From positions 1,066,501 to 1,130,500 of the forward strand of contig NZ_CP102428.1 of the NCBI RefSeq assembly GCF_024652905.1: a stretch of 64,000 nucleotides of DNA, read 5' to 3'. A program made the position numbers and the translations under genes. The notes under the pieces were generated by a model, which searched no databases, had not been told where the DNA came from, and saw nothing but the letters and a program-made list of their open reading frames with translations. Of this stretch, positions 1-64,000 are shown in pieces. The stretch comes from Pseudomonas oryzihabitans. GTDB taxonomy: Bacteria; Pseudomonadota; Gammaproteobacteria; Pseudomonadales; Pseudomonadaceae. Numbering within the stretch: the stretch's first letter is position 1; every line of letters starts with the position of its first letter.

Positions 1-79
1 GGTGGTGGACATGGCACGCAGCGATGGACACAGGCGCCCGCACGGTGGCGCGATCGACAGCTTCTAAAAAGGGACGGTC

Positions 80-2758
80 ATGGTTCGAGTTCAGAAACTG
101 GTGCGGGCAATTGCAGCGGCGAGCGCCTTGATGTCTGGCGCGGCCCAGGCCCTCAGCCTGGGGGAGATCCACCTCAATTCCGCCCTCAATCAGCCCTTCG
201 ATGCCACCATCGATCTGTCGGACCTGCGCGACCTTGGCGCCGCCGAATTGCGCCCCAATCTGGCCTCCGCCGAGGATTTCGGCAAGGCTGGGGTGGACCG
301 CGCCTTCTTCCTCAACGATCTCAAGTTCACGCCGGAGGTGCGCAATGGGCGCACCGTCATCCGCGTGACCTCGGCGCGCCCGGTGCGCGAGCCCTATCTC
401 AACTTCCTGCTCGAAGTGAACTGGCCGAGTGGCCGGATCCTGCGCGAGTACACGGTGCTGCTGGATCCGCCGCTCTATACCCCGCAGGCCGCGGCAGCGC
501 CGTTCGCACCTCAGGTCCCAGCCGCACCGCGGGCGCGCACCACCTCGCCAAGTGCGCCGCGTCCGGCCGCGTCCCCTGCCGCGCCGGCGCCGAGCGCGAC
601 CCAGGCGCCTGGCACCTACACCACCGAGCGGCGCGATACCCTCTGGGAAGTGGCGGCGCGCAATCGCCCGGCGTCCAGCGTCACCGTTGATCAGACCATG
701 CTGGCGATCCAGGACCTGAATCCCGACGCCTTCATCGATCGCAACATCAACCTGATGAAAAGCGGCCAGGTGCTGCGCCTGCCCGATCAGGCCCAGGCCG
801 GCGCGCGGCCCCAGCGCGAGGCGGTGGCCGAGATCGCCCGCCAGACCCGCGCCTGGAAGCAGGGTGGCGACAGCGCATCCGCGGGGACGCCACGCCGCCA
901 GGTAGATGCATCGGCCCAGCCGAGTGGCAACGAGACGTCGACACCCGCCGCGCCCAAGGACAACCTCAAGCTGCTTTCCGGTCAGCCCTCCGGTCGCGCC
1001 GGCGAATCCGCCGGTGGCAAGGGCGGTGACCAGGCCCTGGCCGATCGCCTGGCGGTGACCCAGGAGAGCCTGGACACCACCCGCCGCGAGAACGAAGAAC
1101 TCAAGAGCCGCCTCGGCGATCTGCAGTCGCAGCTCGACAAGCTGCAGAAGATCATGCAGCTCAAGGACGCCCAACTGGCGCGGATGCAGGCCAACATGGC
1201 CAATCCCCAGGCCGCGGGCCAGCCGGCCCAGCCGCCGGCATCGCCTGAAGCCGCGGCTCCGGTCACGCCCGCGCCGGCCGAGAACACCGCCACGCCGGCG
1301 CCTCAGGAGCCGGCGGCGACGACCCCGGCCACTCCAGCCGAGGGCACCCCCGCACCGACCACCACGCCGCCCGCCAGCGAGGCAGGTACCGGCGCGGCAC
1401 CGCCCGCTGCCAGCGAGCCCAAGGTCATTCCGGTCACGCCAAGCACCCCGGCGACCGAACCGACCGAGGCGACCAACAGCTTCCTCGACGAGATCCTCAG
1501 CAACCCGCTGTGGCTCGGCATCATCGGCGGCAGCGCCTTGCTGGCGCTGCTGGTCCTGCTGATGATCAACTCGCGTCGCAATGCGGTGAAGGAGGCCGAG
1601 CGTGAGCGTGACGCCGAAGCCGCGCGCAACGATACGGTGTTCGAGGCGGATCCCGAGCTTGGCGACCACCACGCACTCGCCGGCCTGGAATTGGGGCAGG
1701 GTACCCAGGACAGCGCGCAGGACGCCGACGCCCAGGACGACGCCCTGGGTCAGGCCGACATCTACATGGCCTATGGTCGCTTCAGTCAGGCGGCTGAGGT
1801 GCTCAAGAAGGCCAGCGACCAGGAGCCCCATCGCGCCGATCTGCGCCTCAAGCTCATGGAAGTCTATGCCGAGATGGGCGATAAGGATGGCTTCCAGCGC
1901 GAGGAGCGCGAACTCAAGGAGATCGGCGGCGCCCAGCCGGCGGTCGAGCACCTGAAGTCGCGCTATCCGGCAATGGCCACCGTGGCGGTGGCCTCGGCTG
2001 CAGTCGGGGCGGCTGCCCTGGCCGCCGCCCACGAACTGAGCGAGGAGCAGACCCGCAATCAGGGTTTCTCGGCCACTGAGGATAGCCAGGATTTCGATCT
2101 GTCCCTGGATGACTTCGGCAGCGAGGACACCCAGTCGAATCAGCCGGCTGGTCCGGCCGAGGAGCCGCTGTTTGGCGAAGCCTTCGCCGATGCCCAGGCC
2201 AAGGCCGCCGACTCCCGCGACGATTTCGACTTCGATCTCAATTTCGATGCCGAACCCACGGCTACCTCAGCGACCACTCCGGCAGCCAAGGACGACGACT
2301 TCGCCCTGGACTTCAGCGAATTCGAGCGGCAGGGTGATCCGGCACAGGACGAGCCGCTCGCGGGTACCAACGCGGGTTCGGCCTTCGACGAGCCGCTGGA
2401 TGCGCCCGCTACGCAGGCCGCCGACGCCGAGCTGCCAGCAAGTTTCGACCTGTCCGATTTCGACGACGAGCAGCCGGCGCCCAAACGCGAAAGCGACGAA
2501 GAATTCGCCGCCCGCCTGCAGGAGGCCTCGCGCCAGTTCGATGCCGAGACCACCAGCGGCACGGGCGGTGGCGAGGGGCTGGACGACTTCGACTTCCTCT
2601 CCGGTGAAGACGAGACCGCTACCAAGCTGGACCTGGCGCGTGCCTACATCGACATGGGCGATCCCGAGGGTGCCCGCGACATCCTCGATGAGGTGCTGGC
2701 CGAGGGCAATGCCGGGCAGCAGCAGGAAGCGCGAGAGATCATCGCCCAGCTCAGCTGA
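80..2758 (+). CDS. fimV: FimV-like peptidoglycan-binding polar hub protein
   Basis: An 892-residue protein of FimV architecture. It has a signal peptide ending near AQA (residue 24), a conserved N-terminal FimV domain beginning LSLGEIHLNS, and a LysM domain at about residues 177-236 (TYTTERRDTLWEVA). A Pro/Ala-rich linker and a short coiled coil (about 320-375) follow. One membrane segment lies at about 476-498, and a very acidic cytoplasmic part ends in a TPR-like FimV C-terminal motif (about 845-892, LDLARAYIDMGDPEGARDIL). In Pseudomonas FimV organises the cell pole and supports type IV pilus assembly, twitching and cAMP signalling. The ATG is preceded by AAGGGA. It lies upstream of truA as in other Pseudomonas, separated from it by a strong terminator. 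Confidence 0.95.
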   Translation: MVRVQKLVRAIAAASALMSGAAQALSLGEIHLNSALNQPFDATIDLSDLRDLGAAELRPNLASAEDFGKAGVDRAFFLNDLKFTPEVRNGRTVIRVTSARPVREPYLNFLLEVNWPSGRILREYTVLLDPPLYTPQAAAAPFAPQVPAAPRARTTSPSAPRPAASPAAPAPSATQAPGTYTTERRDTLWEVAARNRPASSVTVDQTMLAIQDLNPDAFIDRNINLMKSGQVLRLPDQAQAGARPQREAVAEIARQTRAWKQGGDSASAGTPRRQVDASAQPSGNETSTPAAPKDNLKLLSGQPSGRAGESAGGKGGDQALADRLAVTQESLDTTRRENEELKSRLGDLQSQLDKLQKIMQLKDAQLARMQANMANPQAAGQPAQPPASPEAAAPVTPAPAENTATPAPQEPAATTPATPAEGTPAPTTTPPASEAGTGAAPPAASEPKVIPVTPSTPATEPTEATNSFLDEILSNPLWLGIIGGSALLALLVLLMINSRRNAVKEAERERDAEAARNDTVFEADPELGDHHALAGLELGQGTQDSAQDADAQDDALGQADIYMAYGRFSQAAEVLKKASDQEPHRADLRLKLMEVYAEMGDKDGFQREERELKEIGGAQPAVEHLKSRYPAMATVAVASAAVGAAALAAAHELSEEQTRNQGFSATEDSQDFDLSLDDFGSEDTQSNQPAGPAEEPLFGEAFADAQAKAADSRDDFDFDLNFDAEPTATSATTPAAKDDDFALDFSEFERQGDPAQDEPLAGTNAGSAFDEPLDAPATQAADAELPASFDLSDFDDEQPAPKRESDEEFAARLQEASRQFDAETTSGTGGGEGLDDFDFLSGEDETATKLDLARAYIDMGDPEGARDILDEVLAEGNAGQQQEAREIIAQLS

Positions 2759-2781
2759 CAGTGGCCGGGCTTGGCAGAGGA

Positions 2782-2814
2782 GGGGAGGCGCTATAAGCTG
2801 CCTCCCCTTTTTTT
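2782..2814 (+). terminator. Rho-independent terminator after fimV
   Basis: The stem GGGGAGGC (2782-2789) pairs perfectly with GCCTCCCC (2800-2807). Seven T follow directly (2808-2814). It lies 24 bases past the fimV stop and just ahead of truA, so fimV is probably a separate transcription unit. Confidence 0.85.
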
Positions 2815-2829
2815 CGCCTGGCCGTCGCC

Positions 2830-3681
2830 TTGGATTTTCTAGACCCCACCATCATCGTTCCGCCCCAGCGCATTGCGCTCGGCGTGGAGTACAAGGGCGC
2901 CCGCTATCGCGGCTGGCAGCGCCAGCAGCCGGGCGTACGCTCCGTTCAGGAGACCCTGGAAGACGCCCTGTCCGAGGTTGCCGCGGCGCCCATCGCGCTG
3001 CATTGCGCCGGGCGTACCGACTGTGGGGTACACGCCACTGGCCAGGTGGTGCATTTCGAGTCCCCCGTCGCGCGGCCGCTCAAGGCCTGGGTGATGGGCA
3101 CCAACGCCAATCTGCCGTCCGACATCAGCGTCACCTGGGTCAAGCCGGTCAGCAACGAGTTCCACGCCCGTTTCAGCGCCATGGCACGGCGTTATCGCTA
3201 CGTGATCTACAACGACCCGATCCGGCCCGCCCACCTCGCCGAGGAGGTCACCTGGAATCATCGTCCGCTGCGCATCGAGCCCATGCGCGAGGCGGCCCAG
3301 GTGCTGCTCGGTACTCATGACTTCACCTCCTTTCGGGCCAAGGCCTGCCAGGCCAAGTCGGCGATCAAGACCATCCACCACCTGCGTCTCTGGCAGAGCG
3401 GGCGGCTGATCGTCCTCGACATCCGCGCCAATGCCTTCCTGCACCACATGGTGCGCAACATCGCCGGAGTGCTGATGGCGGTGGGCTGTGGCGAGCGGCC
3501 GGTGGAGTGGGTGAGCGAGGTTCTGGCGGCGCGGGAGCGACGGCTGGGTGGCGTCACCGCCCATCCCTATGGCCTCTACCTGGTGGACGCCGAATATCCC
3601 GAAAGCACGCCCGTGCCCAAGCGGCCGCTGGGGCCGCTGTTCCTGGGGCATATCCCCGAGCTGGATGACCCCCAAGGCTGA
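2830..3681 (+). CDS. truA: tRNA pseudouridine(38-40) synthase TruA
   Basis: A 283-residue protein of the TruA family, which isomerises uridines 38-40 in the anticodon arm of many tRNAs. The catalytic aspartate lies in the GRTD motif (D64, context CAGRTDCGVHATGQ). Other family segments are GVEYKGARYRGWQ near the N-terminus and the C-terminal ANAFLHHMVRNIAGVL. The only start that gives a full-length N-terminus is a TTG at 2830; no ATG or GTG is suitably placed upstream, so the exact start is uncertain by a few codons. It is followed by trpF, the usual Pseudomonas order. Confidence 0.93.
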   Translation: MDFLDPTIIVPPQRIALGVEYKGARYRGWQRQQPGVRSVQETLEDALSEVAAAPIALHCAGRTDCGVHATGQVVHFESPVARPLKAWVMGTNANLPSDISVTWVKPVSNEFHARFSAMARRYRYVIYNDPIRPAHLAEEVTWNHRPLRIEPMREAAQVLLGTHDFTSFRAKACQAKSAIKTIHHLRLWQSGRLIVLDIRANAFLHHMVRNIAGVLMAVGCGERPVEWVSEVLAARERRLGGVTAHPYGLYLVDAEYPESTPVPKRPLGPLFLGHIPELDDPQG

Positions 3682-3735
3682 CGCTGCGCGGGTGGTCTGC
3701 TAACATCCATCGATTTGGAACGAGGTCATTCCGGT

Positions 3736-4365
3736 TTGGCTAACGTTCGAGTGAAGATCTGCGGGATCACCCGGGTCGAGGATGCGCTGGCCGCCGCGGC
3801 TGCCGGCGCCGATGCCATCGGCCTGGTGTTCTATGCGCGCAGCCCGCGCGCGGTGAGCGCTGCCCAGGCGCGTCAGATCGTGGCGGCGCTGCCGCCCTTC
3901 GTGACCACCGTCGGGCTCTTCGTCGATGCCTCGCCCTGCGAGATCGAGGAGACGCTGGATGCCGTGCCCCTGGACCTCCTGCAATTCCACGGCGACGAGA
4001 CGCCGGCGCAATGCGCCCGTTACCGCCGTCCCTATATCAAGGCCCTGCGCATGCGCGAGGACATCGACCTCGTCGCCATCGCCGGTGACTACGCCGGCGC
4101 CCGCGGCTTGCTGCTCGACACCTATGTCGCCGGCGTGCCCGGGGGGACCGGTCAGGCCTTCGACTGGACACGGGTGCCGCGGGACCTTTCGCTGCCGCTG
4201 ATCGTGGCGGGCGGGCTGGACGCGGACAACGTCGCCACGGCCATCGCCGCGTCCCGGCCCTATGGCGTGGACGTGAGCGGCGGCGTAGAGCAGGCCAAGG
4301 GCATCAAGGATGCCGCCGAGATCGCGCGTTTCGTGGCGGCCGTGCGAGGTGCCGCGGTCGCCTGA
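3736..4365 (+). CDS. trpF: Phosphoribosylanthranilate isomerase TrpF
   Basis: A TIM-barrel enzyme of tryptophan biosynthesis converting phosphoribosylanthranilate to CdRP. Recognised by the N-terminal VKICGIT motif with its catalytic Cys, the QFHGDE segment, LLLDTY with the catalytic Asp, and the phosphate-binding [10 protein letters not shown] and GVDVSGGVE near the C-terminus. The open frame extends to a TTG at 3715. The TTG at 3736 (protein starts about [10 protein letters not shown], 209 residues) fits the family better and has GAGG 10 bases upstream. Tryptophan genes trpF and accD are neighbours in many proteobacteria. Confidence 0.93.
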
Positions 4366-4576
4366 TGTGACCCTCGTCAGGTGGTCGCCGTCCACACCTG
4401 CGACATATTCAAGCGGATCCGCCCCTGGTGGGTCTGCCGTCCGGCCCCCAGGGAGCCGGCATGCGACAACAGGGTAGCGGCCCGGGATACAGCGGGCGCT
4501 GCCGAACCTATTACAGATGCTCAAGGAAGGCGTGGCCCAGGCCGCGCTGGGAGCCCATGCAAGTGGAGAGAGATGC

Positions 4577-5446
4577 ATGAGCAATTGGCTGGTCGACAAA
4601 CTGATTCCTTCCATCATGCGGTCCGAGGTGAAGCGCAGTTCGGTGCCGGAAGGTCTTTGGCACAAGTGTCCGGCCTGCGAAGCGGTCCTCTACCGTCCGG
4701 AGCTGGAAAAGAACCTGGACGTGTGCCTGAAGTGTGGTCACCACATGCGTATCAACGCGCGTCGCCGCCTGGACATCTTCCTCGACGCCGAAGGTCGTGA
4801 AGAGCTGGGCACCGAGCTGGAGCCGGTGGACCGACTGAAATTCCGCGACAGCAAGAAGTACAAGGATCGCTTCACTGCAGCACAGAAGGAAACCGGCGAG
4901 AAAGACGCCCTGATCTCCATGCGTGGCACCCTCAAGGGCATGCCGGTGGCGGTCTGCGCCTTCGAATTCTCCTTCATGGGCGGCTCCATGGGCGCCGTGG
5001 TCGGCGAGCGCTTCGTGCGCGCGGCCAACGTGGCCCTGGAACAACGCTGCCCGCTGATCTGCTTCTCCGCCTCCGGTGGTGCGCGGATGCAGGAAGCCCT
5101 GATCTCCCTGATGCAGATGGCCAAGACCTCCGCGGTGCTGGCGCGCCTGCGCGAAGAGGGCATCCCCTTCATCTCGGTGCTGACCGATCCGGTTTACGGT
5201 GGCGTCTCCGCCAGTCTGGCGATGCTGGGTGACGTCATCGTCGCCGAGCCCAAGGCGCTGATCGGCTTTGCCGGCCCGCGCGTGATCGAGCAGACCGTGC
5301 GCGAAAAGCTGCCGGAAGGCTTCCAGCGCAGCGAATTCCTGCTGGAGCATGGCGCCGTCGACCTCATCGTGTCGCGCAAGGAATTGCGTGATCGCCTGGC
5401 GCGTCTGCTGGCGACCTTCCAGCACCAGCCGGTTCCGGCGGCCTGA
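4577..5446 (+). CDS. accD: Acetyl-CoA carboxylase carboxyltransferase subunit beta
   Basis: A 289-residue beta subunit of the carboxyltransferase that makes malonyl-CoA with AccA. It has the four-Cys zinc ribbon (C31, C34, C50, C53) and the crotonase-like carboxyltransferase core ([43 protein letters not shown]). The frame is open further upstream. The ATG at 4577, giving [16 protein letters not shown], matches known AccD N-termini and follows GGAGAG. Its stop overlaps the folC start by one base, indicating translational coupling. Confidence 0.96.
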
Positions 5447-6735
5447 TGGCGCGCAGCCTCGCGCAGTGGCTGGCCTATCTCGAGCAGCTGCATCCGTCGG
5501 CGATCGACATGGGCCTGGACCGGGTGCGCGAGGTCGCGCAGCGGCTGGGCCTGACCCGGCCGGCCCCGCGGGTGGTGACCGTGACCGGCACCAACGGCAA
5601 GGGCTCCACCTGTGCCTTTCTCGCCAGCCTGCTGCGCGCCAGCGGGCAGCGGGTGGGCGTCTATGCCTCGCCGCATCTAGTGCGCTACAACGAGCGCGTC
5701 GACGTAGACGGCACCCTCGCCAGCGATAGCGAGCTCTGCACCGCCTTCGCCGCGGTGGAAGCCGCGCGGGGCGAGATCAGCCTGACCTATTTCGAAGTGG
5801 GTACCCTGGCCGCCTTCTGGCTGTTCGAGCGTGCCCGGCTGGACGTCGCCGTTCTTGAAGTCGGTCTGGGCGGGCGCCTGGATGCGGTCAACCTGATCGA
5901 CGCCGATCTGGCGTTGGTTACCAGCATCGGCCTGGATCACGCCGAATGGCTGGGCGATACCCGCGACAGCGTCGCCGTGGAAAAGGCCGGGATCTTCCGC
6001 GCTGGCAAGCCGGCCCTCTGTGGCGATCTGCAGCCGCCCGCGCCGCTGGCCGCAGCCGCCGAACGCCTGGGTGCCCCCTTGCTGCTGCGCGGGGAAGCCT
6101 TCGATCTGCAGATCGAGAGCGCCAGCTGGTTCTGGCGCGGGCGCGATGCCCAGGGCAATGACCTGGCGCTGCCGGGCCTGCCGCTGCTGGATCTGCCCAT
6201 GGAAAATGCCGCTCTGGCCCTGCAGGCCTACGCCTTGCTCGACCAGCCCTGGCTGCCGGAGCGGATCGCGGTGGCCCTCCAGGCCACGCGCATGACCGGT
6301 CGGCTCGATCGTCGCCAGGTCGAGCGGGCAGGGGAAACCCTCAATGTCCTGCTGGACGTGGCCCACAATCCCCACGCCGCCGAGTACCTGGCCCGGCGCC
6401 TGGCGATGAAGCCGGTCGCCGGCGTGCGGCGCGCGGTGTTCGGCGTCCTGGCCGACAAGGACCTGGACGGCATCCTGGCGCCCCTGGCAGCGCTGTTCGC
6501 CGACTGGGCGGTGGCGAGTCTGCCGACCCCGCGCAGTCGCGACGGCGCCGAGGTGGCCGCCATCCTGAGGGCGCAGGGTGCCCGGGCCGAGGCCCATGCT
6601 TCGCTGCTGGCGGCCTTCGAAGCCCAGCTGGCGGCCAGTTCGGCAGACGACGAGGTGGTGGTGTTCGGCTCCTTCTACAGCGTCGCCGAGGTCCTCGCGC
6701 AGCTCTCTTCCCTATCCGAATCCGCGGAGGCATAA
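5446..6735 (+). CDS. folC: Bifunctional folylpolyglutamate/dihydrofolate synthase
   Basis: A 429-residue Mur-ligase family enzyme that adds glutamate to dihydropteroate and to folates. The ATP-binding loop VTGTNGKGSTCAFL is followed by SPHLVRYNERV, the LEVGLGGRLDAVN motif, and the C-terminal DVAHNPHAAEYLA typical of FolC. The start ATG shares its A with the accD stop TGA. It sits in the conserved accD-folC-dedD block. Confidence 0.95.
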   Translation: MARSLAQWLAYLEQLHPSAIDMGLDRVREVAQRLGLTRPAPRVVTVTGTNGKGSTCAFLASLLRASGQRVGVYASPHLVRYNERVDVDGTLASDSELCTAFAAVEAARGEISLTYFEVGTLAAFWLFERARLDVAVLEVGLGGRLDAVNLIDADLALVTSIGLDHAEWLGDTRDSVAVEKAGIFRAGKPALCGDLQPPAPLAAAAERLGAPLLLRGEAFDLQIESASWFWRGRDAQGNDLALPGLPLLDLPMENAALALQAYALLDQPWLPERIAVALQATRMTGRLDRRQVERAGETLNVLLDVAHNPHAAEYLARRLAMKPVAGVRRAVFGVLADKDLDGILAPLAALFADWAVASLPTPRSRDGAEVAAILRAQGARAEAHASLLAAFEAQLAASSADDEVVVFGSFYSVAEVLAQLSSLSESAEA

Positions 6736-6738
6736 CCC

Positions 6739-7398
6739 ATGCTCAAGCAAAGAGTCATAGGCGCGCTGGTACTGCTGGCGCTGATCATCATCTTCGTACC
6801 CATGCTCTTCAATCGCCAGGACGACGCCCGCAAGGTAGCGGTCGAAGCGCCGCCCCAGCCGACCGCGCCCACCGTGCCCAGTACCGAGGTTCAGCCGGTG
6901 CAGACGCCCGAGGCGCCGCCGGTGGTGGTGGTGCCGGACGAGCCGGCCAAGCCGCTCGGCAAGCCGCAGACGCCCATCGCCGGTACCTCCGGTCAGGCGC
7001 CGGCGCAGAATGCCCCGGTGACGGCGCCGCCGCCCCAGCCTGCCGCGCCGGTCGCCAAGGCGCCTGCCACCCCTGCGCCCGTGGCCAGTGCTCCCGTGGC
7101 ACCGACGGCTACCCCGGCGCCGGCGGCCAAGCCGGACTCGCGCCTGGGCGCGGCCAACCTGCCCAACAGCTGGTCGGTGCAGCTCGCCAGTCTGTCGTCC
7201 CGGCCCAGCGCCGATGCCCTGCAGGCCAAGCTGCGCAGTCAGGGCTACAACGCCTACGTGCGGACCGCCGATGGCATGAATCGCGTCTTCGTCGGGCCGG
7301 TGATAGAGCGCAGCGAGGCGGATCGCCTGCGCGATCAGCTCAACAAGCAGAATGGCGTCAAGGGTTTCGTCGTACGCTTTCAGCCGGAGCGCGGTTAA
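6739..7398 (+). CDS. dedD: SPOR-domain cell-division protein (DedD-like)
   Basis: A 219-residue bitopic protein. A single N-terminal membrane segment (about residues 8-27) is followed by a long Pro/Ala/Val-rich periplasmic linker and a C-terminal SPOR domain (about 142-217, SWSVQLASLSSRPSADALQ ... VFVGPVIERSEADRLRDQL). SPOR domains bind denuded septal peptidoglycan, and DedD helps constriction in enterobacteria. The gene begins 3 bases after folC and holds the position of DedD/PA3110-type genes. The symbol rests on architecture and synteny. Confidence 0.85.
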   Translation: MLKQRVIGALVLLALIIIFVPMLFNRQDDARKVAVEAPPQPTAPTVPSTEVQPVQTPEAPPVVVVPDEPAKPLGKPQTPIAGTSGQAPAQNAPVTAPPPQPAAPVAKAPATPAPVASAPVAPTATPAPAAKPDSRLGAANLPNSWSVQLASLSSRPSADALQAKLRSQGYNAYVRTADGMNRVFVGPVIERSEADRLRDQLNKQNGVKGFVVRFQPERG

Positions 7399-7407
7399 CC
7401 CGGTCAC

Positions 7408-7436
7408 AAGGCTCTGCTAGAATGCAGGGCCTTTTT
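7408..7436 (+). terminator. Hairpin with T-run between dedD and cvpA
   Basis: AAGGCTCTGC and GCAGGGCCTT form a 10-bp stem with one G-U pair and a short loop, followed by TTTTT. The structure ends immediately before cvpA, so it may be a terminator for dedD or an attenuator in the cvpA-purF leader. The loop also contains TAGAAT, which could serve as a -10 element for cvpA. Confidence 0.5.
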
Positions 7437-7452
7437 GTAAGTGGACCTTGCC

Positions 7453-7998
7453 GTGGGCTTCACCTGGGTGGACTGGGCGATCGTCGCCGTCGTCATCGTT
7501 TCCTGCCTGATCAGTCTCAGGCGCGGCTTCGTCAAGGAAGCGTTGTCATTGGCCACCTGGATCGTGGCCGGTGGCGTGGCCTGGGTCTTCGGCGGGGCGC
7601 TGTCCAACTACCTAGTCGACTATATTCAGGTGCCTTCCGGGCGGGTGATCGCCGCCTGTGTCATTCTCTTCGTGCTGACGCTGCTGGTCGGTGCCCTGGT
7701 GAGCTTCTTGCTTGGCGAATTGATCCGCGTCACCGGATTGTCGGGCACCGATCGCTTTCTCGGCATGGCCTTTGGCGCCGCCCGCGGTGCGCTGTTGATC
7801 ACCGTGGCCGTGGGCCTGTTGAGCCTGGGGCCGGTCCAGCAGGATGGCTGGTGGCAACAGTCGGTGCTGGTTCCACATTTTCTTTTAGTGGCCGATTGGT
7901 CGAAGAATCTGCTGCTGGGCTTTGCCGGCCAATGGCTGGGCGCGACGCCCATGCCCAGTCTGCAACTGCTGCCGCAGCTGGGGCCCAAGGCTCCTTGA
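7453..7998 (+). CDS. cvpA: CvpA family inner-membrane protein
   Basis: A hydrophobic protein of about 181 residues with four predicted membrane segments, beginning [15 protein letters not shown] and containing the conserved [13 protein letters not shown]. CvpA is needed for colicin V production in E. coli and is linked to envelope homeostasis; its molecular function is not settled. It lies directly upstream of purF, the classic arrangement. The GTG at 7453 is chosen because AAGTGGA lies 7 bases upstream. A GTG at 7441 would add four residues but has no Shine-Dalgarno sequence. Confidence 0.9.
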
Positions 7999-8080
7999 AC
8001 GCTTTTCCAGGCCTCGCACTGCCGGGGTCATCCTGCGATGGTTCGCCGTCGCATCACTTGAAACAGTGGGGTCGCGTCAC

Positions 8081-9589
8081 ATGTGTGGCATCGTAGGTAT
8101 CGTGGGCAAGACTAACGTCAACCAGTCGTTGTACGACGCGCTCACCGTCCTTCAACATCGCGGTCAGGATGCCGCCGGTATCGTCACCAGCCTGGACGGT
8201 AAACTCTTCCTGCGCAAAGACAACGGCCTGGTCCGCGATGTCTTCCAGCAGCGGCACATGCAGCACCTGGTCGGCCACATGGGCATCGGCCATGTGCGCT
8301 ATCCCACCGCCGGCAGCTCCAGCTCCGCCGAGGCGCAGCCGTTCTACGTGAATTCGCCCTATGGCATCACCCTCGCGCACAACGGCAACCTGACCAACGT
8401 CGAGCAACTGTCCCGCGAGATCTACGAATCCGATCTGCGCCACGTCAACACCACCTCCGACTCCGAGGTGCTGCTCAACGTCTTCGCCCACGAGCTGGCG
8501 GTACGCAACAAGCTGCAGCCCACCGAGGACGACGTCTTCGCCGCGGTTTCCGAGGTTCATGAGCGTTGCCGTGGCGGTTACGCCGTGGTGGCCATGATCA
8601 CCGGCTATGGCATCGTCGGCTTTCGCGATCCCAACGCCATCCGCCCCATCGTCTTCGGTCAGCGCCACACCGAATACGGCGTGGAGTACATGATCGCCTC
8701 CGAGAGCGTCGCCCTCGATGTACTCGGCTTCACCCTGATCCGCGACCTGGAGCCTGGCGAAGCGGTGTACATCACCGAGGACGGGCGTCTCTACACCCGC
8801 CAGTGCGCGCAGAATCCGCACTACGCACCCTGCATCTTCGAACACGTCTACCTGGCGCGCCCGGATTCCATCATCGACGGCATCTCGGTCTACAAGGCCC
8901 GCCTGCGCATGGGCGAGAAGCTCGCCGAGAAGATCCAGCGCGAGCGGCCCGAGCACGACATCGACGTGGTCATCCCGATTCCGGACACCAGCCGCACCGC
9001 GGCGCTGGAGCTGGCCAACCACCTGGGCGTCAAGTTCCGTGAGGGCTTCGTCAAGAACCGCTACATCGGCCGGACCTTCATCATGCCCGGCCAGGCCGCG
9101 CGCAAGAAGTCGGTGCGCCAGAAGCTCAACGCCATCGAGCTGGAATTCCGCGGCAAGAACGTGATGCTGGTGGATGACTCCATCGTCCGCGGCACGACCT
9201 GCAAGCAGATCATCCAGATGGCCCGCGAAGCCGGCGCCAAGAAGGTCTACTTCTGCTCGGCTGCCCCGGCGGTGCGCTTCCCCAACGTCTACGGCATCGA
9301 CATGCCCAGCGTGCACGAACTGATCGCCCACGGCCGCACCACCGAGGAGGTCGGCGAGTTGATCGGCGCCGACTGGCTGATCTACCAGGATCTGCAGGAC
9401 CTGCAGGAAGCCGTGCGTACCCGCAAGGCGCCCAAGGTCGAGCAGTTCGACTGCGCGGTGTTCGATGGCGAGTACATCACCGGCGACGTCGATGCCGCCT
9501 ATCTGAATCGGATCGAGCAGGCGCGCAACGACGCGGCCAAGGGCAAGCACAAGGCGGTCAGCGCCATCATCGATCTCTACAACGACTAA
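8081..9589 (+). CDS. purF: Amidophosphoribosyltransferase PurF
   Basis: A 502-residue first enzyme of de novo purine synthesis (PRPP + Gln to phosphoribosylamine). It starts MCGIVGIVG, so Cys2 becomes the N-terminal nucleophile of the glutaminase domain after Met removal. The phosphoribosyltransferase domain carries the PRPP loop [13 protein letters not shown]. The frame is open upstream, but catalysis requires the MCGIVG start. It probably shares a transcript with cvpA. Confidence 0.97.
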
Positions 9590-9599
9590 GGAGCTGCAC

Positions 9600-10811
9600 A
9601 TGAGCCAAGACTGGGATGCCGGACGCCTGGACAGTGATCTCGAAGGCGCGGCCTTCGAGACCTTGGCGGTGCGGGCAGGGCAGCAGCGCTCGCCTGAAGG
9701 CGAGCATGGCGAAGCCCTGTTCCTGACCAGCAGCTATGTGTTCCGGACCGCCGCGGATGCCGCGGCGCGCTTCGCCGGCGAGGTGCCGGGCAACGTCTAC
9801 TCGCGCTACACCAACCCCACGGTGCGTACCTTCGAGACCCGCATTGCGGCCCTCGAAGGCGCGGAGCAGGCGGTGGCCACCGCCTCGGGCATGTCGGCCA
9901 TCCTGGCCATGGTGATGAGCCTGTGCAGCGCCGGCGACCATGTGCTGGTCTCGCGCAGCGTGTTCGGCTCCACCATCAGCCTGTTCGAAAAGTACTTCAA
10001 GCGCTTCGGTATCGAGGTGGACTATCCGCCGCTGGCCGATCTCGATGCCTGGCAGGCGGCCTGCAAGCCCAATACCCGGCTGTTCTTCGTCGAGTCCCCG
10101 TCCAATCCCCTCGCCGAGCTGGTGGACATCGCCGCCCTGGCCGAGATCGCCCATGCCCAGGGCGCGCTGCTGGCGGTCGACAACTGCTTCTGCACCCCGG
10201 CGCTGCAAAAGCCGCTGGCGCTGGGTGCCGACATCGTCATCCATTCGGCGACCAAGTACATCGATGGCCAGGGCCGCGGCATGGGCGGCGTGGTCGCTGG
10301 CCGTGCCGAACAGATGAAGGAAGTGGTGGGCTTCCTGCGTACCGCCGGACCGACCCTGAGCCCCTTCAACGCCTGGCTGTTCCTCAAGGGCCTGGAGACG
10401 CTGAAGATCCGCATGCAGGCGCACAGCCAGACCGCGCTGGAGCTGGCGCGCTGGCTGGAAGGCCAGCCCGGCGTCGAGCGGGTTCACTATGCCGGCCTGC
10501 AAAGCCATCCGCAGCATGAGCTGGCCTGTCGTCAGCAGTCAGCCTTCGGCGCCGTGGTGAGCTTCGAGGTGGCCGGTGGGCGCGACGCTGCCTGGCGTTT
10601 CATCGATGCCACTCGGATGATTTCCATCACCACCAACCTGGGCGATACCAAGACCACCATCGCCCACCCGGCGACCACCTCGCATGGGCGGCTGTCGCCG
10701 GCCGAGCGTGCCAACGCCGGGATCCGCGACAGCCTGATCCGCATCGCCGTGGGTCTCGAAGACCTGGGTGACCTGCGCCAGGACCTGGCCCGCGGACTGG
10801 CGGCGCTATGA
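9600..10811 (+). CDS. metZ: O-succinylhomoserine sulfhydrylase
   Basis: A 403-residue PLP enzyme of the Cys/Met metabolism family that makes homocysteine directly from O-succinylhomoserine and sulfide. The PLP lysine is K219 in [16 protein letters not shown]; other motifs are YSRYTNPTV and [11 protein letters not shown]. It lies 10 bases after purF with GGAG ahead of the start, the same neighbour order as in other Pseudomonas, which use this direct sulfhydrylation route. Confidence 0.94.
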
Positions 10812-11575
10812 GTCTGACGTTCGCACCGGTAGAACTGCGCGTCGCCCTGGTCACGGGTGCGGCGCGGGGGATCGGGCTGGGCATCGCCGCCTGGCTGGTA
10901 GCCGAAGGCTGGCGGGTAGTGGTGGCCGACATCGAGCAGGAGCGCGGCGCCAAGGTGGCTGCTGCCCTCGGCGAACGCGCCTTGTTCGTCGCCCTGGACG
11001 TGGCTGACGAGAGTCAGGTGGAGTCCGCCGTCGCCCAGGTGATCGGCCAGTTCGGTCGGCTGGACGCCCTGGTCAACAATGCCGGTCTCGCCACCGCTCA
11101 GGGCCAGCCGCTGGAAAGCCTGGCGCTGGCGGAGTGGCGCAAGGTGCTCGGCGTGAATCTGGACGGTCCCATGCTGATGGCCAAGCATTGCGCGCCCTAT
11201 CTGCGCGAGCAGCAGGGTGCCATCGTCAACATCGCCTCGACTCGAGCCCGGCAGTCCGAGCCCCACAGCGAGGCCTATGCCGCGAGCAAGGGCGGATTGC
11301 TGGCCCTGACCCATGCCCTGGCCATCAGCCTGGGCCCGGAAGTGCGGGTGAATGCCCTCTGCCCGGGTTGGATCGATGCGCGCGATGCCCATGTCCGCGA
11401 AGCCGAGCCGCTGTCCGCCACCGACCATGAGCAGCATCCGGTCGGGCGGGTAGGGACGGTGGAAGATGTCGCGGCCTGCGTGGCCTGGTTGCTGAGCGGC
11501 AACGCTGGTTTCATCAGCGGTGAGGCTATCACCTTGGACGGCGGCATGACCCGCAAGATGATCTATCGGGAATAG
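10808..11575 (+). CDS. Short-chain dehydrogenase/reductase
   Basis: A 255-residue classical SDR: cofactor motif TGAARGIG near the N-terminus, NNAG, catalytic Ser region ([10 protein letters not shown]), the YAASK active-site Tyr/Lys, and the C-terminal [14 protein letters not shown]. The start overlaps the metZ stop (ATGA), so the two are translationally coupled. The conserved pairing with metZ in Pseudomonas suggests a linked role, but the substrate is unknown. Confidence 0.88.
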
Positions 11576-11606
11576 CGCCTCGTAGAAAATAAAATTGGAA
11601 AATTCC

Positions 11607-11635
11607 TTGACGGATCAAGGGGCTACGAGGAGAAT
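11607..11635 (+). promoter_or_regulatory. Candidate sigma-70 promoter for the tRNA pair
   Basis: TTGACG (11607-11612) and GAGAAT (11630-11635) are 17 bases apart and followed by a GC-rich GCGCG discriminator, as is usual in growth-rate-regulated stable-RNA promoters. It lies about 20 bases before the first tRNA. Confidence 0.5.
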
Positions 11636-11655
11636 GCGCGTCACCCGAAGGGGAT

Positions 11656-11731
11656 GGCTGATTAGCTCAGCTGGGAGAGCACCTGCATCACACGCAGGGG
11701 GTCGGCGGTTCGATCCCGTCATCAGCCACCA
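11656..11731 (+). tRNA. tRNA-Val (anticodon CAC)
   Basis: A 76-base cloverleaf including an encoded CCA. Acceptor GGCTGAT pairs with ATCAGCC. The anticodon stem CCTGC/GCAGG encloses loop ATCACAC, giving anticodon CAC (reads GUG, Val). The T loop is TTCGATC. Confidence 0.95.
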
Positions 11732-11769
11732 AACTCTTCGGGAAGTGTTCCGCAAGGTACACGCACTGC

Positions 11770-11846
11770 GCGGCGGTAGTTCAGTCGGTTAGAATACCGG
11801 CCTGTCACGCCGGGGGTCGCGGGTTCGAGTCCCGTCCGCCGCGCCA
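11770..11846 (+). tRNA. tRNA-Asp (anticodon GTC)
   Basis: A 77-base cloverleaf with encoded CCA. Acceptor GCGGCGG pairs with CCGCCGC. The anticodon stem CCGGC/GCCGG encloses loop CTGTCAC, giving GUC (Asp). It lies 38 bases after tRNA-Val and probably shares its precursor. Confidence 0.95.
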
Positions 11847-11891
11847 TATGAGTTGTTTTGGGTCCTCTGAACTGCCCGAACGACGCAAGAG

Positions 11892-11916
11892 AAGCTGCCC
11901 TAGGGCAGCTTTTTTT
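11892..11916 (+). terminator. Rho-independent terminator of the tRNA transcript
   Basis: AAGCTGCCC and GGGCAGCTT form a perfect 9-bp stem with a TA apex (the innermost pairs probably open), followed by T7. It lies 45 bases downstream of tRNA-Asp. Confidence 0.85.
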
Positions 11917-12327
11917 GTGCCTGGAAAAAAGCCGTGCCTACCGTTTGCCGGCAGGCGTCGCGGCAAGTGCGTTTGGCCATGAGCGTCGGATGTCATAGCC
12001 CCTCATTAAGAACGGTTCCCCGCCGACTGAAAAGGCCGCATGGCCCGGCAACTCTCTCGCAACCTCTGCCGCCTCACCGGGCTACCAGCCGAGGGCTGTC
12101 TGGCCAGGTGCGGGAAACCGTCGATGGTCCGCGGCCGGAGAGGAACGACGGCGTTGGCGGCGCTTCGGCGGCTGCTGCAGGGCAGGCCGGTGGCCTCGTG
12201 CCGATCGTGAATTCGGCCACCCCCGACCTGAGACCGGCACGCCACCTCGTTGCTGGCGCTGGACCCCTGGCTGGCGCCCGTAGCGGGATCGATGTCCTCG
12301 GCCATCAGGACCTGTTCTCCGACGGCG
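11917..12327. other. Gap with no recognised gene
   Basis: About 410 bases between the tRNA terminator and the 3' end of the IclR regulator. Open frames on both strands have no recognisable protein features, and I see no clear RNA structure. Confidence 0.6.
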
Positions 12328-13110
12328 CTAGCGCGCCGGGGCACCCAACTGGGCCGAGATGCGCGCCGTGGTGGCGAGCATCTGCTCGACGTACTCGGCC
12401 TTGAGGTCTTCACGAAAGCGGAAGCAGGGAAAGGAGACGCTCAGGCCGGCGATGACCTGGCCGAAGCGATCGCGGATCGGCGCCGCCAGGCACCTCATGT
12501 TGTCTTCGAATTCCTCGTGGTCCTCGGCGAAACCCAACGCGCGGACGCGTGCCAGTTCCGTCAGGTAGGCAGCCAGGCTGTCGAGGGTGTTGGGCGTGCG
12601 ACGGACAAAGGTCTCCTGGGCGAGGATCTGCCGTACCTCGGCCTCCGGCCGCCAGGCCATCAGCACCTTGCCGATCCCGGTGCAATACAGCGGCGCCCGC
12701 CGCCCGATGCGCGAATACATGCGCAGGGTGTAGCGCGAGTCGAGCTTGTGCACATAGACGATGGCGCCCTCGTCAAAGATGCCGAGGTGGACGGTCTCGC
12801 CGGTGAGGTCGTTGAGCAGGCGCATGCCCGATTCGGCTTCGCGGACCAGTTCCAGCTGCGGCAGGGCGCGGGCGCCCAGTTCGAACAGCTTGACGCTCAA
12901 GCGGTAGCGGTCCTCGGCATCCTGGACCACATAGCCCAGGGCCTTGAGCGTCTGCAGGAAGCGGTGGACGGTGCTTTTCGACAGGTCCAGCTGCTGCGCC
13001 AGCTCCGAGACGCCGCAGTCGTCCTCGCGTTCGCCGAGGGCTTCCAGTACGGCCAGGGTACGTCCGACCGCACTGACCATGTCGTTGCCGAGAGAAGTCG
13101 ATTTTTCCAT
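12328..13110 (-). CDS. kdgR: IclR-family repressor, KdgR-like
   Basis: A 260-residue IclR regulator. A winged helix-turn-helix occupies about residues 12-75 (VSELAQQLDLSKSTVHRFLQ), and the effector domain carries the blocks VYVHKLDSRYTLRMYSRIGRR, PLYCTGIGKVLMAW and IAGLSVSFP. These are closely like E. coli KdgR, the repressor that senses 2-keto-3-deoxygluconate. It is divergent from kdgK and the hexuronate genes, and two 15-bp palindromes lie in the shared intergenic region, one close to its own start. It probably represses itself and the operon until KDG accumulates. Confidence 0.88.
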   Translation of the reverse strand: MEKSTSLGNDMVSAVGRTLAVLEALGEREDDCGVSELAQQLDLSKSTVHRFLQTLKALGYVVQDAEDRYRLSVKLFELGARALPQLELVREAESGMRLLNDLTGETVHLGIFDEGAIVYVHKLDSRYTLRMYSRIGRRAPLYCTGIGKVLMAWRPEAEVRQILAQETFVRRTPNTLDSLAAYLTELARVRALGFAEDHEEFEDNMRCLAAPIRDRFGQVIAGLSVSFPCFRFREDLKAEYVEQMLATTARISAQLGAPAR

Positions 13111-13133
13111 GAGACCGCCGGTCGCCTATTTGG

Positions 13134-13148
13134 TGGAACAGTGTTCCA
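13134..13148. promoter_or_regulatory. KdgR-like operator 1
   Basis: A perfect 15-bp palindrome, TGGAACAGTGTTCCA, centred 31 bases upstream of the kdgR start codon. It resembles the (T)GAAACA-N-TGTTTC(A) form reported for KdgR sites. Probably autoregulatory. Confidence 0.65.
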
Positions 13149-13197
13149 TTCTGATTGACGGATGCGGGAATTGCCAGCAACACTGGGTTCAGCAAAA

Positions 13198-13212
13198 CGG
13201 AACACTGTCCCG
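13198..13212. promoter_or_regulatory. KdgR-like operator 2
   Basis: CGGAACACTGTCCCG is a palindrome with one mismatch and the same GGAACA core as operator 1, starting 64 bp away (about six helical turns). Nearer kdgK, it probably controls the catabolic operon, and the two sites may be bridged by KdgR. Confidence 0.55.
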
Positions 13213-13410
13213 AAAGTAGTTCGACGACGGTGACCGTCCCCTTCGGTGATCCAGGTCGCCGGATCGAACAAGAACAATAGCCAGGTCCACAGTCATGATG
13301 CCCGTACGCCAGCCGCTGGTTGTCTCTTTGTCTTTTCGCGCTCTGATCAGGCGCGGATCTTCGCCTGTCGCCAGGGTGCAAAGTTCGTCTACGGCATGGA
13401 GCAAGGACGC

Positions 13411-14394
13411 ATGAGCGCGGCCTTCCTAGCGACTCCCATCACCCGCATCGGCCTCATCGGTGAATGCATGGTCGAGTTGCGCAGTCAGCTGGATGGCCAG
13501 CTGGGCCAGGCCTTTGGCGGCGATACCCTGAATGCTGCTGTCTATCTGCGGCGGCTGTTGGGGGGCGACGGGGTGCAGGTGGATTACCTCACCGCGGTGG
13601 GCGACGACAGCCTGAGCCAGGCCATGCGCGCCTGCTGGCGTGAGGAGGGCGTAGGGGACGAGCGGGTACGGGTGCTGCCCGGACGACTGCCGGGCCTCTA
13701 TCTGATCCAGACCGACGCCGACGGCGAGCGGCGCTTTCTCTACTGGCGCGGCGAGGCGGCGGCGCGGGAGTGTTTCGACGGTGCCGAGGCCCAACCGCTG
13801 CTGGCGTCTCTGGCCGAGTATCAGGTGCTCTACCTCAGCGGTATCAGCCTGGCGGTGCTGACCGATACCGGCCGCGAGCGGCTGCTGGAGGCTCTGCGTC
13901 AGGCTCGTGCCGCCGGCACCCGCATCGTCTTCGACAACAACTACCGGCCGCGGCTGTGGCCGAGTGTCCAGGCCGCGCGCACGGCCTATCACCGGCTGTT
14001 GCAACTGACCGATCTGGCACTGGTGACCTGGGAAGACGATGCCGCCCTGTTCGGTTTCGCCGACGAGGCGGCGCTGTTCGCCCAGTACGCCGAGTGGGGC
14101 GTGGCCGAGGTAGCGCTCAAGCGCGGCGCCCGCAGCTGCCTGCTGCAGAACCGCCAAGGACGCCAGGAAGTGGCCGGCGAAGCCGTGGCCCGGGTGGTCG
14201 ATACCACGGCCGCCGGGGACTCCTTCAGCGCCGCCTACCTGGCCTGCCGCCTCCAGGAGGGAGTGCCCGCGGCGGCCGCCTCCTGGGGCCATCGCCTGGC
14301 GGCCACGGTCATCCAGCATCCCGGCGCGCTCATCTCGCGCGCAGCCATGCCGGCCATGCCGCCCCTGTTTCTTTCTCTCACTGCCCAGGCCTGA
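13411..14394 (+). CDS. kdgK: 2-dehydro-3-deoxygluconokinase
   Basis: A PfkB-family sugar kinase of 327 residues converting 2-keto-3-deoxygluconate (KDG) to KDPG, the entry point to the Entner-Doudoroff aldolase. N-terminal GECMVEL and [15 protein letters not shown] and the C-terminal [13 protein letters not shown] (catalytic Asp D270) are diagnostic. The frame is open back to 13246. The ATG at 13411 is preceded by AAGGA and gives the normal family length; an ATG at 13396 is an alternative. First gene of the eight-gene hexuronate operon. Confidence 0.92.
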
Positions 14395-14398
14395 AGCC

Positions 14399-15610
14399 AT
14401 GAAGATCACTGAAGCCCGCGTCATCGTCACCTGTCCCGGTCGCAATCTGGTCACGCTCAAGATCGTCACCGACGAAGGCCTCCATGGCCTGGGTGACGCC
14501 ACCCTCAATGGCCGCGAGCTGGCGGTCGTCGCCTACCTGGAGGAGCACGTGCTGCCGGCGCTGATCGGTCGTGACGCCCACCGCATCGAAGACATCTGGC
14601 AGTACCTCTATCGCGGTGCCTACTGGCGGCGCGGACCGGTGACCATGACCGCCATCGCCGCGGTGGACGTGGCGCTCTGGGATCTCAAGGCCAAGGCCGC
14701 TGGTATGCCGCTGTACCAGCTGCTCGGCGGCAAGAGCCGCGAGCGGGTGATGGTCTATGGCCATGCCACCGGCAAGGACATCGAGAGCTGCCTGGACGAA
14801 GTGGCCCGCCATGTCGAGCAGGGCTATCGCGCGGTACGGGTGCAGTGCGGGGTGCCGGGCATCCCCACCACCTATGGCGTAGCCAAGCGCGAGGGCGAGC
14901 GCTACGAACCGGCCGACAGCGACCTGCCAGCGGAGCACGTCTGGGACACCGCCAAGTACCTCAATCACGTACCCAAGCTGTTCGCCGCGGTGCGCGAGCG
15001 CTTCGGCGACGACCTGCACCTGCTGCACGACGTGCACCATCGGCTGACGCCCATCGAAGCGGGGCGGCTGGGCAAGAGGGTCGAGGAATACAACCTGTTC
15101 TGGCTGGAGGACTGCACCCCGGCGGAAAACCAGGAAGCCTTCCGGCTGATCCGCCAGCACACCACCACGCCGCTGGCGGTGGGCGAGGTGTTCAACTCCA
15201 TCCACGACTGCCGCGAGCTGATCCAGGAGCAGCTGATCGACTACATCCGCGCCACCCTGGTGCATGCCGGCGGCATCACCCACATGAGGCGCATCGCCGA
15301 TCTGGCGGCGCTATACCAGGTGCGCACCGGCTTCCACGGCGCCACCGACCTGTCACCGGTGTGCATGGGCGCGGCGCTGCACTTCGACACCTGGGTGCCC
15401 AACTTCGGCATCCAGGAGCACATGCCCCACGAGGCGCGCATCGAGGAGGTCTTCCCCCATGCCTATCGTTTCGAGGACGGCCATTTCACCCCGGGCGAGG
15501 TGCCCGGCCATGGCGTGGACATCGATGAAGACCTCGCCGCCCGTTATCCGTACAAACGCGCCAGCCTGCCGGTGAACCGGCTGGTGGACGGCACCCTGTG
15601 GCATTGGTGA
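14399..15610 (+). CDS. manD: D-mannonate dehydratase, ManD/RspA type (enolase superfamily)
   Basis: A 403-residue enolase-superfamily dehydratase of the ManD group ([51 protein letters not shown]). It dehydrates D-mannonate, or in some homologues D-gluconate, to KDG. It contains the [11 protein letters not shown] and [12 protein letters not shown] blocks that supply acidic metal ligands. It starts 4 bases after kdgK. A second, unrelated mannonate dehydratase (UxuA) is encoded later in the same operon, so this enzyme may serve a different aldonate or provide redundancy. Confidence 0.88.
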
Positions 15611-15624
15611 GCGAGGAATCCAGG

Positions 15625-16653
15625 ATGAAAGCCTTTCAGGTCAGAGCACCCCACGAATTCAGCATCGAAGAGGTCGCGGTGCCCGTGTTGGCACCGGGCG
15701 AGGTCCGCGTCGGGGTGGCCTATGCCGGCATCTGCGGCTCGGACATGCACATCATCCATGGGCAGAACGCCTTCGTGCGCTTTCCCCGCGTCACCGGCCA
15801 TGAATTCGCCGGGGTGGTGCGCGAGGTAGGCGAGGGCGTGAGCGGCCTGGCGGTGGGCGATCCGGTCTGCGTCGATCCGGTGATCGCCTGCGGCAGCTGC
15901 TATCCCTGCCGCATCGGCCGGCCCAATGTCTGCAGTCGCCTGCAGGTGCTGGGCGTGCATCGTGATGGCGGCTTCAGCGAAGAGGTCTGCGTGCCCGCGG
16001 CCAATGCCCATTGCCTGCCGCCCGGCTTGCCACTGGCCCAAGCCGCGCTGGTCGAGCCCTACAGCATCGCCCTCAATGTGCTGGAGCGGATGCAGGTCTT
16101 TCCCGGCGATTCATTGCTGATCTATGGCGCCGGTGTGATCGGCCTGACCCTGGTGCAGATGGCCAGGGCGCTGGGCATCGCCGACATCACCGTGACCGAT
16201 GTGCTGGACGATCGCCTGGCCACCGCCCGTGCCCTGGGCGCGACCCGCGCTCTCAATGGCCGCGATACCGATGTCGAGGCGGCGCTGCGCGAGGCCACCG
16301 GCGGCGAGGGCGTGCCCCTGATCGTCGACGCCGCCTGCCATCCGGCCTTGCTTCCGGAGATCGTCCGCCTGGCCTCGCCGGCCGGGCGCATTGGCCTGCT
16401 GGGCTTCAGCGCCACGCCCAGCGAGCTGGTGCAGCTGGAGATCATCAAGAAGGAACTGACCCTGGTGGGCTCGCGGCTCAACAACGGGCGCTTCCCGCGG
16501 GTCATCGAGCTGCTGGCGGCGGGCAAGCTGGATGCCGCGGCGCTGATCAGCCATCAGGTGGCCAGCCAGGAGATGCCGAGCGCCATCGAGCTGATCGAAA
16601 GGCACCCCGAGCAGACGCGCAAGGTGCTGGTGCAGTGGGGCGGCAACGTCTGA
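15625..16653 (+). CDS. Zinc-dependent sugar-acid/alcohol dehydrogenase, RspB-like
   Basis: A 342-residue medium-chain dehydrogenase. It has catalytic zinc motif CGSDMHIIHG, GHEFAGVV, a structural-zinc cluster (CGSCYPCRIGRPNVC), and a Rossmann loop GAGVIGLTLVQ. It is most like RspB, which is paired with RspA (a ManD relative) in E. coli, and here it follows manD by 14 bases. It probably oxidises or reduces a hexonate; the exact substrate cannot be read from sequence. The frame extends upstream, but the ATG at 15625 follows CAGG and gives the family N-terminus MKAFQVRAP. Confidence 0.82.
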   Translation: MKAFQVRAPHEFSIEEVAVPVLAPGEVRVGVAYAGICGSDMHIIHGQNAFVRFPRVTGHEFAGVVREVGEGVSGLAVGDPVCVDPVIACGSCYPCRIGRPNVCSRLQVLGVHRDGGFSEEVCVPAANAHCLPPGLPLAQAALVEPYSIALNVLERMQVFPGDSLLIYGAGVIGLTLVQMARALGIADITVTDVLDDRLATARALGATRALNGRDTDVEAALREATGGEGVPLIVDAACHPALLPEIVRLASPAGRIGLLGFSATPSELVQLEIIKKELTLVGSRLNNGRFPRVIELLAAGKLDAAALISHQVASQEMPSAIELIERHPEQTRKVLVQWGGNV

Positions 16654-16661
16654 AAAATCCG

Positions 16662-16677
16662 ACTCCCCCTGGGGAGT
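16662..16677 (+). other. Small intercistronic hairpin before the MFS gene
   Basis: ACTCCC and GGGAGT form a 6-bp stem with a four-base loop, in the only sizeable gap (69 bases) inside the operon. It could stabilise or attenuate the transcript. There is no T-run. Confidence 0.35.
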
Positions 16678-16722
16678 TCTCTTATGCCTTACCGAATAAA
16701 GACAATGAGCGGGAGGTAACAA

Positions 16723-18000
16723 ATGGCTGGACAAGGTCGTGGGCTGGTACTCGTCATGCTGTTCCTGGCGGGAGTCGTCAACTATCTGGATCGCTCGGCG
16801 CTGTCGGTGGCGGCGCCATTGATCCAGAAGGACTTCGCGCTGACCGCCGGCGAGATGGGGCTGCTGTTCAGCGCCTTCTTCGTCGGCTATGCGGCGTTCA
16901 ACTTCATTGGCGGCTGGGCCGCCGATCGCTATGGCGCCAAGACCACGCTGCTGCTGGCCATGGTGCTCTGGTCGGCGTTCAGTGGCCTGACGGTGCTGGC
17001 CTCGGGCTTCGCCGCGCTGATCGTGATCCGGGTGCTGTTCGGCATGGCCGAGGGGCCCTTGAGCGTCTCCACCAGCAAGATGGTCAACAACTGGTACGCG
17101 CCCCATAACCGGGGTCGCACCCTGGGCCTGTCGATGTCGGGCACCCCTTTGGGCGGGGCCATCTCCGGCCCCATCGTCGGGGTGATCGCCGTGGCCTACG
17201 GCTGGAAGGTGTCCTTTATCGTCATCATGCTGATCGGCTTCGTCTGGGCCGTGGTCTGGTACCTCTGGATCAAGGACAAGCCGACCGGCCAGTTGGCCGC
17301 CGACATCGCCGCCGAGGAGCGCGCCGTGGCCGTGGTGGATACCGAGGTGCGGCCGCTCAAGTACTATCTGCGCCAGCCCACGGTGCTGTTCACCGCCCTG
17401 GCGTTCTTTGCCTACAACTACACCCTGTTCTTCTTCCTGACCTGGTTTCCCAGCTACCTGATCCAGGCCTACGGCCTCAACGTGAAGGACATGAGCATCG
17501 CCACGGTGATCCCCTGGGTGCTGGGCTTCATCGGCCTGGCGGTGGGCGGCTATCTGTCCGACTGGGTGTTCCGTAAGACCGGCCGGCTGATGTTCTCGCG
17601 CAAGGTGGTGCTGGTGACCTGTCTGCTGGCCTGTGCCCTGTGCATCGCCGTGGCTGGCCTGGTCAGCACCCTCTATGCGGCCGTGGCGCTGGTGGCGCTC
17701 TCGGTGTTCTTCCTCTATCTGACCGGCGCCATCTACTGGGCGATCATCCAGGACACGGTGCCGGCGGCGCGGGTCGGCGGGGTGAGCGGCTTCATGCACT
17801 TCCTGGCCAACACCTCGGGCATCATCGGCCCGGCGGTGACCGGCTACCTGGTGCAGTTCACCGGGGCCTTCACCAGCGCCTTCCTGCTGGCCGGCGCCCT
17901 GACCGTGATCGGCTCGCTGTGCGTGGCGCGCTTCGTCAAGCCGCTGGCCGAGCGGCCGGCGAGCGCACCGACCGAGCTGGCCGCGGGAGGCACCCGATGA
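16723..18000 (+). CDS. MFS hexuronate/aldonate:H+ symporter (ACS family)
   Basis: A 425-residue, 12-helix major facilitator of the anion:cation symporter family (ExuT/GudP/DgoT type). Signature segments are VNYLDRSALSVAAPLIQ, FSAFFVGYAAFNFIGGWAADRYGAK and the central cytoplasmic loop near residue 200. It probably imports a hexuronate or aldonate for the surrounding enzymes. GGGAGG precedes the ATG. The stop overlaps the uxuB start (ATGA). Confidence 0.87.
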   Translation: MAGQGRGLVLVMLFLAGVVNYLDRSALSVAAPLIQKDFALTAGEMGLLFSAFFVGYAAFNFIGGWAADRYGAKTTLLLAMVLWSAFSGLTVLASGFAALIVIRVLFGMAEGPLSVSTSKMVNNWYAPHNRGRTLGLSMSGTPLGGAISGPIVGVIAVAYGWKVSFIVIMLIGFVWAVVWYLWIKDKPTGQLAADIAAEERAVAVVDTEVRPLKYYLRQPTVLFTALAFFAYNYTLFFFLTWFPSYLIQAYGLNVKDMSIATVIPWVLGFIGLAVGGYLSDWVFRKTGRLMFSRKVVLVTCLLACALCIAVAGLVSTLYAAVALVALSVFFLYLTGAIYWAIIQDTVPAARVGGVSGFMHFLANTSGIIGPAVTGYLVQFTGAFTSAFLLAGALTVIGSLCVARFVKPLAERPASAPTELAAGGTR

Positions 18001-19430
18001 GCGACTTCGAACGGATCCCCTCGCGCTATCCGGCGCCGGCCATCGGTATCGTCCACCTGGGACTGGGCGCCTTCCACCGTGCTCACCAGGCGGTCTACCT
18101 GGAACGCAACCTGGCTCGCCATGGTGGTGGTGCCTGGGGCCTGAGCAGCGCCAACCTGAGGTCGGGGCGGGCGCTGGTGGAGACCCTTCGCGCTCAGCAG
18201 GGTCGCTATCACGTGGCCGAGTACCGCAACCGGCGCGAAGGGGTGCTGCGCGAGATCGGCGCACTGCGCGAGGTGCTCTATGCCGGTGACGGCGGTGCCG
18301 AGCGCGAGGCCCTGCTGGCGCGGCTGGCCGATCCCGGGGTGCGCATCGTCACCCTGACGGTGACGGAAAAGGGTTACTGCCTGAGTCCCGCCAGCGGTGC
18401 CCTGCGGCGCGACGATCCCGGCATCGTCCACGACCTCGCCGAACCGCGGGCGCCGCGCACCCCACCGGGGCTGCTGGTGGAAGGCCTGCGCCGCCGGCGT
18501 GCCGCGGGCATCGCACCCTTCACCGTGCTCTGCTGCGACAACATGCCCGACAACGGCCAGCGGACCCGCCAGGCGGTGGTGTCCCTCGCCGAGGCCCAGG
18601 ACGCGGGCCTGGCGGCCTGGATCGCCACCGAGGTGGCCTTTCCCTGCAGCATGGTGGATCGCATCGTGCCGGCCATGGACGAGGCCGCCTTCGCGCGCTT
18701 GCGCGACCTTGGCTGCGATGACCCGGCCGCGGTGGTGGGCGAGGCTTTCAGCCAGTGGGTGATCGAGGATCGTTTTCCCCAGGGACGCCCGGACTGGGAG
18801 CACGAAGGGGTGCAGATGGTGGCGGACGTCCGCCCCTTCGAGACCATGAAGTTGCGCCTGCTCAATGGCAGCCATTCGCTGCTGGCCTATGTGGGCAGCC
18901 TGGCCGGCCACGGCACCGTGGCCGAGGCCATGGCCGACCGTCAGCTGGCCGCTCTGGTGCACCGCTACATGAGTCGCGAGGCGGCGCCGACCCTGGACAT
19001 GCCCGATGGTGTCGATCTCGACGCCTATGCCGAAGCCCTGGTCGCACGCTTTCGCAACGATGCCCTGCAGCACCGGCTGCGCCAGATCGCCATGGATGGC
19101 TCGCAAAAGCTGCCCCAGCGCTGGCTGCTGGGAGCCCAGCGGCTGCTGGAGCAGGGCAATGATTTCTCCTGTACCGCCCTCGGCGTGGCGGCCTGGATTC
19201 ACTTTGGTGACGCCGAGGGCGAGGCCCTGGACGATCCCCTGCGCGCCACCCTGGCCGCCTTGCCTAAGGGCGTGGCGCGGGTCGATGCCGTCCTGGCGCT
19301 GGCCGAGGTCTTTCCGCCAGCGTTGGCCGAGCAGGCCGCCTTCCGCGAAGCGGTGCAGCAGGCCCATCGGCGCATCGCCGAGGCGGGCATAGGCGCGACC
19401 ATCGCCGACTTGACCGATCAAGGAGTCTGA
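17997..19430 (+). CDS. uxuB: Fructuronate reductase (mannonate oxidoreductase)
   Basis: A 477-residue mannitol dehydrogenase family protein with close UxuB features: [43 protein letters not shown], the [16 protein letters not shown] active-site block and [12 protein letters not shown]. It reduces D-fructuronate to D-mannonate with NADH in glucuronate breakdown. It starts inside the MFS stop codon and ends one base before uxuA, so the three are tightly coupled. Tagaturonate reductase (UxaB) is a related alternative, but the motifs fit UxuB better. Confidence 0.88.
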
Positions 19431-19431
19431 C

Positions 19432-20616
19432 ATGGAACATACCTGGCGCTGGTTCGGCCCGCGCGATCCCATCTCCCTCGCCGATATCCGCCAGACCGGT
19501 GCCACCGGCATCGTCACGGCGCTGCACGAGATTCCCAATGGCGAGGTCTGGCCGGTAGCGGCCATCGCCGAGCGCAAGGCGCTGATCGAGGCGGCGGGTC
19601 TGAGCTGGTCGGTGGTGGAAAGCATCCCGGTGCACGAAGACATCAAGCGTGGCCTGCCGGGGCGCGAGCGCTACCTGGACAACTACCGGCAGAGCCTGCG
19701 CAACCTCGCCCAGTGCGGCATCGACGTGGTCTGCTACAACTTCATGCCGGTGCTGGACTGGACCCGTACCCAGCTGGCGCACCGGCTGCCCGACGGCGGC
19801 TGGGCGCTGCGATTCGATCAGGACGCCTTCGCCGCCTTCGACCTCTGCATCCTGCAGCGGGACGAGGCCGAAGCGGACTACTCCGCCGCGGAGATCGAAC
19901 GCGCGCGCCGCTATCACGACGGTCTCGACGCGGCCGGTCGCGAAGAGCTGGTACGCACCCTGATCGCAGGGCTACCCGGTGCCGAGGAAGGCTATTCGGT
20001 CGCCGACCTCCGACAGTTGCTGGCCACCTATGCCGGGATCGACGCCGCTCGCCTGCGTGAGCACCTGGCGGTCTTCCTGCAGGCCGTGGTGCCGGTGGCG
20101 GAGGAGGTGGGGATCCGACTGGGGGTGCATCCGGACGATCCACCCCGGCCGCTGCTGGGATTGCCCCGCGTGGTCTCCACCGCCGCCGACGCTCAGTGGC
20201 TGCTGGACGCGGTCCCCAGCCCGGCCAACGGCCTGACCTTCTGCACCGGCTCCTATGGCGTGCGCGCCGACAACGACTTGGTAGCCATGGCCCGCCAATT
20301 CGCCTCGCGCATTCACTTCGTCCACCTGCGGGCGACCCGCCGTGAGGCAGATCCACGCAGCTTCCATGAGGCCCATCATCTGGACGGCGACGTGGACATG
20401 GTGGGGGTGATCCGGGAATTGGTGCGCGAGGAGCATCGCCGCGAACGCGAAGGCGGGGCGCGCCTGCCGATGCGACCGGATCACGGTCACCAACTGCTGG
20501 ATGATCAGGGCCGACGGACCAATCCAGGTTACTCACTGATCGGCCGGCTCAAGGGGTTGGCGGAATTGCGCGGCGTGGAACAGGCCGTGCGGCGCCTGGA
20601 AGAGGAGAGACACTGA
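19432..20616 (+). CDS. uxuA: Mannonate dehydratase UxuA
   Basis: A 394-residue TIM-barrel enzyme of the UxuA family ([37 protein letters not shown], then [51 protein letters not shown]). It dehydrates D-mannonate to KDG in a Mn2+/Fe2+-dependent reaction. AAGGAG precedes the ATG, and its stop overlaps the start of the next dehydrogenase. It is not homologous to ManD, encoded 4 kb upstream in the same operon. Confidence 0.93.
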
Positions 20617-21626
20617 TGTTGACCATCGTCTGTCAGGAGCCCGGTCTGCTGCGCGCCGAGCAGCGGGAGAAGCCCTCGCGTCGCCCGGGCGAAACCCTGG
20701 TGCGCATCGAGCGGGTCGGGGTGTGCGGCACCGACCTGCACATCTTTTCCGGCAATCAACCCTACCTGGATTATCCGCGGGTCATGGGCCACGAGATCTC
20801 CGCCACGGTGACCGAGACCGAAGCCGACTCGGGCCTCGCCGAGGGCGACCTGGTCTATGTGATGCCCTATTTGTCCTGTGGCGACTGCGTGGCCTGCCGC
20901 CAGGGCAAGACCAACTGCTGCACCCGCATCCAGGTCCTGGGCGTGCATTGCGATGGCGCCATGACCGGTTACCTGAGTCTGCCCCACAGCGCGCTGTTCC
21001 GTGCGGATGGCCTGGATGCCGACCAGGCTGCCATGGTGGAGTTTCTCGCCATTGGCGCCCATGCGGTGCGGCGCGGTGAGGTAGCCGCCCAGCAGCAGGT
21101 GCTGGTGGTGGGCGCCGGTCCCATCGGCATGGCGGTGGCATTGTTCGCCCACCTGCGCGGGGCGCGGGTGACGGTGCTGGACGGTCGTACCGATCGCCTG
21201 GCCTTCTGCGCCGAGCATCTTGGGGTGCAGGCAACGGTCGCGCTTGGCGAGGACGACGAGGCGCGCCTGCGCGACCTCACCGGCGGCGATTTCTTCGACG
21301 TGGTGTTCGACGCCACCGGTAATCCCCGTGCCATGGAGCGCGGCTTCGCCTTCATTGCCCATGGCGGCAAGTACGTGCTGGTGTCCATCGTCCAGGGCAA
21401 CCTGAGCTTTGCCGATCCGGAATTTCACAAGCGCGAGGCGACCCTGCTCGGTAGCCGCAACGCTACCGCCGAGGATTTCCGCCACGTGCACGATTGTCTC
21501 CGACGCGGGCTGGTACCCACCCAGGCATTGAATACCCACCGACTGCGCCTGGAGGAGGTGCCCGCGGCTTTCCCACCCTTGCTCGATCCTGCCGAGGGTG
21601 TGGTCAAGGCCCTCATCGAATGCTGA
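20616..21626 (+). CDS. Zinc-dependent dehydrogenase, L-galactonate 5-dehydrogenase-like
   Basis: A 336-residue medium-chain zinc dehydrogenase. It has CGTDLHIFSGNQPYLDYPRVMGHE, the structural-zinc segment CGDCVACRQGKTNCC, GAGPIGMAVALF, and the near-C-terminal FADPEFHKREATLLGSRNAT. These closely parallel E. coli LgoD (YjjN), which oxidises L-galactonate to D-tagaturonate. Its placement just before uxaA (altronate dehydratase) agrees with a route L-galactonate to tagaturonate to altronate to KDG. The intermediate tagaturonate reductase is not in the window. Confidence 0.82.
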   Translation: MLTIVCQEPGLLRAEQREKPSRRPGETLVRIERVGVCGTDLHIFSGNQPYLDYPRVMGHEISATVTETEADSGLAEGDLVYVMPYLSCGDCVACRQGKTNCCTRIQVLGVHCDGAMTGYLSLPHSALFRADGLDADQAAMVEFLAIGAHAVRRGEVAAQQQVLVVGAGPIGMAVALFAHLRGARVTVLDGRTDRLAFCAEHLGVQATVALGEDDEARLRDLTGGDFFDVVFDATGNPRAMERGFAFIAHGGKYVLVSIVQGNLSFADPEFHKREATLLGSRNATAEDFRHVHDCLRRGLVPTQALNTHRLRLEEVPAAFPPLLDPAEGVVKALIEC

Positions 21627-21639
21627 AGCGGAGACGGAC

Positions 21640-23196
21640 ATGGAACTGATCACCCGCAGCGGCGCCGCGGCGGCCACCCGCGCCACCCTGCGCCTGCATC
21701 CCCGAGACGATGTGCTCATCGCCCGCCAGCCACTGGTGCCGGGCCTGGAACTGCCGGAGGAAGGGGTGCAGGTTCGCGAACCTGTGCCTGCCGGTCACAA
21801 GGTTGCCGTGCGCCCTATAGCGGTGGGCGAGCCGGTACGACGCTATGGTCAGATCATCGGCTTCGCCCGCGAGGCCATCGCCGCCGGCAGCCACGTACAC
21901 GTGCACAACCTGGCCATGGGCGACTTCACCCGGGAGCATGCCTTCGGTATCGAGGCCCGTGGCGCACCGGCGCCCATCGAGCGCAGTTTCCTGGGGATCG
22001 TCCGGCCGGACGGGCGGGTGGCGACCCGCAACTACATCGGCATCCTCACCTCGGTGAACTGCTCGGCGACGGTGGCGCGAGCCGTGGCCGACCACTTCCG
22101 GCGCGACGTCCATCCCGAGGCGCTGCAGCCCTATCCCCATGTCGACGGCGTGGTGGCCCTGACCCATGGCGTCGGTTGTGGCATCGATACCCAGGGAGAG
22201 GGCATGGCGGTGCTGCGCCGTACCCTGGGCGGCTACGCGGCCCATGCCAATTTCGCCGCCGTGCTGTTCATCGGCCTGGGCTGCGAGGCCAACCAGATCT
22301 CCACGCTGCTGGCTGACCAGGGTCTCGCCGAGCATGCGGGGCTGCGCAGCCTCAACATCCAGGACAGCGGCGGTACCACCGCCACCGTTGCCCGCGGCAT
22401 TGAAGCCGTGAAAGCCCTGTTGCCTGCGGCCAACGAGGTGGAACGCGAACCGGTCAGCGCCCGGCATCTGATCCTTGGTCTGCAATGCGGCGGATCGGAC
22501 GGCTATTCAGGCATCAGTGCCAATCCGGCGCTGGGCCGCGCGGTGGATCTGCTGGTGGCCGCCGGCGGCACCGCGATCCTTTCGGAAACCCCGGAGATCT
22601 ACGGCGCCGAACACCTGCTCACTCGCCGCGCCGCCAGCCCCGCGGTAGGCGAGCGACTGGTGGAGCGCATCCGCTGGTGGGAAGACTACTGCGCTCGTGC
22701 TGGTGCCAGCCTGGACAACAATCCGTCGGCGGGCAACAAGGCCGGTGGCCTGACCACCATCTTGGAAAAATCCCTCGGCGCGGTGATCAAGGCCGGCTCC
22801 ACCGATCTCATGGCGGTCTACGGCTATGCCGAACCGGTGCGCAGTCCCGGTCTGGTGTTCATGGACACCCCCGGCTACGACCCGGTCTCGGCCACCGGCC
22901 AGGTGGCGGGCGGCGCCAACCTCATCGCCTTCACCACCGGGCGCGGTTCCGCCTATGGCTGTGCACCGACGCCATCGCTCAAGATCGCCACCAACACCCG
23001 CCTGTGGGAGAGTCAGCGCGACGATATGGACGTGGATTGCGGCGGCCTGGTGGACGGCAGCACCACCCTGGAAGAGCGCGGCGCCTTCATCTTCGAACGC
23101 CTGCTCGCTCTGGCCTCGGGCGAGCGCAGTCGCAGCGAGTTGCATGGCTATGGGCAGAACGAGTTCGTGCCTTGGCAACTGGGTGCCACGACCTGA
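21640..23196 (+). CDS. uxaA: Altronate dehydratase (UxaA family)
   Basis: A 518-residue UxaA/GarD family dehydratase. An N-terminal SAF domain (about 20-95) precedes the altronate/galactarate dehydratase core (FLGIVRPDGRVATRNYIGI, THGVGCGID, GLQCGGSDGYSGISANPALG, DNNPSAGNKAGGLTTILEKSLG). It converts D-altronate to KDG, which KdgK phosphorylates. The frame extends back to 21598, but the ATG at 21640, 13 bases after the preceding stop, gives a normal N-terminus. Last gene of the hexuronate operon. Confidence 0.87.
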   Translation: MELITRSGAAAATRATLRLHPRDDVLIARQPLVPGLELPEEGVQVREPVPAGHKVAVRPIAVGEPVRRYGQIIGFAREAIAAGSHVHVHNLAMGDFTREHAFGIEARGAPAPIERSFLGIVRPDGRVATRNYIGILTSVNCSATVARAVADHFRRDVHPEALQPYPHVDGVVALTHGVGCGIDTQGEGMAVLRRTLGGYAAHANFAAVLFIGLGCEANQISTLLADQGLAEHAGLRSLNIQDSGGTTATVARGIEAVKALLPAANEVEREPVSARHLILGLQCGGSDGYSGISANPALGRAVDLLVAAGGTAILSETPEIYGAEHLLTRRAASPAVGERLVERIRWWEDYCARAGASLDNNPSAGNKAGGLTTILEKSLGAVIKAGSTDLMAVYGYAEPVRSPGLVFMDTPGYDPVSATGQVAGGANLIAFTTGRGSAYGCAPTPSLKIATNTRLWESQRDDMDVDCGGLVDGSTTLEERGAFIFERLLALASGERSRSELHGYGQNEFVPWQLGATT

Positions 23197-23282
23197 GCGC
23201 AGCCTATGGGGGCGGTGGTCACATCGACGTGACCCAGGTGCGGCTCGGGGCTGCACGGGTCAATCAAGCGAACGGAAACGGC

Positions 23283-23307
23283 CGCCCCGGTCCTGCTGAC
23301 CGGGGCG
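23283..23307. terminator. GC-rich hairpin between convergent uxaA and proQ
   Basis: CGCCCCGGTC pairs with GACCGGGGCG around a five-base loop. There is no T-run on either strand, but its place between convergent genes suggests a bidirectional transcription stop. Confidence 0.5.
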
Positions 23308-23363
23308 CCTGTCAGGTCGCGCGCCGTTGGGAGCCGTGTCCCGGATCAGGCGCGGAGCTGCCG

Positions 23364-23909
23364 TCAGGCCGAGGCGTCATCCACCGGAGCGGCGACGGCT
23401 GCGGCCGCTTCACCCTCGGCGGGCGCGGCGGTTTCCGCCTTGGTCTTGGCCTGCTCACGGCGGGCCTGGGCGCGCTGGCGGCGTGCCTGCTGCTTGGCAT
23501 AGACCGCCTGAGAGGCGGTCACGGTGCCGGCTGGCTGGCCATCCAGATCCAGGCGTGGGGCGTTTTCGGTCATGGCCGCCCAGTAGCGGGTGCCGCGACA
23601 CCAGGTGGCGATCGACTGCTTGAGCTGGTCACCGGTGATGCCCAGGCGCTCCAGGTGCTGCTCGGCGTCCTTGAGGATGCCTTCCTTGAGCGGCACCTTG
23701 GGTGCGGGATTGACCGGGAAGGCCAGCGGGAAGTGCTTTTGCAGCCGGCGGATGCCTTCGACCACCGGATCCTGCTCGCGTGGCTTCTGCTCGCGGGGCT
23801 TGGCTTTCGGTGAAGGTCTCCGCGCCGGCCGCTCATTGCTCTCGGTCTTTACCTGCGCTTTTTCGGCCCGCAGGCGGTCGCGTAGTTCAGCTAGTTGCTC
23901 AAAGCCCAT
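23364..23909 (-). CDS. proQ: ProQ/FinO-domain RNA chaperone
   Basis: A 181-residue basic protein. A charged, Arg/Lys-rich N-terminal arm leads to a ProQ/FinO domain at about residues 45-145 (LQKHFPLAFPVNPAPKVPLKEGILKDAEQHL, ATWCRGTRYWAAM, ASQAVYAKQQARRQRAQAR). A low-complexity Ala-rich tail follows. FinO-domain proteins bind structured sRNAs and mRNA 3' ends. E. coli ProQ also has a C-terminal Tudor-like domain, which is absent here, as in the shorter pseudomonad forms. Confidence 0.85.
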   Translation of the reverse strand: MGFEQLAELRDRLRAEKAQVKTESNERPARRPSPKAKPREQKPREQDPVVEGIRRLQKHFPLAFPVNPAPKVPLKEGILKDAEQHLERLGITGDQLKQSIATWCRGTRYWAAMTENAPRLDLDGQPAGTVTASQAVYAKQQARRQRAQARREQAKTKAETAAPAEGEAAAAVAAPVDDASA

Positions 23910-24234
23910 CGTTCAGCTCACCGCTCCAAATAGAATTCACGTGCAAGGGTAACCCATGCCGGGCTTGGACCGCGCCGATTGCAGATTGGCACGGCCAAGG
24001 CTGGCGGTCCGTCATTCTAAGGGGTGGTTCGCCACTCGTGCATCCTTGGAAGCGTCATTCCCGGCGGATGGTGTGCCCTCCTGGGCGTTTTCCGGGTCCT
24101 GTACGAAAGTCGCCGAGCGAAGGGGAGGCGAGGTGAAAAAAGCTGAAGAAGCGCAGTTTACGTGCGGTAAATGAGCATTTCGAAGCGTTTTTCAACGAAG
24201 CATCGCCAATGCGCAGGCACTTCTCGTACTGGAC
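23910..24234. other. Gap with no recognised gene
   Basis: About 325 bases between the proQ start and the 3' end of the ALDH remnant. I see no coding signature. It presumably holds the proQ promoter on the minus strand. Confidence 0.5.
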
Positions 24235-24760
24235 CTAGCCGCCTCCGGTCAGGCGCGACACCCACTGCGCCAGCCGCAGCTTGAACGGCGAATAGGGCGG
24301 CAGCAGCAGACGAACGGCCAGCAGCGGACCGGCGGCGAGCACGCTACGCTCGTGGGAAAAGGTGCGAAAACCCGCCTGGCCATGGGCGCTGCCGCTGCCG
24401 GAGTGATTGACACCGCCAAAGGGCAGGTGCAGTTGGGTGTACTGCTGCATGCACAGATTCAGGCCGATACTGCCGGAACTGGTGCGGGCGACGACCCGCC
24501 GCTGCACCGCGCGATCGCGACTCCAGAGATAGAGTGCCAGGGGCTTGGCGCCGGCATCGATGCGCTGCAGCACCTCCTCCAGATCGTCATAGGCGATCAC
24601 CGGCAAGAGCGGACCGAAGAGTTCCTGGCTGTCCAGGGGCTGTCGATGGCCGAGCAGTCCAGCAGGGTCGGTGCCAGGTAACGCCCGGCCGCATCGTGCG
24701 CGCCGCCGTGGATCAACCGCGCGCCGGCGGCCTGGGCCTGGTCGAGCAGCCCGCAGAGGG
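24235..24760 (-). pseudogene. Decayed aldehyde dehydrogenase (C-terminal remnant)
   Basis: The minus strand encodes the C-terminal third of an ALDH-superfamily protein of the coniferyl-aldehyde dehydrogenase type: QELFGPLLPVIAYDD, IGLNLCMQQYTQLHLPFGG, NHSGSGSAHGQAGF and FSHERSVL. The preceding piece (LLDQAQAAGARLIHGG ... YLAPTLLDCSAIDSPW, about 24625-24740) is in another frame, so a one-base deletion lies near 24630. Neither the glutamate nor the cysteine active-site regions are found upstream, so the N-terminal two thirds are missing. Not functional as an enzyme. Confidence 0.82.
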
Positions 24761-25019
24761 CAGGGAGGGGGCGACTCGGAGACGACGGCAGTATTCAGCC
24801 TGGACGCGGCCAGCGCCAGCCGCACCGAGTTCGAGCAGGGCCAGCAAGGCGCTGGTCTGATCGCGGTGCCCTGCAACCAGAGCCTGCCGCACCCTGGCGG
24901 CCATGCTCAGCGAGCATCTGGGGCGCCTGCGCGACGGCTGAATCTTTCGCCGGCCGGTGCGGGCATCCGGCCATGGCCTGGTTCAGAATCCAGGGCTTCC
25001 CGCCACTGCCGAGGCCGTC

Positions 25020-25589
25020 ATGCCTGACCTGGATATCAGTCGCTTTATCGCCGCCTGGCCCAGCCTGGGCCTGGAGCCCGCTCTGCCCTGGACGATCACC
25101 AGCGCCTGTGAGCACCACGTCCGGGTGCTGCTGGCGCGGCTCGGTCCCGGCTATCGCCGCGAGGGCGACAACGCCATCCACGAGACGGCGGTGGTGGAGC
25201 CCGGTGCCGTGCTCAAGGGACCAGTCATCGTCGGTCCCGGCACCCTGGTGGCCGCGGGCGCTTATCTGCGCGGGGGCGTCCGTCTCGGCAGCCACTGCGT
25301 GGTAGGCCCGGCCTGTGAGCTGAAGAGCAGCCTGTTGCTGGACGGCAGCAAGCTCGCCCACTTCAACTTCGTCGGGGATTCGCTGATCGGCAGTGGGGTG
25401 AATCTGGAGGCGGGTGCCATCGTCGCCAACTACCGCAACGAAAGTGACGGCGCGCTCATCCGCATCCGCCACGGTGACCAGGTGATCGACACCGGGGTGG
25501 TCAAGTTCGGCGCCCTGATCGGCGACGGCTGCCGGCTGGGCGCCAATGCGGTCATCGCGCCGGGCGCCCTGCTACCGTCAGGCACCTGA
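25020..25589 (+). CDS. Left-handed beta-helix (hexapeptide repeat) acyl/nucleotidyl-transferase-like protein
   Basis: A 189-residue protein dominated by hexapeptide repeats (IHETAVVEPGAVLKGPVIVGPG, VRLGSHCVVGPACELKSS, LIGSGVNLEAGAIVAN, LIGDGCRLGANAVIAPGALLP). This is the left-handed beta-helix seen in the C-terminal half of GlmU-like enzymes. No N-terminal nucleotidyltransferase domain is present, and an acyltransferase or sugar-nucleotide role is only inferred from fold. The frame extends to 24957, but the ATG at 25020 gives a sensible start. It converges on the isochorismatase gene. Confidence 0.75.
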   Translation: MPDLDISRFIAAWPSLGLEPALPWTITSACEHHVRVLLARLGPGYRREGDNAIHETAVVEPGAVLKGPVIVGPGTLVAAGAYLRGGVRLGSHCVVGPACELKSSLLLDGSKLAHFNFVGDSLIGSGVNLEAGAIVANYRNESDGALIRIRHGDQVIDTGVVKFGALIGDGCRLGANAVIAPGALLPSGT

Positions 25590-25651
25590 GTCGTGCGGCT
25601 GGGGCTGATCGACCAGGGGGTGCCGGACGCCGCCGCGGGCGCGGCGCCCTC

Positions 25652-26200
25652 TCAGTCGGCGAGATAGGCGTCGGTGGCTTCCAGGGTCGCATAGGCGAAG
25701 GCCAGCGCCGCCATCAGGGCGGCATGCACCTGGGCCGCCGGCACCCTGACGCCCCCGAACTCCAGATCCAGGGTGGCGCAGGCGTCGTGGATCACGGTCA
25801 CGGCGTACCCCATGTCGGCTGCGGCGCGCACGCCGGCGTCGATACACATATGGCTCATGGCACCCACCACCACCAAGGACTCGATACCGCGCTGGTCCAG
25901 CAGTTGTTTCAGGTTGGTTTCGCGAAAGGCGTTGGGATAGTGCTTCACCACCACCGGCTCGCCGGCCTGGGGCACGACGGTGGCCTGGATCTCGATGCCG
26001 TCGCTGCCGGGCACGAAGATCGGCGCCTCGGCGCTGAGCGATTGATGCTGCACATGGACCACCGGAACGCCCTGGTCACGGGCGTGGGCGATGATCCGGG
26101 CGGCATTGGCGACTGCGGTCTCGATACCGGTAAGGGGCAATTTGCCGGTGGGGAGGTATTCGTTCTGCAGATCGATGACGACAACGGCGTGCTTGCTCAT
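25652..26200 (-). CDS. Isochorismatase-family cysteine hydrolase
   Basis: A 182-residue alpha/beta hydrolase of the isochorismatase/nicotinamidase fold with the complete catalytic triad D10 (VVIDLQNEY), K86 (VVKHYPNAF) and C119 (MSHMCIDAG). Family members hydrolyse isochorismate, nicotinamide, N-carbamoyl compounds and other amides. Nothing here fixes the substrate. It is divergent from a GlxA-type AraC regulator, which probably controls it. Confidence 0.85.
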
Positions 26201-26307
26201 GTCCAGCTCCTCGGAAGATGCTTCGGCTTTCAGGTCCGGCCATGATTGGCCAGCCCCGCCTTCCGGCGAAGGGGCGCGGCCGACAACTTCAGGGGTGCCA
26301 GCGACAC

Positions 26308-27294
26308 ATGCACGATCAACCGCCGATCGAACTCGGTCTGCTGCTCTATCCGGGTGTGCAACTGGCGACGGTGCACGGCCTCACCGATCTGTTCGAGATC
26401 GCCGGGCGCTTCACGGGCACCGCGGAGGATGCCGAGCGGCCCCGCTTGCGGGTCAGCCACTGGCGGCTGGAGGAGGGCGACGCGGCGCCCAGGCGGGTCT
26501 ACGACTCCTTACCCGCAACGAGCGGCTCACCCAACGTGCTGATCCTGCCGCCCAGTCTGGCGGAGCCGATCACACCGGCTGCGGCCGCGCCCTATCGTGA
26601 CTGGCTGCGCCAGCAGCATGGCGCGGGCGTGCGTCTGGCCTCGATCTGCGCCGGCGCCTTTCTGCTGGCGGAAACCGGTCTGCTCGACGGCCGCACCGCC
26701 ACCACCCACTGGCTCCATGTCGAGCGCTTCGCCGCCCGTTTCCCCAGGGTAGATCTAGAAGCTGATCAACTGCTCATCGATGGCGAGGACCTCGTCACCG
26801 CCGGCGGTCTCATGGCCTGGACCGACCTCGGCCTGCGCCTGGTCGATCGCTACCTGGGCGCCAAGCACATGCTCAACACCGCGCGCATCCTGGTCATCGA
26901 CCCGCCGGGGCGACAGCAGCGTTACTACAGCGCCTTTTCGCCGCGCCTGAGCCATGGCGACAGCGCCGTCCTCGCCGTGCAGGAGTGGCTGCAGGAAACC
27001 GGCGCCCAGGACCTCGCCCTGGACACCCTGGCCCAGCGCGCCGGACTCGAACCGCGCACCTTGCTGCGCCGCTTTCGCCAGGCCACCGGCATGACCACCA
27101 CCGCTTACGGCCAGCAAGTGCGCGTCGGGCGCGCCCGGGAATTGCTGCAGACCAGCCGGCTGCCCCTCGAACGGGTCGCCTGGGAGGTGGGCTACAGCGA
27201 TCCGGGGGCTTTCAGAAAGGTGTTCACCCGCGTCGTTGGGCTGAGCCCGGGAGATTATCGGCGGCGGTTCGGGGGTGTTGCGGGCGGGCGGTGA
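26308..27294 (+). CDS. GlxA-family AraC-type transcriptional regulator
   Basis: A 328-residue regulator. The N-terminal DJ-1/PfpI-like domain ([24 protein letters not shown] ... [26 protein letters not shown]) is joined to a C-terminal AraC DNA-binding domain ([24 protein letters not shown] ... [22 protein letters not shown]). The ATG at 26308 is preferred over the longer frame from 26218 because it starts just before the conserved domain; AGGGG lies upstream. It is divergent from the isochorismatase-like hydrolase, a common regulator-target layout. Confidence 0.87.
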
Positions 27295-27396
27295 GGTAAT
27301 CGATCTATAGCTAACGACCGTTGGATCTTGCTTGAAGCTCTGGCGTGAGAAAATTTCTGAGCTCGCCTTGAGTCATGCCATGGATCTGAGGCACAC

Positions 27397-27433
27397 CTAG
27401 CGGCTAGCCGCTAGCCGCTAGCCGCTAGCCGCT
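27397..27433. repeat. Palindromic 7-bp tandem repeat (CTAGCCG)
   Basis: Four perfect copies of CTAGCCG at 27404-27431 follow a variant CTAGCGG (27397-27403). The first 18 bases of the array form a perfect palindrome, so it can fold on itself. It marks the left edge of the AT-rich islet. Confidence 0.85.
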
Positions 27434-27469
27434 CCGAGCCTGAGACCTGCTGCTGCGCAACCTGATTGA

Positions 27470-28003
27470 TTAACTAGATGCCAGATACGGAAGGATATCT
27501 TCGAGAGCGCTCAACCTAGGCGCTTGGGATGCGAGGCTTCTGCCTTCGCACCACGGGTAGTCGAGGGTGCGCAGCCAATCCATCAAGGGTTCCAATTCGT
27601 AGACAGGCCCTGTTTGCATGCGATCTATACGAATATGCAGATAGGTTACATGCCCACTTTCAGAATCAAATGACCACTCGTACAGCCCGCAGCCGATGCG
27701 TACTTCCTTTGAGTCTTTGGCGGACATCCCGACCAGCCACCGGGAGGTATGAGATGTCGCCCTTTTCAGGGGAGCATCTCCGATGCAAAAGGTGTATATG
27801 TTTTCATATGTTTGATTGAAGCGCCGCACTAATGTCTCAGAAATATCGGGCAAGCCGTATAGGACGCCAGGAAAAGAAATATTTTTTGTATTGATGGTCA
27901 AGGCTGCTGTGGCGTTAACGTCAAATGCGTGTCGTAGTAGGTCAGGTCGATTTTCGTCCTTCGCTCGAATGTAGTTTTCGATGCTACAGCGTCTGGAATT
28001 CAT
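27470..28003 (-). CDS. NTF2/SnoaL-like domain protein, function unknown
   Basis: A 177-residue protein with the layout of a SnoaL-like (NTF2 fold) polypeptide. The N-terminal helix IENYIRAKDENRPDLLRHAFDVNAT and later beta strands (SRWLVGMSAKDSKEVRIGCGLYEWSF, YLHIRIDRM) are typical of this cone-shaped fold. No catalytic residues can be assigned. AAGGA lies 7 bases before the ATG. AT-richer than the core genome. Probably co-transcribed with the EamA-like gene upstream. Confidence 0.7.
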   Translation of the reverse strand: MNSRRCSIENYIRAKDENRPDLLRHAFDVNATAALTINTKNISFPGVLYGLPDISETLVRRFNQTYENIYTFCIGDAPLKRATSHTSRWLVGMSAKDSKEVRIGCGLYEWSFDSESGHVTYLHIRIDRMQTGPVYELEPLMDWLRTLDYPWCEGRSLASQAPRLSALEDILPYLASS

Positions 28004-28031
28004 AGGCTTGTCCTTGGAGGTCCATGCTGAA

Positions 28032-28567
28032 TTATTCAGTGGCTTGGTTGGTAGGTGCGCTGGAGGTGTTTCCTTGTGTTGACGTCTGAGTAGCTACGGC
28101 ATCTAGTTTTTGTGCGGTTTCACTGTTTTGATAGCCGGTTAGGACTACACCGAACAGGCAAAGAATTAATCCGGCTGCATTGATGGTAGAAATATTTTCT
28201 TTTAGAAATATAATTCCAATAAAAGCCAGGATAACGTTGACAGCCGTCCCGGTTAGGATATTTCCGGTGCTTAGGCTCCAGCCGCTTCTATACATGAGAA
28301 GAAAGCCCAGTCCATCAGCAGGATACAGAGGGCAATTCCTGCTTGTAGTCCATTCAGTTGTCTTATGCTAGTGCGTAATATGTCACTCCCTATGAAGAAT
28401 GGCAGAAAGAATGCAGTCAGAATCACGATAGCTATATAGATTCCCAAGATGGAGACCAGAGGATTGACCCCTTCGGGGATTCTCTTCATCAAGGTGTGAT
28501 AGCCTATGGTCCCGGATATGGCAAGGACCGCGGAGAAGTAGAAAAGTGGATACTCTTTTCCAGTCAT
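28032..28567 (-). pseudogene. Frameshifted EamA/DMT-type membrane protein
   Basis: Two overlapping minus-strand frames (28567 to 28271, and 28295 to 28032) together encode one hydrophobic protein of about 178 residues with four to five membrane segments. The first reads LFYFSAVLAISGTIGYHTLMKRIPEG ... ALCILLMDWAFF; the second continues LMYRSGWSLSTG ... NVILAFIGIIFLKE ... GLILCLFGVVLTGY. One base is missing near 28290-28297; restoring it rejoins the frames. The single EamA-like half suggests a small drug/metabolite transporter. AAGGA precedes the ATG. Real loss or sequencing error cannot be told apart here. Confidence 0.75.
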
Positions 28568-28730
28568 TGGTTTTCCTTGCGAAGCGTGGCTTAGGTAAAC
28601 TAAAAGTCCAGTAATAGTGGGGCTCGCGAAAGGAAGTACATGCCCCTATTTATCTTGCTTTGCTGTGATATTAGTGGCAATTTATTTGAAATTAACCTGA
28701 CTAAGTTTTTCTTATCGACAGGGGTGGAGC

Positions 28731-29627
28731 GTGTTCGCTAAACTTCCATTGACGGCGCTGAGGGCATTCGAGTCTGCCGCTAGGCTTGGAGGATTCAAAT
28801 CAGCAGCTGAAGAGCTATTCGTTACTCCTGCGGCTATTTCACTCCAGATAAAAAATCTCGAAAAGTATTTAGGTGTCACGCTGTTCGCAAGAACGTCAAG
28901 TAGCGTCGTGTTGACGATAGAGGGAGAAAAGCTGTTCTCAGGTACGGGGCGAGCATTAGCTGATTTAGCGTGTTCCGTCGAGCAATTTACGGGTCGGTGC
29001 GCCACCAAGGTTGTCAACGTTTCTACAACCTCTGCCTTCGCGGCGTTATGGCTAATTCCGCGGGTTTCGGGGTTTTACGAAAGACATCCGGATATTCAGC
29101 TCAATATAAGAGCCAGCAACGAGTTGGTCGACCTTGCCAGGGATGCTTCGATCGACGCGGCTATTCGATGCGTGCCCGACAATGGGGCCCAGGAGTTGTA
29201 TTCTAGGGAGCTCATGGGTGAAAGGTTTGGAGTCTATTCCTATGCCGGCTGGCAATGCCGAGATCACGAGGTTCCACCGGTGCTGATTAGGGTGCGCTGG
29301 CCGACGCCATCCTCTATTCCGCTGGATTGGGTGGTGTGGTGTAAGGCGGCTGGTCATGAGGATTGGGCTGATCGAAGTCTCTATCGTGAATATGATGATG
29401 AGCATTTCGCCCTACAGGCAGCGACGGCCGGACTTGGCATTGTGTTGGCTAGCACGGTATTAGCTGAGCAAAGCCTCAAGCTAGGTCTTTTAACGCCATA
29501 CAAACCGCATGTCACCCTGCCTGGCCCAACGTATTCAGTCGTCTGCGTGGCAGGTCGAGAGCGTGTGGAGTCTGTGGGTAAATTTTTCGACTGGATTGAA
29601 GGGGAGGCCGAGGCGGCCAGACGTTAA
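28731..29627 (+). CDS. LysR-family transcriptional regulator, GcvA-like
   Basis: A 298-residue LysR regulator: N-terminal winged helix (LPLTALRAFESAARLGGFKSAAEELFVTPAAISLQIKNLEKYLG) and a substrate-binding domain (about 90-290, with DIQLNIRASNELVDLARDASIDAAIRC). The subtype is that of GcvA-like regulators. The start is a GTG with GGAG just upstream. It is divergent from the EamA-like and SnoaL-like genes, which are its likely targets. Base composition is AT-richer than surrounding core genes. Confidence 0.87.
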   Translation: MFAKLPLTALRAFESAARLGGFKSAAEELFVTPAAISLQIKNLEKYLGVTLFARTSSSVVLTIEGEKLFSGTGRALADLACSVEQFTGRCATKVVNVSTTSAFAALWLIPRVSGFYERHPDIQLNIRASNELVDLARDASIDAAIRCVPDNGAQELYSRELMGERFGVYSYAGWQCRDHEVPPVLIRVRWPTPSSIPLDWVVWCKAAGHEDWADRSLYREYDDEHFALQAATAGLGIVLASTVLAEQSLKLGLLTPYKPHVTLPGPTYSVVCVAGRERVESVGKFFDWIEGEAEAARR

Positions 29628-30017
29628 ATTACTTCGCTTATCACTTGGATAAAGCGGAAGCCTCGTTCCTTACGCTGCGATTCTTGGTGCTGGAAGGATG
29701 AAGCAGGTGTAAAAAATTCGTTAGTGATAAAGAGTGCTTCACCAATATCTGATACTTTCTAACTAAGTAATTCAAGCTGCCTGTACCGATCATCAGCCGA
29801 TTTGCCTGAAAGTATCCATGATAGTGCTCCCGCGCCTTGGCTGTTTGTAGATCTAGAAGCCTTGCCTGCTAGTAGGGATAAGTAAGGTAGAGCGCGCGCC
29901 TGTTGAGTCAGATGCTTCACTGAGCGTCACGGACGTCTCGTCTTGCCAGTTGAACCGAGTCCTGGCCCCGGAGAATGGTCACGGCTTGCCCGTGCTGTTT
30001 TTCAGGACTGCCCCTTG
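29628..30017. other. AT-rich gap with no recognised gene
   Basis: Part of a stretch of about 530 bases between the LysR gene and the SfnB-like operon. No credible reading frame or RNA structure was recognised. The right part (30018-30124) carries regulatory sites listed separately. Confidence 0.55.
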
Positions 30018-30030
30018 GACAACAGTTGTC
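30018..30030. promoter_or_regulatory. Inverted repeat, candidate enhancer-binding-protein site
   Basis: GACAACAGTTGTC is a perfect 13-bp inverted repeat. It lies about 80-90 bases upstream of the sigma-54-like promoter, in the range used by enhancer-binding proteins. Confidence 0.4.
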
Positions 30031-30108
30031 TGCTTAAGTGTCTGGTCAGCAACTTCCAGATGCCCGGGTTTTAATATAAATCACTGATAAGTTTTGATTT
30101 TTCGCCGA

Positions 30109-30124
30109 TGGCATAGCTCGTGCT
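30109..30124 (+). promoter_or_regulatory. Sigma-54-like (-24/-12) promoter
   Basis: TGGCATAGCTCGTGCT keeps the invariant GG and GC at the correct 10-base separation and matches most consensus bases. Transcription would start near 30136, about 23 bases before the ATG of the SfnB-like gene. Sulfone and sulfonate genes of P. putida (sfn) are sigma-54 dependent, which fits the downstream content. Confidence 0.55.
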
Positions 30125-30158
30125 CCAGCTTGGGGGTCACCTCCAAGGGAGTCCCTGC

Positions 30159-31385
30159 ATGGCCGTCGCCACCTCGCACAATACCGTTCCCCGTGCCGTC
30201 CCCGAACGTCCTGCCACGCGCTTGCGCGACGCCGCCGAGGCACTCGATGCCGCGGCTGCCCTGGCGGAGGATTTCGCTCGCGATGCGCTCAGTCGTGACC
30301 AGGAGCGACGCCTGCCCTGGGCCGAGATCGAGCGCTTCTCGGCCAGTGGTCTCTGGGCCATCACCGTACCGCGGTCGTTCGGCGGCGCGGGGGTGGGATT
30401 CGGCACCGTCGCCGAAGTCATCGCCCGTATCTCCGCAGCCGATCCCTCCCTGGGCCAGCTACCGCAGAATCATCTGGGCGTGGTCAACAACCTGCTGCTG
30501 ACCGGCAGCCCGGACCAGCAGCGCCACTACCTCGGCCTGGTGCTCCAGGGCTATCGCTTCGGCAATGCCTTCTCCGAGGCGCGCAGCAAGACCGTCACCC
30601 AGTTCGAGACGCGTATCCGCTTCACTGGGGATACCGCCTGGATCGATGGGGAGAAGGCCTATTGCACCGGTGCCCTCTTTGCGCACGTGGTTCCCACGGT
30701 GGCACTGGACGAGGCGGGCCTGGCCCATCTCGCGCTGGTGCCGCGCGATGCCGGCGGCCTGACGGTGATCGACGACTGGGACGGCTTCGGCCAGCGCACC
30801 ACCGCCAGCGGTCGGGTGCAGCTCAAGGGCGTCAGTGTCCGGCGCAGCGCGGTACTGCCCGCCTGGAAGGCGTTCGAGCGGCCGACGGCGGATGGTCCGG
30901 TCTCCCAGATCATCCAGGCGGCGGTGGACGTCGGCATCGCCCGCGGCGCCTTCGCTGCCGCCCTGGCCGCCACCCGGCTGGCGCGGCCCTGGACCGACAG
31001 CGGGCTCGCGCATGGCTGGCAAGACCCACTGAGCCAGGTGCTGATCGGTGACCTGAGCTGGCGTCTGGCCGCCGCCGAGGCCTTGCTGGAAGAAGCCGGC
31101 GTGGCCGTCGACCGGGCGCTGGCGGAGCCGTCCGCGGCCAGCGTCGCCGAGGCTTCGGTAGTGGTGGGACAGGCCAAGGTCGCCTCCACCGAGATCGCCC
31201 TGGCCGCCGCCAATCGCCTCTGCGAACTGGGCGGCACCCGCAGCGTCTCGGCGCGTTTCGGCCATGACCGCCACTGGCGCAATGCCCGCACCCACACGCT
31301 GCACGATCCGGTGCGCTGGAAGTACCACCTGATCGGCAACTATCTGCTCAACGGCGTCGAGCCGCCGCGTCACGCCTGGAACTGA
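30159..31385 (+). CDS. SfnB-family acyl-CoA-dehydrogenase-fold flavoprotein (monooxygenase-like)
   Basis: A 408-residue protein of the acyl-CoA dehydrogenase fold, closest in character to SfnB/DszC-type flavoproteins of sulfur acquisition (LWAITVPRSFGGAGVGFGTVAEVIARISAADPSLGQLPQNH; SEARSKTVTQFETRIRF; DWDGFGQRTTASG; CELGGTRSVSARFGHDRHWRNARTHTLHDPVRWKYH). Such enzymes use reduced flavin and oxygen to oxidise sulfur (DszC: thioether to sulfone; MsuC: sulfinate). AAGGGAG lies 7 bases upstream of the ATG. First gene of a seven-gene operon with a ribose-type ABC importer and an LLM-class monooxygenase. No flavin reductase is encoded nearby. Confidence 0.85.
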   Translation: MAVATSHNTVPRAVPERPATRLRDAAEALDAAAALAEDFARDALSRDQERRLPWAEIERFSASGLWAITVPRSFGGAGVGFGTVAEVIARISAADPSLGQLPQNHLGVVNNLLLTGSPDQQRHYLGLVLQGYRFGNAFSEARSKTVTQFETRIRFTGDTAWIDGEKAYCTGALFAHVVPTVALDEAGLAHLALVPRDAGGLTVIDDWDGFGQRTTASGRVQLKGVSVRRSAVLPAWKAFERPTADGPVSQIIQAAVDVGIARGAFAAALAATRLARPWTDSGLAHGWQDPLSQVLIGDLSWRLAAAEALLEEAGVAVDRALAEPSAASVAEASVVVGQAKVASTEIALAAANRLCELGGTRSVSARFGHDRHWRNARTHTLHDPVRWKYHLIGNYLLNGVEPPRHAWN

Positions 31386-31389
31386 TGCC

Positions 31390-31746
31390 ATGACCGATCT
31401 CGCCCTTGTCACCCACGAAGAACTGACCTTCGCCGAACACCTCCTCCAGCAACTGCGACAGGAACTGCCGAAGGACTCGCGCGCCCAGGACCCGCTGGTG
31501 ATCGCCGCGGTCGGCGATCTTCAGGTGCGCCTGGCCGCGGCGCGCGCCTTGCAACGTGCCAGCGCCGCCGAGGACGGACCGGTACGGCAGATCCAGGCCC
31601 GCCTGGCCGCCGACAGTGCCCGCCAGCTCGCCGCCGACCTGCAGCGGGAATGGCTGGCAGAAACCGTCGCGCACCGCTCAGCCGGCCCGGCCTCCCGTGA
31701 CCTCAAGCGCCTCCTGGGTGAGCACCACCTGACCATCAGCGACTGA
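31390..31746 (+). CDS. Small conserved-looking protein of unknown function
   Basis: A 118-residue, almost wholly helical, soluble protein. The central stretch (LVIAAVGDLQVRLAAARALQRAS) resembles the helical C-terminal part of acyl-CoA-dehydrogenase-fold proteins such as its upstream neighbour, but the protein is far too short to be an enzyme of that family. It begins 4 bases after the flavoprotein stop, so it is clearly co-translated. It could be a partner subunit of the flavoprotein or a shrunken paralogue. Confidence 0.7.
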   Translation: MTDLALVTHEELTFAEHLLQQLRQELPKDSRAQDPLVIAAVGDLQVRLAAARALQRASAAEDGPVRQIQARLAADSARQLAADLQREWLAETVAHRSAGPASRDLKRLLGEHHLTISD

Positions 31747-31761
31747 AAAGAAAGGATTCCC

Positions 31762-32727
31762 ATGGCCCTTCGTACCCTGTTCCGTGCCCTCCTGCTGTTG
31801 CCGCTGTTGGCTACCACCGCCCTCGCGTTTGCGGATGAGGTCCCCTCGCTGGCCGGCAAGCGCATCGCCATCAGCATGACCGGCACCAGCCACTACTTCG
31901 ATCTCAAGGCCTTCCAGGCCCAGGTGGAAGAGGTCAAGCGGCTGGGCGGCACGCCCATCACCCTGGACGCCGGCCGTAACGACAAGAACCTGGTGACCCA
32001 GCTGCAGACCCTGGTGACCCAGAAACCGGATGCGGTGATCCAGACCCTCGGTACCCTGAGCGTGATAGACCCCTGGCTGAAACGCATCCAGGCGGCCGGC
32101 ATCCCGCTGTTCACCATCGATGCGCCGTCCCGGTACAGCCTCAACAACACCACCTCCGACAACGCCGCGGCCGGGCGTGAACTGGCCGAGCAACTGGCCA
32201 AGGACACCGGTGGCCAGGGCGACATCCTGGTCTTCAACGGCTTCCAGGGCGTGCCCGTGTGCGCCATCCGCTACGCCGAGCTGCGCAAGGTGCTCGACGC
32301 CCATCCGGGGCTGAAGATCATCCAGCCCGAGCTGCGCGATGTGATCCCCAATACCGTGCAGGACGCCCGCGGCCAGATCGCCGCGTTGCTCAACAAGTAC
32401 CCCAAGGGCCAGATCGCCGCCATCTGGTCGGCCTGGGACATTCCCCAGCTTGGCGCCAGTCAGGCGCTGATCGAGGCCGGGCGTACCGAGATCAAGACCT
32501 ATGGCGTCGACGGCACGCCCGAGGTGCTGGAATTACTCAAGCGTGACGACAGCCCGGTGGGCGCGGTGGTCGCCCAGCAACCGGCGCTGATGGGCCGCAC
32601 GGCGGTGCAGAACGTCGCCCGCTACCTCGCCGGCGCCCGTGATCTGCCCAAGGAGACCCACGTATCGACCCTGCTCACCACCAAGGCGAACCTGGGCCAA
32701 GTAGCGGCGCTACGGGGTGATCAATGA
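31762..32727 (+). CDS. Ribose-type (CUT2) ABC transporter substrate-binding protein
   Basis: A 321-residue periplasmic binding protein of the RbsB-like family. A signal peptide (about residues 1-24, ending LAFA) is followed by two Rossmann-like lobes (KRIAISMTGTSHYFDLKAFQAQVEEVKRLGG; KPDAVIQTLGT; DIPQLGASQALIEAG; IKTYGVDGTPEVLELL). Relatives bind monosaccharides, AI-2 or related cyclic ligands. It lies 15 bases after the small protein and overlaps the ATPase gene by 4 bases. The ligand is unknown, but the flanking flavin enzymes suggest it is an oxidisable sulfur- or nitrogen-bearing molecule. Confidence 0.87.
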   Translation: MALRTLFRALLLLPLLATTALAFADEVPSLAGKRIAISMTGTSHYFDLKAFQAQVEEVKRLGGTPITLDAGRNDKNLVTQLQTLVTQKPDAVIQTLGTLSVIDPWLKRIQAAGIPLFTIDAPSRYSLNNTTSDNAAAGRELAEQLAKDTGGQGDILVFNGFQGVPVCAIRYAELRKVLDAHPGLKIIQPELRDVIPNTVQDARGQIAALLNKYPKGQIAAIWSAWDIPQLGASQALIEAGRTEIKTYGVDGTPEVLELLKRDDSPVGAVVAQQPALMGRTAVQNVARYLAGARDLPKETHVSTLLTTKANLGQVAALRGDQ

Positions 32728-34262
32728 GCACGGCGGTGCTCGAACTACGGGGCATCGCCAAGCGCTACGGGGCGACCCAGGCGCTGGCGGGTGTCGACCT
32801 GACCCTGAGGGCTGGCGAGATCCATGGTCTGGTCGGCGAGAACGGCGCCGGCAAGTCCACCCTGATCAAGGTGCTCGGTGGCCTGGTGACCCCCGAGGCC
32901 GGTGAGCTGCGCCTGGATGGTCAGTCGCTGCCTGGCGCCGGACCGCGTGAGTTGGCCCGGCGTGGGGTGTCCATCATCCACCAGGAGCGGCTGTTGCCGC
33001 CCAACTTCACCCTGGCCGAGGCCCTGTTCTTCGGCCAGGAGCGGCGCCGCGGCCTGTTGCTGGATCGCCGTGGGCAGGAGCGGGCAGCGGAGCAGCTGCT
33101 GGCCGAGCGCTTCGGCCTGCACTGCCGCGCGCGAACCCGGGTGGCGGACCTGAGCAGCGCTGAACAGCAACTGCTGCAAATCAGCCGGGCGCTGCTGGCT
33201 ACACCCAAGGTGCTGGTGCTCGACGAACCCACCGTAGCCCTGGCCCATGGCGAGGTGGAGCGCCTGCTCAGGCTGCTGCGCGAGTTGCGTGACCAGGGCC
33301 TGGCCTTGCTCTATGTGTCCCACTACCTGCAGGAGGTCGAGCGCCTCTGTGACAGGGCCACGGTGCTGCGGGGCGGCCAGGTGGTGGCGGAAGTCGAACC
33401 CCGCGTTACGCCGGCGGCCGCCATGGCGCGGCTGATGATCAATCGCGAACTCGGCGAGGCCTATCCCAAGGCGCAGACACAGCCCGGCGACGTCCTGTTG
33501 GAAACCCGGCGTCTCGGCCGGCCGGGTGCGTTCGCCAAGGTCGACCTGCAGGTAAGTCGGGGTGAGGTGGTCGGCGTGGCCGGCCTGGTGGGCTCGGGCG
33601 CCAAGGAGTTGCTGAAGACCCTGTTCGGCCTGCTGCCGGTGGCCGAGGGCGAGTTGCTGCTGGAGGGACGTCCGCAGCGGTTCGCCCATCCGCGGGCCGC
33701 GGTGCGGGCGGGGCTGGCGCTGTTGCCGGAGAATCGCCGCCAGCAGGGCGTGGCCCTGGATCTCACCGTGACCGAGAATCTCACTCTGGCCGCCCTGGAG
33801 CGTTTCAGTTGGTTCGGTCTCCGTCGGCCAGGCGCCGAGCGCCAGGCCGCACGACGGCTACGCAAGGCGCTGGACATCCGTACGCCGGACCTGGAGACGC
33901 CGGTGCGTCATCTCAGTGGCGGCAACCAGCAGAAGGTCGCCCTGGGCAAATGGCTGGCCCGCGATGCGCGGCTCTATCTGCTGGACGAACCCAGCGTGGG
34001 CATCGACCTCGCCGCGCGGGCCGAACTCTATCGCCAGATCGCTCGGTTGGTGGAGCAGGGCGCGGGGGTGTTGATCCTGTCGGTGGACCTGCCCGAATTG
34101 CTCAACCTCTGTGACCGCATCCATGTGATGCATCGCGGACGGCTGCTGCCGGCGCGCCCGGCCAGGGAGCTGAGCGCCGAGGAATTGCTGGCCACCGCCA
34201 CCGGCGCGGTGAGACCGGCCGCGGACACGACGGGGAGGGCGGATCTTGGCCTTGCCTCCTGA
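32724..34262 (+). CDS. CUT2 sugar-type ABC transporter ATPase (RbsA-like)
   Basis: A 512-residue protein with two fused nucleotide-binding domains. The first has Walker A GENGAGKSTLIKVLGG and Walker B VLVLDEPTVAL. The second has the degenerate Walker A typical of the family (GLVGSGAKELLKTLFG) but keeps the signature HLSGGNQQKVALGKWLA and LYLLDEPSVGID. It energises the importer made by its neighbours. ATGA overlap with the binding-protein gene and a 17-base overlap with the first permease gene. Confidence 0.92.
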   Translation: MSTAVLELRGIAKRYGATQALAGVDLTLRAGEIHGLVGENGAGKSTLIKVLGGLVTPEAGELRLDGQSLPGAGPRELARRGVSIIHQERLLPPNFTLAEALFFGQERRRGLLLDRRGQERAAEQLLAERFGLHCRARTRVADLSSAEQQLLQISRALLATPKVLVLDEPTVALAHGEVERLLRLLRELRDQGLALLYVSHYLQEVERLCDRATVLRGGQVVAEVEPRVTPAAAMARLMINRELGEAYPKAQTQPGDVLLETRRLGRPGAFAKVDLQVSRGEVVGVAGLVGSGAKELLKTLFGLLPVAEGELLLEGRPQRFAHPRAAVRAGLALLPENRRQQGVALDLTVTENLTLAALERFSWFGLRRPGAERQAARRLRKALDIRTPDLETPVRHLSGGNQQKVALGKWLARDARLYLLDEPSVGIDLAARAELYRQIARLVEQGAGVLILSVDLPELLNLCDRIHVMHRGRLLPARPARELSAEELLATATGAVRPAADTTGRADLGLAS

Positions 34263-35235
34263 ACCTCTTGCGGCGCCCGCCCTGGGCGGGTGGCTGGATC
34301 TCTGGCGCCACGGGGCGCTGCTGGCCTTCGCGCTGATCGCCATTCTGCTCGCCTGGCGGGCGCCGGGGTTCCTGGGCGGCGGCAATCTCGCCAATATCCT
34401 CGCCCAGGCCGCCATCCCGGGCATCCTGGCGCTGGGCCTCACCCTGGTGATCGTCGGTGGGGGTGGCAACGTCCTGGCCGGGGGCCTGGATCTGTCGCTG
34501 GCGGCCAATCTCGGACTCTGCGCGGCGGTCCAGGCGACCCTGGTCAACGCGGGGTACGGTGCGTCGCTGGCCATCGGCCTGACCCTGGCCTGCGGCCTGG
34601 TGGTGGGGGCGGTCAACGGCCTGGCGGTGACCTTGCTGGGCCTGCCGCCGTTGCTCACGACCCTGGCCAGCCTCAATGTGGTGGCCGGCCTGGAACTGGT
34701 CTTGAGCGAAAATACCGTGCTACCGGCCAGCGCGCCCTGGCTGGATCTGCTCGGGATGGGCAGCCTGCTGGGCATCCCGGCAGCAGGTTGGGTACTGCTG
34801 GCGACCGCCCTGGTGCTGGCCCTGCTGCTTCAGCGTACGCGCTATGGCCTGCGGTTGGCCGCGGTGGGCGATCATCCCGAAGCGGCGCGCGCCGCCGGCC
34901 TGCCGGTACGTACGCTGGTGTTCTCCAGCTATCTGCTGGCCGGCGGCTGTGCGGGCCTGGCCGCGCTGCTGTCAGTCGCCTGGTTCAGCGGCAGTACGCC
35001 CGGGTCGGGCGAATTGCTCCTGCCGGTGGTGGCCATCGCCTTTCTCGGCACGGTGTTTTCCTGGCGCTCCCAGCCGAGCGTCGGTGGCACCCTGCTGGCG
35101 GCGCTGCTGGTGGGCATGCTCGGCAATGGCTTCCAGTTGCTCGGGGTGAGCAGCTTTCTGGTCAATGGCGTCCAGGGCACCTTGATCCTGCTGGTGGTGG
35201 CGGCAGCGAGTCTGCGCCAGGAGGGCAACCGATGA
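34246..35235 (+). CDS. CUT2 ABC transporter permease 1
   Basis: A 329-residue RbsC-like permease with eight to ten membrane segments. Conserved blocks are AIPGILALGLTLVIVGGGGNVLAGGLDLSLAAN and VGDHPEAARAAGLPVRTLVFSSYLLAGGCAGLAALL. The start is a TTG with GGGAGGG upstream, inside the end of the ATPase gene. Its stop overlaps the second permease by 4 bases, so the two probably form a heterodimeric channel. Confidence 0.88.
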   Translation: MALPPEPLAAPALGGWLDLWRHGALLAFALIAILLAWRAPGFLGGGNLANILAQAAIPGILALGLTLVIVGGGGNVLAGGLDLSLAANLGLCAAVQATLVNAGYGASLAIGLTLACGLVVGAVNGLAVTLLGLPPLLTTLASLNVVAGLELVLSENTVLPASAPWLDLLGMGSLLGIPAAGWVLLATALVLALLLQRTRYGLRLAAVGDHPEAARAAGLPVRTLVFSSYLLAGGCAGLAALLSVAWFSGSTPGSGELLLPVVAIAFLGTVFSWRSQPSVGGTLLAALLVGMLGNGFQLLGVSSFLVNGVQGTLILLVVAAASLRQEGNR

Positions 35236-36185
35236 GCGCGACCCTTTCTCTCGGCCGCTCGGGCCTGCGCCTGGCCTTGCCGTTGCTGTTCCTGACCCTG
35301 GTGGTGATCTTCGCCCTGGCCGCGCCTGGCTTTCTCAGCCAGGGCAACCTGCTCAGCCTGCTGCTGAACAATGGCCTGGTGCCGGCGCTGGTGGCCCTGG
35401 GGCTGACCTACGCCATCGCCGCGGGCGGCATTGATCTTTCCGTGGGTATCGCCCTGGACCTGGCGGCCTTCGGTTGCATCGCCTTGCTCAACGCCGGCTG
35501 GCCGCTGGCCGTGGCGCTCGCCGGTGGCCTGGGGCTCGGGCTGCTGGTCGGCCTGGCGAATGCCCTGCTGGTGGCCGGCGTGGGGCTGTCACCTTTCCTC
35601 GCCAGCCTGGGGCTGCTGTTCATCGGCACCAGCTTGCAACAACTGCTGTCCGAAGGCGGCCTGCCGCTGTATCTGAGACCCGAGGTCAGGCCCGCCGCGA
35701 GCAGCTGGCTCGGCGTCTCGGCGGCGGTCTGGACCGTGTTGCTGCTGGCCATGCTCTACGGTCTGGTGCTGGCCCGTGGGCGCCTGGGCCGCGCCTTGCT
35801 GGCCCTGGGCAATCAGCCATTGGTGGCACGTTACTCGGGGCTGGCGCTGCGGCGCCTGGCGCTCTGCACCTGCCTGGCCACCGCCCTGGCCGCAGCCGTG
35901 GCAGGCATCCTGCTGGCGCTGCGCATCGATGCCTATGTGCCGCTTTCGGGCAATGCCTATCTCATCAATGGCATCGGCGCTGTCTTCATCGGCGCCAGCC
36001 TCAATCGCCACGGCCGGCCCAATGTGCCCGGCACCCTGCTGGGCGTGCTGCTGCTGGCGGTGGCCGCCAACGGCCTGCTGCTGGTGGGCTGGAATTTCTA
36101 CTGGCAACAGGTGGCCACCGGCCTGCTGATCCTCTTGGTGCTGACCCTCAATCAACTGGCCCGGCGCCGCGACGCCGTCCATTAG
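35232..36185 (+). CDS. CUT2 ABC transporter permease 2
   Basis: A 317-residue RbsC-like permease (LTYAIAAGGIDLSVGIALDLAAFG, LALGNQPLVARYSGLALRRLALCTCLATALAAAVAGILLALRID, GIGAVFIGASLNRHGRPNVPGTLLGVLLLAV). It starts at ATGA within the preceding stop. It pairs with permease 1; two distinct permeases are typical of the erythritol, rhamnose and AI-2 branches of this family rather than of ribose importers. Confidence 0.88.
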   Translation: MSATLSLGRSGLRLALPLLFLTLVVIFALAAPGFLSQGNLLSLLLNNGLVPALVALGLTYAIAAGGIDLSVGIALDLAAFGCIALLNAGWPLAVALAGGLGLGLLVGLANALLVAGVGLSPFLASLGLLFIGTSLQQLLSEGGLPLYLRPEVRPAASSWLGVSAAVWTVLLLAMLYGLVLARGRLGRALLALGNQPLVARYSGLALRRLALCTCLATALAAAVAGILLALRIDAYVPLSGNAYLINGIGAVFIGASLNRHGRPNVPGTLLGVLLLAVAANGLLLVGWNFYWQQVATGLLILLVLTLNQLARRRDAVH

Positions 36186-36193
36186 GAGCCCCC

Positions 36194-37597
36194 ATGCCCC
36201 GTGAAATCCGCCTCAACGCCTTCGACATGAATTGCGTGGCCCACCAATCCCCCGGACTCTGGCGCCACCCGCGCGACCGCTCCTGGGAGTACAAGGATCT
36301 CGAATACTGGACGGAGCTGGCGCAACTGCTCGAACGCGGGCTGTTCGACGGCCTGTTCATCGCCGACGTCCTCGGCCTCTACGACGTCTATGGCGGCGGC
36401 CCTGAGGCTACCCTGCGCGAGGCGACCCAGGTGCCGGTCAACGACCCCCTGGCGCTGATCACCCCCATGGCGGCGGTGACCCGCCACCTGGGTTTTGGCC
36501 TGACCGCCTCCCTGAGCTTCGAGCATCCCTATCCGTTCGCGCGTCGGCTATCCACTCTGGATCACCTGACCAAGGGGCGCATTGGCTGGAACATCGTCAC
36601 CTCCTACCTGGAGAGCGGCGCGCGCAATCTCGGCCAGTCCGCCCAGGCCGACCACGATGCTCGCTACGACTACGCCGAGGAATACCTGCAGGTGGTCTAC
36701 AAGCTGCTGGAAGGCAGTTGGGAAGAGGGCGCGGTGCTGCGCGACCACGCGTCCGGTCGCTTCACCGATCCGGCCAAGGTGCATCCCATCGGCCACCATG
36801 GCCGGCACTTCCAGGTGCCGGGCTATCACCTCTGCGAGCCTTCGCCCCAACGCACGCCCGTGCTCTATCAGGCCGGCGCCAGCAGCCGTGGGCGGCAGTT
36901 CGCCGCCGAGCACGCCGAATGCGTCTTCGTCGCCGCCCCGTCGAAGACGGTGCTCAAGCAGACCGTGGCCGACATCCGCCGCCGCGCCGCCGAGGCCGGT
37001 CGCGATCCGCGCCAGGTGCTGATCTTCAATCTGCAGACGGTCATCGTCGGCGAGAGCGATGCCCAGGCCCGGGCCAAGTGGCAGGACTACAGGGGCTACG
37101 TGAGCTACGAAGGCGCCCTGACGCTGATCTCCGGCTGGACCGGCATCGACTTCGCCGCCTACCGCCCGGACCAGGTCCTCAAGCACCTGCACACCAATGC
37201 CATCCAATCGGCGGTGGAAGCCTTCTCCACCGCCGATCCCGGCAAGCAATGGACGGTGCAGGAACTGGCCGACTGGGTCGGCATCGGCGGCTTCGGGCCG
37301 CTACTGGTAGGCAGCCCGGCGACCGTGGCGGACGAGTTACAAAGCTGGGTCGAGGAGACCGACGTCGATGGCTTCAACCTGGCCTATGCGGTGACCCACG
37401 AGACCTTTGCCGACGTGGTGGACTTGCTGGTTCCGGAGCTGCAGCGACGGGGTGTCTACAAGCAGGCTTACCAAGCCGGCACGCTGCGCGAAAAACTCGG
37501 CGGCGCTGGGCCGCGGCTGCTAGAGAACCACCCGGCCGCCGGCTATCGCGACCTGGCGCGGCAACGGGAGGAAAGCGCGATACGGGTGCTGGCCTAG
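36194..37597 (+). CDS. LLM-class flavin-dependent monooxygenase (NtaA/SnaA/DszA family)
   Basis: A 467-residue bacterial luciferase-like enzyme of the NtaA/SnaA/DszA group: MPREIRLNAFDMNCVAHQSPGLWRHP, LFDGLFIADVLGLYDVYGG, DPLALITPMAAVTRHLGFGLTASLSFEHPYPFARRLSTLDHLT, GRIGWNIVTSYLESGARNLG, VLYQAGASSRGRQFAAEHAE. Members use FMNH2 from a separate reductase to cleave C-N bonds (nitrilotriacetate) or C-S bonds (dibenzothiophene sulfone). AGGAG precedes the ATG, 8 bases after the permease stop. Its operon with a DszC-fold flavoprotein suggests a two-step oxidation. Confidence 0.88.
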   Translation: MPREIRLNAFDMNCVAHQSPGLWRHPRDRSWEYKDLEYWTELAQLLERGLFDGLFIADVLGLYDVYGGGPEATLREATQVPVNDPLALITPMAAVTRHLGFGLTASLSFEHPYPFARRLSTLDHLTKGRIGWNIVTSYLESGARNLGQSAQADHDARYDYAEEYLQVVYKLLEGSWEEGAVLRDHASGRFTDPAKVHPIGHHGRHFQVPGYHLCEPSPQRTPVLYQAGASSRGRQFAAEHAECVFVAAPSKTVLKQTVADIRRRAAEAGRDPRQVLIFNLQTVIVGESDAQARAKWQDYRGYVSYEGALTLISGWTGIDFAAYRPDQVLKHLHTNAIQSAVEAFSTADPGKQWTVQELADWVGIGGFGPLLVGSPATVADELQSWVEETDVDGFNLAYAVTHETFADVVDLLVPELQRRGVYKQAYQAGTLREKLGGAGPRLLENHPAAGYRDLARQREESAIRVLA

Positions 37598-37606
37598 TCC
37601 GCCCCG

Positions 37607-38164
37607 TTATTCCGCCTTTTCATAGACGGCAAAGCCCCAGTAGCCACTGCCGCTCTTGCTGACTTCTACCCAGCCTTGACGTAGCAACTGCCTGGCGATC
37701 AGTCGATTCATGAAGCCGTGGCCCAGCAGCAATACGCTGTCCCGGCCACTGACCAAGGCGGCGAGCTTGTCTGCTGCCTGTCTCGACCGCTGTTTCGCCT
37801 GGGCATAGGACTCGGAGTCTTTCGTCACTCCGCACAGCCAGAGCAGACGAAAGACGAAGGCCCAGGTGAAGGGTGACAGGCGTAGGAGCGGAACGCGCAC
37901 CACGGGCAATGCCGCCTCGCGAAAGGTCGTGTCCTCGCTGGCTGGCGCCTTGCCCAATGCGGCGAGAGAAGTCAGGGCGCGCGGGGCAGAGCTGGTGGTG
38001 GCCAGGCCGATATCCCTGGTCGCGGCTATCGCCTCCTGAGTGGCGGCATCCGTGCCTATCTCGGACCGATCATAGTCCGCGATCCAGTCGACCATGTCTC
38101 GCGCGGCGACGGCACGGTAGTTCTCCAGCGCCGGCTTGCCGTGGCGCATCAGTATGATTTTCAT
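37607..38164 (-). CDS. Histidine phosphatase (phosphoglycerate mutase) superfamily protein
   Basis: A protein of about 185 residues with the RHG catalytic motif (MKIILMRHGKPALE, H8) and the second-half GHGFMNRLIARQ. Hydrophobic stretches near the middle (LLRLSPFTWAFVFRLLWL) are unusual and could mediate membrane contact. The frame is open to 38218, but the ATG at 38164 places the RHG motif at the canonical position. The substrate is unknown. It converges on the monooxygenase gene with 9 bases between stops. Confidence 0.82.
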   Translation of the reverse strand: MKIILMRHGKPALENYRAVAARDMVDWIADYDRSEIGTDAATQEAIAATRDIGLATTSSAPRALTSLAALGKAPASEDTTFREAALPVVRVPLLRLSPFTWAFVFRLLWLCGVTKDSESYAQAKQRSRQAADKLAALVSGRDSVLLLGHGFMNRLIARQLLRQGWVEVSKSGSGYWGFAVYEKAE

Positions 38165-38414
38165 GGGACCTGGGTAGTTGCCGGAAGAAAAACGGTTGGA
38201 AATGAACGCCACCTGCAACTACGTCATGGCAAGGGCTATCCCGTGATTATAACGGCGACTTCCCAGCGTATCGTGCGCTGGGCACTCCAGCGTTGGCGGG
38301 CTGCGGCGGCCTTGCTCCGGGCGCTTTGCTGGTCAAGGTCGCCAAGGGCAGGAGGCCGTAGGGCCAGACCCACTGCGCCGCCGGCTGGATAACGAGGCCG
38401 ACATGGGTCAGCGC

Positions 38415-39125
38415 CTACACCAGCGGTTCGGCGATCCGCTCCAGCAGTTCAGGCCCATCGTTCTTCACGCTGCCCACGGCCTTGCCGACCGGATACCAGT
38501 CGAAGGCCTCCACCGGCGTTCCTTCGATCTCACCAATCTCGGCGGCGCGTTCCATGGGCAGCTCGGGGTCCAGCCATTCGCGCGCTACGGCGGGTGGCAG
38601 GACCAGCGGGCGCCGGTCGTGGATGTCGACCATGCCGGCGTCCGAGGCGGCGGTGACGATGACGAAGCCGTCATCTTCCTGGGGTGCCTGGTCTGCCGAC
38701 CGGAAGTGGCCGATGGCGGCGAAGAACAGCGGTTCGCCGGATTTAAGCCTGATGAAGTAGGGCTGCTTGAGCTTGGGATCTGTAGGGTCCTTTTTCCACT
38801 CGTACCAGCCATCCGCAACCACCAGAGCACGGCCGTTCTTCCAGAGACCGCGAAACATCCGGCTGGTGGCCGCCGTTTCGACGCGTGCGTTGATCACCGG
38901 CGGGCGCTTGGCCTGGCGCGCCCAGGCGGGCTGGTAGCCCCAGAGCACCGGGTCCAGGTGCAAGCCATCCTGCTGCTGGTGGAGCAGTTGGACCCGAGTG
39001 CCGGGCGCGACGTTGTAGCGACCCAGGGCGCGGGGTTCCAGGCCGGTGCGGACCTCTGCCGGCGCGGCGCCCAGGGCGTCCAGGTAGTCGAGGGCATAGC
39101 GGTACTGGGCAAAGCGGCCACACAT
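38415..39125 (-). CDS. yedK: SRAP-domain abasic-site-processing protein (YedK/HMCES-like)
   Basis: A 236-residue SRAP protein. These proteins crosslink covalently to abasic sites in single-stranded DNA through the N-terminal cysteine. The key residues are all present: C2 (MCGRF, exposed after Met removal), N79 (VINARVET), E109 (GWYEW) and H169 (DIHDRRPLVLP). The frame extends to 39224, but function demands the MCGRF start at 39125, which has AGGAG upstream. It stands alone between a phosphatase gene and a pseudogene cluster. Confidence 0.9.
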   Translation of the reverse strand: MCGRFAQYRYALDYLDALGAAPAEVRTGLEPRALGRYNVAPGTRVQLLHQQQDGLHLDPVLWGYQPAWARQAKRPPVINARVETAATSRMFRGLWKNGRALVVADGWYEWKKDPTDPKLKQPYFIRLKSGEPLFFAAIGHFRSADQAPQEDDGFVIVTAASDAGMVDIHDRRPLVLPPAVAREWLDPELPMERAAEIGEIEGTPVEAFDWYPVGKAVGSVKNDGPELLERIAEPLV

Positions 39126-39282
39126 GGCGGACTCCTGGAAAGGCGTGCGGGCAGCCGAGGTATCCGGTCGGGCCCGGGCGGTTGAGGCGCGCCCAATGAG
39201 CGCGCTGCTTCCAGGATGGGACACTGCCGCTCGTGCAAAGTACCGGCTCCGGGCGTTGTCCAGACGGCCAGAGCGGAGGCGC

Positions 39283-39828
39283 TCAGCCGACCAGCGCCCG
39301 GGCGAAGTCGCGATAGCCGTGCAGTGGGCGCTCCCGCATCTGCACCAGCCGCTCGCGGTCGCCGGATTGCGGCAGCATGCCGTCGCTGACGTAGCGCTCG
39401 GCCATGAGCCTCATCTCGTAGGCCATCCAGGCCGGCATCGCGGTCGCCATGCTCCGTTCGAAGCCCTGGGGATCGGCGCCGGCATAGTGGATGGGGCGGC
39501 CCAGCAATTCGCGTCAGATCGCCGCGGCGCCTGCGCCGGTGAGGGTGTCCGGGCCGACCAGGTTGAGCGTCTCGCGGGGCGGCCTGCCTGGCGCCTGGTC
39601 GCGGTGGATGAGCTCGAGGGCGGCGACCTCGGCGATGTCCCGGGTGTCGACCATGGCCACGCCCTTGCCGCCGAGGGGCATGGGGTAGATCCCGTGCTAC
39701 AGGATGACGTCCTTGAGCCTGGCTTCGTTGTCGATGAAGTAGGTGGGCCGCAGGACGGTGGCGCCGAAGCCCATGGCCACGAGCATGCGTTCAGCGCCAA
39801 ATTTCACCGCGAAGTGCGGCACGTTGAC
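39283..39828 (-). pseudogene. NmrA-like NAD(P)-binding protein, truncated with two stops
   Basis: Read on the minus strand, the segment gives an NmrA/atypical-SDR C-terminal part: VNVPHFAVKFGAERMLVAMGFGATVLRPTYF, then LKDVIL-stop-HGIYPMPLGGKG, TRDIAEVAALELIHRD, LNLVGPDTLTGAGAAAI-stop-RELLGRPIHYAG, ending YRDFARALVG. Two in-frame stops interrupt it (TAG near 39699, TGA near 39515), and the N-terminal Rossmann part with the cofactor loop is gone. The 5' side abuts a LysR remnant on the other strand. Confidence 0.82.
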
Positions 39829-40018
39829 CGCGCTGCTGCCGCTTTCGCTGGTGCAACGTCAGCTGGAAGAGGGCGCGCTCCGCCGCTGGGGCACCCTGGC
39901 CGGCGAGACCGAACTCTGGGTGCTGCACACCTCGCGGCGCTTGCAGAGCCCCAAGGTCAGGGCCTTCGTCGATTTCCTCTGCGCGCGCTGTCCGAACGGC
40001 ATCTTGCGGCTGGACTAG
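39826..40018 (+). pseudogene. LysR-family regulator, C-terminal remnant
   Basis: About 64 codons encode the end of a LysR substrate-binding domain (LLPLSLVQRQLEEGALRRWG ... ELWVLHTSRRLQSPKVRAFVDFLC). The DNA-binding domain and most of the effector domain are missing. It meets the truncated NmrA remnant head-on near 39826, as expected if one deletion removed the 5' parts of two divergent genes. Confidence 0.75.
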
Positions 40019-40128
40019 CGGGGGACGAGACCGGGGTCCGTTGGCCACGAGACGACAGCCTGCGTATCACCCGTAGCCCTTTGTCCGGATAATGGCGGCC
40101 AATCTGTCTCCAAACCGGAATGCTGTGC

Positions 40129-42330
40129 ATGGAAATCAAGGTCAATTTTCTCGACAACCTGAGGCTCGAGGCCAAGTTCGACGACTTCTCGGTGATCGCC
40201 GATCAGCCCATCCGCTACAAGGGGGACGGCTCGGCCCCGGGTCCCTTCGACTATTTCCTGGCGTCCTCGGCGCTCTGCGCGGCCTATTTCGTCAAGCTCT
40301 ACTGCCAGACCCGCGACATCCCCACCGACAACATCCGCCTGGCGCAGAGCAACATCGTCGACCCGGAGAATCGCTACAAGCAGACCTTCAAGATTCAGGT
40401 CGAGCTGCCCGCGGATCTCTCCGACAAGGATCGCCAGGGCATCCTCAGATCCATCGACCGCTGCACGGTAAAGAAGGCGGTGCAGGCCGGTCCCGACTTC
40501 ATCATCGAGGCGGTGGAGAGTCTGGACGCCGATGCCCAGGCCCTGCTGTTGCCCAGCGATACCGGCAGCGAGACCTACATCCCCGGCAAGGACCGGCCGC
40601 TGGAAGAGACCATCGCCAAGCTCTCCGGTATCCTCGCTAACCTGGGCATGAAGGTGGAGATCGCCTCCTGGCGCAACATCGTGCCCAACGTCTGGTCGCT
40701 GCACCTGCGCGATGTGCAGTCGGCGCTGTGCTTCACCAACGGCAAGGGCGCGACCAAGGAAGCGGCCCTGGCCTCGGCGCTGGGCGAATTCATCGAGCGC
40801 CTCAACTGCAATTTCTTCTACAACGACCAGTACTGGGGCGAGGCCATCGGCAACGCGGCCTTCGTCCACCACCCCGACGAGCGCTGGTTCCAGCCCGGGC
40901 CCAAGGACGCGCTGCCCCGGGAGATCCTCGACCGCCATTGCCGCAAGCTCTACGACCCGGAAGGCGAATTGCGCGCCTCGCACCTGCACGACACCAACTC
41001 CGGCAACGTGGCGCGCGGCATCTGCGCGCTGCCCTTCGTGCGCCAGTCCGATGGCGAGGTGGTGTACTTCCCCTCGAACCTGATCGAGAACCTCTACCTC
41101 AGCAACGGCATGAGCGCTGGCAACACCCTGGCCGAAGCCCAGGTGCAGTGCCTGTCGGAGATCTTCGAGCGGGCGGTGAAGCGCGAGATCCTCGAAGGCG
41201 AGCTGGCCCTGCCGGATGTTCCTGACGAGGTGCTGGCCCGGTTTCCCGCCATCGTCGACGGCATCCGCGGCCTGGAAGCCCAGGGCTTTCCGGTGCTGGT
41301 CAAGGACGCCTCCCTGGGTGGCGAATTCCCGGTGATGTGCGTGACCCTGATGAATCCGCGCACCGGTGGGGTGTTCGCCTCCTTCGGCGCCCATCCGCGC
41401 CTGGAGATCGCCCTGGAGCGCAGCCTCACCGAGCTGTTGCAGGGCCGCAGCTTCGAGGGCCTCAACGACCTGCCGCAGCCGACCTTCGAGAGCCAGGCGC
41501 TGATGGAGCCGAACAACTTCGTCGAGCACTTCATCGACTCCAGTGGCCTGGTCTCCTGGCGCTTCTTCAGCGCCAGGGCCGACCATGATTTCGTCGACTG
41601 GGATTTCTCCAGCGAGGGCGAAGACGCCACCGCCCAGGAGGCCGCCACCCTGTTCGGCATCCTCGCCGAACGGGATCTGGAAGCCTACATGGCGGTGTAC
41701 GAGGAGTTGGGCGCGCCGGCCTGCCGCATCCTGGTGCCCGGCTATTCGGAGATCTATCCGGTCGAGGACCTGATCTGGGACAACACCAACAAGGCGCTGG
41801 CGGTGCGCGAGGACATCCTTACCCTGCATCAGCTGGACGATGCGGCCCTGGAATCCCTGCTCGAACGCCTGGACGATACCCAGGTGGACGACTACACCCG
41901 CATCGCCACCCTGATCGGCGTGGAATTCGACGAGAACACCGTCTGGGGCCAGTTGACCCTGCTGGAACTCAAGCTGCTCATCCACCTGGCGCTGCAGCAG
42001 TTCGAAGAGGCCAAGGAAGAGGTCGAGACCTTCCTGCAGTTCAACGACAACACCCTGGAGCGCGGCCTGTTCTACCAGGCGCTCAATGCGGTGCTGGAAG
42101 TCGAGCTGGACGACGAACTGGAACTGGCCGACTTCGAAGTCAATTTCCGCCGGATGTTCGGCGACGAGCGCCTGGACGCTGCCCTGGGTTCGGTCTCGGG
42201 CGAGGTGCGCTTCCCTGGCCTGACGCCCACCAGCCTCAAGCTGGAAGGCCTCGACAAGCACCTGCGGCTGATCGACAGCTATCGCAAGCTGCACGCGGCG
42301 CGGGCCAGGGCGGCTGGGATCGCGCTCTAA
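40129..42330 (+). CDS. ycaO: OsmC-YcaO fusion protein
   Basis: A 733-residue two-domain protein. Residues 1 to about 145 are an OsmC/Ohr-like domain (GDGSAPGPFDYFLASSALCAAYF; C50, C59 and C112, DRCTVKKA). From about residue 155 it matches E. coli YcaO along its length (YIPGKDRPLEETIAKL, ALCFTNGKGATKEAALASALGEFIERLN, PSNLIENLYLSNGMSAGNT, ASFGAHPRLEIALERSLTELLQGR, SSGLVSW), ending in a helical TPR-like region. YcaO proteins bind ATP and activate amide backbones; stand-alone E. coli YcaO promotes RimO-dependent methylthiolation of ribosomal protein S12. The ATG at 40129 is preferred over 40120 because it gives the family start MEIKVNFLDN. Confidence 0.9.
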   Translation: MEIKVNFLDNLRLEAKFDDFSVIADQPIRYKGDGSAPGPFDYFLASSALCAAYFVKLYCQTRDIPTDNIRLAQSNIVDPENRYKQTFKIQVELPADLSDKDRQGILRSIDRCTVKKAVQAGPDFIIEAVESLDADAQALLLPSDTGSETYIPGKDRPLEETIAKLSGILANLGMKVEIASWRNIVPNVWSLHLRDVQSALCFTNGKGATKEAALASALGEFIERLNCNFFYNDQYWGEAIGNAAFVHHPDERWFQPGPKDALPREILDRHCRKLYDPEGELRASHLHDTNSGNVARGICALPFVRQSDGEVVYFPSNLIENLYLSNGMSAGNTLAEAQVQCLSEIFERAVKREILEGELALPDVPDEVLARFPAIVDGIRGLEAQGFPVLVKDASLGGEFPVMCVTLMNPRTGGVFASFGAHPRLEIALERSLTELLQGRSFEGLNDLPQPTFESQALMEPNNFVEHFIDSSGLVSWRFFSARADHDFVDWDFSSEGEDATAQEAATLFGILAERDLEAYMAVYEELGAPACRILVPGYSEIYPVEDLIWDNTNKALAVREDILTLHQLDDAALESLLERLDDTQVDDYTRIATLIGVEFDENTVWGQLTLLELKLLIHLALQQFEEAKEEVETFLQFNDNTLERGLFYQALNAVLEVELDDELELADFEVNFRRMFGDERLDAALGSVSGEVRFPGLTPTSLKLEGLDKHLRLIDSYRKLHAARARAAGIAL

Positions 42331-42336
42331 CGAAGA

Positions 42337-42360
42337 GCCCCGCCCGGGCCCGGGCAGGGC
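42337..42360. terminator. GC-rich hairpin between convergent genes
   Basis: GCCC-C-GCCC and GGGC-A-GGGC pair with one mismatch around a six-base loop, directly after the ycaO stop and before the convergent transferase gene. There is no T-run. Confidence 0.4.
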
Positions 42361-42371
42361 CGTCCCGGCGG

Positions 42372-43988
42372 TCAGCAGACCGCGATATGGGAATCCGCGC
42401 GCGGCTCGGTGCCGCCGCAGAGCACACCGGTCTCGGGGTCGCGGACGATGATCTGGCCGCGGCCGAAATCGGTGGAGTCGTGGGCGATCTCGATCTGGTG
42501 ACCGCGCCGGGCCAGGCCACTGGCCAGGGCGCGGGAAGCCGCCTGTTCGATGCCGACCTTCATATCACCCAGCCACTGCCAGCGCGGTGCGTCCAGCGCT
42601 GCCTGGGGATTCAGGCCGAAGTCCACCAGGTTCATCACCATCTGCACATGCCCCTGGGGCTGCATGTAGCCACCCATGACGCCAAAGGGACCGATGGGCA
42701 CGTCACCCTTGCTCAGGAAGCCCGGGATGATGGTGTGGAAGGTCTGCTTGCCAGGCGCCAAGGCGTTGGAGTGGCCGGCATCCAGGCTGAATTCCGAACC
42801 GCGATTCTGCAGGCCGATGCCGCTGTCGGGCAGCACCACGCCGGAGCCGAAGCCGTGGTAGGCGCTCTGGATGAAGGACACCATGTTGCCCTCGCCATCG
42901 GCGGCGGCGATGTAGACGGTGCCGCTGGCCTGGGGATCGCCATGTAGCGGCGGCTGGGCCTGGTCGGTGATCTCGGCGCGGCGGCGGTCGGCGTAGGCAT
43001 CGTCCAGCAGGACGCTGGCAGCGACTCTCATGTGCTCGGGATCGGTGATGTAGTGCAGGCCGTCGGCATAGGCCTTCTTCATGGCCTCCAGCTGGCGGTG
43101 CCAGGTGAGCTGGCTGTCGCGCTGGTCGAAGTCGTAGCCCTTGAGGATGTTCAGGGTCATGAGGGCGATCAGGCCCTGGCCACTCGGCGGAATCTCCCAC
43201 ACCTGATAGCCGCGGTAGTCGACCTTGATCGGGTCCACCCAGCGCGGCTGGTAGCCGGCCAGGTCCGCCGTGGTCAGGTGACCGCCGCTGGCCGCGGCAT
43301 GCGCGGCCAGGCGCTGGGCGATGGCGCCGCGGTAGAAACTCTCGCACTGGGTCTGCGCCAGTTCTTCCAGGGTGCGCGCCTGGGCCGGATTGCGAAACAG
43401 CTGGCCGGCGACCGGTGCCTGGCCGTCGATAAGGAAGGTGTCGAACCAGGCTTCCAGTTCCGGCGCCTTGGCTCGACTGGCCTGGTACTCGGCCTGGGCG
43501 ATACGCCACTGGTGGGCGACCACCGGCGACACCGGAAAGCCGTCGCGGGCCAGGGCGATGGCGGGTTCGAACAGGGTGGCGAAGGGCAGCTTGCCGAAGC
43601 GCCGCGACAGCTCGGCCCAGGCCGCGGGGCAGCCCGGTACCGTGACCGGCAGCCAGCCGTGCACCGGCATGCGTTCATGGCCGGCGGCCTTGACCGTGGC
43701 GATGTTGAGGCTGGCCGGGGCATGGCCGCTGGCGTCCAGGCCGTGCAGCTGGTCCTTGACCCAGACCAGGGCGAAGGCGTCGCCGCCGATGGCATTGCCG
43801 GTAGGTTCCACCACGGTCAGGGCCGCGGCGGTGGCGATGGCCGCGTCGATGGCGTTGCCACCCTGGCGGAGCATGGTGATGCCGGCTTCGGCGGCCAGCG
43901 GCTGGGAGGTGGCGACCATGCCATTGCGCGCGAAGACGCTCTGGCGTTGCGAGGCGTAGGGGTAGTCGTGGGCAGAGAAATTCAGCAT
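42372..43988 (-). CDS. Gamma-glutamyltransferase family protein, probably cytoplasmic
   Basis: A 538-residue Ntn-hydrolase of the gamma-glutamyltransferase family (FARNGMVATSQPLAAEAGITMLRQGGNAIDAAIATAAALTVVEP; nucleophile Thr T357 in ASGTVYIAAADGEGNMVSFIQS; GFLSKGDVPIGPFGVMGGYMQPQGH). Autocleavage before T357 would yield the two subunits. Unlike periplasmic Ggt it has no signal peptide, resembling cytoplasmic YwrD-type members. Last gene of the GntR-led ABC operon, 17 bases after the second binding-protein gene, suggesting that an imported gamma-glutamyl compound is hydrolysed inside the cell. Confidence 0.87.
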   Translation of the reverse strand: MLNFSAHDYPYASQRQSVFARNGMVATSQPLAAEAGITMLRQGGNAIDAAIATAAALTVVEPTGNAIGGDAFALVWVKDQLHGLDASGHAPASLNIATVKAAGHERMPVHGWLPVTVPGCPAAWAELSRRFGKLPFATLFEPAIALARDGFPVSPVVAHQWRIAQAEYQASRAKAPELEAWFDTFLIDGQAPVAGQLFRNPAQARTLEELAQTQCESFYRGAIAQRLAAHAAASGGHLTTADLAGYQPRWVDPIKVDYRGYQVWEIPPSGQGLIALMTLNILKGYDFDQRDSQLTWHRQLEAMKKAYADGLHYITDPEHMRVAASVLLDDAYADRRRAEITDQAQPPLHGDPQASGTVYIAAADGEGNMVSFIQSAYHGFGSGVVLPDSGIGLQNRGSEFSLDAGHSNALAPGKQTFHTIIPGFLSKGDVPIGPFGVMGGYMQPQGHVQMVMNLVDFGLNPQAALDAPRWQWLGDMKVGIEQAASRALASGLARRGHQIEIAHDSTDFGRGQIIVRDPETGVLCGGTEPRADSHIAVC

Positions 43989-44004
43989 GGCAGGCTCTTC
44001 GGGG

Positions 44005-45883
<1,879 letters not shown>

Positions 45884-45885
45884 GG

Positions 45886-46653
45886 CTAGCGTCCCCGTAG
45901 CTTGAAGCCCTGCAGGCTGAACAGCCGGCCAGTGGCGGTGGGTCGGTGACCGTCGGCCTTGCCGAAGCGCCGCTCCAGCCAGGCCTGGAAGAAGCCCCAG
46001 AGGGTGGTCAGGACCAGGAAGTAGATGGCCACCACCAGGTACAGCTCGAAGACGCGGAAGGTCGCCGAGGTGATCATCTGGGTGCTGAGCAGCAGCTCCT
46101 GCACCCCGATGACGCTGACCAGGGTGGTGTTCTTGAGCATCACGTTGAACTCGTTGCCGAGCGGCGGAATGATCACCCGCAACGCCTGGGGCAACACGAT
46201 GCGGCGCATCAGCTTGGCCGGCGTCATGCCCAGGGAGCGCGCCGCCTCGTACTGGCCGCGATCCACCGCACCGATGCCGGCGCGGATGATCTCGGCCATG
46301 TAGGCGCCTTCGTTGAGGCCCAGGGCGATGATGGCCGCCTGGATGTTGCCCGGGATCACCAGGAAGCCCAGGTCCAGGTCCTCGAAGCGAAAGATGCCGC
46401 CGGCCGCCAGGGCCGTGTAGAGGAAGACGATCTGCACCAGCAGCGGCGTGCCGCGCATCAGCCAGACATAGCAGCGCACCGGGTACTGCAGCGCCCGGTA
46501 GCGCGACAGCCGCGCCAGCGCCGCCAGGAGGCCGAGCGCGCAGCCCAGTAGCATGGCGCCGACGGCGATGACGCAGGTCAGCCAGAGGCCGTAGAGGTAG
46601 ACGTCGCTCGGGTGCAACAGGTACTGCCAGAACACATCCCAGCTGAAGTTCAT
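45886..46653 (-). CDS. Polar amino-acid ABC transporter permease
   Basis: A 255-residue HisM/GlnP-type permease with five membrane segments ([102 protein letters not shown]). The EAA loop contacts the ATPase. Only one permease is encoded, so the channel is probably a homodimer. Confidence 0.9.
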
Positions 46654-46665
46654 CGTGGCCTTCCC

Positions 46666-47472
46666 TTAATCGAGCTTGTCGCCTTCCAGGTGCCACTTGG
46701 CCATGAGGGTGGCGTAGCTGCCATCGGCCTTCATGTCGGCGAGGATCTGGGTGAGGGCGGCGCTGAGCTGGCCGTCGTCCTTGCGCACGCCGATCCCGGT
46801 GAGGATGCGGGCGAAGGCCGGCACGCCGGTCTCGAACTGGCCGGGCGCCACACCCTGGTAATAGGCGGCGGTTTCCACCGTGGTGCCGTAGGCATCGGTC
46901 TGGCCCAGGCGCAAGGCCTGGAAGGCGTCGGTGTCGCTGTTGTAAGCCACCAGCTTCATGGGCGCCTTGCCGGCCTTCTTCAGCTCCTCGTTGTGGGCGT
47001 CGAGCAGGGTGCGGATGGTGGAGCCATTGAGCACCGCCACCTTCTTGCCGGCGAGGTCGTCCAGGGTGTGGATGCCGGCCTTGTTGCCGCTGGGCACCAC
47101 CACTGCCTGGCTGGAATACATGTAGTTGACGATGTCGATCACCTGGCGGCGCTCGGGCTTGTCGAACAGCTGGTCGATCAGCAGATCGCACTGGCCGGCC
47201 AGCAATGCCGGGATCAGGCCGGAAAAGGGCACCACGCGCCAGTCGACCTTCTTGTCGCCGAGGCGCTTGGCGATCTCGGCGCCAAGGTCGACGGTGAGGC
47301 CCTTGGGCTTCTGGGTTTCGTCGAAGAAGCCGATCGGTGGGGTATCGAGAGCGCCGCAATAGGTGATCTTGGACGCCTTGGCCAGGCGCTCGGGAATCTG
47401 CGGGGCGGCCTGGGTAAAGCCGGCGACGAGGGTCAGGGCGAGCAGACTGCAGGAAAGCCGGTGGCGGGTCAT
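46666..47472 (-). CDS. Amino-acid ABC transporter substrate-binding protein
   Basis: A 268-residue family-3 periplasmic binding protein with a signal peptide (about 1-22) and the type II fold: [100 protein letters not shown]. It is the first transport gene after the GntR regulator and the natural partner of the GlnQ-type ATPase. Confidence 0.9.
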
Positions 47473-47512
47473 GGTCTTCTCCGGAAGGACGGGGGTGGGC
47501 AGGGCGGATGGC

Positions 47513-48199
47513 TCAGCGCGTGGGCGTACTTCGGGTCTGGTCGCCCGATCGTTCGATGAAGGTCAGCAGGTCGGGCACCGTGCCCTCGATGTGCTCGCGC
47601 AACACCCGCTCGGCTTCGGCGGCATTGCCGGCGCGCAGGGCGGCGAGGATGGGTGCGTGCTCGTCGCGGGCCGACTGGGGACGATCGACGTGCAGCCAGA
47701 GCTGCATGTGCGGCTCGATCAGGGCATAGAGGCCATTGATCTGGCGCAGCAGCCGCGGCCGACCGGCCAGGCTGCACAGGTATTCGTGGAAGGCGCGGTG
47801 CTGGGCGACCCAGGCGCCGGGCTCCTGCTCGTCGTCCAGGTCTTCCAGCAGGCGTTCCAGGCGCGTCATCTCGCGGGGGCCGACATGGGGCGTGGCCAGG
47901 CGGATGGCCAGGCCTTCGAGGGCGCTGCGCATCTCGAACACCTCGCGCATGTCCTCCAGGTCCAGACCGCTGACCACCGCGCCGCGATGCGGCCGGAGGA
48001 TCACCAGGCCTTCGGCGGCGAGGCGCTGGAAGGCGCTGCGCACCGGCATGCGACTCATGCCCAGGGTGGTGGCGATGTCCTCGGCGATCAGCCGCTCGCC
48101 ATTGCGATAGTGCCCGGCGCAGATGGCCTGCAGCAGATGGCGATAGGCCTCTTCTTCGGCGCTCAGGGCAGTGGAGCGGGACAGGGCGGAAAGCGGCAT
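47513..48199 (-). CDS. GntR-family regulator (FCD/FadR subfamily)
   Basis: A 228-residue regulator: N-terminal winged helix (EEAYRHLLQAICAGHYRNGERLIAEDIATTLGMSRMPVRSAFQRLAAEGLV) and a C-terminal FCD helical ligand domain (MREVFEMRSALEGLAIRLA ... HRAFHEYLCSLAGRPRLLRQI ... HAPILAALRAGNAAEAERVLREHIEG) with the Asp/His metal-ligand pattern. The ATG at 48199 is preferred; a start at 48241 is possible. It heads the importer-transferase operon and probably represses it in response to the transported compound. Confidence 0.88.
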   Translation of the reverse strand: MPLSALSRSTALSAEEEAYRHLLQAICAGHYRNGERLIAEDIATTLGMSRMPVRSAFQRLAAEGLVILRPHRGAVVSGLDLEDMREVFEMRSALEGLAIRLATPHVGPREMTRLERLLEDLDDEQEPGAWVAQHRAFHEYLCSLAGRPRLLRQINGLYALIEPHMQLWLHVDRPQSARDEHAPILAALRAGNAAEAERVLREHIEGTVPDLLTFIERSGDQTRSTPTR

Positions 48200-48211
48200 G
48201 GGCTGGCTTCC

Positions 48212-48227
48212 TGGATTTTTGTATCCA
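48212..48227. promoter_or_regulatory. Candidate GntR operator
   Basis: TGGAT-N6-ATCCA is an inverted repeat just upstream of the GntR start codon. Size and place fit an autoregulatory FCD-type site, but five-base arms can arise by chance. Confidence 0.3.
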
Positions 48228-48378
48228 ATCTGCCAAGGCAAGGCTCATGCCAGGGAGCCCAGTGCTCGCCAGCGCTGGGCCGCAGGTCAGCGTGGTCAGG
48301 CGCCGGCGTTACCTTTTGCACCACGCTGGGTCGCCGCAGCGGCCGCTCTGCTACCTCAGGACCCGAAACGGGGCGGTG

Positions 48379-49206
48379 TCAGTCCAGCAACTGGCCATCG
48401 GCGGCGAAGAAGGGGTAGGGCCCAGGGTAGTTGCCCAGCGGCAGATGGTGGGTCACCAGGGCCTCGTCCGCCCAGCGATGCAGCAGCAGGCCCGGCGGCT
48501 CCAGGCGGAAGCGCGACGGCGCCGCTTCGCGCAGGTCCAGGTCGACCTGATGCGACACACCGGGACAGACGCAGGCCAGGGTGCCGCCGAAGCGGCGCTG
48601 GATCAGCCGGTGCAGATGGCCGCAAAGCAGCCGCTCCACCTGGGGATGACGGCGGATCACGGCTTCCAGTTCGGCGCCGCCGTCCAGGCCGATGCGATCC
48701 ATATGGCCGATGCCGACCGGGAACGGCGGATGGTGCAGGAGCACCAGGGTCGGCTGGTCGGGTGCCTGGCTGAGCTGGGCGTCGAGCCAGGCCAGTTGCC
48801 TGGCGTCGAGACGCCCGCCGTGCTCGCCGGGGATATGGGTATCCAGCCCGATCAGTCGCAGCGGGCCGCAGTCCTGCTGCCAGTCCAGGGTGCCCTGGGC
48901 CGGCAGATAGGGGTGATCGGCGAAGGCGGCGCGCAGGGCGGTGCGGTCGTCGTGATTGCCAGGGATGACGAAGAAGGGCATGGCCAGTTCGGCCAGCATC
49001 TCGCGCAGGGTGGCGTATTCCTCGGGGGTGCCGAAGTCCACCAGGTCGCCGGTGATGACCAGGGCGTCCGGGCGCGGTTGCAGGGCGTTGAGGCGGTCCA
49101 CCGCCAGGCGCAGGGCGCCGAGGGTGTCGACCACCCCGTAGGACAGCCGGCCGCCGGCCTTGATGTGCAGGTCGCTGAGCTGGGCCAGCAGGAAGGGCGC
49201 GTGCAT
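48379..49206 (-). CDS. Metallophosphodiesterase (CpdA/GpdQ-like)
   Basis: A 275-residue class III phosphodiesterase with all metal motifs: D12 and H14 (QLSDLHI), GD (VITGDLVDFG), GNHD (VIPGNHDD), the histidine in LLHHPPF, and GHLH (LLCGHLHRLIQRR). Family members cleave 3',5'-cAMP or glycerophosphodiesters. There is no signal peptide. It is the last gene of a LacI-controlled ABC importer operon, 9 bases after the ATPase gene, which favours hydrolysis of an imported phosphodiester over a cAMP role. Confidence 0.85.
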   Translation of the reverse strand: MHAPFLLAQLSDLHIKAGGRLSYGVVDTLGALRLAVDRLNALQPRPDALVITGDLVDFGTPEEYATLREMLAELAMPFFVIPGNHDDRTALRAAFADHPYLPAQGTLDWQQDCGPLRLIGLDTHIPGEHGGRLDARQLAWLDAQLSQAPDQPTLVLLHHPPFPVGIGHMDRIGLDGGAELEAVIRRHPQVERLLCGHLHRLIQRRFGGTLACVCPGVSHQVDLDLREAAPSRFRLEPPGLLLHRWADEALVTHHLPLGNYPGPYPFFAADGQLLD

Positions 49207-49215
49207 CGGGGTCTC

Positions 49216-50247
49216 CTAGGAAGCCAGGGTGAAGAGGGCGTCGGGGCGCACGTTCAGGTGCAGCAGGTCGCCCGGTTGCGCCTGCAGGGGCTGGGCGGTG
49301 TCCACCAGCAGCGGCTGGCCGGTGCCCACTTCCACCAGCAGCCGCGAATGGGCGCCCTGGAAGAACTGACCGACCAGGATGCCGACGAGGTGCGCAGGCG
49401 TTGTGCTGGGCTCCAGGTGTTCCGGGCGGCAGAACAGGGTGCTGGCCGAACCGGTCCAGGGCAGGCGACCGCCCGCGACGGCCACCTCGTTGCCCGTCTG
49501 GCTGCGCACCTCGAAGCGATTGAGCTGGCCGACGAAACCGGCCACGAAGCGATTGGCCGGGCGTTGGTAGATCTGCGCCGGCGTGCCAATCTGGGCGATG
49601 CGCCCGTCGCCCATCACCACGATGCGGTCGCCCAGCGCCAGGGCCTCCTGCTGGTCGTGGGTGACATAGACCGCCGTGGTACCCAGCTCGCGCAACAGGG
49701 CGCCGATGTCGGCCCGCAGCTGCTCGCGCAACTGGGCGTCCAGGGCTGCCAGGGGTTCGTCGAACAGGAGCACCCGCGGCCGTGGCGCCAGGGCGCGGGC
49801 CAGGGCCACTCGCTGGCGCTGGCCACCGGACAGCTGCTGGATGCGCCGGTCGGCCAGGGCCTCCAGCTGCATCATGGCCAGCAATTCGGCGACCCGGGCA
49901 TCGCGATCGGCGCGCGTCAGGCCACGGATCTTCAGGCCGTAGGCGATGTTGCCGGCCACGTCCAGGTTGGGGAACAGGGCGTAGTTCTGGAACACCATGC
50001 CGACGTCGCGGCGCTCGATGGGCAGGGCGGTGACGTCACGGTCGTCGAACAGCACCTGGCCACCGGCATCGGGTTGCTCCAGGCCGGCGATCAGGCGCAG
50101 GGTGGTGGTCTTGCCGCAGCCGGATGGACCGAGGAACACCAGGGTCTCGCCCGGGTGGATGTCGAGGTCCAGGGGCTGCAGCACCTGGCGGCCTCCGGCA
50201 AAGGTCTTGGCGCAGTGGCGCAGGCGAACGGCGGTACCTTGGGTCAT
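49216..50247 (-). CDS. ABC transporter ATPase (PotA/FbpC/PhnT-like)
   Basis: A 343-residue ATPase with Walker A GPSGCGKTTTLRLIAGLEQPD, Q-loop MVFQNYALFPNLDV, signature LSGGQRQRVALARALA, Walker B VLLFDEPLAALD and H-loop YVTHDQQEA, followed by a C-terminal TOBE-type domain (about 260-343). The ATG at 50247 overlaps the permease stop. The subtype serves spermidine, iron, thiamine or 2-aminoethylphosphonate importers. Confidence 0.92.
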   Translation of the reverse strand: MTQGTAVRLRHCAKTFAGGRQVLQPLDLDIHPGETLVFLGPSGCGKTTTLRLIAGLEQPDAGGQVLFDDRDVTALPIERRDVGMVFQNYALFPNLDVAGNIAYGLKIRGLTRADRDARVAELLAMMQLEALADRRIQQLSGGQRQRVALARALAPRPRVLLFDEPLAALDAQLREQLRADIGALLRELGTTAVYVTHDQQEALALGDRIVVMGDGRIAQIGTPAQIYQRPANRFVAGFVGQLNRFEVRSQTGNEVAVAGGRLPWTGSASTLFCRPEHLEPSTTPAHLVGILVGQFFQGAHSRLLVEVGTGQPLLVDTAQPLQAQPGDLLHLNVRPDALFTLAS

Positions 50248-51038
50248 CGCAGGGCTCCACGGGAGAGGCGGGCGCTGAGGGCCTGGAGGGCGACCAGCAG
50301 CGGCACGATCAGCAAGAGGAAGATCAGGGTGTAGGCGGAGCCCACCTCCAGCCGCGCCGAGGCGTAGCTGTCGGCCAGGCCCACCGGCAGGGTCTTGGTC
50401 AGGGGCGTGTGCAGCATCCAGGTGAGGTTGAATTCGCCCAGCGAGAGGGTGATCACCATCAGGCAGCCGGCGAGGATGCCGGCGCGGGCATTGGGCACCA
50501 CCACGCCGAAGAAGCGCCGCCAGGGACCGGCGCCCAGGCTGGCCGCGGCTTCTTCCAGCTGCGGCAGCTGGCTGCGCCTGAGCACCGCCATCACCGGGCG
50601 GATCAGGAAGGGCAGGGTGAACAGCAGGTGGCCCACCAGGATGATCGCAGGGCTGCGGCGAAAGCCGCCGAGATGGCCGTAGGTCAGTAGCAGCGCCAGG
50701 GCCGAGGCGAAGCCGGGCATGGCCACCGGCAGCACCAGCAATTCCTCGAAGGCGCGGGCGAATCTGTTGTCCAGCCGTACCAGGGCATAGGCCGCGGGGA
50801 CACCGAGCACGACCGCGAGGGCCGCCGTGCCCAGCGCCAGTTGCAGCGACAGCCAGACGGTGGGGGCATAGGCCTGCCAGACCTGAATCACCCAGTCGAG
50901 GGTCAGGCCGCTGGCGAGGCCCTGGAAGTAGTTGCGGGTGAGGCCGGCCAGCACCGAGAGCAGCACGGGCACCAATAGGAAGGCGGCCACCAGCAGGGTG
51001 AACAGCAGTTGCAGCCAGAAGCGCAGGGGTCGATTCAT
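50244..51038 (-). CDS. ABC transporter permease
   Basis: A 264-residue permease with six membrane segments of the PotC/PhnV type (FLLVPVLLSVLAGLTRNYF, TVWLSLQLALGTAALAVVLGVPAAYALVR, EELLVLPVAMPGFASALALLL; EAA loop EEAAASLGAGPWRRFFGVVVPN). The longer frame from 51242 overlaps the next permease; the ATG at 51038 (MNRPLRFWLQ) is coupled to its stop by ATGA overlap. Confidence 0.9.
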   Translation of the reverse strand: MNRPLRFWLQLLFTLLVAAFLLVPVLLSVLAGLTRNYFQGLASGLTLDWVIQVWQAYAPTVWLSLQLALGTAALAVVLGVPAAYALVRLDNRFARAFEELLVLPVAMPGFASALALLLTYGHLGGFRRSPAIILVGHLLFTLPFLIRPVMAVLRRSQLPQLEEAAASLGAGPWRRFFGVVVPNARAGILAGCLMVITLSLGEFNLTWMLHTPLTKTLPVGLADSYASARLEVGSAYTLIFLLLIVPLLVALQALSARLSRGALR

Positions 51039-51892
51039 CGCAAGTCTCCCTGGACGCCGCCGAGGCGCCGGGCCAGCAGCAGGACCAGCCAGGTGACGAG
51101 GCCAAGCACCACCGAGAGCGCCGCGGCGACGCCGAAGTTGGCGAAGTTGGTGAAGGTGTCGTAGATGGCGATGGGCGTCACCGCCAGGCGCGTGCCGAGG
51201 GTGAAGGCGGTGCCGAAGGCGCCCATGGCGGTGGCGAAGCACAGCGCGCCGCTGGACAGCAGCGCCGGGGTCAATCCGGGGATCAGCACATCACGCACCA
51301 CGGCGAAGAGCCCGGCGCCCAGGGAGCGGGCGGCTTCTTCCAGACTGGTGTCGAGGGTTTCGCAGGCTGCCATCACCGTGAGGATCACCCGCGGTATGGA
51401 GAAATAGAGATAGCCGAGAAACAGCCCGAACAGCGAATAGGCGAACACCCAGGGCTCACCGAAGAGACTGCGGCCGAGGCCGGCGAACAGGCCCTGGCGG
51501 CCACCCAGCAGGATGATCAAAAAGCCCACTACGACGCCCGGAAAGGCCAGCGGAAAGGTCAGCAGGGCCACCAGCAGGCTGCGTCCGACGAAGGCATGGC
51601 GCGCCAGGAAGCAACCGGCGATGCCGGCCACCAGCAGGGTGGCCAGGGTGGTGACGGCGGCCAGGGCCACCGTCTGGGCGAGTCCGGACAGATAGCCGGC
51701 GCTGGTCAGCACCTGCCAGTAGCCGGAGCTGCCAGCGGCGTCCGGGCGGGCGCCGAGCACCAGCAGGTGGGTCAATGGCAACAACCAGAAGGCCAGCAGG
51801 AAGGCGCTCGCCGGTGCCAGGGCAACGAGCACCGGCCAGGGCAGCCGGCGCGGCACCCGGCGGCGCCCGAGGGAAACGGCGAGGCCCTGCAT
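51035..51892 (-). CDS. ABC transporter permease
   Basis: A 285-residue permease of the PotB/PhnU type (ASAFLLAFWLLPLTHLLVLGARPD, LAQTVALAAVTTLATLLVAGIAGCFLAR, LLTFPLAFPGVVVGFLIILLGG; EAA loop LEEAARSLGAGLFAVVRDVLIPGL). The ATG at 51892 lies 1 base after the binding-protein stop; the frame upstream of it is only the shadow of that gene. It forms a heterodimer with the downstream permease. Confidence 0.9.
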   Translation of the reverse strand: MQGLAVSLGRRRVPRRLPWPVLVALAPASAFLLAFWLLPLTHLLVLGARPDAAGSSGYWQVLTSAGYLSGLAQTVALAAVTTLATLLVAGIAGCFLARHAFVGRSLLVALLTFPLAFPGVVVGFLIILLGGRQGLFAGLGRSLFGEPWVFAYSLFGLFLGYLYFSIPRVILTVMAACETLDTSLEEAARSLGAGLFAVVRDVLIPGLTPALLSSGALCFATAMGAFGTAFTLGTRLAVTPIAIYDTFTNFANFGVAAALSVVLGLVTWLVLLLARRLGGVQGDLR

Positions 51893-51893
51893 C

Positions 51894-52907
51894 TCAGCGC
51901 ACCTCGGCCTGGTAACGTTTGGCGAAGGCTTCCTGGACCGCCGCCATGTGGCCGTAGTCGACGGTGCCGGCGCGGGCATAGTCGGCGGCGGGCAGGAAGC
52001 GCGCCTTGACCTCGTCCGGCAGCGGCACGTCCCGCACCGGGCGCAGATAGGCCTGGGCCCAGAGCGCCTGGCCCTTGTCCGACAGCACGTAGTCCAGCAC
52101 CTTCTCGCCGTTGGCGCGGTGCGGCGCGCCCTTCACCAGGCTCATGGTGTAGGGCACGGTCAGGCTGCCTTCCTGGGGAATGACGAAGGCCACCGGCGCC
52201 TGGTCCTTGTAGCGGGCGCGATAGGCGTTGAAGTCGTAGTCCACCAGAATCGGGATCTCGCCGGAGAGCAGGCGGGCATAGGCGGTCTGCTTGGGCACGA
52301 TGGGATCGTTGGCGGCCAGTTTCTTGAAGAAGCCCATGGCCGGACCGAAGTCGTCGAGGTTGCCGCCCAGGGCCTGGTTGAGCGCTACCGCGGTGGCGTA
52401 GCCGACGAAGGCGCTGGAGGGGTCCAGGTAGCCCACCAGGCCGCGGTACTCGGGCTTGAGCAGGTCGGCCCAGCGCTGCGGCACCGGCTTGCCGCCCAGG
52501 GCCTGGGTGTTGACCATGAAGCCAAGGGTGCCGGAATGGATGGCGGTCCATTCACCCTTGGGGTCCTTGAGGCCGGTCGGGACCTGGTCCCAGTGCTTGG
52601 GCTGGTAGGGCTGCAGCACCCCGGCCTTGTCGGCCTGGATGCCAAAGGTCACCCCGTAGTAGACGACGTCGGCCACCGGGGCTTCGCGTTCGGCCACCAG
52701 CTGGGCCAGCGACTGGCCGGAATTCTTGTTGTCCTGGGGGACTTCGATGCCGGTGTCGGCGGCGATGGCCTTGAGCTGGGCGCCCCAGTCGGCCCATTCC
52801 AGCGGGCAGTTGTAGCAGATGGCGGTTTCGGCGGCCTGGGCGCTGGCCAGGCCACAGGCCAGGGCGACGCCGGCCAGGAAACGACGCAAGGGGAAGAGTG
52901 ATTTCAT
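51894..52907 (-). CDS. ABC transporter periplasmic substrate-binding protein (iron/2-AEP/thiamine-like class)
   Basis: A 337-residue binding protein with a signal peptide (about 1-26, ending AQA) followed by AETAICYNCPLEWADWGAQLK. Two Cys lie in the mature N-terminus, and the two-lobed class II fold follows (VADVVYYGVTFGIQADKAG, AIHSGTLGFMVNTQALGGKPVPQRWADLLKPEYRG, SAFVGYATAVALNQALGG, IPILVDYDFNAYRARYK). The family covers ferric iron, thiamine, 2-aminoethylphosphonate and related ligands. The neighbouring phosphodiesterase suggests an organophosphate. AAGGAG lies 8 bases before the ATG. The longer frame is a shadow of the LacI gene. Confidence 0.87.
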   Translation of the reverse strand: MKSLFPLRRFLAGVALACGLASAQAAETAICYNCPLEWADWGAQLKAIAADTGIEVPQDNKNSGQSLAQLVAEREAPVADVVYYGVTFGIQADKAGVLQPYQPKHWDQVPTGLKDPKGEWTAIHSGTLGFMVNTQALGGKPVPQRWADLLKPEYRGLVGYLDPSSAFVGYATAVALNQALGGNLDDFGPAMGFFKKLAANDPIVPKQTAYARLLSGEIPILVDYDFNAYRARYKDQAPVAFVIPQEGSLTVPYTMSLVKGAPHRANGEKVLDYVLSDKGQALWAQAYLRPVRDVPLPDEVKARFLPAADYARAGTVDYGHMAAVQEAFAKRYQAEVR

Positions 52908-53905
52908 CGGTAGGGCTCCTTCAAGGGGCCGGCACTGGTGCCGGGACGGACGAGGCAGGGCAGACACTGTTGGTGGGTGGCACTGCCGGCGATCAGCGCC
53001 AGCAATTCGGTGACGAGCACGGCGCCCAGGCTCTGCAAGGGCTGCATGACGCTGCACAGGCTGGGTTCGAGGCGGGCGCCCATGGCGATGCCATCGAAAC
53101 CCACTACCGAGAGTTGATCGGGCACGGGCACCCCGTGGCGCTGCAGTTCGGCGATGACGCTGATGGCCAGCAGGTCGTTGGTGCAGAGCAAGGCGGTCGG
53201 GGCGTGACGCTCCAGCAGCGGCGCCAGCTCCGCCCAGTCGGCGTCGGTGTGGCTGGCCAGCTCCAGGCGCGGCAGCGTCGGCAGGCCGGCGGCGGCAATC
53301 GCCTGGCAATAGCCGGCGAAGCGGCGCTCGCTGCGATCCGACTGCAGCGCCGGTCCCGAGACCAGGGCGATGCGGCGGTGCCCCAGGCCGAGCAGGTGCT
53401 CGGTGGCCATGGCCATGCCCTGGCGGTTGTCCACCGCCACCGCCGCATAGGGGCGCTGGGGTTCGTGATAGGCGAGGATGAAGGGCGTCCGCTCCTGGCT
53501 CAGCTCGGCCAGCACCTCGCTACGGTCGGCATCGGCCACCGTCAGTACCAGGCCGGCGACGCGCTGGCGCAGTAGCTCCTCCACCACCGCCGCTTCGCGC
53601 TCGGGCTGGTAGTCGGTGGTAGCAATCACCAGGGAATAGCCCTGGCTGCGCGCGGTGCGTTCCATGGCCTGCAACTGCTCGGCGAACACCGGGTTGAGCA
53701 GGCTGGGCACCACCACGCCGATCAGCCGGGTGCTCTGCTGACGCAGCTGGCGACCCAGCAGATTGGGGCGGAAATTGAGACTGCGCGCGGCGTCCAGCAC
53801 CCGCTGCCGGGTGCTCTCACGCACCTGCTCGGGGTTGGCGAAGGCGCGCGCCGCGGTGGCCCGGGAGACCCCCGCCTGTTGCGCTACCTGTTTCAGATCG
53901 GTCAT
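52904..53905 (-). CDS. LacI-family transcriptional regulator
   Basis: A 333-residue LacI-family protein: helix-turn-helix and hinge at residues 1-55 (MTDLKQVAQQAGVSRATAARAFANPEQVRESTRQRVLDAARSLNFRPN), then a periplasmic-binding-like effector domain (LIGVVVPSLLNPVFAEQLQAMERTA, GLGHRRIALVSGP, CTNDLLAISVIAELQRHGVPVPDQLSVVGFDG). The ATG at 53905 is preferred; a start at 53932 is possible. Its stop overlaps the binding-protein start (ATGA), so the regulator is the first gene of the operon it probably controls. A perfect palindrome just upstream is the likely operator. Confidence 0.9.
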   Translation of the reverse strand: MTDLKQVAQQAGVSRATAARAFANPEQVRESTRQRVLDAARSLNFRPNLLGRQLRQQSTRLIGVVVPSLLNPVFAEQLQAMERTARSQGYSLVIATTDYQPEREAAVVEELLRQRVAGLVLTVADADRSEVLAELSQERTPFILAYHEPQRPYAAVAVDNRQGMAMATEHLLGLGHRRIALVSGPALQSDRSERRFAGYCQAIAAAGLPTLPRLELASHTDADWAELAPLLERHAPTALLCTNDLLAISVIAELQRHGVPVPDQLSVVGFDGIAMGARLEPSLCSVMQPLQSLGAVLVTELLALIAGSATHQQCLPCLVRPGTSAGPLKEPYR

Positions 53906-53917
53906 GCCGGCCTCGTT

Positions 53918-53931
53918 TGAGATCGATCTCA
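53918..53931. promoter_or_regulatory. LacI-type operator
   Basis: TGAGATCGATCTCA is a perfect 14-bp palindrome with the central CG usual for LacI-family sites, 12 bases upstream of the LacI-family start codon. It would repress the whole six-gene operon, including the regulator. Confidence 0.7.
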
Positions 53932-54048
53932 TTGGGGGCAGACAATGCCGGCGGCAGATGTCGGGACGATGACAGCGCGATGAAGCTTCTGCTCTGGAGA
54001 CGGGCTCCGGCGCGCAGGGCAGCAGGCGAGGGCGGGGCCGGGGCGGGA

Positions 54049-54062
54049 TATACCTTGGTATA
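54049..54062. promoter_or_regulatory. Inverted repeat upstream of the fused permease gene
   Basis: TATACC-TT-GGTATA is a near-perfect palindrome about 120 bases before the permease ATG, in the divergent region shared with the LacI gene. It could be a site for the FixJ-type response regulator encoded downstream, or for another factor. Confidence 0.35.
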
Positions 54063-54182
54063 GCCAAACGTCCTTCGTTTCAATGGCTTGGACGGGGTGG
54101 CGAGCCTAGATTAGCCCGGTGTCCGGACCCTGCGCGGCAGGGTCGGCCGCTCTCCCAAGGCCCCCATTCAAAGAGGTACGCC

Positions 54183-55937
54183 ATGAAGACCCTTCCTGGC
54201 CTCTACACCCCTGCCGTGGCGCCGCGCCCGCTGCGGCAACGTCCCACCTCCCTGTGGGCCGATGCCCTCTGCCTGGCACTCGGGCTGATCGCCCTGGCGC
54301 TGGTCTGGCACGGCGTCGCCGAGATGCGCGCGCCCCTGGCCGTGCTCGACGCCGATCCCATGACCCTGGACCTGGCGCGGCTGCCCGAGTACGCCCTGCG
54401 CACCACCCTGCGCATGTTCATCGCCCTGGGCGCCTCGCTGCTGTTCACCTTCGTCTTCGCCACCCTGGCGGCCAAGAGTCGCAAGGCGGAGCTGCTGATC
54501 CTGCCGGCCATCGACATCCTGCAGTCGGTACCCATCCTCGGCTTCCTGACCTTTACCGTCAGCTTCTTCCTGGGCCTGTTCCCGGGGCGGCAACTGGGCG
54601 CCGAGTGCGCGGCCATCTTCGCCATCTTCACCAGCCAGGCCTGGAACATGGCGTTCGGCTTCTACCAGTCGCTGCGCACGGTGCCCGAGGACCTGCAGCA
54701 GGTGAGTCGCCAGTTCGGGCTGTCACCCTGGCGGCGGTTCTTTCGCCTGGAGCTGCCGTTCGCCATCCCCGGTCTGGTATGGAACACCATGATGTCCATG
54801 TCCGGCGGCTGGTTCTTCGTGGTGGCCTCGGAAGCCATCACCGTGGGCGACAACACCATCAACCTGCCCGGCATAGGCTCCTGGCTGGCACTGGCCATCG
54901 CCCGGCAGGACATCGCCGCCATCGGCTGGGCGGTGCTGGCCATGGGGCTGGTGATCCTGGTCTACGACCAGCTGTTCTTCCGCCCGGTGGTGGCCTGGGC
55001 CGATCGCTTCCGCGTCGAGCAGACCGCCAGCCAGCAGGTACCGCGCTCCTGGGTCTACGACCTGGTCCGCCGCGCGCGCCTGGGCCGCATGCTGGGTGAC
55101 TTCGGCAGCTTCTGCATCCAGCTCGCCACCCCGCGGATCCGCCGCCCCTGGCCGCACTGGCACCTGGCGCCGCAAAGCCGCGCCTGGCTGCAACGCGGGC
55201 TGGACGTGCTCTGGTACGGCGCGCTGCTGCTGGTGCTGCCCTATGGCATCTATGCGCTGTATCGCTTCATCGCTGCAGACGTCTACTGGGTGGAAGCGGT
55301 CTCGGTGCTCGGCCTGGGTCTGCTGACCATGGCCCGGGTACTGCTGCTGATCGCCGTCGCCAGCCTGATCTGGGTGCCCATCGGCGTCTGGATCGGCCTG
55401 CGCCCGGGCTGGTCGCAACGCTTGCAGGCAGTGGCCCAGTTCCTCGCCGCCTTCCCAGCCAACGTGCTGTTCCCGGTGGCGGTGGTGGGCATCGTCAGCT
55501 TCCACCTCGATCCGGACATCTGGCTGTCGCCGCTGATGGTGCTGGGCACTCAGTGGTACATCCTGTTCAACGTCATCGCCGGCGCCAGCGTGCTGCCCAA
55601 CGACCTGCGCGAAGCGGCCCGGCTGTTCGGCCTCAGGCGCTGGCAGTGGTGGCGGCAGCTGGCCCTGCCGGCGATCTTTCCCTACTACGTCACCGGCGCC
55701 CTGACCGCCGCGGGCGGTTCCTGGAACGCCAGCATCGTCGCCGAGGTGGTGAGCTGGGGCAACGAGCGCCTGCAGGCCCATGGCCTGGGCGCCTACATCG
55801 CGCAGATGACCACCGCCGGCGACTTCCCCCGGGTCGCCCTGGGCATCGTGGTGATGTCGATCTTCGTCCTCGGTTTCAACCGGCTGCTCTGGCGGCCCCT
55901 GTATGCCTACGCCGAACGGCGCCTGCGGCTCGATTGA
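54183..55937 (+). CDS. Fused two-domain ABC permease (nitrate/sulfonate/taurine class)
   Basis: A 584-residue protein carrying two complete permease domains of the NitT/TauT class. The first is at about residues 30-285 (EAA loop PEDLQQVSRQFGLSPWRRFFRLELPFAIPGL); the second is at about 340-580 (LPNDLREAARLFGLRRWQWWRQLALPAIFPYYVTGAL). Normally two copies of a single-domain permease form the channel, so this is a covalent dimer. The partner ATPase follows after 13 bases. No substrate-binding protein is encoded beside it. Confidence 0.87.
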   Translation: MKTLPGLYTPAVAPRPLRQRPTSLWADALCLALGLIALALVWHGVAEMRAPLAVLDADPMTLDLARLPEYALRTTLRMFIALGASLLFTFVFATLAAKSRKAELLILPAIDILQSVPILGFLTFTVSFFLGLFPGRQLGAECAAIFAIFTSQAWNMAFGFYQSLRTVPEDLQQVSRQFGLSPWRRFFRLELPFAIPGLVWNTMMSMSGGWFFVVASEAITVGDNTINLPGIGSWLALAIARQDIAAIGWAVLAMGLVILVYDQLFFRPVVAWADRFRVEQTASQQVPRSWVYDLVRRARLGRMLGDFGSFCIQLATPRIRRPWPHWHLAPQSRAWLQRGLDVLWYGALLLVLPYGIYALYRFIAADVYWVEAVSVLGLGLLTMARVLLLIAVASLIWVPIGVWIGLRPGWSQRLQAVAQFLAAFPANVLFPVAVVGIVSFHLDPDIWLSPLMVLGTQWYILFNVIAGASVLPNDLREAARLFGLRRWQWWRQLALPAIFPYYVTGALTAAGGSWNASIVAEVVSWGNERLQAHGLGAYIAQMTTAGDFPRVALGIVVMSIFVLGFNRLLWRPLYAYAERRLRLD

Positions 55938-55950
55938 GAGGAGACCTGCC

Positions 55951-57258
55951 ATGAACCTGCCTACCTTGAACCCGCGTCCCCTCATCGACGTGCAGAACGT
56001 CCGCCAGCTGTACGGCAACGCCGGTGGCCCGGCCCGGGTCGTGCTGGACGAAGTGTCCCTGACCTTGCACGAAAACGAGATCGTCGGCCTGCTGGGTCGC
56101 TCCGGCTCGGGCAAGTCGACCCTGCTCAGATCCATCGCCGGGCTGCTCACCCCCAGCGGCGGCAGCGTCAATTTTCCGCCCAAGGACGACGGCCAGCGCG
56201 CCCGGGTCAGCATGGTGTTCCAGAGCTTCGCGCTGTTTCCCTGGCTGACCGTGCTGCAGAACGTCGAGATCGGCCTGGAAGCCCTGCACGTGCCGCTGGA
56301 CGAGCGGCGTCGCCGCGCCCTGGCCGCCATCGACCTGATCGGCCTGGACGGCTTCGAGAGTGCCTATCCCAAGGAGCTCTCCGGCGGCATGCGCCAGCGC
56401 GTCGGCCTGGCCCGTGCCCTGGTGGTGCACCCGGACGTGCTGCTGATGGACGAACCCTTCTCGGCGCTGGACGTGCTCACCGCCGAGACCCTGCGCACCG
56501 ACCTGCTCGACCTCTGGGTCGAAGGGCGCATGCCGATCCGCTCGATCCTCATGGTCACCCACAACATCGCCGAGGCGGTGCTGCTCTGCGATCGGGTGCT
56601 GATCTTCTCCAGCAATCCCGGGCGCGTCGCCAGCGAGATCCGTGTCGACTTGCCGCAGCCGCGCAATCGCCATGATCCGGCCTTCCGCGAACTGGTGGAG
56701 GAAATCTATGTGCGCATGACCGGCGAGACCACCCCGGCACCCCACGAAGGGGGCGTTCCCGGCAATGGCCTGGGCATGCGGCTGCCGACCGTGTCCACCA
56801 ATGCCCTGGCCGGACTGCTGGAGGCGGTCCAGGCCGCGCCCTACGACGGTCGCGCCGACCTGCCGGAACTGGCGGGCGGGCTGGGCTATGCACTGGACGA
56901 GCTCTTTCCCCTGGCCGAGGTGCTGCAACTGCTGCGCCTCGCGGTCCTCGAAGGTGGTGATCTGCGTCTGCTGCCGGCCGGGCGCGCCTATGTCGAGGCA
57001 GGGGTGGACGTGCGCAAGCAGCTGTTCGCCCGCCAGTTGCTCAACTTCGTGCCCCTGGTGGCCCATATCCGCCGGGTGCTGGACGATCGCCAGGGCCACA
57101 CGGCGCCGGCGCGGCGTTTCCGCGACGAGCTGGAGGACTTCATGGACGAAGCCGACGCCGCCCGCACCCTCGGCAGCGCCATCCAGTGGGGGCGCTACGG
57201 TGAGCTCTTCGCCTATGATCAGGCGGCCGATATGTTCAGCCTGGAAAACCCGGGCTAG
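55951..57258 (+). CDS. ABC ATPase with C-terminal AAA-associated domain
   Basis: A 435-residue protein. The ATPase domain occupies about residues 10-265 (Walker A GRSGSGKSTLLRSIAGLL, MVFQSFALFPWLTV, signature LSGGMRQRVGLARALV, Walker B VLLMDEPFSALDVLTAETLRTDLLDLW, switch MVTHNIAEAVLLCDRV). An extra C-terminal domain of about 150 residues follows, of the AAA-associated type found in some nitrate/sulfonate-type ATPases. It partners the fused permease. Three more signalling genes follow in the same direction. Confidence 0.88.
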   Translation: MNLPTLNPRPLIDVQNVRQLYGNAGGPARVVLDEVSLTLHENEIVGLLGRSGSGKSTLLRSIAGLLTPSGGSVNFPPKDDGQRARVSMVFQSFALFPWLTVLQNVEIGLEALHVPLDERRRRALAAIDLIGLDGFESAYPKELSGGMRQRVGLARALVVHPDVLLMDEPFSALDVLTAETLRTDLLDLWVEGRMPIRSILMVTHNIAEAVLLCDRVLIFSSNPGRVASEIRVDLPQPRNRHDPAFRELVEEIYVRMTGETTPAPHEGGVPGNGLGMRLPTVSTNALAGLLEAVQAAPYDGRADLPELAGGLGYALDELFPLAEVLQLLRLAVLEGGDLRLLPAGRAYVEAGVDVRKQLFARQLLNFVPLVAHIRRVLDDRQGHTAPARRFRDELEDFMDEADAARTLGSAIQWGRYGELFAYDQAADMFSLENPG

Positions 57259-57284
57259 GCACGCCTTCGAACGAGAGACTGGCC

Positions 57285-58343
57285 ATGGATCGACGACCCT
57301 TCGCCACCACCACCCACTGGCTGCGGCTAGGGGGCCTCTGCACCCTGGCGCTGGGCATTGCCTTGCTGGATACCCTGACCGATCGGGAGATCGCCATTGG
57401 TGTCTTCCAGGTGGTCGTGGTGCTCCTGGCCGCGGGTTTCCTGTCCACCCGCGGGGTCACGGTCACGGCGCTGGGTTGCGCGGGGCTGGTGCTCTGCAGC
57501 TACCTGGCCACCCGTACCGGCGACCGCGAGGCCGGGCTGGTCAACTGCATCATCAGCCTCCTGGCCATCGTCGCGGTCGCGGCGCTGTCGCTGCGCCTGG
57601 AGGCGGCCAAGCGCGCCGCCGATGCGGCCCGCGCCCGGCTGGTCCAGGCCGGACGCCTGAGCCAGCTGGGTGAATTGGCCGCTTCCATCGCTCATGAGGT
57701 GAACCAGCCGCTCACCGCCATCGCCGCCAGTGGCAATGCCTGCCAGCGCTGGTTGAGCAATCAGCCGCCCCAGGTGGAGCGCGCCGTGCAGGCCGCGCAA
57801 CGGGTCATCGACGACGCCCATCGCGCCAGCGCGGTGATCGCCCGGGTGCGCAGCCTGGTGCGCCAGGCACAGGTGGCCAAAGATTGGCTCAACCTCGCCG
57901 CTACCGTGGAAAAGGTGCTGGATTTCGTCCGCGCCGAACTGGCCGAGCGCCAGGTGGCCGTGGAGGTGCGCCTGCAGGAGGGCTTGCCGCCGCTGCTGGC
58001 CGACGAGAGCCAGTTGCAGCAGGTCATCCTCAATCTGCTGCTCAATGCCCTGGATGCCCTCGAAGGAGTCGCTCCCGAGCAGCGCCGGCTGGTCATCCAG
58101 GTGGGGCAGGACACCGCTGGCGCCATCCGCCTGGGCGTGGAGGACAGCGGTCGCGGCTTGACGCCCGGCGCGCGTGAGCAGATGTTCGAGGCCTTCTACA
58201 CCACCAAGGCGCAGGGCATGGGCCTGGGACTGGCGCTCAGTCGCTCCATCGTCGAAGCCCATGGCGGGCGGATCTGGGCCACCTCGCTGCCGGAAGGGGG
58301 CACCGGGGTCTACTGCAGCCTGCCCAAGGATCCACAACCATGA
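57285..58343 (+). CDS. Membrane sensor histidine kinase
   Basis: A 352-residue kinase. About four N-terminal membrane segments (residues 12-105) have almost no periplasmic domain, and a short coiled coil follows. HisKA carries H137 (ASIAHEVNQPLTAIAASGNACQRWL), and the HATPase domain has N box VILNLLLNALDALEG, G1 GVEDSGRGL and G2 GMGLGLALSRSIVEAHGG. The type resembles FixL/DctB-like kinases. It starts 26 bases after the ATPase gene and overlaps the regulator start, so it probably senses or reports on the transporter. Confidence 0.9.
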   Translation: MDRRPFATTTHWLRLGGLCTLALGIALLDTLTDREIAIGVFQVVVVLLAAGFLSTRGVTVTALGCAGLVLCSYLATRTGDREAGLVNCIISLLAIVAVAALSLRLEAAKRAADAARARLVQAGRLSQLGELAASIAHEVNQPLTAIAASGNACQRWLSNQPPQVERAVQAAQRVIDDAHRASAVIARVRSLVRQAQVAKDWLNLAATVEKVLDFVRAELAERQVAVEVRLQEGLPPLLADESQLQQVILNLLLNALDALEGVAPEQRRLVIQVGQDTAGAIRLGVEDSGRGLTPGAREQMFEAFYTTKAQGMGLGLALSRSIVEAHGGRIWATSLPEGGTGVYCSLPKDPQP

Positions 58344-58981
58344 CCTCAGCGAGCATGACCGACCAAACCCAGCCCACCCTGGTCCACTTGGTGGACGACG
58401 ACGCCTCGGTCCGCGCCGCCTTGGAAGACCTGCTGGCGTCCGTGGGGCTCAGCACCCGCAGCTATGTTTCGGCCGCCGACTTTCTCGACCGGGCCAGGCT
58501 GGACGAACCGGGCTGCCTGGTGCTGGACGTGCGCATGCCCGGCATGAACGGCCTGGACCTGCAGCAGGAATTGCAGCGGCGTGGCCTGGCCTTGCCGATC
58601 ATCTTCATCACCGGCCATGGCGACATCCCCATGTCGGTCCGGGCGATGAAGCAGGGCGCCCTGGAATTCCTCACCAAGCCGTTTCGTGACCAGGACCTGC
58701 TCGATGCCATCGACCAGGCACTGCGCAGGGCGCAGGAGGCCCATGCCCAGCGCCGGCAGTTGATGGAGTTGCAGACCCGCCTCGACACCCTCAACGAGGG
58801 CGAACGGGCGGTGCTGGCGCGGGTGGTGACTGGGCTGCTCAACAAGCAGATCGCCGCCCAGCTGGGGGTCAGCGAGATCACCGTGAAGGTGCGCCGCGCG
58901 GCCCTCATGCGCAAGCTGCAGGCCGGCTCCCTGGCGGAGCTGGTCAAGATGGTCGAGCGGCTGGGGGCGTCACGCGGCTAG
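58340..58981 (+). CDS. FixJ/NarL-type response regulator
   Basis: A 213-residue regulator: receiver domain (about 12-130) with acidic DDD and phosphoacceptor D63 (CLVLDVRMPGMNGLDL), TGHGDIPMSVRAMKQGALEFLTKPF, and a C-terminal LuxR-type helix-turn-helix (LNEGERAVLARVVTGLLNKQIAAQLGVSEITVKVRRAALMRKL). It is coupled to the kinase by a 4-base overlap. A start at the second Met (residue 6) is possible. The likely target is the upstream transporter promoter. Confidence 0.92.
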   Translation: MTSASMTDQTQPTLVHLVDDDASVRAALEDLLASVGLSTRSYVSAADFLDRARLDEPGCLVLDVRMPGMNGLDLQQELQRRGLALPIIFITGHGDIPMSVRAMKQGALEFLTKPFRDQDLLDAIDQALRRAQEAHAQRRQLMELQTRLDTLNEGERAVLARVVTGLLNKQIAAQLGVSEITVKVRRAALMRKLQAGSLAELVKMVERLGASRG

Positions 58982-59121
58982 GCCGTTGCGACGCGCCGTA
59001 CAGCCGCTGGACAACCTCTACAGCTTTCTTGTCGCGCCAATCGCTGACGCGCTAAAGAAAGAAATTAGTCAGTCGATACGGGCTTTAGAGGATCGCCTTC
59101 CGCCGATCCAAGGAGCCTGTC

Positions 59122-60750
59122 TTGAACCTTCGTCAGCTACGCATCGCCCCCCGCGCCATCCTGTGCTTTGGCACAGTCACCCTGTTCGTGATGCTGCTCG
59201 GCGCCTTCGCCCTGGTCCAGCTCAAGGCCCTACGCGCCACCGAGCAGGCGATGGAGGCCGAATGGCTGGCGAGCGTCCAGACCACCGATGACATCCAGGT
59301 CGCGCTGCTGCACACCCGCCTCGAAAGCATCCGGTTGCTGGCCAGCGAGGACAGTGCCGCCATGGCCCTCGCCACCCGGCAGATCCATGTGAATCGCGAT
59401 CTGATGAACGCCCGGACGGCCTATTATCGTGACCACCTGATTTCCACCGCCGAGGAACGCAGCAACTTCGACCAGGCCGCGCTGCAGATGAAAGGCTATC
59501 TGGACGGACTGGATCGGGTCGTGACCCTGGCCGCCAGCGATCGCGCCGAGGCCCTCAAACTGGCCAATGGCGAGCAGCGCCAGCGCGCCGAAGGCTATCA
59601 GGAGCAATTGACCCGGCTGCGCGAGTTCAACAGCGAAGGCGCCCGTCAGGCAGGTGCAGCAGCTACCGGCATCTATGACCGCAGCGTCAGCATTGTCGTC
59701 GGCATCATGCTGCTGGCGCTGCTGGTGACCCTGCTGCTGGCCTGGCGCCTGACTCGCAGTCTGGCCCAGCCGATCGGGGCTTCCCTGGCCGTGGCCGATG
59801 CCATCGCCCAAGGCGAGCTGACCGGCAAGATAGATCCCAGCGGCAGGGACGAAGCCGCCGGCCTGATGCGCGCCCTGGCGCAGATGCAGGACAACCTCAA
59901 GGACACCCTGCATGGCATCTCCGGTTCGTCCAACCGCCTGAGCGACACCGCGCGCACCATGCACGCCGTCACCGACCAGGCCAGTCGGGCCCTGGCGAGC
60001 CAGAACGCCGAGATCGACCAGGCCGCCACCGCGGTCACCGAGATGAGCGCCGCGGTGGAAGAGGTGGCCCGCAATGCGTCCTCCACCTCCCAGGCTGCGC
60101 GGGAATCCAGTGCGGCGGCGGAAAACGGCAATGCCAAGGTCGGTCAAGCCCTCGACGCCATGCAGCGCCTCACGCAGCAGGTGCAGTCCACCTCGGTGCA
60201 GGTCGAAGGCCTGGCTGGCCAGGCCCAGGACATCAGCCAGGTGCTCAGCGTGATCGGCGCCATCGCCGAGCAGACCAATTTGCTGGCGCTCAACGCGGCC
60301 ATCGAGGCCGCCCGGGCGGGCGAGCAGGGTCGCGGTTTCGCCGTGGTCGCCGACGAGGTCCGCGCCCTGGCGCATCGCACCCAGACCTCCACCCGTGAGA
60401 TCGAGCAGATGATCCAGGCGATCCAGAAGGGCTCGGCCGAAGCTGTGGATTCCATGCAGCTCAGCACCACCCAGGCCCAGGCCACCTATGCGGTGGCTCA
60501 GGAAGCCGGGGCGGCGCTGAGCGACATCCTCCAGGCCGTGCGCCTGATCGACGAGCGCAACCTGCAGATCGCCACCGCCTCCGAAGAACAGGCCCATGTC
60601 TCCCGCGAGGTCGACCGCAACCTCATCAGCATCCGCGATCTCTCGGTGCAGACCAGCGACGGCAACCGCGAAACCGTGGGTGCCAGCGAGCAACTGTCGG
60701 AACTGGCCGGCGAACTGCAGACGCTGGTGCGACGCTTCAAGCTGGCCTGA
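59122..60750 (+). CDS. Methyl-accepting chemotaxis protein (4HB type)
   Basis: A 542-residue chemoreceptor. It has a first membrane segment (about 10-32), a periplasmic four-helix-bundle ligand domain (about 33-190), a second membrane segment (about 190-212, [19 protein letters not shown]), HAMP, and a signalling domain with the hairpin tip [40 protein letters not shown]. The TTG start at 59122 is supported by AAGGAG 6 bases upstream. No terminal CheR/CheB pentapeptide is visible. It is a separate unit after the response regulator gene. Confidence 0.93.
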
Positions 60751-60756
60751 GGGGAG

Positions 60757-60780
60757 GGCGCGCAGAAGATACTGCGCGCC
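60757..60780 (+). terminator. Strong hairpin after the chemoreceptor gene
   Basis: GGCGCGCAG and CTGCGCGCC form a perfect 9-bp stem with a six-base loop, 6 bases after the stop. There is no T-run; a second hairpin (GCCAGGG/CCCTGGC, 60802-60821) follows. Together they probably end the transcript. Confidence 0.5.
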
Positions 60781-61004
60781 TGGAATCGCTCCGCCTTTGC
60801 TGCCAGGGGAGTTTCCCTGGCGCCGAGCGTTCGAGGAGTGGCCTGTCTGCTGGTTAATGTCAGATAAATTACCTCTGACGACTGAATTCTGCCGGCTCGT
60901 CGGTAAGGGCGTCCCCTGTTCTTTGAGGTATGGTGGCTTTTTGCTATAAATGATTATTGCAATATCTAAATAGCCGAATCCATCAAGGCGCTCCTGTAGA
61001 CACC

Positions 61005-62218
61005 ATGGCTCTGCCCAAATACAGCATCAGACTGCCGGTCTCCCAGTTGCAGCTGGGCATGTACGTCTGTGAACTGGATCGGCCCTGGGCGGGCACGCCT
61101 TTCCTGTTCCAGGGTTTTCCCATTCAGAGCGTGCAGGACCTCCGCACCCTGCGCGACACCTGCGAATTTGTCTGGGTGGATCGCCGTCAGAGCCATTCGG
61201 TGCCCCCCTGGCAGCCAACCTGCCGGCCGGTGATCAGACCAGGACCTATGCCATCGACTACCGGGAGGCGGTCAAGGCCACCGAACCGGTGTGGCGGGAC
61301 GCCCGCGCCGTGTCGATGCGCATGCTCGACGCCGTCCGGTTCGGCCAGGAGCTCGACGTCAGCGAGGTGCGGCGTGCAGTGGGGGCGTGCGTCGAGAGCG
61401 TGCTCAAGCATCCCGCGGCCAGTCTGTGGCTGGCACGCATCAAGCAGCGTGACCATTACACCGCGGAGCACTGCCTGCGCGTTTCCCTTTATGCCATCGC
61501 CCTGGGCAAGGCCCTGGGCATGCTGCCTCTGGAACTGGAAGAGCTCGGGGTATGCGGCATGCTGCACGACGTCGGCAAGATCAAGGTACCCGACGAGATC
61601 CTCAACAAGCCCGGTCGCCTGACCGACGAAGAATTTCTCATCATGCAGGCCCATACCACCTATGGCTGGCAATTGCTGATGGGCAACAGCGAGGTGCCGC
61701 CCGCTGCCGTCGATGTCGCCCATACCCATCACGAACGGGTGGATGGCAAGGGATATCCGCGGCAACTGCCGGCGCAGCGCATCCCCTTCAAGGCCAAGAT
61801 CATCGCCGTGGTGGACGCCTATGATGCCATCACCAGCGATCGCCCCTACAGCGAGGGCCGTTCCAGCCTGGAAGCCTTGCGGGTCCTTTTCGAAGCGCGG
61901 GGCACGCAATTCGACGAAGTCGTCGTCCTGGCCTTCATCCAGCTGATCGGCGTCTATCCGCCCGGTGAGATCGTCGAGCTGAGCACGGGGGAGGTTGGGA
62001 TCATCATCGGCTTCGACACCGGCAGCAAATTGAAGCCGCGGGTCCTTGTCGTGCTGGACGCGGACAAGCAGCCGCGGCCAGAGCGGGTGCTGGACCTGGC
62101 GCGCAATCCGCTCGATAGCCAGGGGCGCCTCATCAGCGTCCGCGCGGTGAAGCCCTCGGGTGCCTATGGCATCGATATCGATGCCTATCGTGCCCAGGGG
62201 CTGGTGGTGCCGGGCTGA
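61005..62218 (+). pseudogene. HD-GYP domain c-di-GMP phosphodiesterase, frameshifted
   Basis: The N-terminal part (from ATG 61005, MALPKYSIRLPVSQLQLGMYVCELDRPW) is a DUF3391-type domain. The remainder, in another frame, holds an intact HD-GYP domain (RDHYTAEHCLRVSLYA, MLHDVGKIKVPDEILNKPGRLTDEEF, HHERVDGKGYP, DAYDAITSDRPY). The frames switch at a run of six C (61203-61208); seven C would give one continuous protein of about 404 residues. HD-GYP proteins degrade cyclic di-GMP. This may be a sequencing error, phase variation or a real mutation. Confidence 0.82.
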
Positions 62219-62252
62219 GTGGGCGAGCGGGTCAGCCGTCAGCGGTTGGCCA

Positions 62253-62876
62253 TCAAAGGGTCTTCAGACCCGTTGGCGTCTCCAGATAGGCCAGCAAGCC
62301 GGGTCTCTCGCCAGGCATCACCGCGACGGGGCCGGAAAAGCCGATCGCCTCCAGCTGTTGCCCGAGCACTGCGGCATCGGGATGCCTGAGCTCCAGGCGC
62401 TGCAGGCGGCAGCCCTGATCGATCAGCGCAGCCGCGGGGTGCCGGGCGTCGCCCCAATCGATCAGGCTGGGCAGGACACCGCTCAGCGGTAGCTGCCCAT
62501 CGGCGTGGATCGAGATCTGCCAGGCCAGCGTGCCGCGGCTCATCGACTCGATGCGGCCGAAGGTCTGCATGAGGCGCGCATCCGCCTCAGCCAATCCCCG
62601 AGTCCTGGCCACCCAGTGGGTCAGGCGGGGCTCAGCATCGGACCCCAGCTCATCCAGCCCAAACCAGCGTGGTCTGGTCGGCGGTGGAGCGTCCGGGTCC
62701 GGGGCGATGACCTCCAGATAGCAGTCGCCAAGGCGCAGCAAGAGGTTATGGGTACCCATGCGCGGATGCTTACCGCCTGGCTGCATCGCTACCCCGAGTC
62801 GTTCTTCGACGTACTGGGCGCCTGCGGCGAGCGTTGGGGCCACGACGACCAGATGATCCAGGCTGGAAGCTCTCAT
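62253..62876 (-). CDS. VOC-superfamily (glyoxalase-like) protein
   Basis: A 207-residue protein with the glyoxalase-like fold: LDHLVVVAPTLAAGAQYVEERLG, GTHNLLLRLGDCYLEVIAPDP, LTHWVARTRGL, ending AYLETPTGLKTL. The conserved His and Glu in the first strand pairs could bind a metal. The function is unknown; such proteins are common singletons in Pseudomonas. It reads against the HD-GYP gene, with its stop 34 bases beyond that gene's stop. Confidence 0.8.
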   Translation of the reverse strand: MRASSLDHLVVVAPTLAAGAQYVEERLGVAMQPGGKHPRMGTHNLLLRLGDCYLEVIAPDPDAPPPTRPRWFGLDELGSDAEPRLTHWVARTRGLAEADARLMQTFGRIESMSRGTLAWQISIHADGQLPLSGVLPSLIDWGDARHPAAALIDQGCRLQRLELRHPDAAVLGQQLEAIGFSGPVAVMPGERPGLLAYLETPTGLKTL

Positions 62877-63246
62877 AAGCGCGACTCCTGATATGGAAAG
62901 ATTCGATGTCGGGTATTAAGTGTAGCGCTCGTAGTCTGCTAAGAACTTCAACGCACAAAGGTTGGGATGGCTTAACCTGCCAGTTCATACGCCCTCGGGA
63001 TAGCCCATAGCTATCGCAACATCACCTTCCTTTAACTCGCCTTTTAATAGATGTAGCCGTGAGCCTTCTGTTGAAAGCGTAGAGGACCAATATGCACGGC
63101 CGCCTGAGTTGGTAGAGAGGTCATCATGGCATTGCAAGATCAGTGGTTTGAAACAGCAGTGCAAGAATTTTTTAGTTTTGCATAACGCAAATGGGAGTTC
63201 GTCAGTAAGACATGGCTGGTGTAGCGGAGCCAATCATGTTGCTGAA
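62877..63246. other. AT-rich gap with no convincing gene
   Basis: About 370 bases of lower GC. Two short open frames (62985-63233 minus and 63109-63348 plus) exist, but neither has a recognisable domain or ribosome-binding site. I see no RNA structure. Confidence 0.5.
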
Positions 63247-63696
63247 TTAGGGAATAGATATTATCTTATCGAGGAACGCCTTTGTGTTATCACTTTTGAG
63301 ATCGCTTACGTACCAGTTGCCAGTGGCTCTTCTGAAGCCAACAACTAGGCCGGCTACTTCTCCATCATCCCTTTCTACAATATAAGCTCTCGAGTCAAAT
63401 ATTTGTGCTTTTTCTACGGCTTCGACTTTATACACATCAAAGACTTTCCTTCCGTCAAGCCAGTTTTGCCAATGTTTCTCTCCTTCAATCAATACTGGCT
63501 TTTCTTTTTCTTTTAACCATGGAACTATCTTTCCCTGGAAGGTTTGCAGCCAGCAGCTTTTTGAAAAATTTGATTTGATACAGTCGAGGAACCGAGCCTC
63601 GACGCTGTCTCTTATGTCAGGTGACTGTTCAGTGGCATAGATTAAGAAGGGTGTAGAACAAAGCAGAGCTAAAATTGTAATTTTCAAATGGCCCAA
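63247..63696 (-). CDS. Small exported protein of unknown function
   Basis: A 149-residue protein with an N-terminal signal peptide (GHLKITILALLCSTPFLIYA). The mature part has two Cys (LDCIKSNFSKSCWLQ) that could form a disulfide, and a beta-rich C-terminal half (VFDVYKVEAVEKAQIFDSRAYIVE, EVAGLVVGFRRATGNWYVSDL). No family was recognised. Base composition is much AT-richer than the flanks, pointing to acquisition by transfer. Confidence 0.65.
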   Translation of the reverse strand: MGHLKITILALLCSTPFLIYATEQSPDIRDSVEARFLDCIKSNFSKSCWLQTFQGKIVPWLKEKEKPVLIEGEKHWQNWLDGRKVFDVYKVEAVEKAQIFDSRAYIVERDDGEVAGLVVGFRRATGNWYVSDLKSDNTKAFLDKIISIP

Positions 63697-63771
63697 GTTT
63701 TATACCCTAGTAATTGGCTTTAATAGGTGGCTGGCTATGCCGGCCATTATAGTTCTTCAAGGAAATGGCCG

Positions 63772-64000
63772 TCATCCAGCCACCACCCCACACGCCGCCC
63801 TGATCTTCCCGGCCAATTCCAGCAGCACCCCGGCATAGCGCTCCTCGATCTCCGCCTCCGACAGCGGGGTGGCCAGGCTGATGTTGAGGGCATGGGTGCG
63901 ATAGCCGGGGAGGCCGAGGGGGGTGGCGATGGCGACCACTTCGGGTTGCCAGGCAGCCAGGCAGTAGCCCTTGCTGCGGACGCTGGCGAGGGCGGCGCGG
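63772..64000 (-). CDS. IclR-family regulator, 3' end only
   Basis: The last 75 codons of a minus-strand gene that runs off the window. They read ALASVRSKGYCLAAWQPEVVAIATPLGLPGYRTHALNISLATPLSEAEIEERYAGVLLELAGKIRAACG, matching the C-terminal part of an IclR effector domain. The DNA-binding domain lies outside the window, so targets cannot be inferred. Confidence 0.72.
   Translation of the reverse strand, partial: RAALASVRSKGYCLAAWQPEVVAIATPLGLPGYRTHALNISLATPLSEAEIEERYAGVLLELAGKIRAACGVVAG

Follow-up and report, generated by a model that had tools for sequence, protein, structure and literature searches.

Among the systems described so far, those closest to the locus reported here are Sfn/Msu of Pseudomonas (SfnG, MsuC, MsuD and SfnR) and Dms1-3 of Acinetobacter baylyi, which likewise rely on two-component flavin monooxygenases of groups D and C and on a sigma-54 activator of the SfnR type (PMC13352529). 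Their substrates are sulfonates or small volatile compounds, and the passages of that paper that describe them pair neither a CUT2 importer nor a detached SfnB domain with them (PMC13352529). According to the same passages, group D monooxygenases of A. baylyi oxidise DMS and DMSO, and no group C enzyme in the screen oxidised DMS (PMC13352529). The sulfo-ASMO pathway of sulfoquinovose use shares with our locus a sugar-like sulfur compound (in our case a proposed one), an ABC importer and C-S cleavage by a flavin monooxygenase. However, as set out in excerpts of its description, its substrate is a sulfonate, attacked by an SsuD-type enzyme, and the resulting sugar product is handled by a reductase (PMC9594981), whereas the present operon combines a DmoA-type enzyme with SfnB and has no sugar-product reductase.

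The Dsz 4S pathway is built on the same two enzyme folds, although the similarities (182 bits between SfnB and DszC, 270 between the two other monooxygenases, ours and DszA) both lie far below those to the nearest families; moreover, no DszB-like gene is found among the seven genes of our operon, which in turn has an importer. DmoA (6ak1) is the nearest solved relative of our second enzyme (569.9 bits over 461 residues), but it works with a DmoB-type reductase, whereas none of the seven genes came out as a DmoB-like reductase in a family search. The name of SfnB marks it as an enzyme of sulfur acquisition; to our knowledge, its substrate is not settled. The operon is described in no title or abstract of the open-licence papers that literature searches listed, which is weak evidence of absence.

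Within the window (the whole stretch of 64,000 nucleotides of Pseudomonas oryzihabitans DNA that was analysed), the operon occupies positions 30159-37597 of the + strand and comprises seven co-directional genes, all 7 reading frames of which are open. Its role is, in our estimate, very probably sulfur scavenging. The features are as follows:

30018..30030, + strand: upstream half-site region GACAACAGTTGTC, with CAACA at 30020-30024
30109..30124, + strand: sigma-54-type -24/-12 element TGGCATAGCTCGTGCT, 50 bases before SfnB
30159..31385, + strand: SfnB, 408 aa, acyl-CoA-dehydrogenase-fold (group D) flavin monooxygenase (TIGR04022)
31390..31746, + strand: small protein, 118 aa (alignment, family HMM, adjacency to SfnB, helical-bundle model)
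31762..32727, + strand: CUT2-type periplasmic binding protein, 321 aa (Peripla_BP_4; 4wt7)
32724..34262, + strand: CUT2-type ATPase with two nucleotide-binding domains, 512 aa (ABC_tran, 2 stretches)
34246..35235, + strand: CUT2-type permease A, 329 aa (BPD_transp_2, 92.8 bits)
35232..36185, + strand: CUT2-type permease B, 317 aa (BPD_transp_2, 87.3 bits)
36182..37597, + strand: NtaA/DmoA-family FMN-dependent monooxygenase (TIGR03860; DmoA 6ak1)

The coordinates bear out the tight packing, with several overlaps, that the first-pass annotation had described: no gap exceeds 15 bases, gaps of 4 and 15 bases being followed, in gene order, by overlaps of 4, 17 and 4 bases. The monooxygenase starts either at 36182, where it overlaps permease B, or at the ATG at 36194, which is the gene caller's choice. 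Since the same seven genes stand in the same order in all six other binding-protein loci of the genus, the arrangement is more than chance.

Judged by its family model, the first enzyme is a true SfnB: it scores 580.5 bits against TIGR04022 (cut-off 430.9) and covers positions 1-391 of 391. Its best solved relative is DszC, at 182.5 bits, and it reaches 206.7 bits of the 850 required by the DszC equivalog model. In the alignment with DszC, the histidine matching H391, which we take to be the catalytic residue of DszC, is retained.

The 118-residue protein had previously been listed as a small unknown protein; its presence stands, but "unknown" does not, because alignment, HMM match and gene adjacency identify it as a detached homolog of the C-terminal helical domain of SfnB. 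It matches no Pfam family, and its sole family-model match is to positions 268-310 of TIGR04022 (18.3 bits). Of the SfnB genes at least 62% identical to that of the window, every one has this gene beside it (all 34 entries, or 29 once known double entries are taken out), whereas it was found beside none of the 13 SfnB genes with 45–59% identity; this conservation rules out a chance open reading frame. The predicted structure is a helical bundle (pLDDT 85.3). Used as a Foldseek query, the model gave no match at an E value of 0.001 or better, the top row being a DszC relative at 0.089, so that the fold lends weak support and it is by sequence that the protein is identified. The small protein is probably a non-catalytic partner subunit of SfnB, and we consider the prospects that the two form a physical complex to be evenly balanced.

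The last gene product scores 572.8 bits against TIGR03860 (NtaA/DmoA; cut-off 279.7). Its initial description as "DszA-like" has to give way to "DmoA-like": DszA proper is ruled out by a score of 270 bits against 570 for DmoA. A further solved relative, an alkane monooxygenase, scores 489 bits. An alkanesulfonate (SsuD-type) enzyme is likewise ruled out, as the protein scores 76.8 and 70.7 bits on the corresponding models, for which 510 and 518 bits would be needed. DmoA cleaves a C-S bond, but one published account has it convert DMS to DMSO, which speaks against the cleavage role proposed below.

The importer is a complete CUT2 system, as had been proposed, with Peripla_BP_4 in the binding protein (165 bits), two ABC_tran stretches in one ATPase and BPD_transp_2 in both permeases. 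CUT2 importers are mostly encountered in sugar transport, and sugar binding is also what the annotations of the closest binding proteins give. The binding protein scores 450.6 bits against 4wt7 (61% identity over 291 residues of the structure model), a structure that presumably holds allitol; a second solved sugar-type binding protein, 3l49, is 55% identical to the model, and 4ry8, a CUT2 protein titled 5-methylthioribose transporter, is 25% identical. All three share the fold of our protein, but sulfur starvation is absent from their listings. The cut-off of a characterised sugar equivalog is reached by neither the binding protein nor the permeases (among the matches listed) nor the ATPase (among the best 25 of 190 matches); the ATPase scores 424 bits on the AraG model, the cut-off of which is 689. 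A sugar- or polyol-like substrate is, in our view, a serious prospect that falls just short of an even balance, and a thiosugar or thio-polyol would be a plausible candidate.

The alternative that survives best, possible though on the whole unlikely, retains sulfur scavenging but supposes a CUT2 binding protein whose specificity has shifted to a small non-sugar thioether, sulfoxide, sulfone or methionine-like substrate. This would agree with the monooxygenase being closer to DmoA than to any other solved protein, with the SfnG and MetI/MetQ-like genes that adjoin the importer or its enzymes in several loci, and with the frequent service of the enzyme module by transporters of the Liv type, the usual cargo of which resembles amino acids. 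It agrees less well with the sugar-type character of the nearest solved binding proteins, or with presumed pocket residues that hardly vary between Pseudomonas, Burkholderiales and relatives further away.

In many Pseudomonas, the importer is separate from the enzymes. Among 198 family genomes, counted, as in all tallies here, without correction for kinship, a monooxygenase ortholog with at least 78% identity is present in 11 of the 11 that contain the importer and in 15 of the 187 others (2e-11; 8e-5 without the window's genus). Of the 29 genomes searched in which no sulfur genes adjoin the importer, 28 contain the monooxygenase, and the module of SfnB, small protein and monooxygenase is present in all 20 inspected genomes with an unlinked importer. 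A lack of co-occurrence elsewhere, named by the first-pass annotation as grounds for refutation, is therefore the opposite of what we found. A class-wide search at 1e-80 matched only the window's own genome among 369. Many enzyme modules carry a Liv-type transporter of their own, and since this is kept in 12 of the 20 genomes with an unlinked importer, the importer may serve something else. Liv genes are absent from the module in the other 8 of these 20 and in one (L156) of seven inspected g14 genomes without the importer; that the CUT2 importer replaces the Liv transporter is suggestive only.

Rather improbable, in our estimate, is that the importer carries an ordinary sugar, a polyol or some other compound free of sulfur, its tie to a sulfur operon being no more than co-regulation or insertion. 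Its sugar-type family would fit this, as would the distant relative G247, which stands among genes that by eye resemble those of sugar catabolism, in a genome without a monooxygenase relative at 1e-100; so would the 34 of 65 importer loci that have no sulfur gene in the fetched stretch, the other 31 having some. However, the ORF list and family search reveal no sugar-catabolic gene among the operon's seven, the order of importer and monooxygenase is kept in one genome of another class, and co-occurrence and shared promoters persist even where importer and enzymes are unlinked.

These promoters are of the sigma-54 type, with CAACA about 88 bases upstream, and are common to the operon, the stand-alone importers and the unlinked modules. 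In the group of the window, the -24/-12 element scores 7.0 in seven of seven loci, at a base rate of 0.0078 per 250 bases. CAACA starts 89 bases before the -24 element in the window, and its offset ranges from -86 to -89 in the window and loci L021-L025; we infer that the half-site region is an activator site. The promoter is present at 30 of the 34 importer loci without sulfur neighbours, and the half-site precedes all 20 unlinked SfnB genes, with a promoter score of just 6.0 in 19 of them. The half-site is also found before other sulfur genes (SfnG, an MsuC-like gene and SsuA-like genes), and the same promoter layout recurs at homologs of SfnG, the MsuC-like gene and an SfnR-like activator. 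The window's own genome encodes an SfnR-like activator with 68% identity to one from Azotobacter, which is encoded after an MsuC-like gene and was named SfnR by context and size, not by a curated model. Because the combined promoter pattern has one match in the own genome and the backward control also has one, the argument from regulation rests on other genomes. Taken with the co-occurrence, the shared promoters support the earlier proposal that importer and monooxygenases constitute one sulfur-scavenging unit. Nitrogen scavenging, in which the monooxygenase would act by C-N cleavage (the main alternative proposed earlier) on an amino-sugar or an aminopolycarboxylate, is highly improbable: although TIGR03860 is named after NtaA and sigma-54 promoters often serve nitrogen genes, it is disfavoured by the family distances of the monooxygenase (NTA monooxygenase 187 and EDTA monooxygenase 164 bits, against 570 for DmoA), by a partner enzyme that is a true SfnB, and by a half-site that is common to the SfnG, MsuC-like and SsuA-like genes and presumably differs from the NtrC site.

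Leaving the exact substrate aside, we think it fairly probable that the operon serves, under sulfur starvation, to take up an organosulfur compound and to desulfurise it by oxidation. Upon sulfate limitation, an SfnR-type activator would switch the operon on; the importer would bring in an organosulfur compound with hydroxyl groups, similar to a sugar or polyol, whose sulfur SfnB would oxidise with reduced FMN, supplied by a reductase encoded elsewhere; the DmoA-like enzyme would then break the C-S bond, and the freed sulfur would pass into cysteine. The fullest version, a widespread pseudomonad route for thiosugars or thio-polyols that combines a sulfur-starvation CUT2 importer, a hetero-oligomeric SfnB (a catalytic subunit and a free-standing non-catalytic C-terminal domain) and a C-S-cleaving DmoA-like enzyme, is put forward tentatively and is on the doubtful side. 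If true, CUT2 importers and split group D monooxygenases would form their own branch of organosulfur assimilation. If our reading of the operon is right, organosulfur uptake gains a class of transporters and the group D flavin monooxygenases a form with split subunits, in pseudomonads of soil and plants. Since the operon ties SfnB to one importer, as well as to a single helper protein and a single enzyme likely to cleave C-S bonds, screening just one binding protein for ligands could disclose what the whole system acts on.

Between positions 29600 and 37900, no sigma-70 promoters were found (0.6 in shuffles), and the same region contains six terminator-like sites, compared with 3.4 +/- 2.3 in shuffles.

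Seven co-directional genes at 30159–37597, in a genome of 5.2 Mb, encode SfnB, a 118-residue protein, the binding protein, ATPase and two permeases of a CUT2-type importer, and an NtaA/DmoA-family monooxygenase. This unit is a real sulfur-associated operon for uptake and oxidation, and it is conserved. Each component comes from a known family; new is that a CUT2 importer and a detached SfnB domain are joined to the enzymes. For SfnB, the start codon at 30159 is preceded by AAGGGAG, and the upstream GTG at 30120 is an unlikely alternative start because it lies inside the -12 element. A GcvA-like LysR gene (28731–29627) lies upstream, separated by 531 bases from the operon, to which we saw no link.

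Within the family set, the binding protein was detected at E 1e-20 or better in 11 of 198 genomes, seven from the window's genus (its own genome included) and four from two other genera, and the seven-gene order is identical in all six other loci of the window's genus. A survey of named genomes yielded 65 importer loci: 60 come from records bearing the name Pseudomonas, and the others from Azotobacter, Stutzerimonas, Burkholderiales MAGs (two) and a gammaproteobacterial MAG (one). Their neighbourhoods were of the following types:

SfnB, small gene, importer and monooxygenase, in the P. oryzihabitans group
importer, next a divergent SfnB-like gene, and after it SfnB, small gene and monooxygenase, P. 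syringae relatives being among these
importer accompanied by both an SfnB-like gene and a Liv-type operon
importer adjoining SfnG, MetI/MetQ-like or SsuA-like genes
importer alone, adjoining a row of LPS-type genes in 21 of the 65 loci

An SfnB-family, monooxygenase, SfnG or MetI gene was present within the fetched stretch at 31 of the 65 loci and absent from it at 34. Three loci (L036, L039, L041) carry two tandem binding-protein genes, 83–86% and 72–73% identical to the window's, ahead of a single ATPase and permease pair, as if two receptors served each importer. At six others (L043, L048, L054, L067, L082, L092) a VirK-family gene lies near the importer and adjoins genes that, judged by eye, resemble those of a xylose operon (XylF, XylA, XylR).

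The importer and the monooxygenase co-occur beyond direct linkage. The monooxygenase was found at E 1e-200 in 52 of the 198 family genomes and at 78% identity or more in 26, which include all 11 importer genomes; the chance value of this co-occurrence, uncorrected for kinship, is 2e-11, or 8e-5 with the window's genus left out. We then considered the 34 loci without sulfur neighbours, for 30 of which the genome was searched for the monooxygenase (29 genomes, L036 not among them; the 7-kb MAG contig L089 was excluded). It was present in 28 of the 29, the exception being L086: 27 matches were at least 78% identical (one partial, one with an internal stop) and one was 65% identical. Outside the 30, it was also present in each of L050, L066 and L072, taken as genomes G054, G087 and G141. 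All 20 genomes inspected from the 28 contain the SfnB–small gene–monooxygenase module.

A shared promoter layout joins these separated parts. A sigma-54-type -24/-12 element scoring 7.0 precedes SfnB in all seven loci of the window's group (base rate 0.0078 per 250 bases), with a CAACA half-site at -86 to -89 from it in the window and L021–L025; in L026, where the called SfnB start is wrong, CAACA is visible in the alignment. Stand-alone importers have the same layout upstream, often as TGTTG-N6-CAACA: promoter (at least 6.5) and half-site were both found at 30 of the 34 loci without sulfur neighbours, the promoter alone at one and neither at three. Ahead of the binding protein in the 31 loci with sulfur neighbours, the corresponding counts were 0, 1 and 25, with five having the half-site and a weaker promoter. 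For the five loci that belong to the window's group, lack of the full pattern at this position is to be expected, because their promoter stands ahead of SfnB. Unlinked SfnB genes have the half-site in 20 of 20 cases (promoter score 6.0 in 19, 7.0 in one).

As a control, strong and weaker (6.0–6.5) promoter sites of the 65 loci and the window were sorted by downstream gene. CAACA accompanied 35 of 39 strong sites ahead of sulfur genes, 11 of 16 ahead of other genes and 2 of 29 with no called gene downstream; for weaker sites the values were 14/59, 1/22 and 5/245. The 11 lie upstream of AMP-ligase/Liv operons, of SsuA-like c91 and once of c126, and the two (L033, L094) probably serve SfnB genes whose start was called wrongly. 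In the window's own genome the combined pattern matched once, at the operon, as did the backward control.

In Azotobacter, CAACA occurs near -88 ahead of an MsuC-like gene that has an SfnR-like activator and c80-Liv downstream of it, and at -80 for SfnG. The window's genome encodes an SfnR-like activator directly after SfnB-like genes, 68% identical to that of Azotobacter over residues 1–360 of 367. In P. aeruginosa, SfnG, SfnR1 and MsuCDE are upregulated under sulfur starvation (PMC12581299). Two sulfur-gene-rich stretches of the window's genome (L106 and L108, about 1650–1710 kb of G000:C1) contain several monooxygenases, SfnG, and Liv-type, MetI/MetQ-like and SsuA-like genes.

The small protein matched no Pfam family, and its predicted model, a helical bundle (pLDDT 85.3), gave no significant Foldseek match. 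It aligns to the last ~150 residues of SfnB, with the GDLQ region conserved; PLRWxYQ-GN-LNG is retained in small proteins outside the window's group. An HMM built from 29 sequences also matches SfnB C-termini (E 2e-13 to 3e-19 among the matches listed). It lacks the stretch RNARTHTLHDP, which in SfnB contains the histidine aligned to the catalytic H391 of DszC. By HMM, the small gene adjoins 34 of 47 SfnB gene entries, comprising 34/34 at 62% identity or more to the window's SfnB and 0/13 at 45–59%, a border noticed post hoc, and 0 of 27 entries of a second SfnB-like cluster. Removing six duplicate loci (L022/L031, L023/L034, L024/L032, L025/L035, L026/L033, L027/L039) leaves 29/29 versus 0/12. 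We propose that the small protein is a non-catalytic partner subunit of SfnB.

DmoA cleaves a C–S bond, yielding methanethiol and formaldehyde. The order of oxidation and cleavage steps that we propose is tentative, since DmoA has been described as converting DMS to DMSO (PMC13352529). In that study three A. baylyi group D enzymes converted DMS to DMSO and two of them continued to DMSO2; none of the group C enzymes in the screen oxidised DMS.

As for the ligand, the importer reached no cut-off for characterised CUT2 equivalogs among the matches listed. The closest solved relatives of the binding protein, 4wt7 (451 bits, 61%) and 3l49 (401 bits, 55%), are both named sugar (ribose) binding proteins; 4ry8, titled a 5-methylthioribose transporter, is 25% identical to the binding-protein model and indicates no more than that proteins of this class are able to accept a thiosugar. 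The presumed pocket positions, assigned by analogy with ribose-binding protein, are nearly constant across sampled Pseudomonas, Burkholderiales and G239/G300 sequences, which form one supported group in a 14-row tree, apart from G507, G438 and G247. Genome G300, from another class of the phylum (probably Alphaproteobacteria, by its kinship label), has binding protein, ATPase, two permeases and monooxygenase in the window's order (binding protein 67% by BLAST, monooxygenase 72%), with SfnB (518 bits) ~5 kb from the binding protein. The 20-kb stretches of the other relatives outside the family (G239, G507, G438, G247) contained no SfnB or monooxygenase; a monooxygenase relative of 60–72% occurs somewhere in G239, G300, G507 and G438, and none was found in G247 at 1e-100.

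The module is also found with other transporters. All seven inspected g14 genomes lacking the importer contain it, with c80 and Liv genes after it in six; among the 20 genomes with an unlinked importer, Liv genes are absent from the module in eight and at least partly kept in 12. Since Liv genes are kept with some modules and absent from others, different importers can serve its enzymes, and the substrate class is not narrowed thereby. The c80 protein (~300 residues, no Pfam match, by eye a shortened AMP-ligase) is encoded between monooxygenase and Liv genes at L143, L150, L152–L154 and L190–L209, and persists where Liv genes are lost.

Near the operon, two overlapping minus-strand ORFs in different frames (28032–28567; 87 and 98 residues) resemble by eye the pieces of a disrupted gene for a transporter of the small multidrug or EamA type, and a 736-residue ORF at 40120–42330 resembles, again by eye, an OsmC-YcaO type protein.
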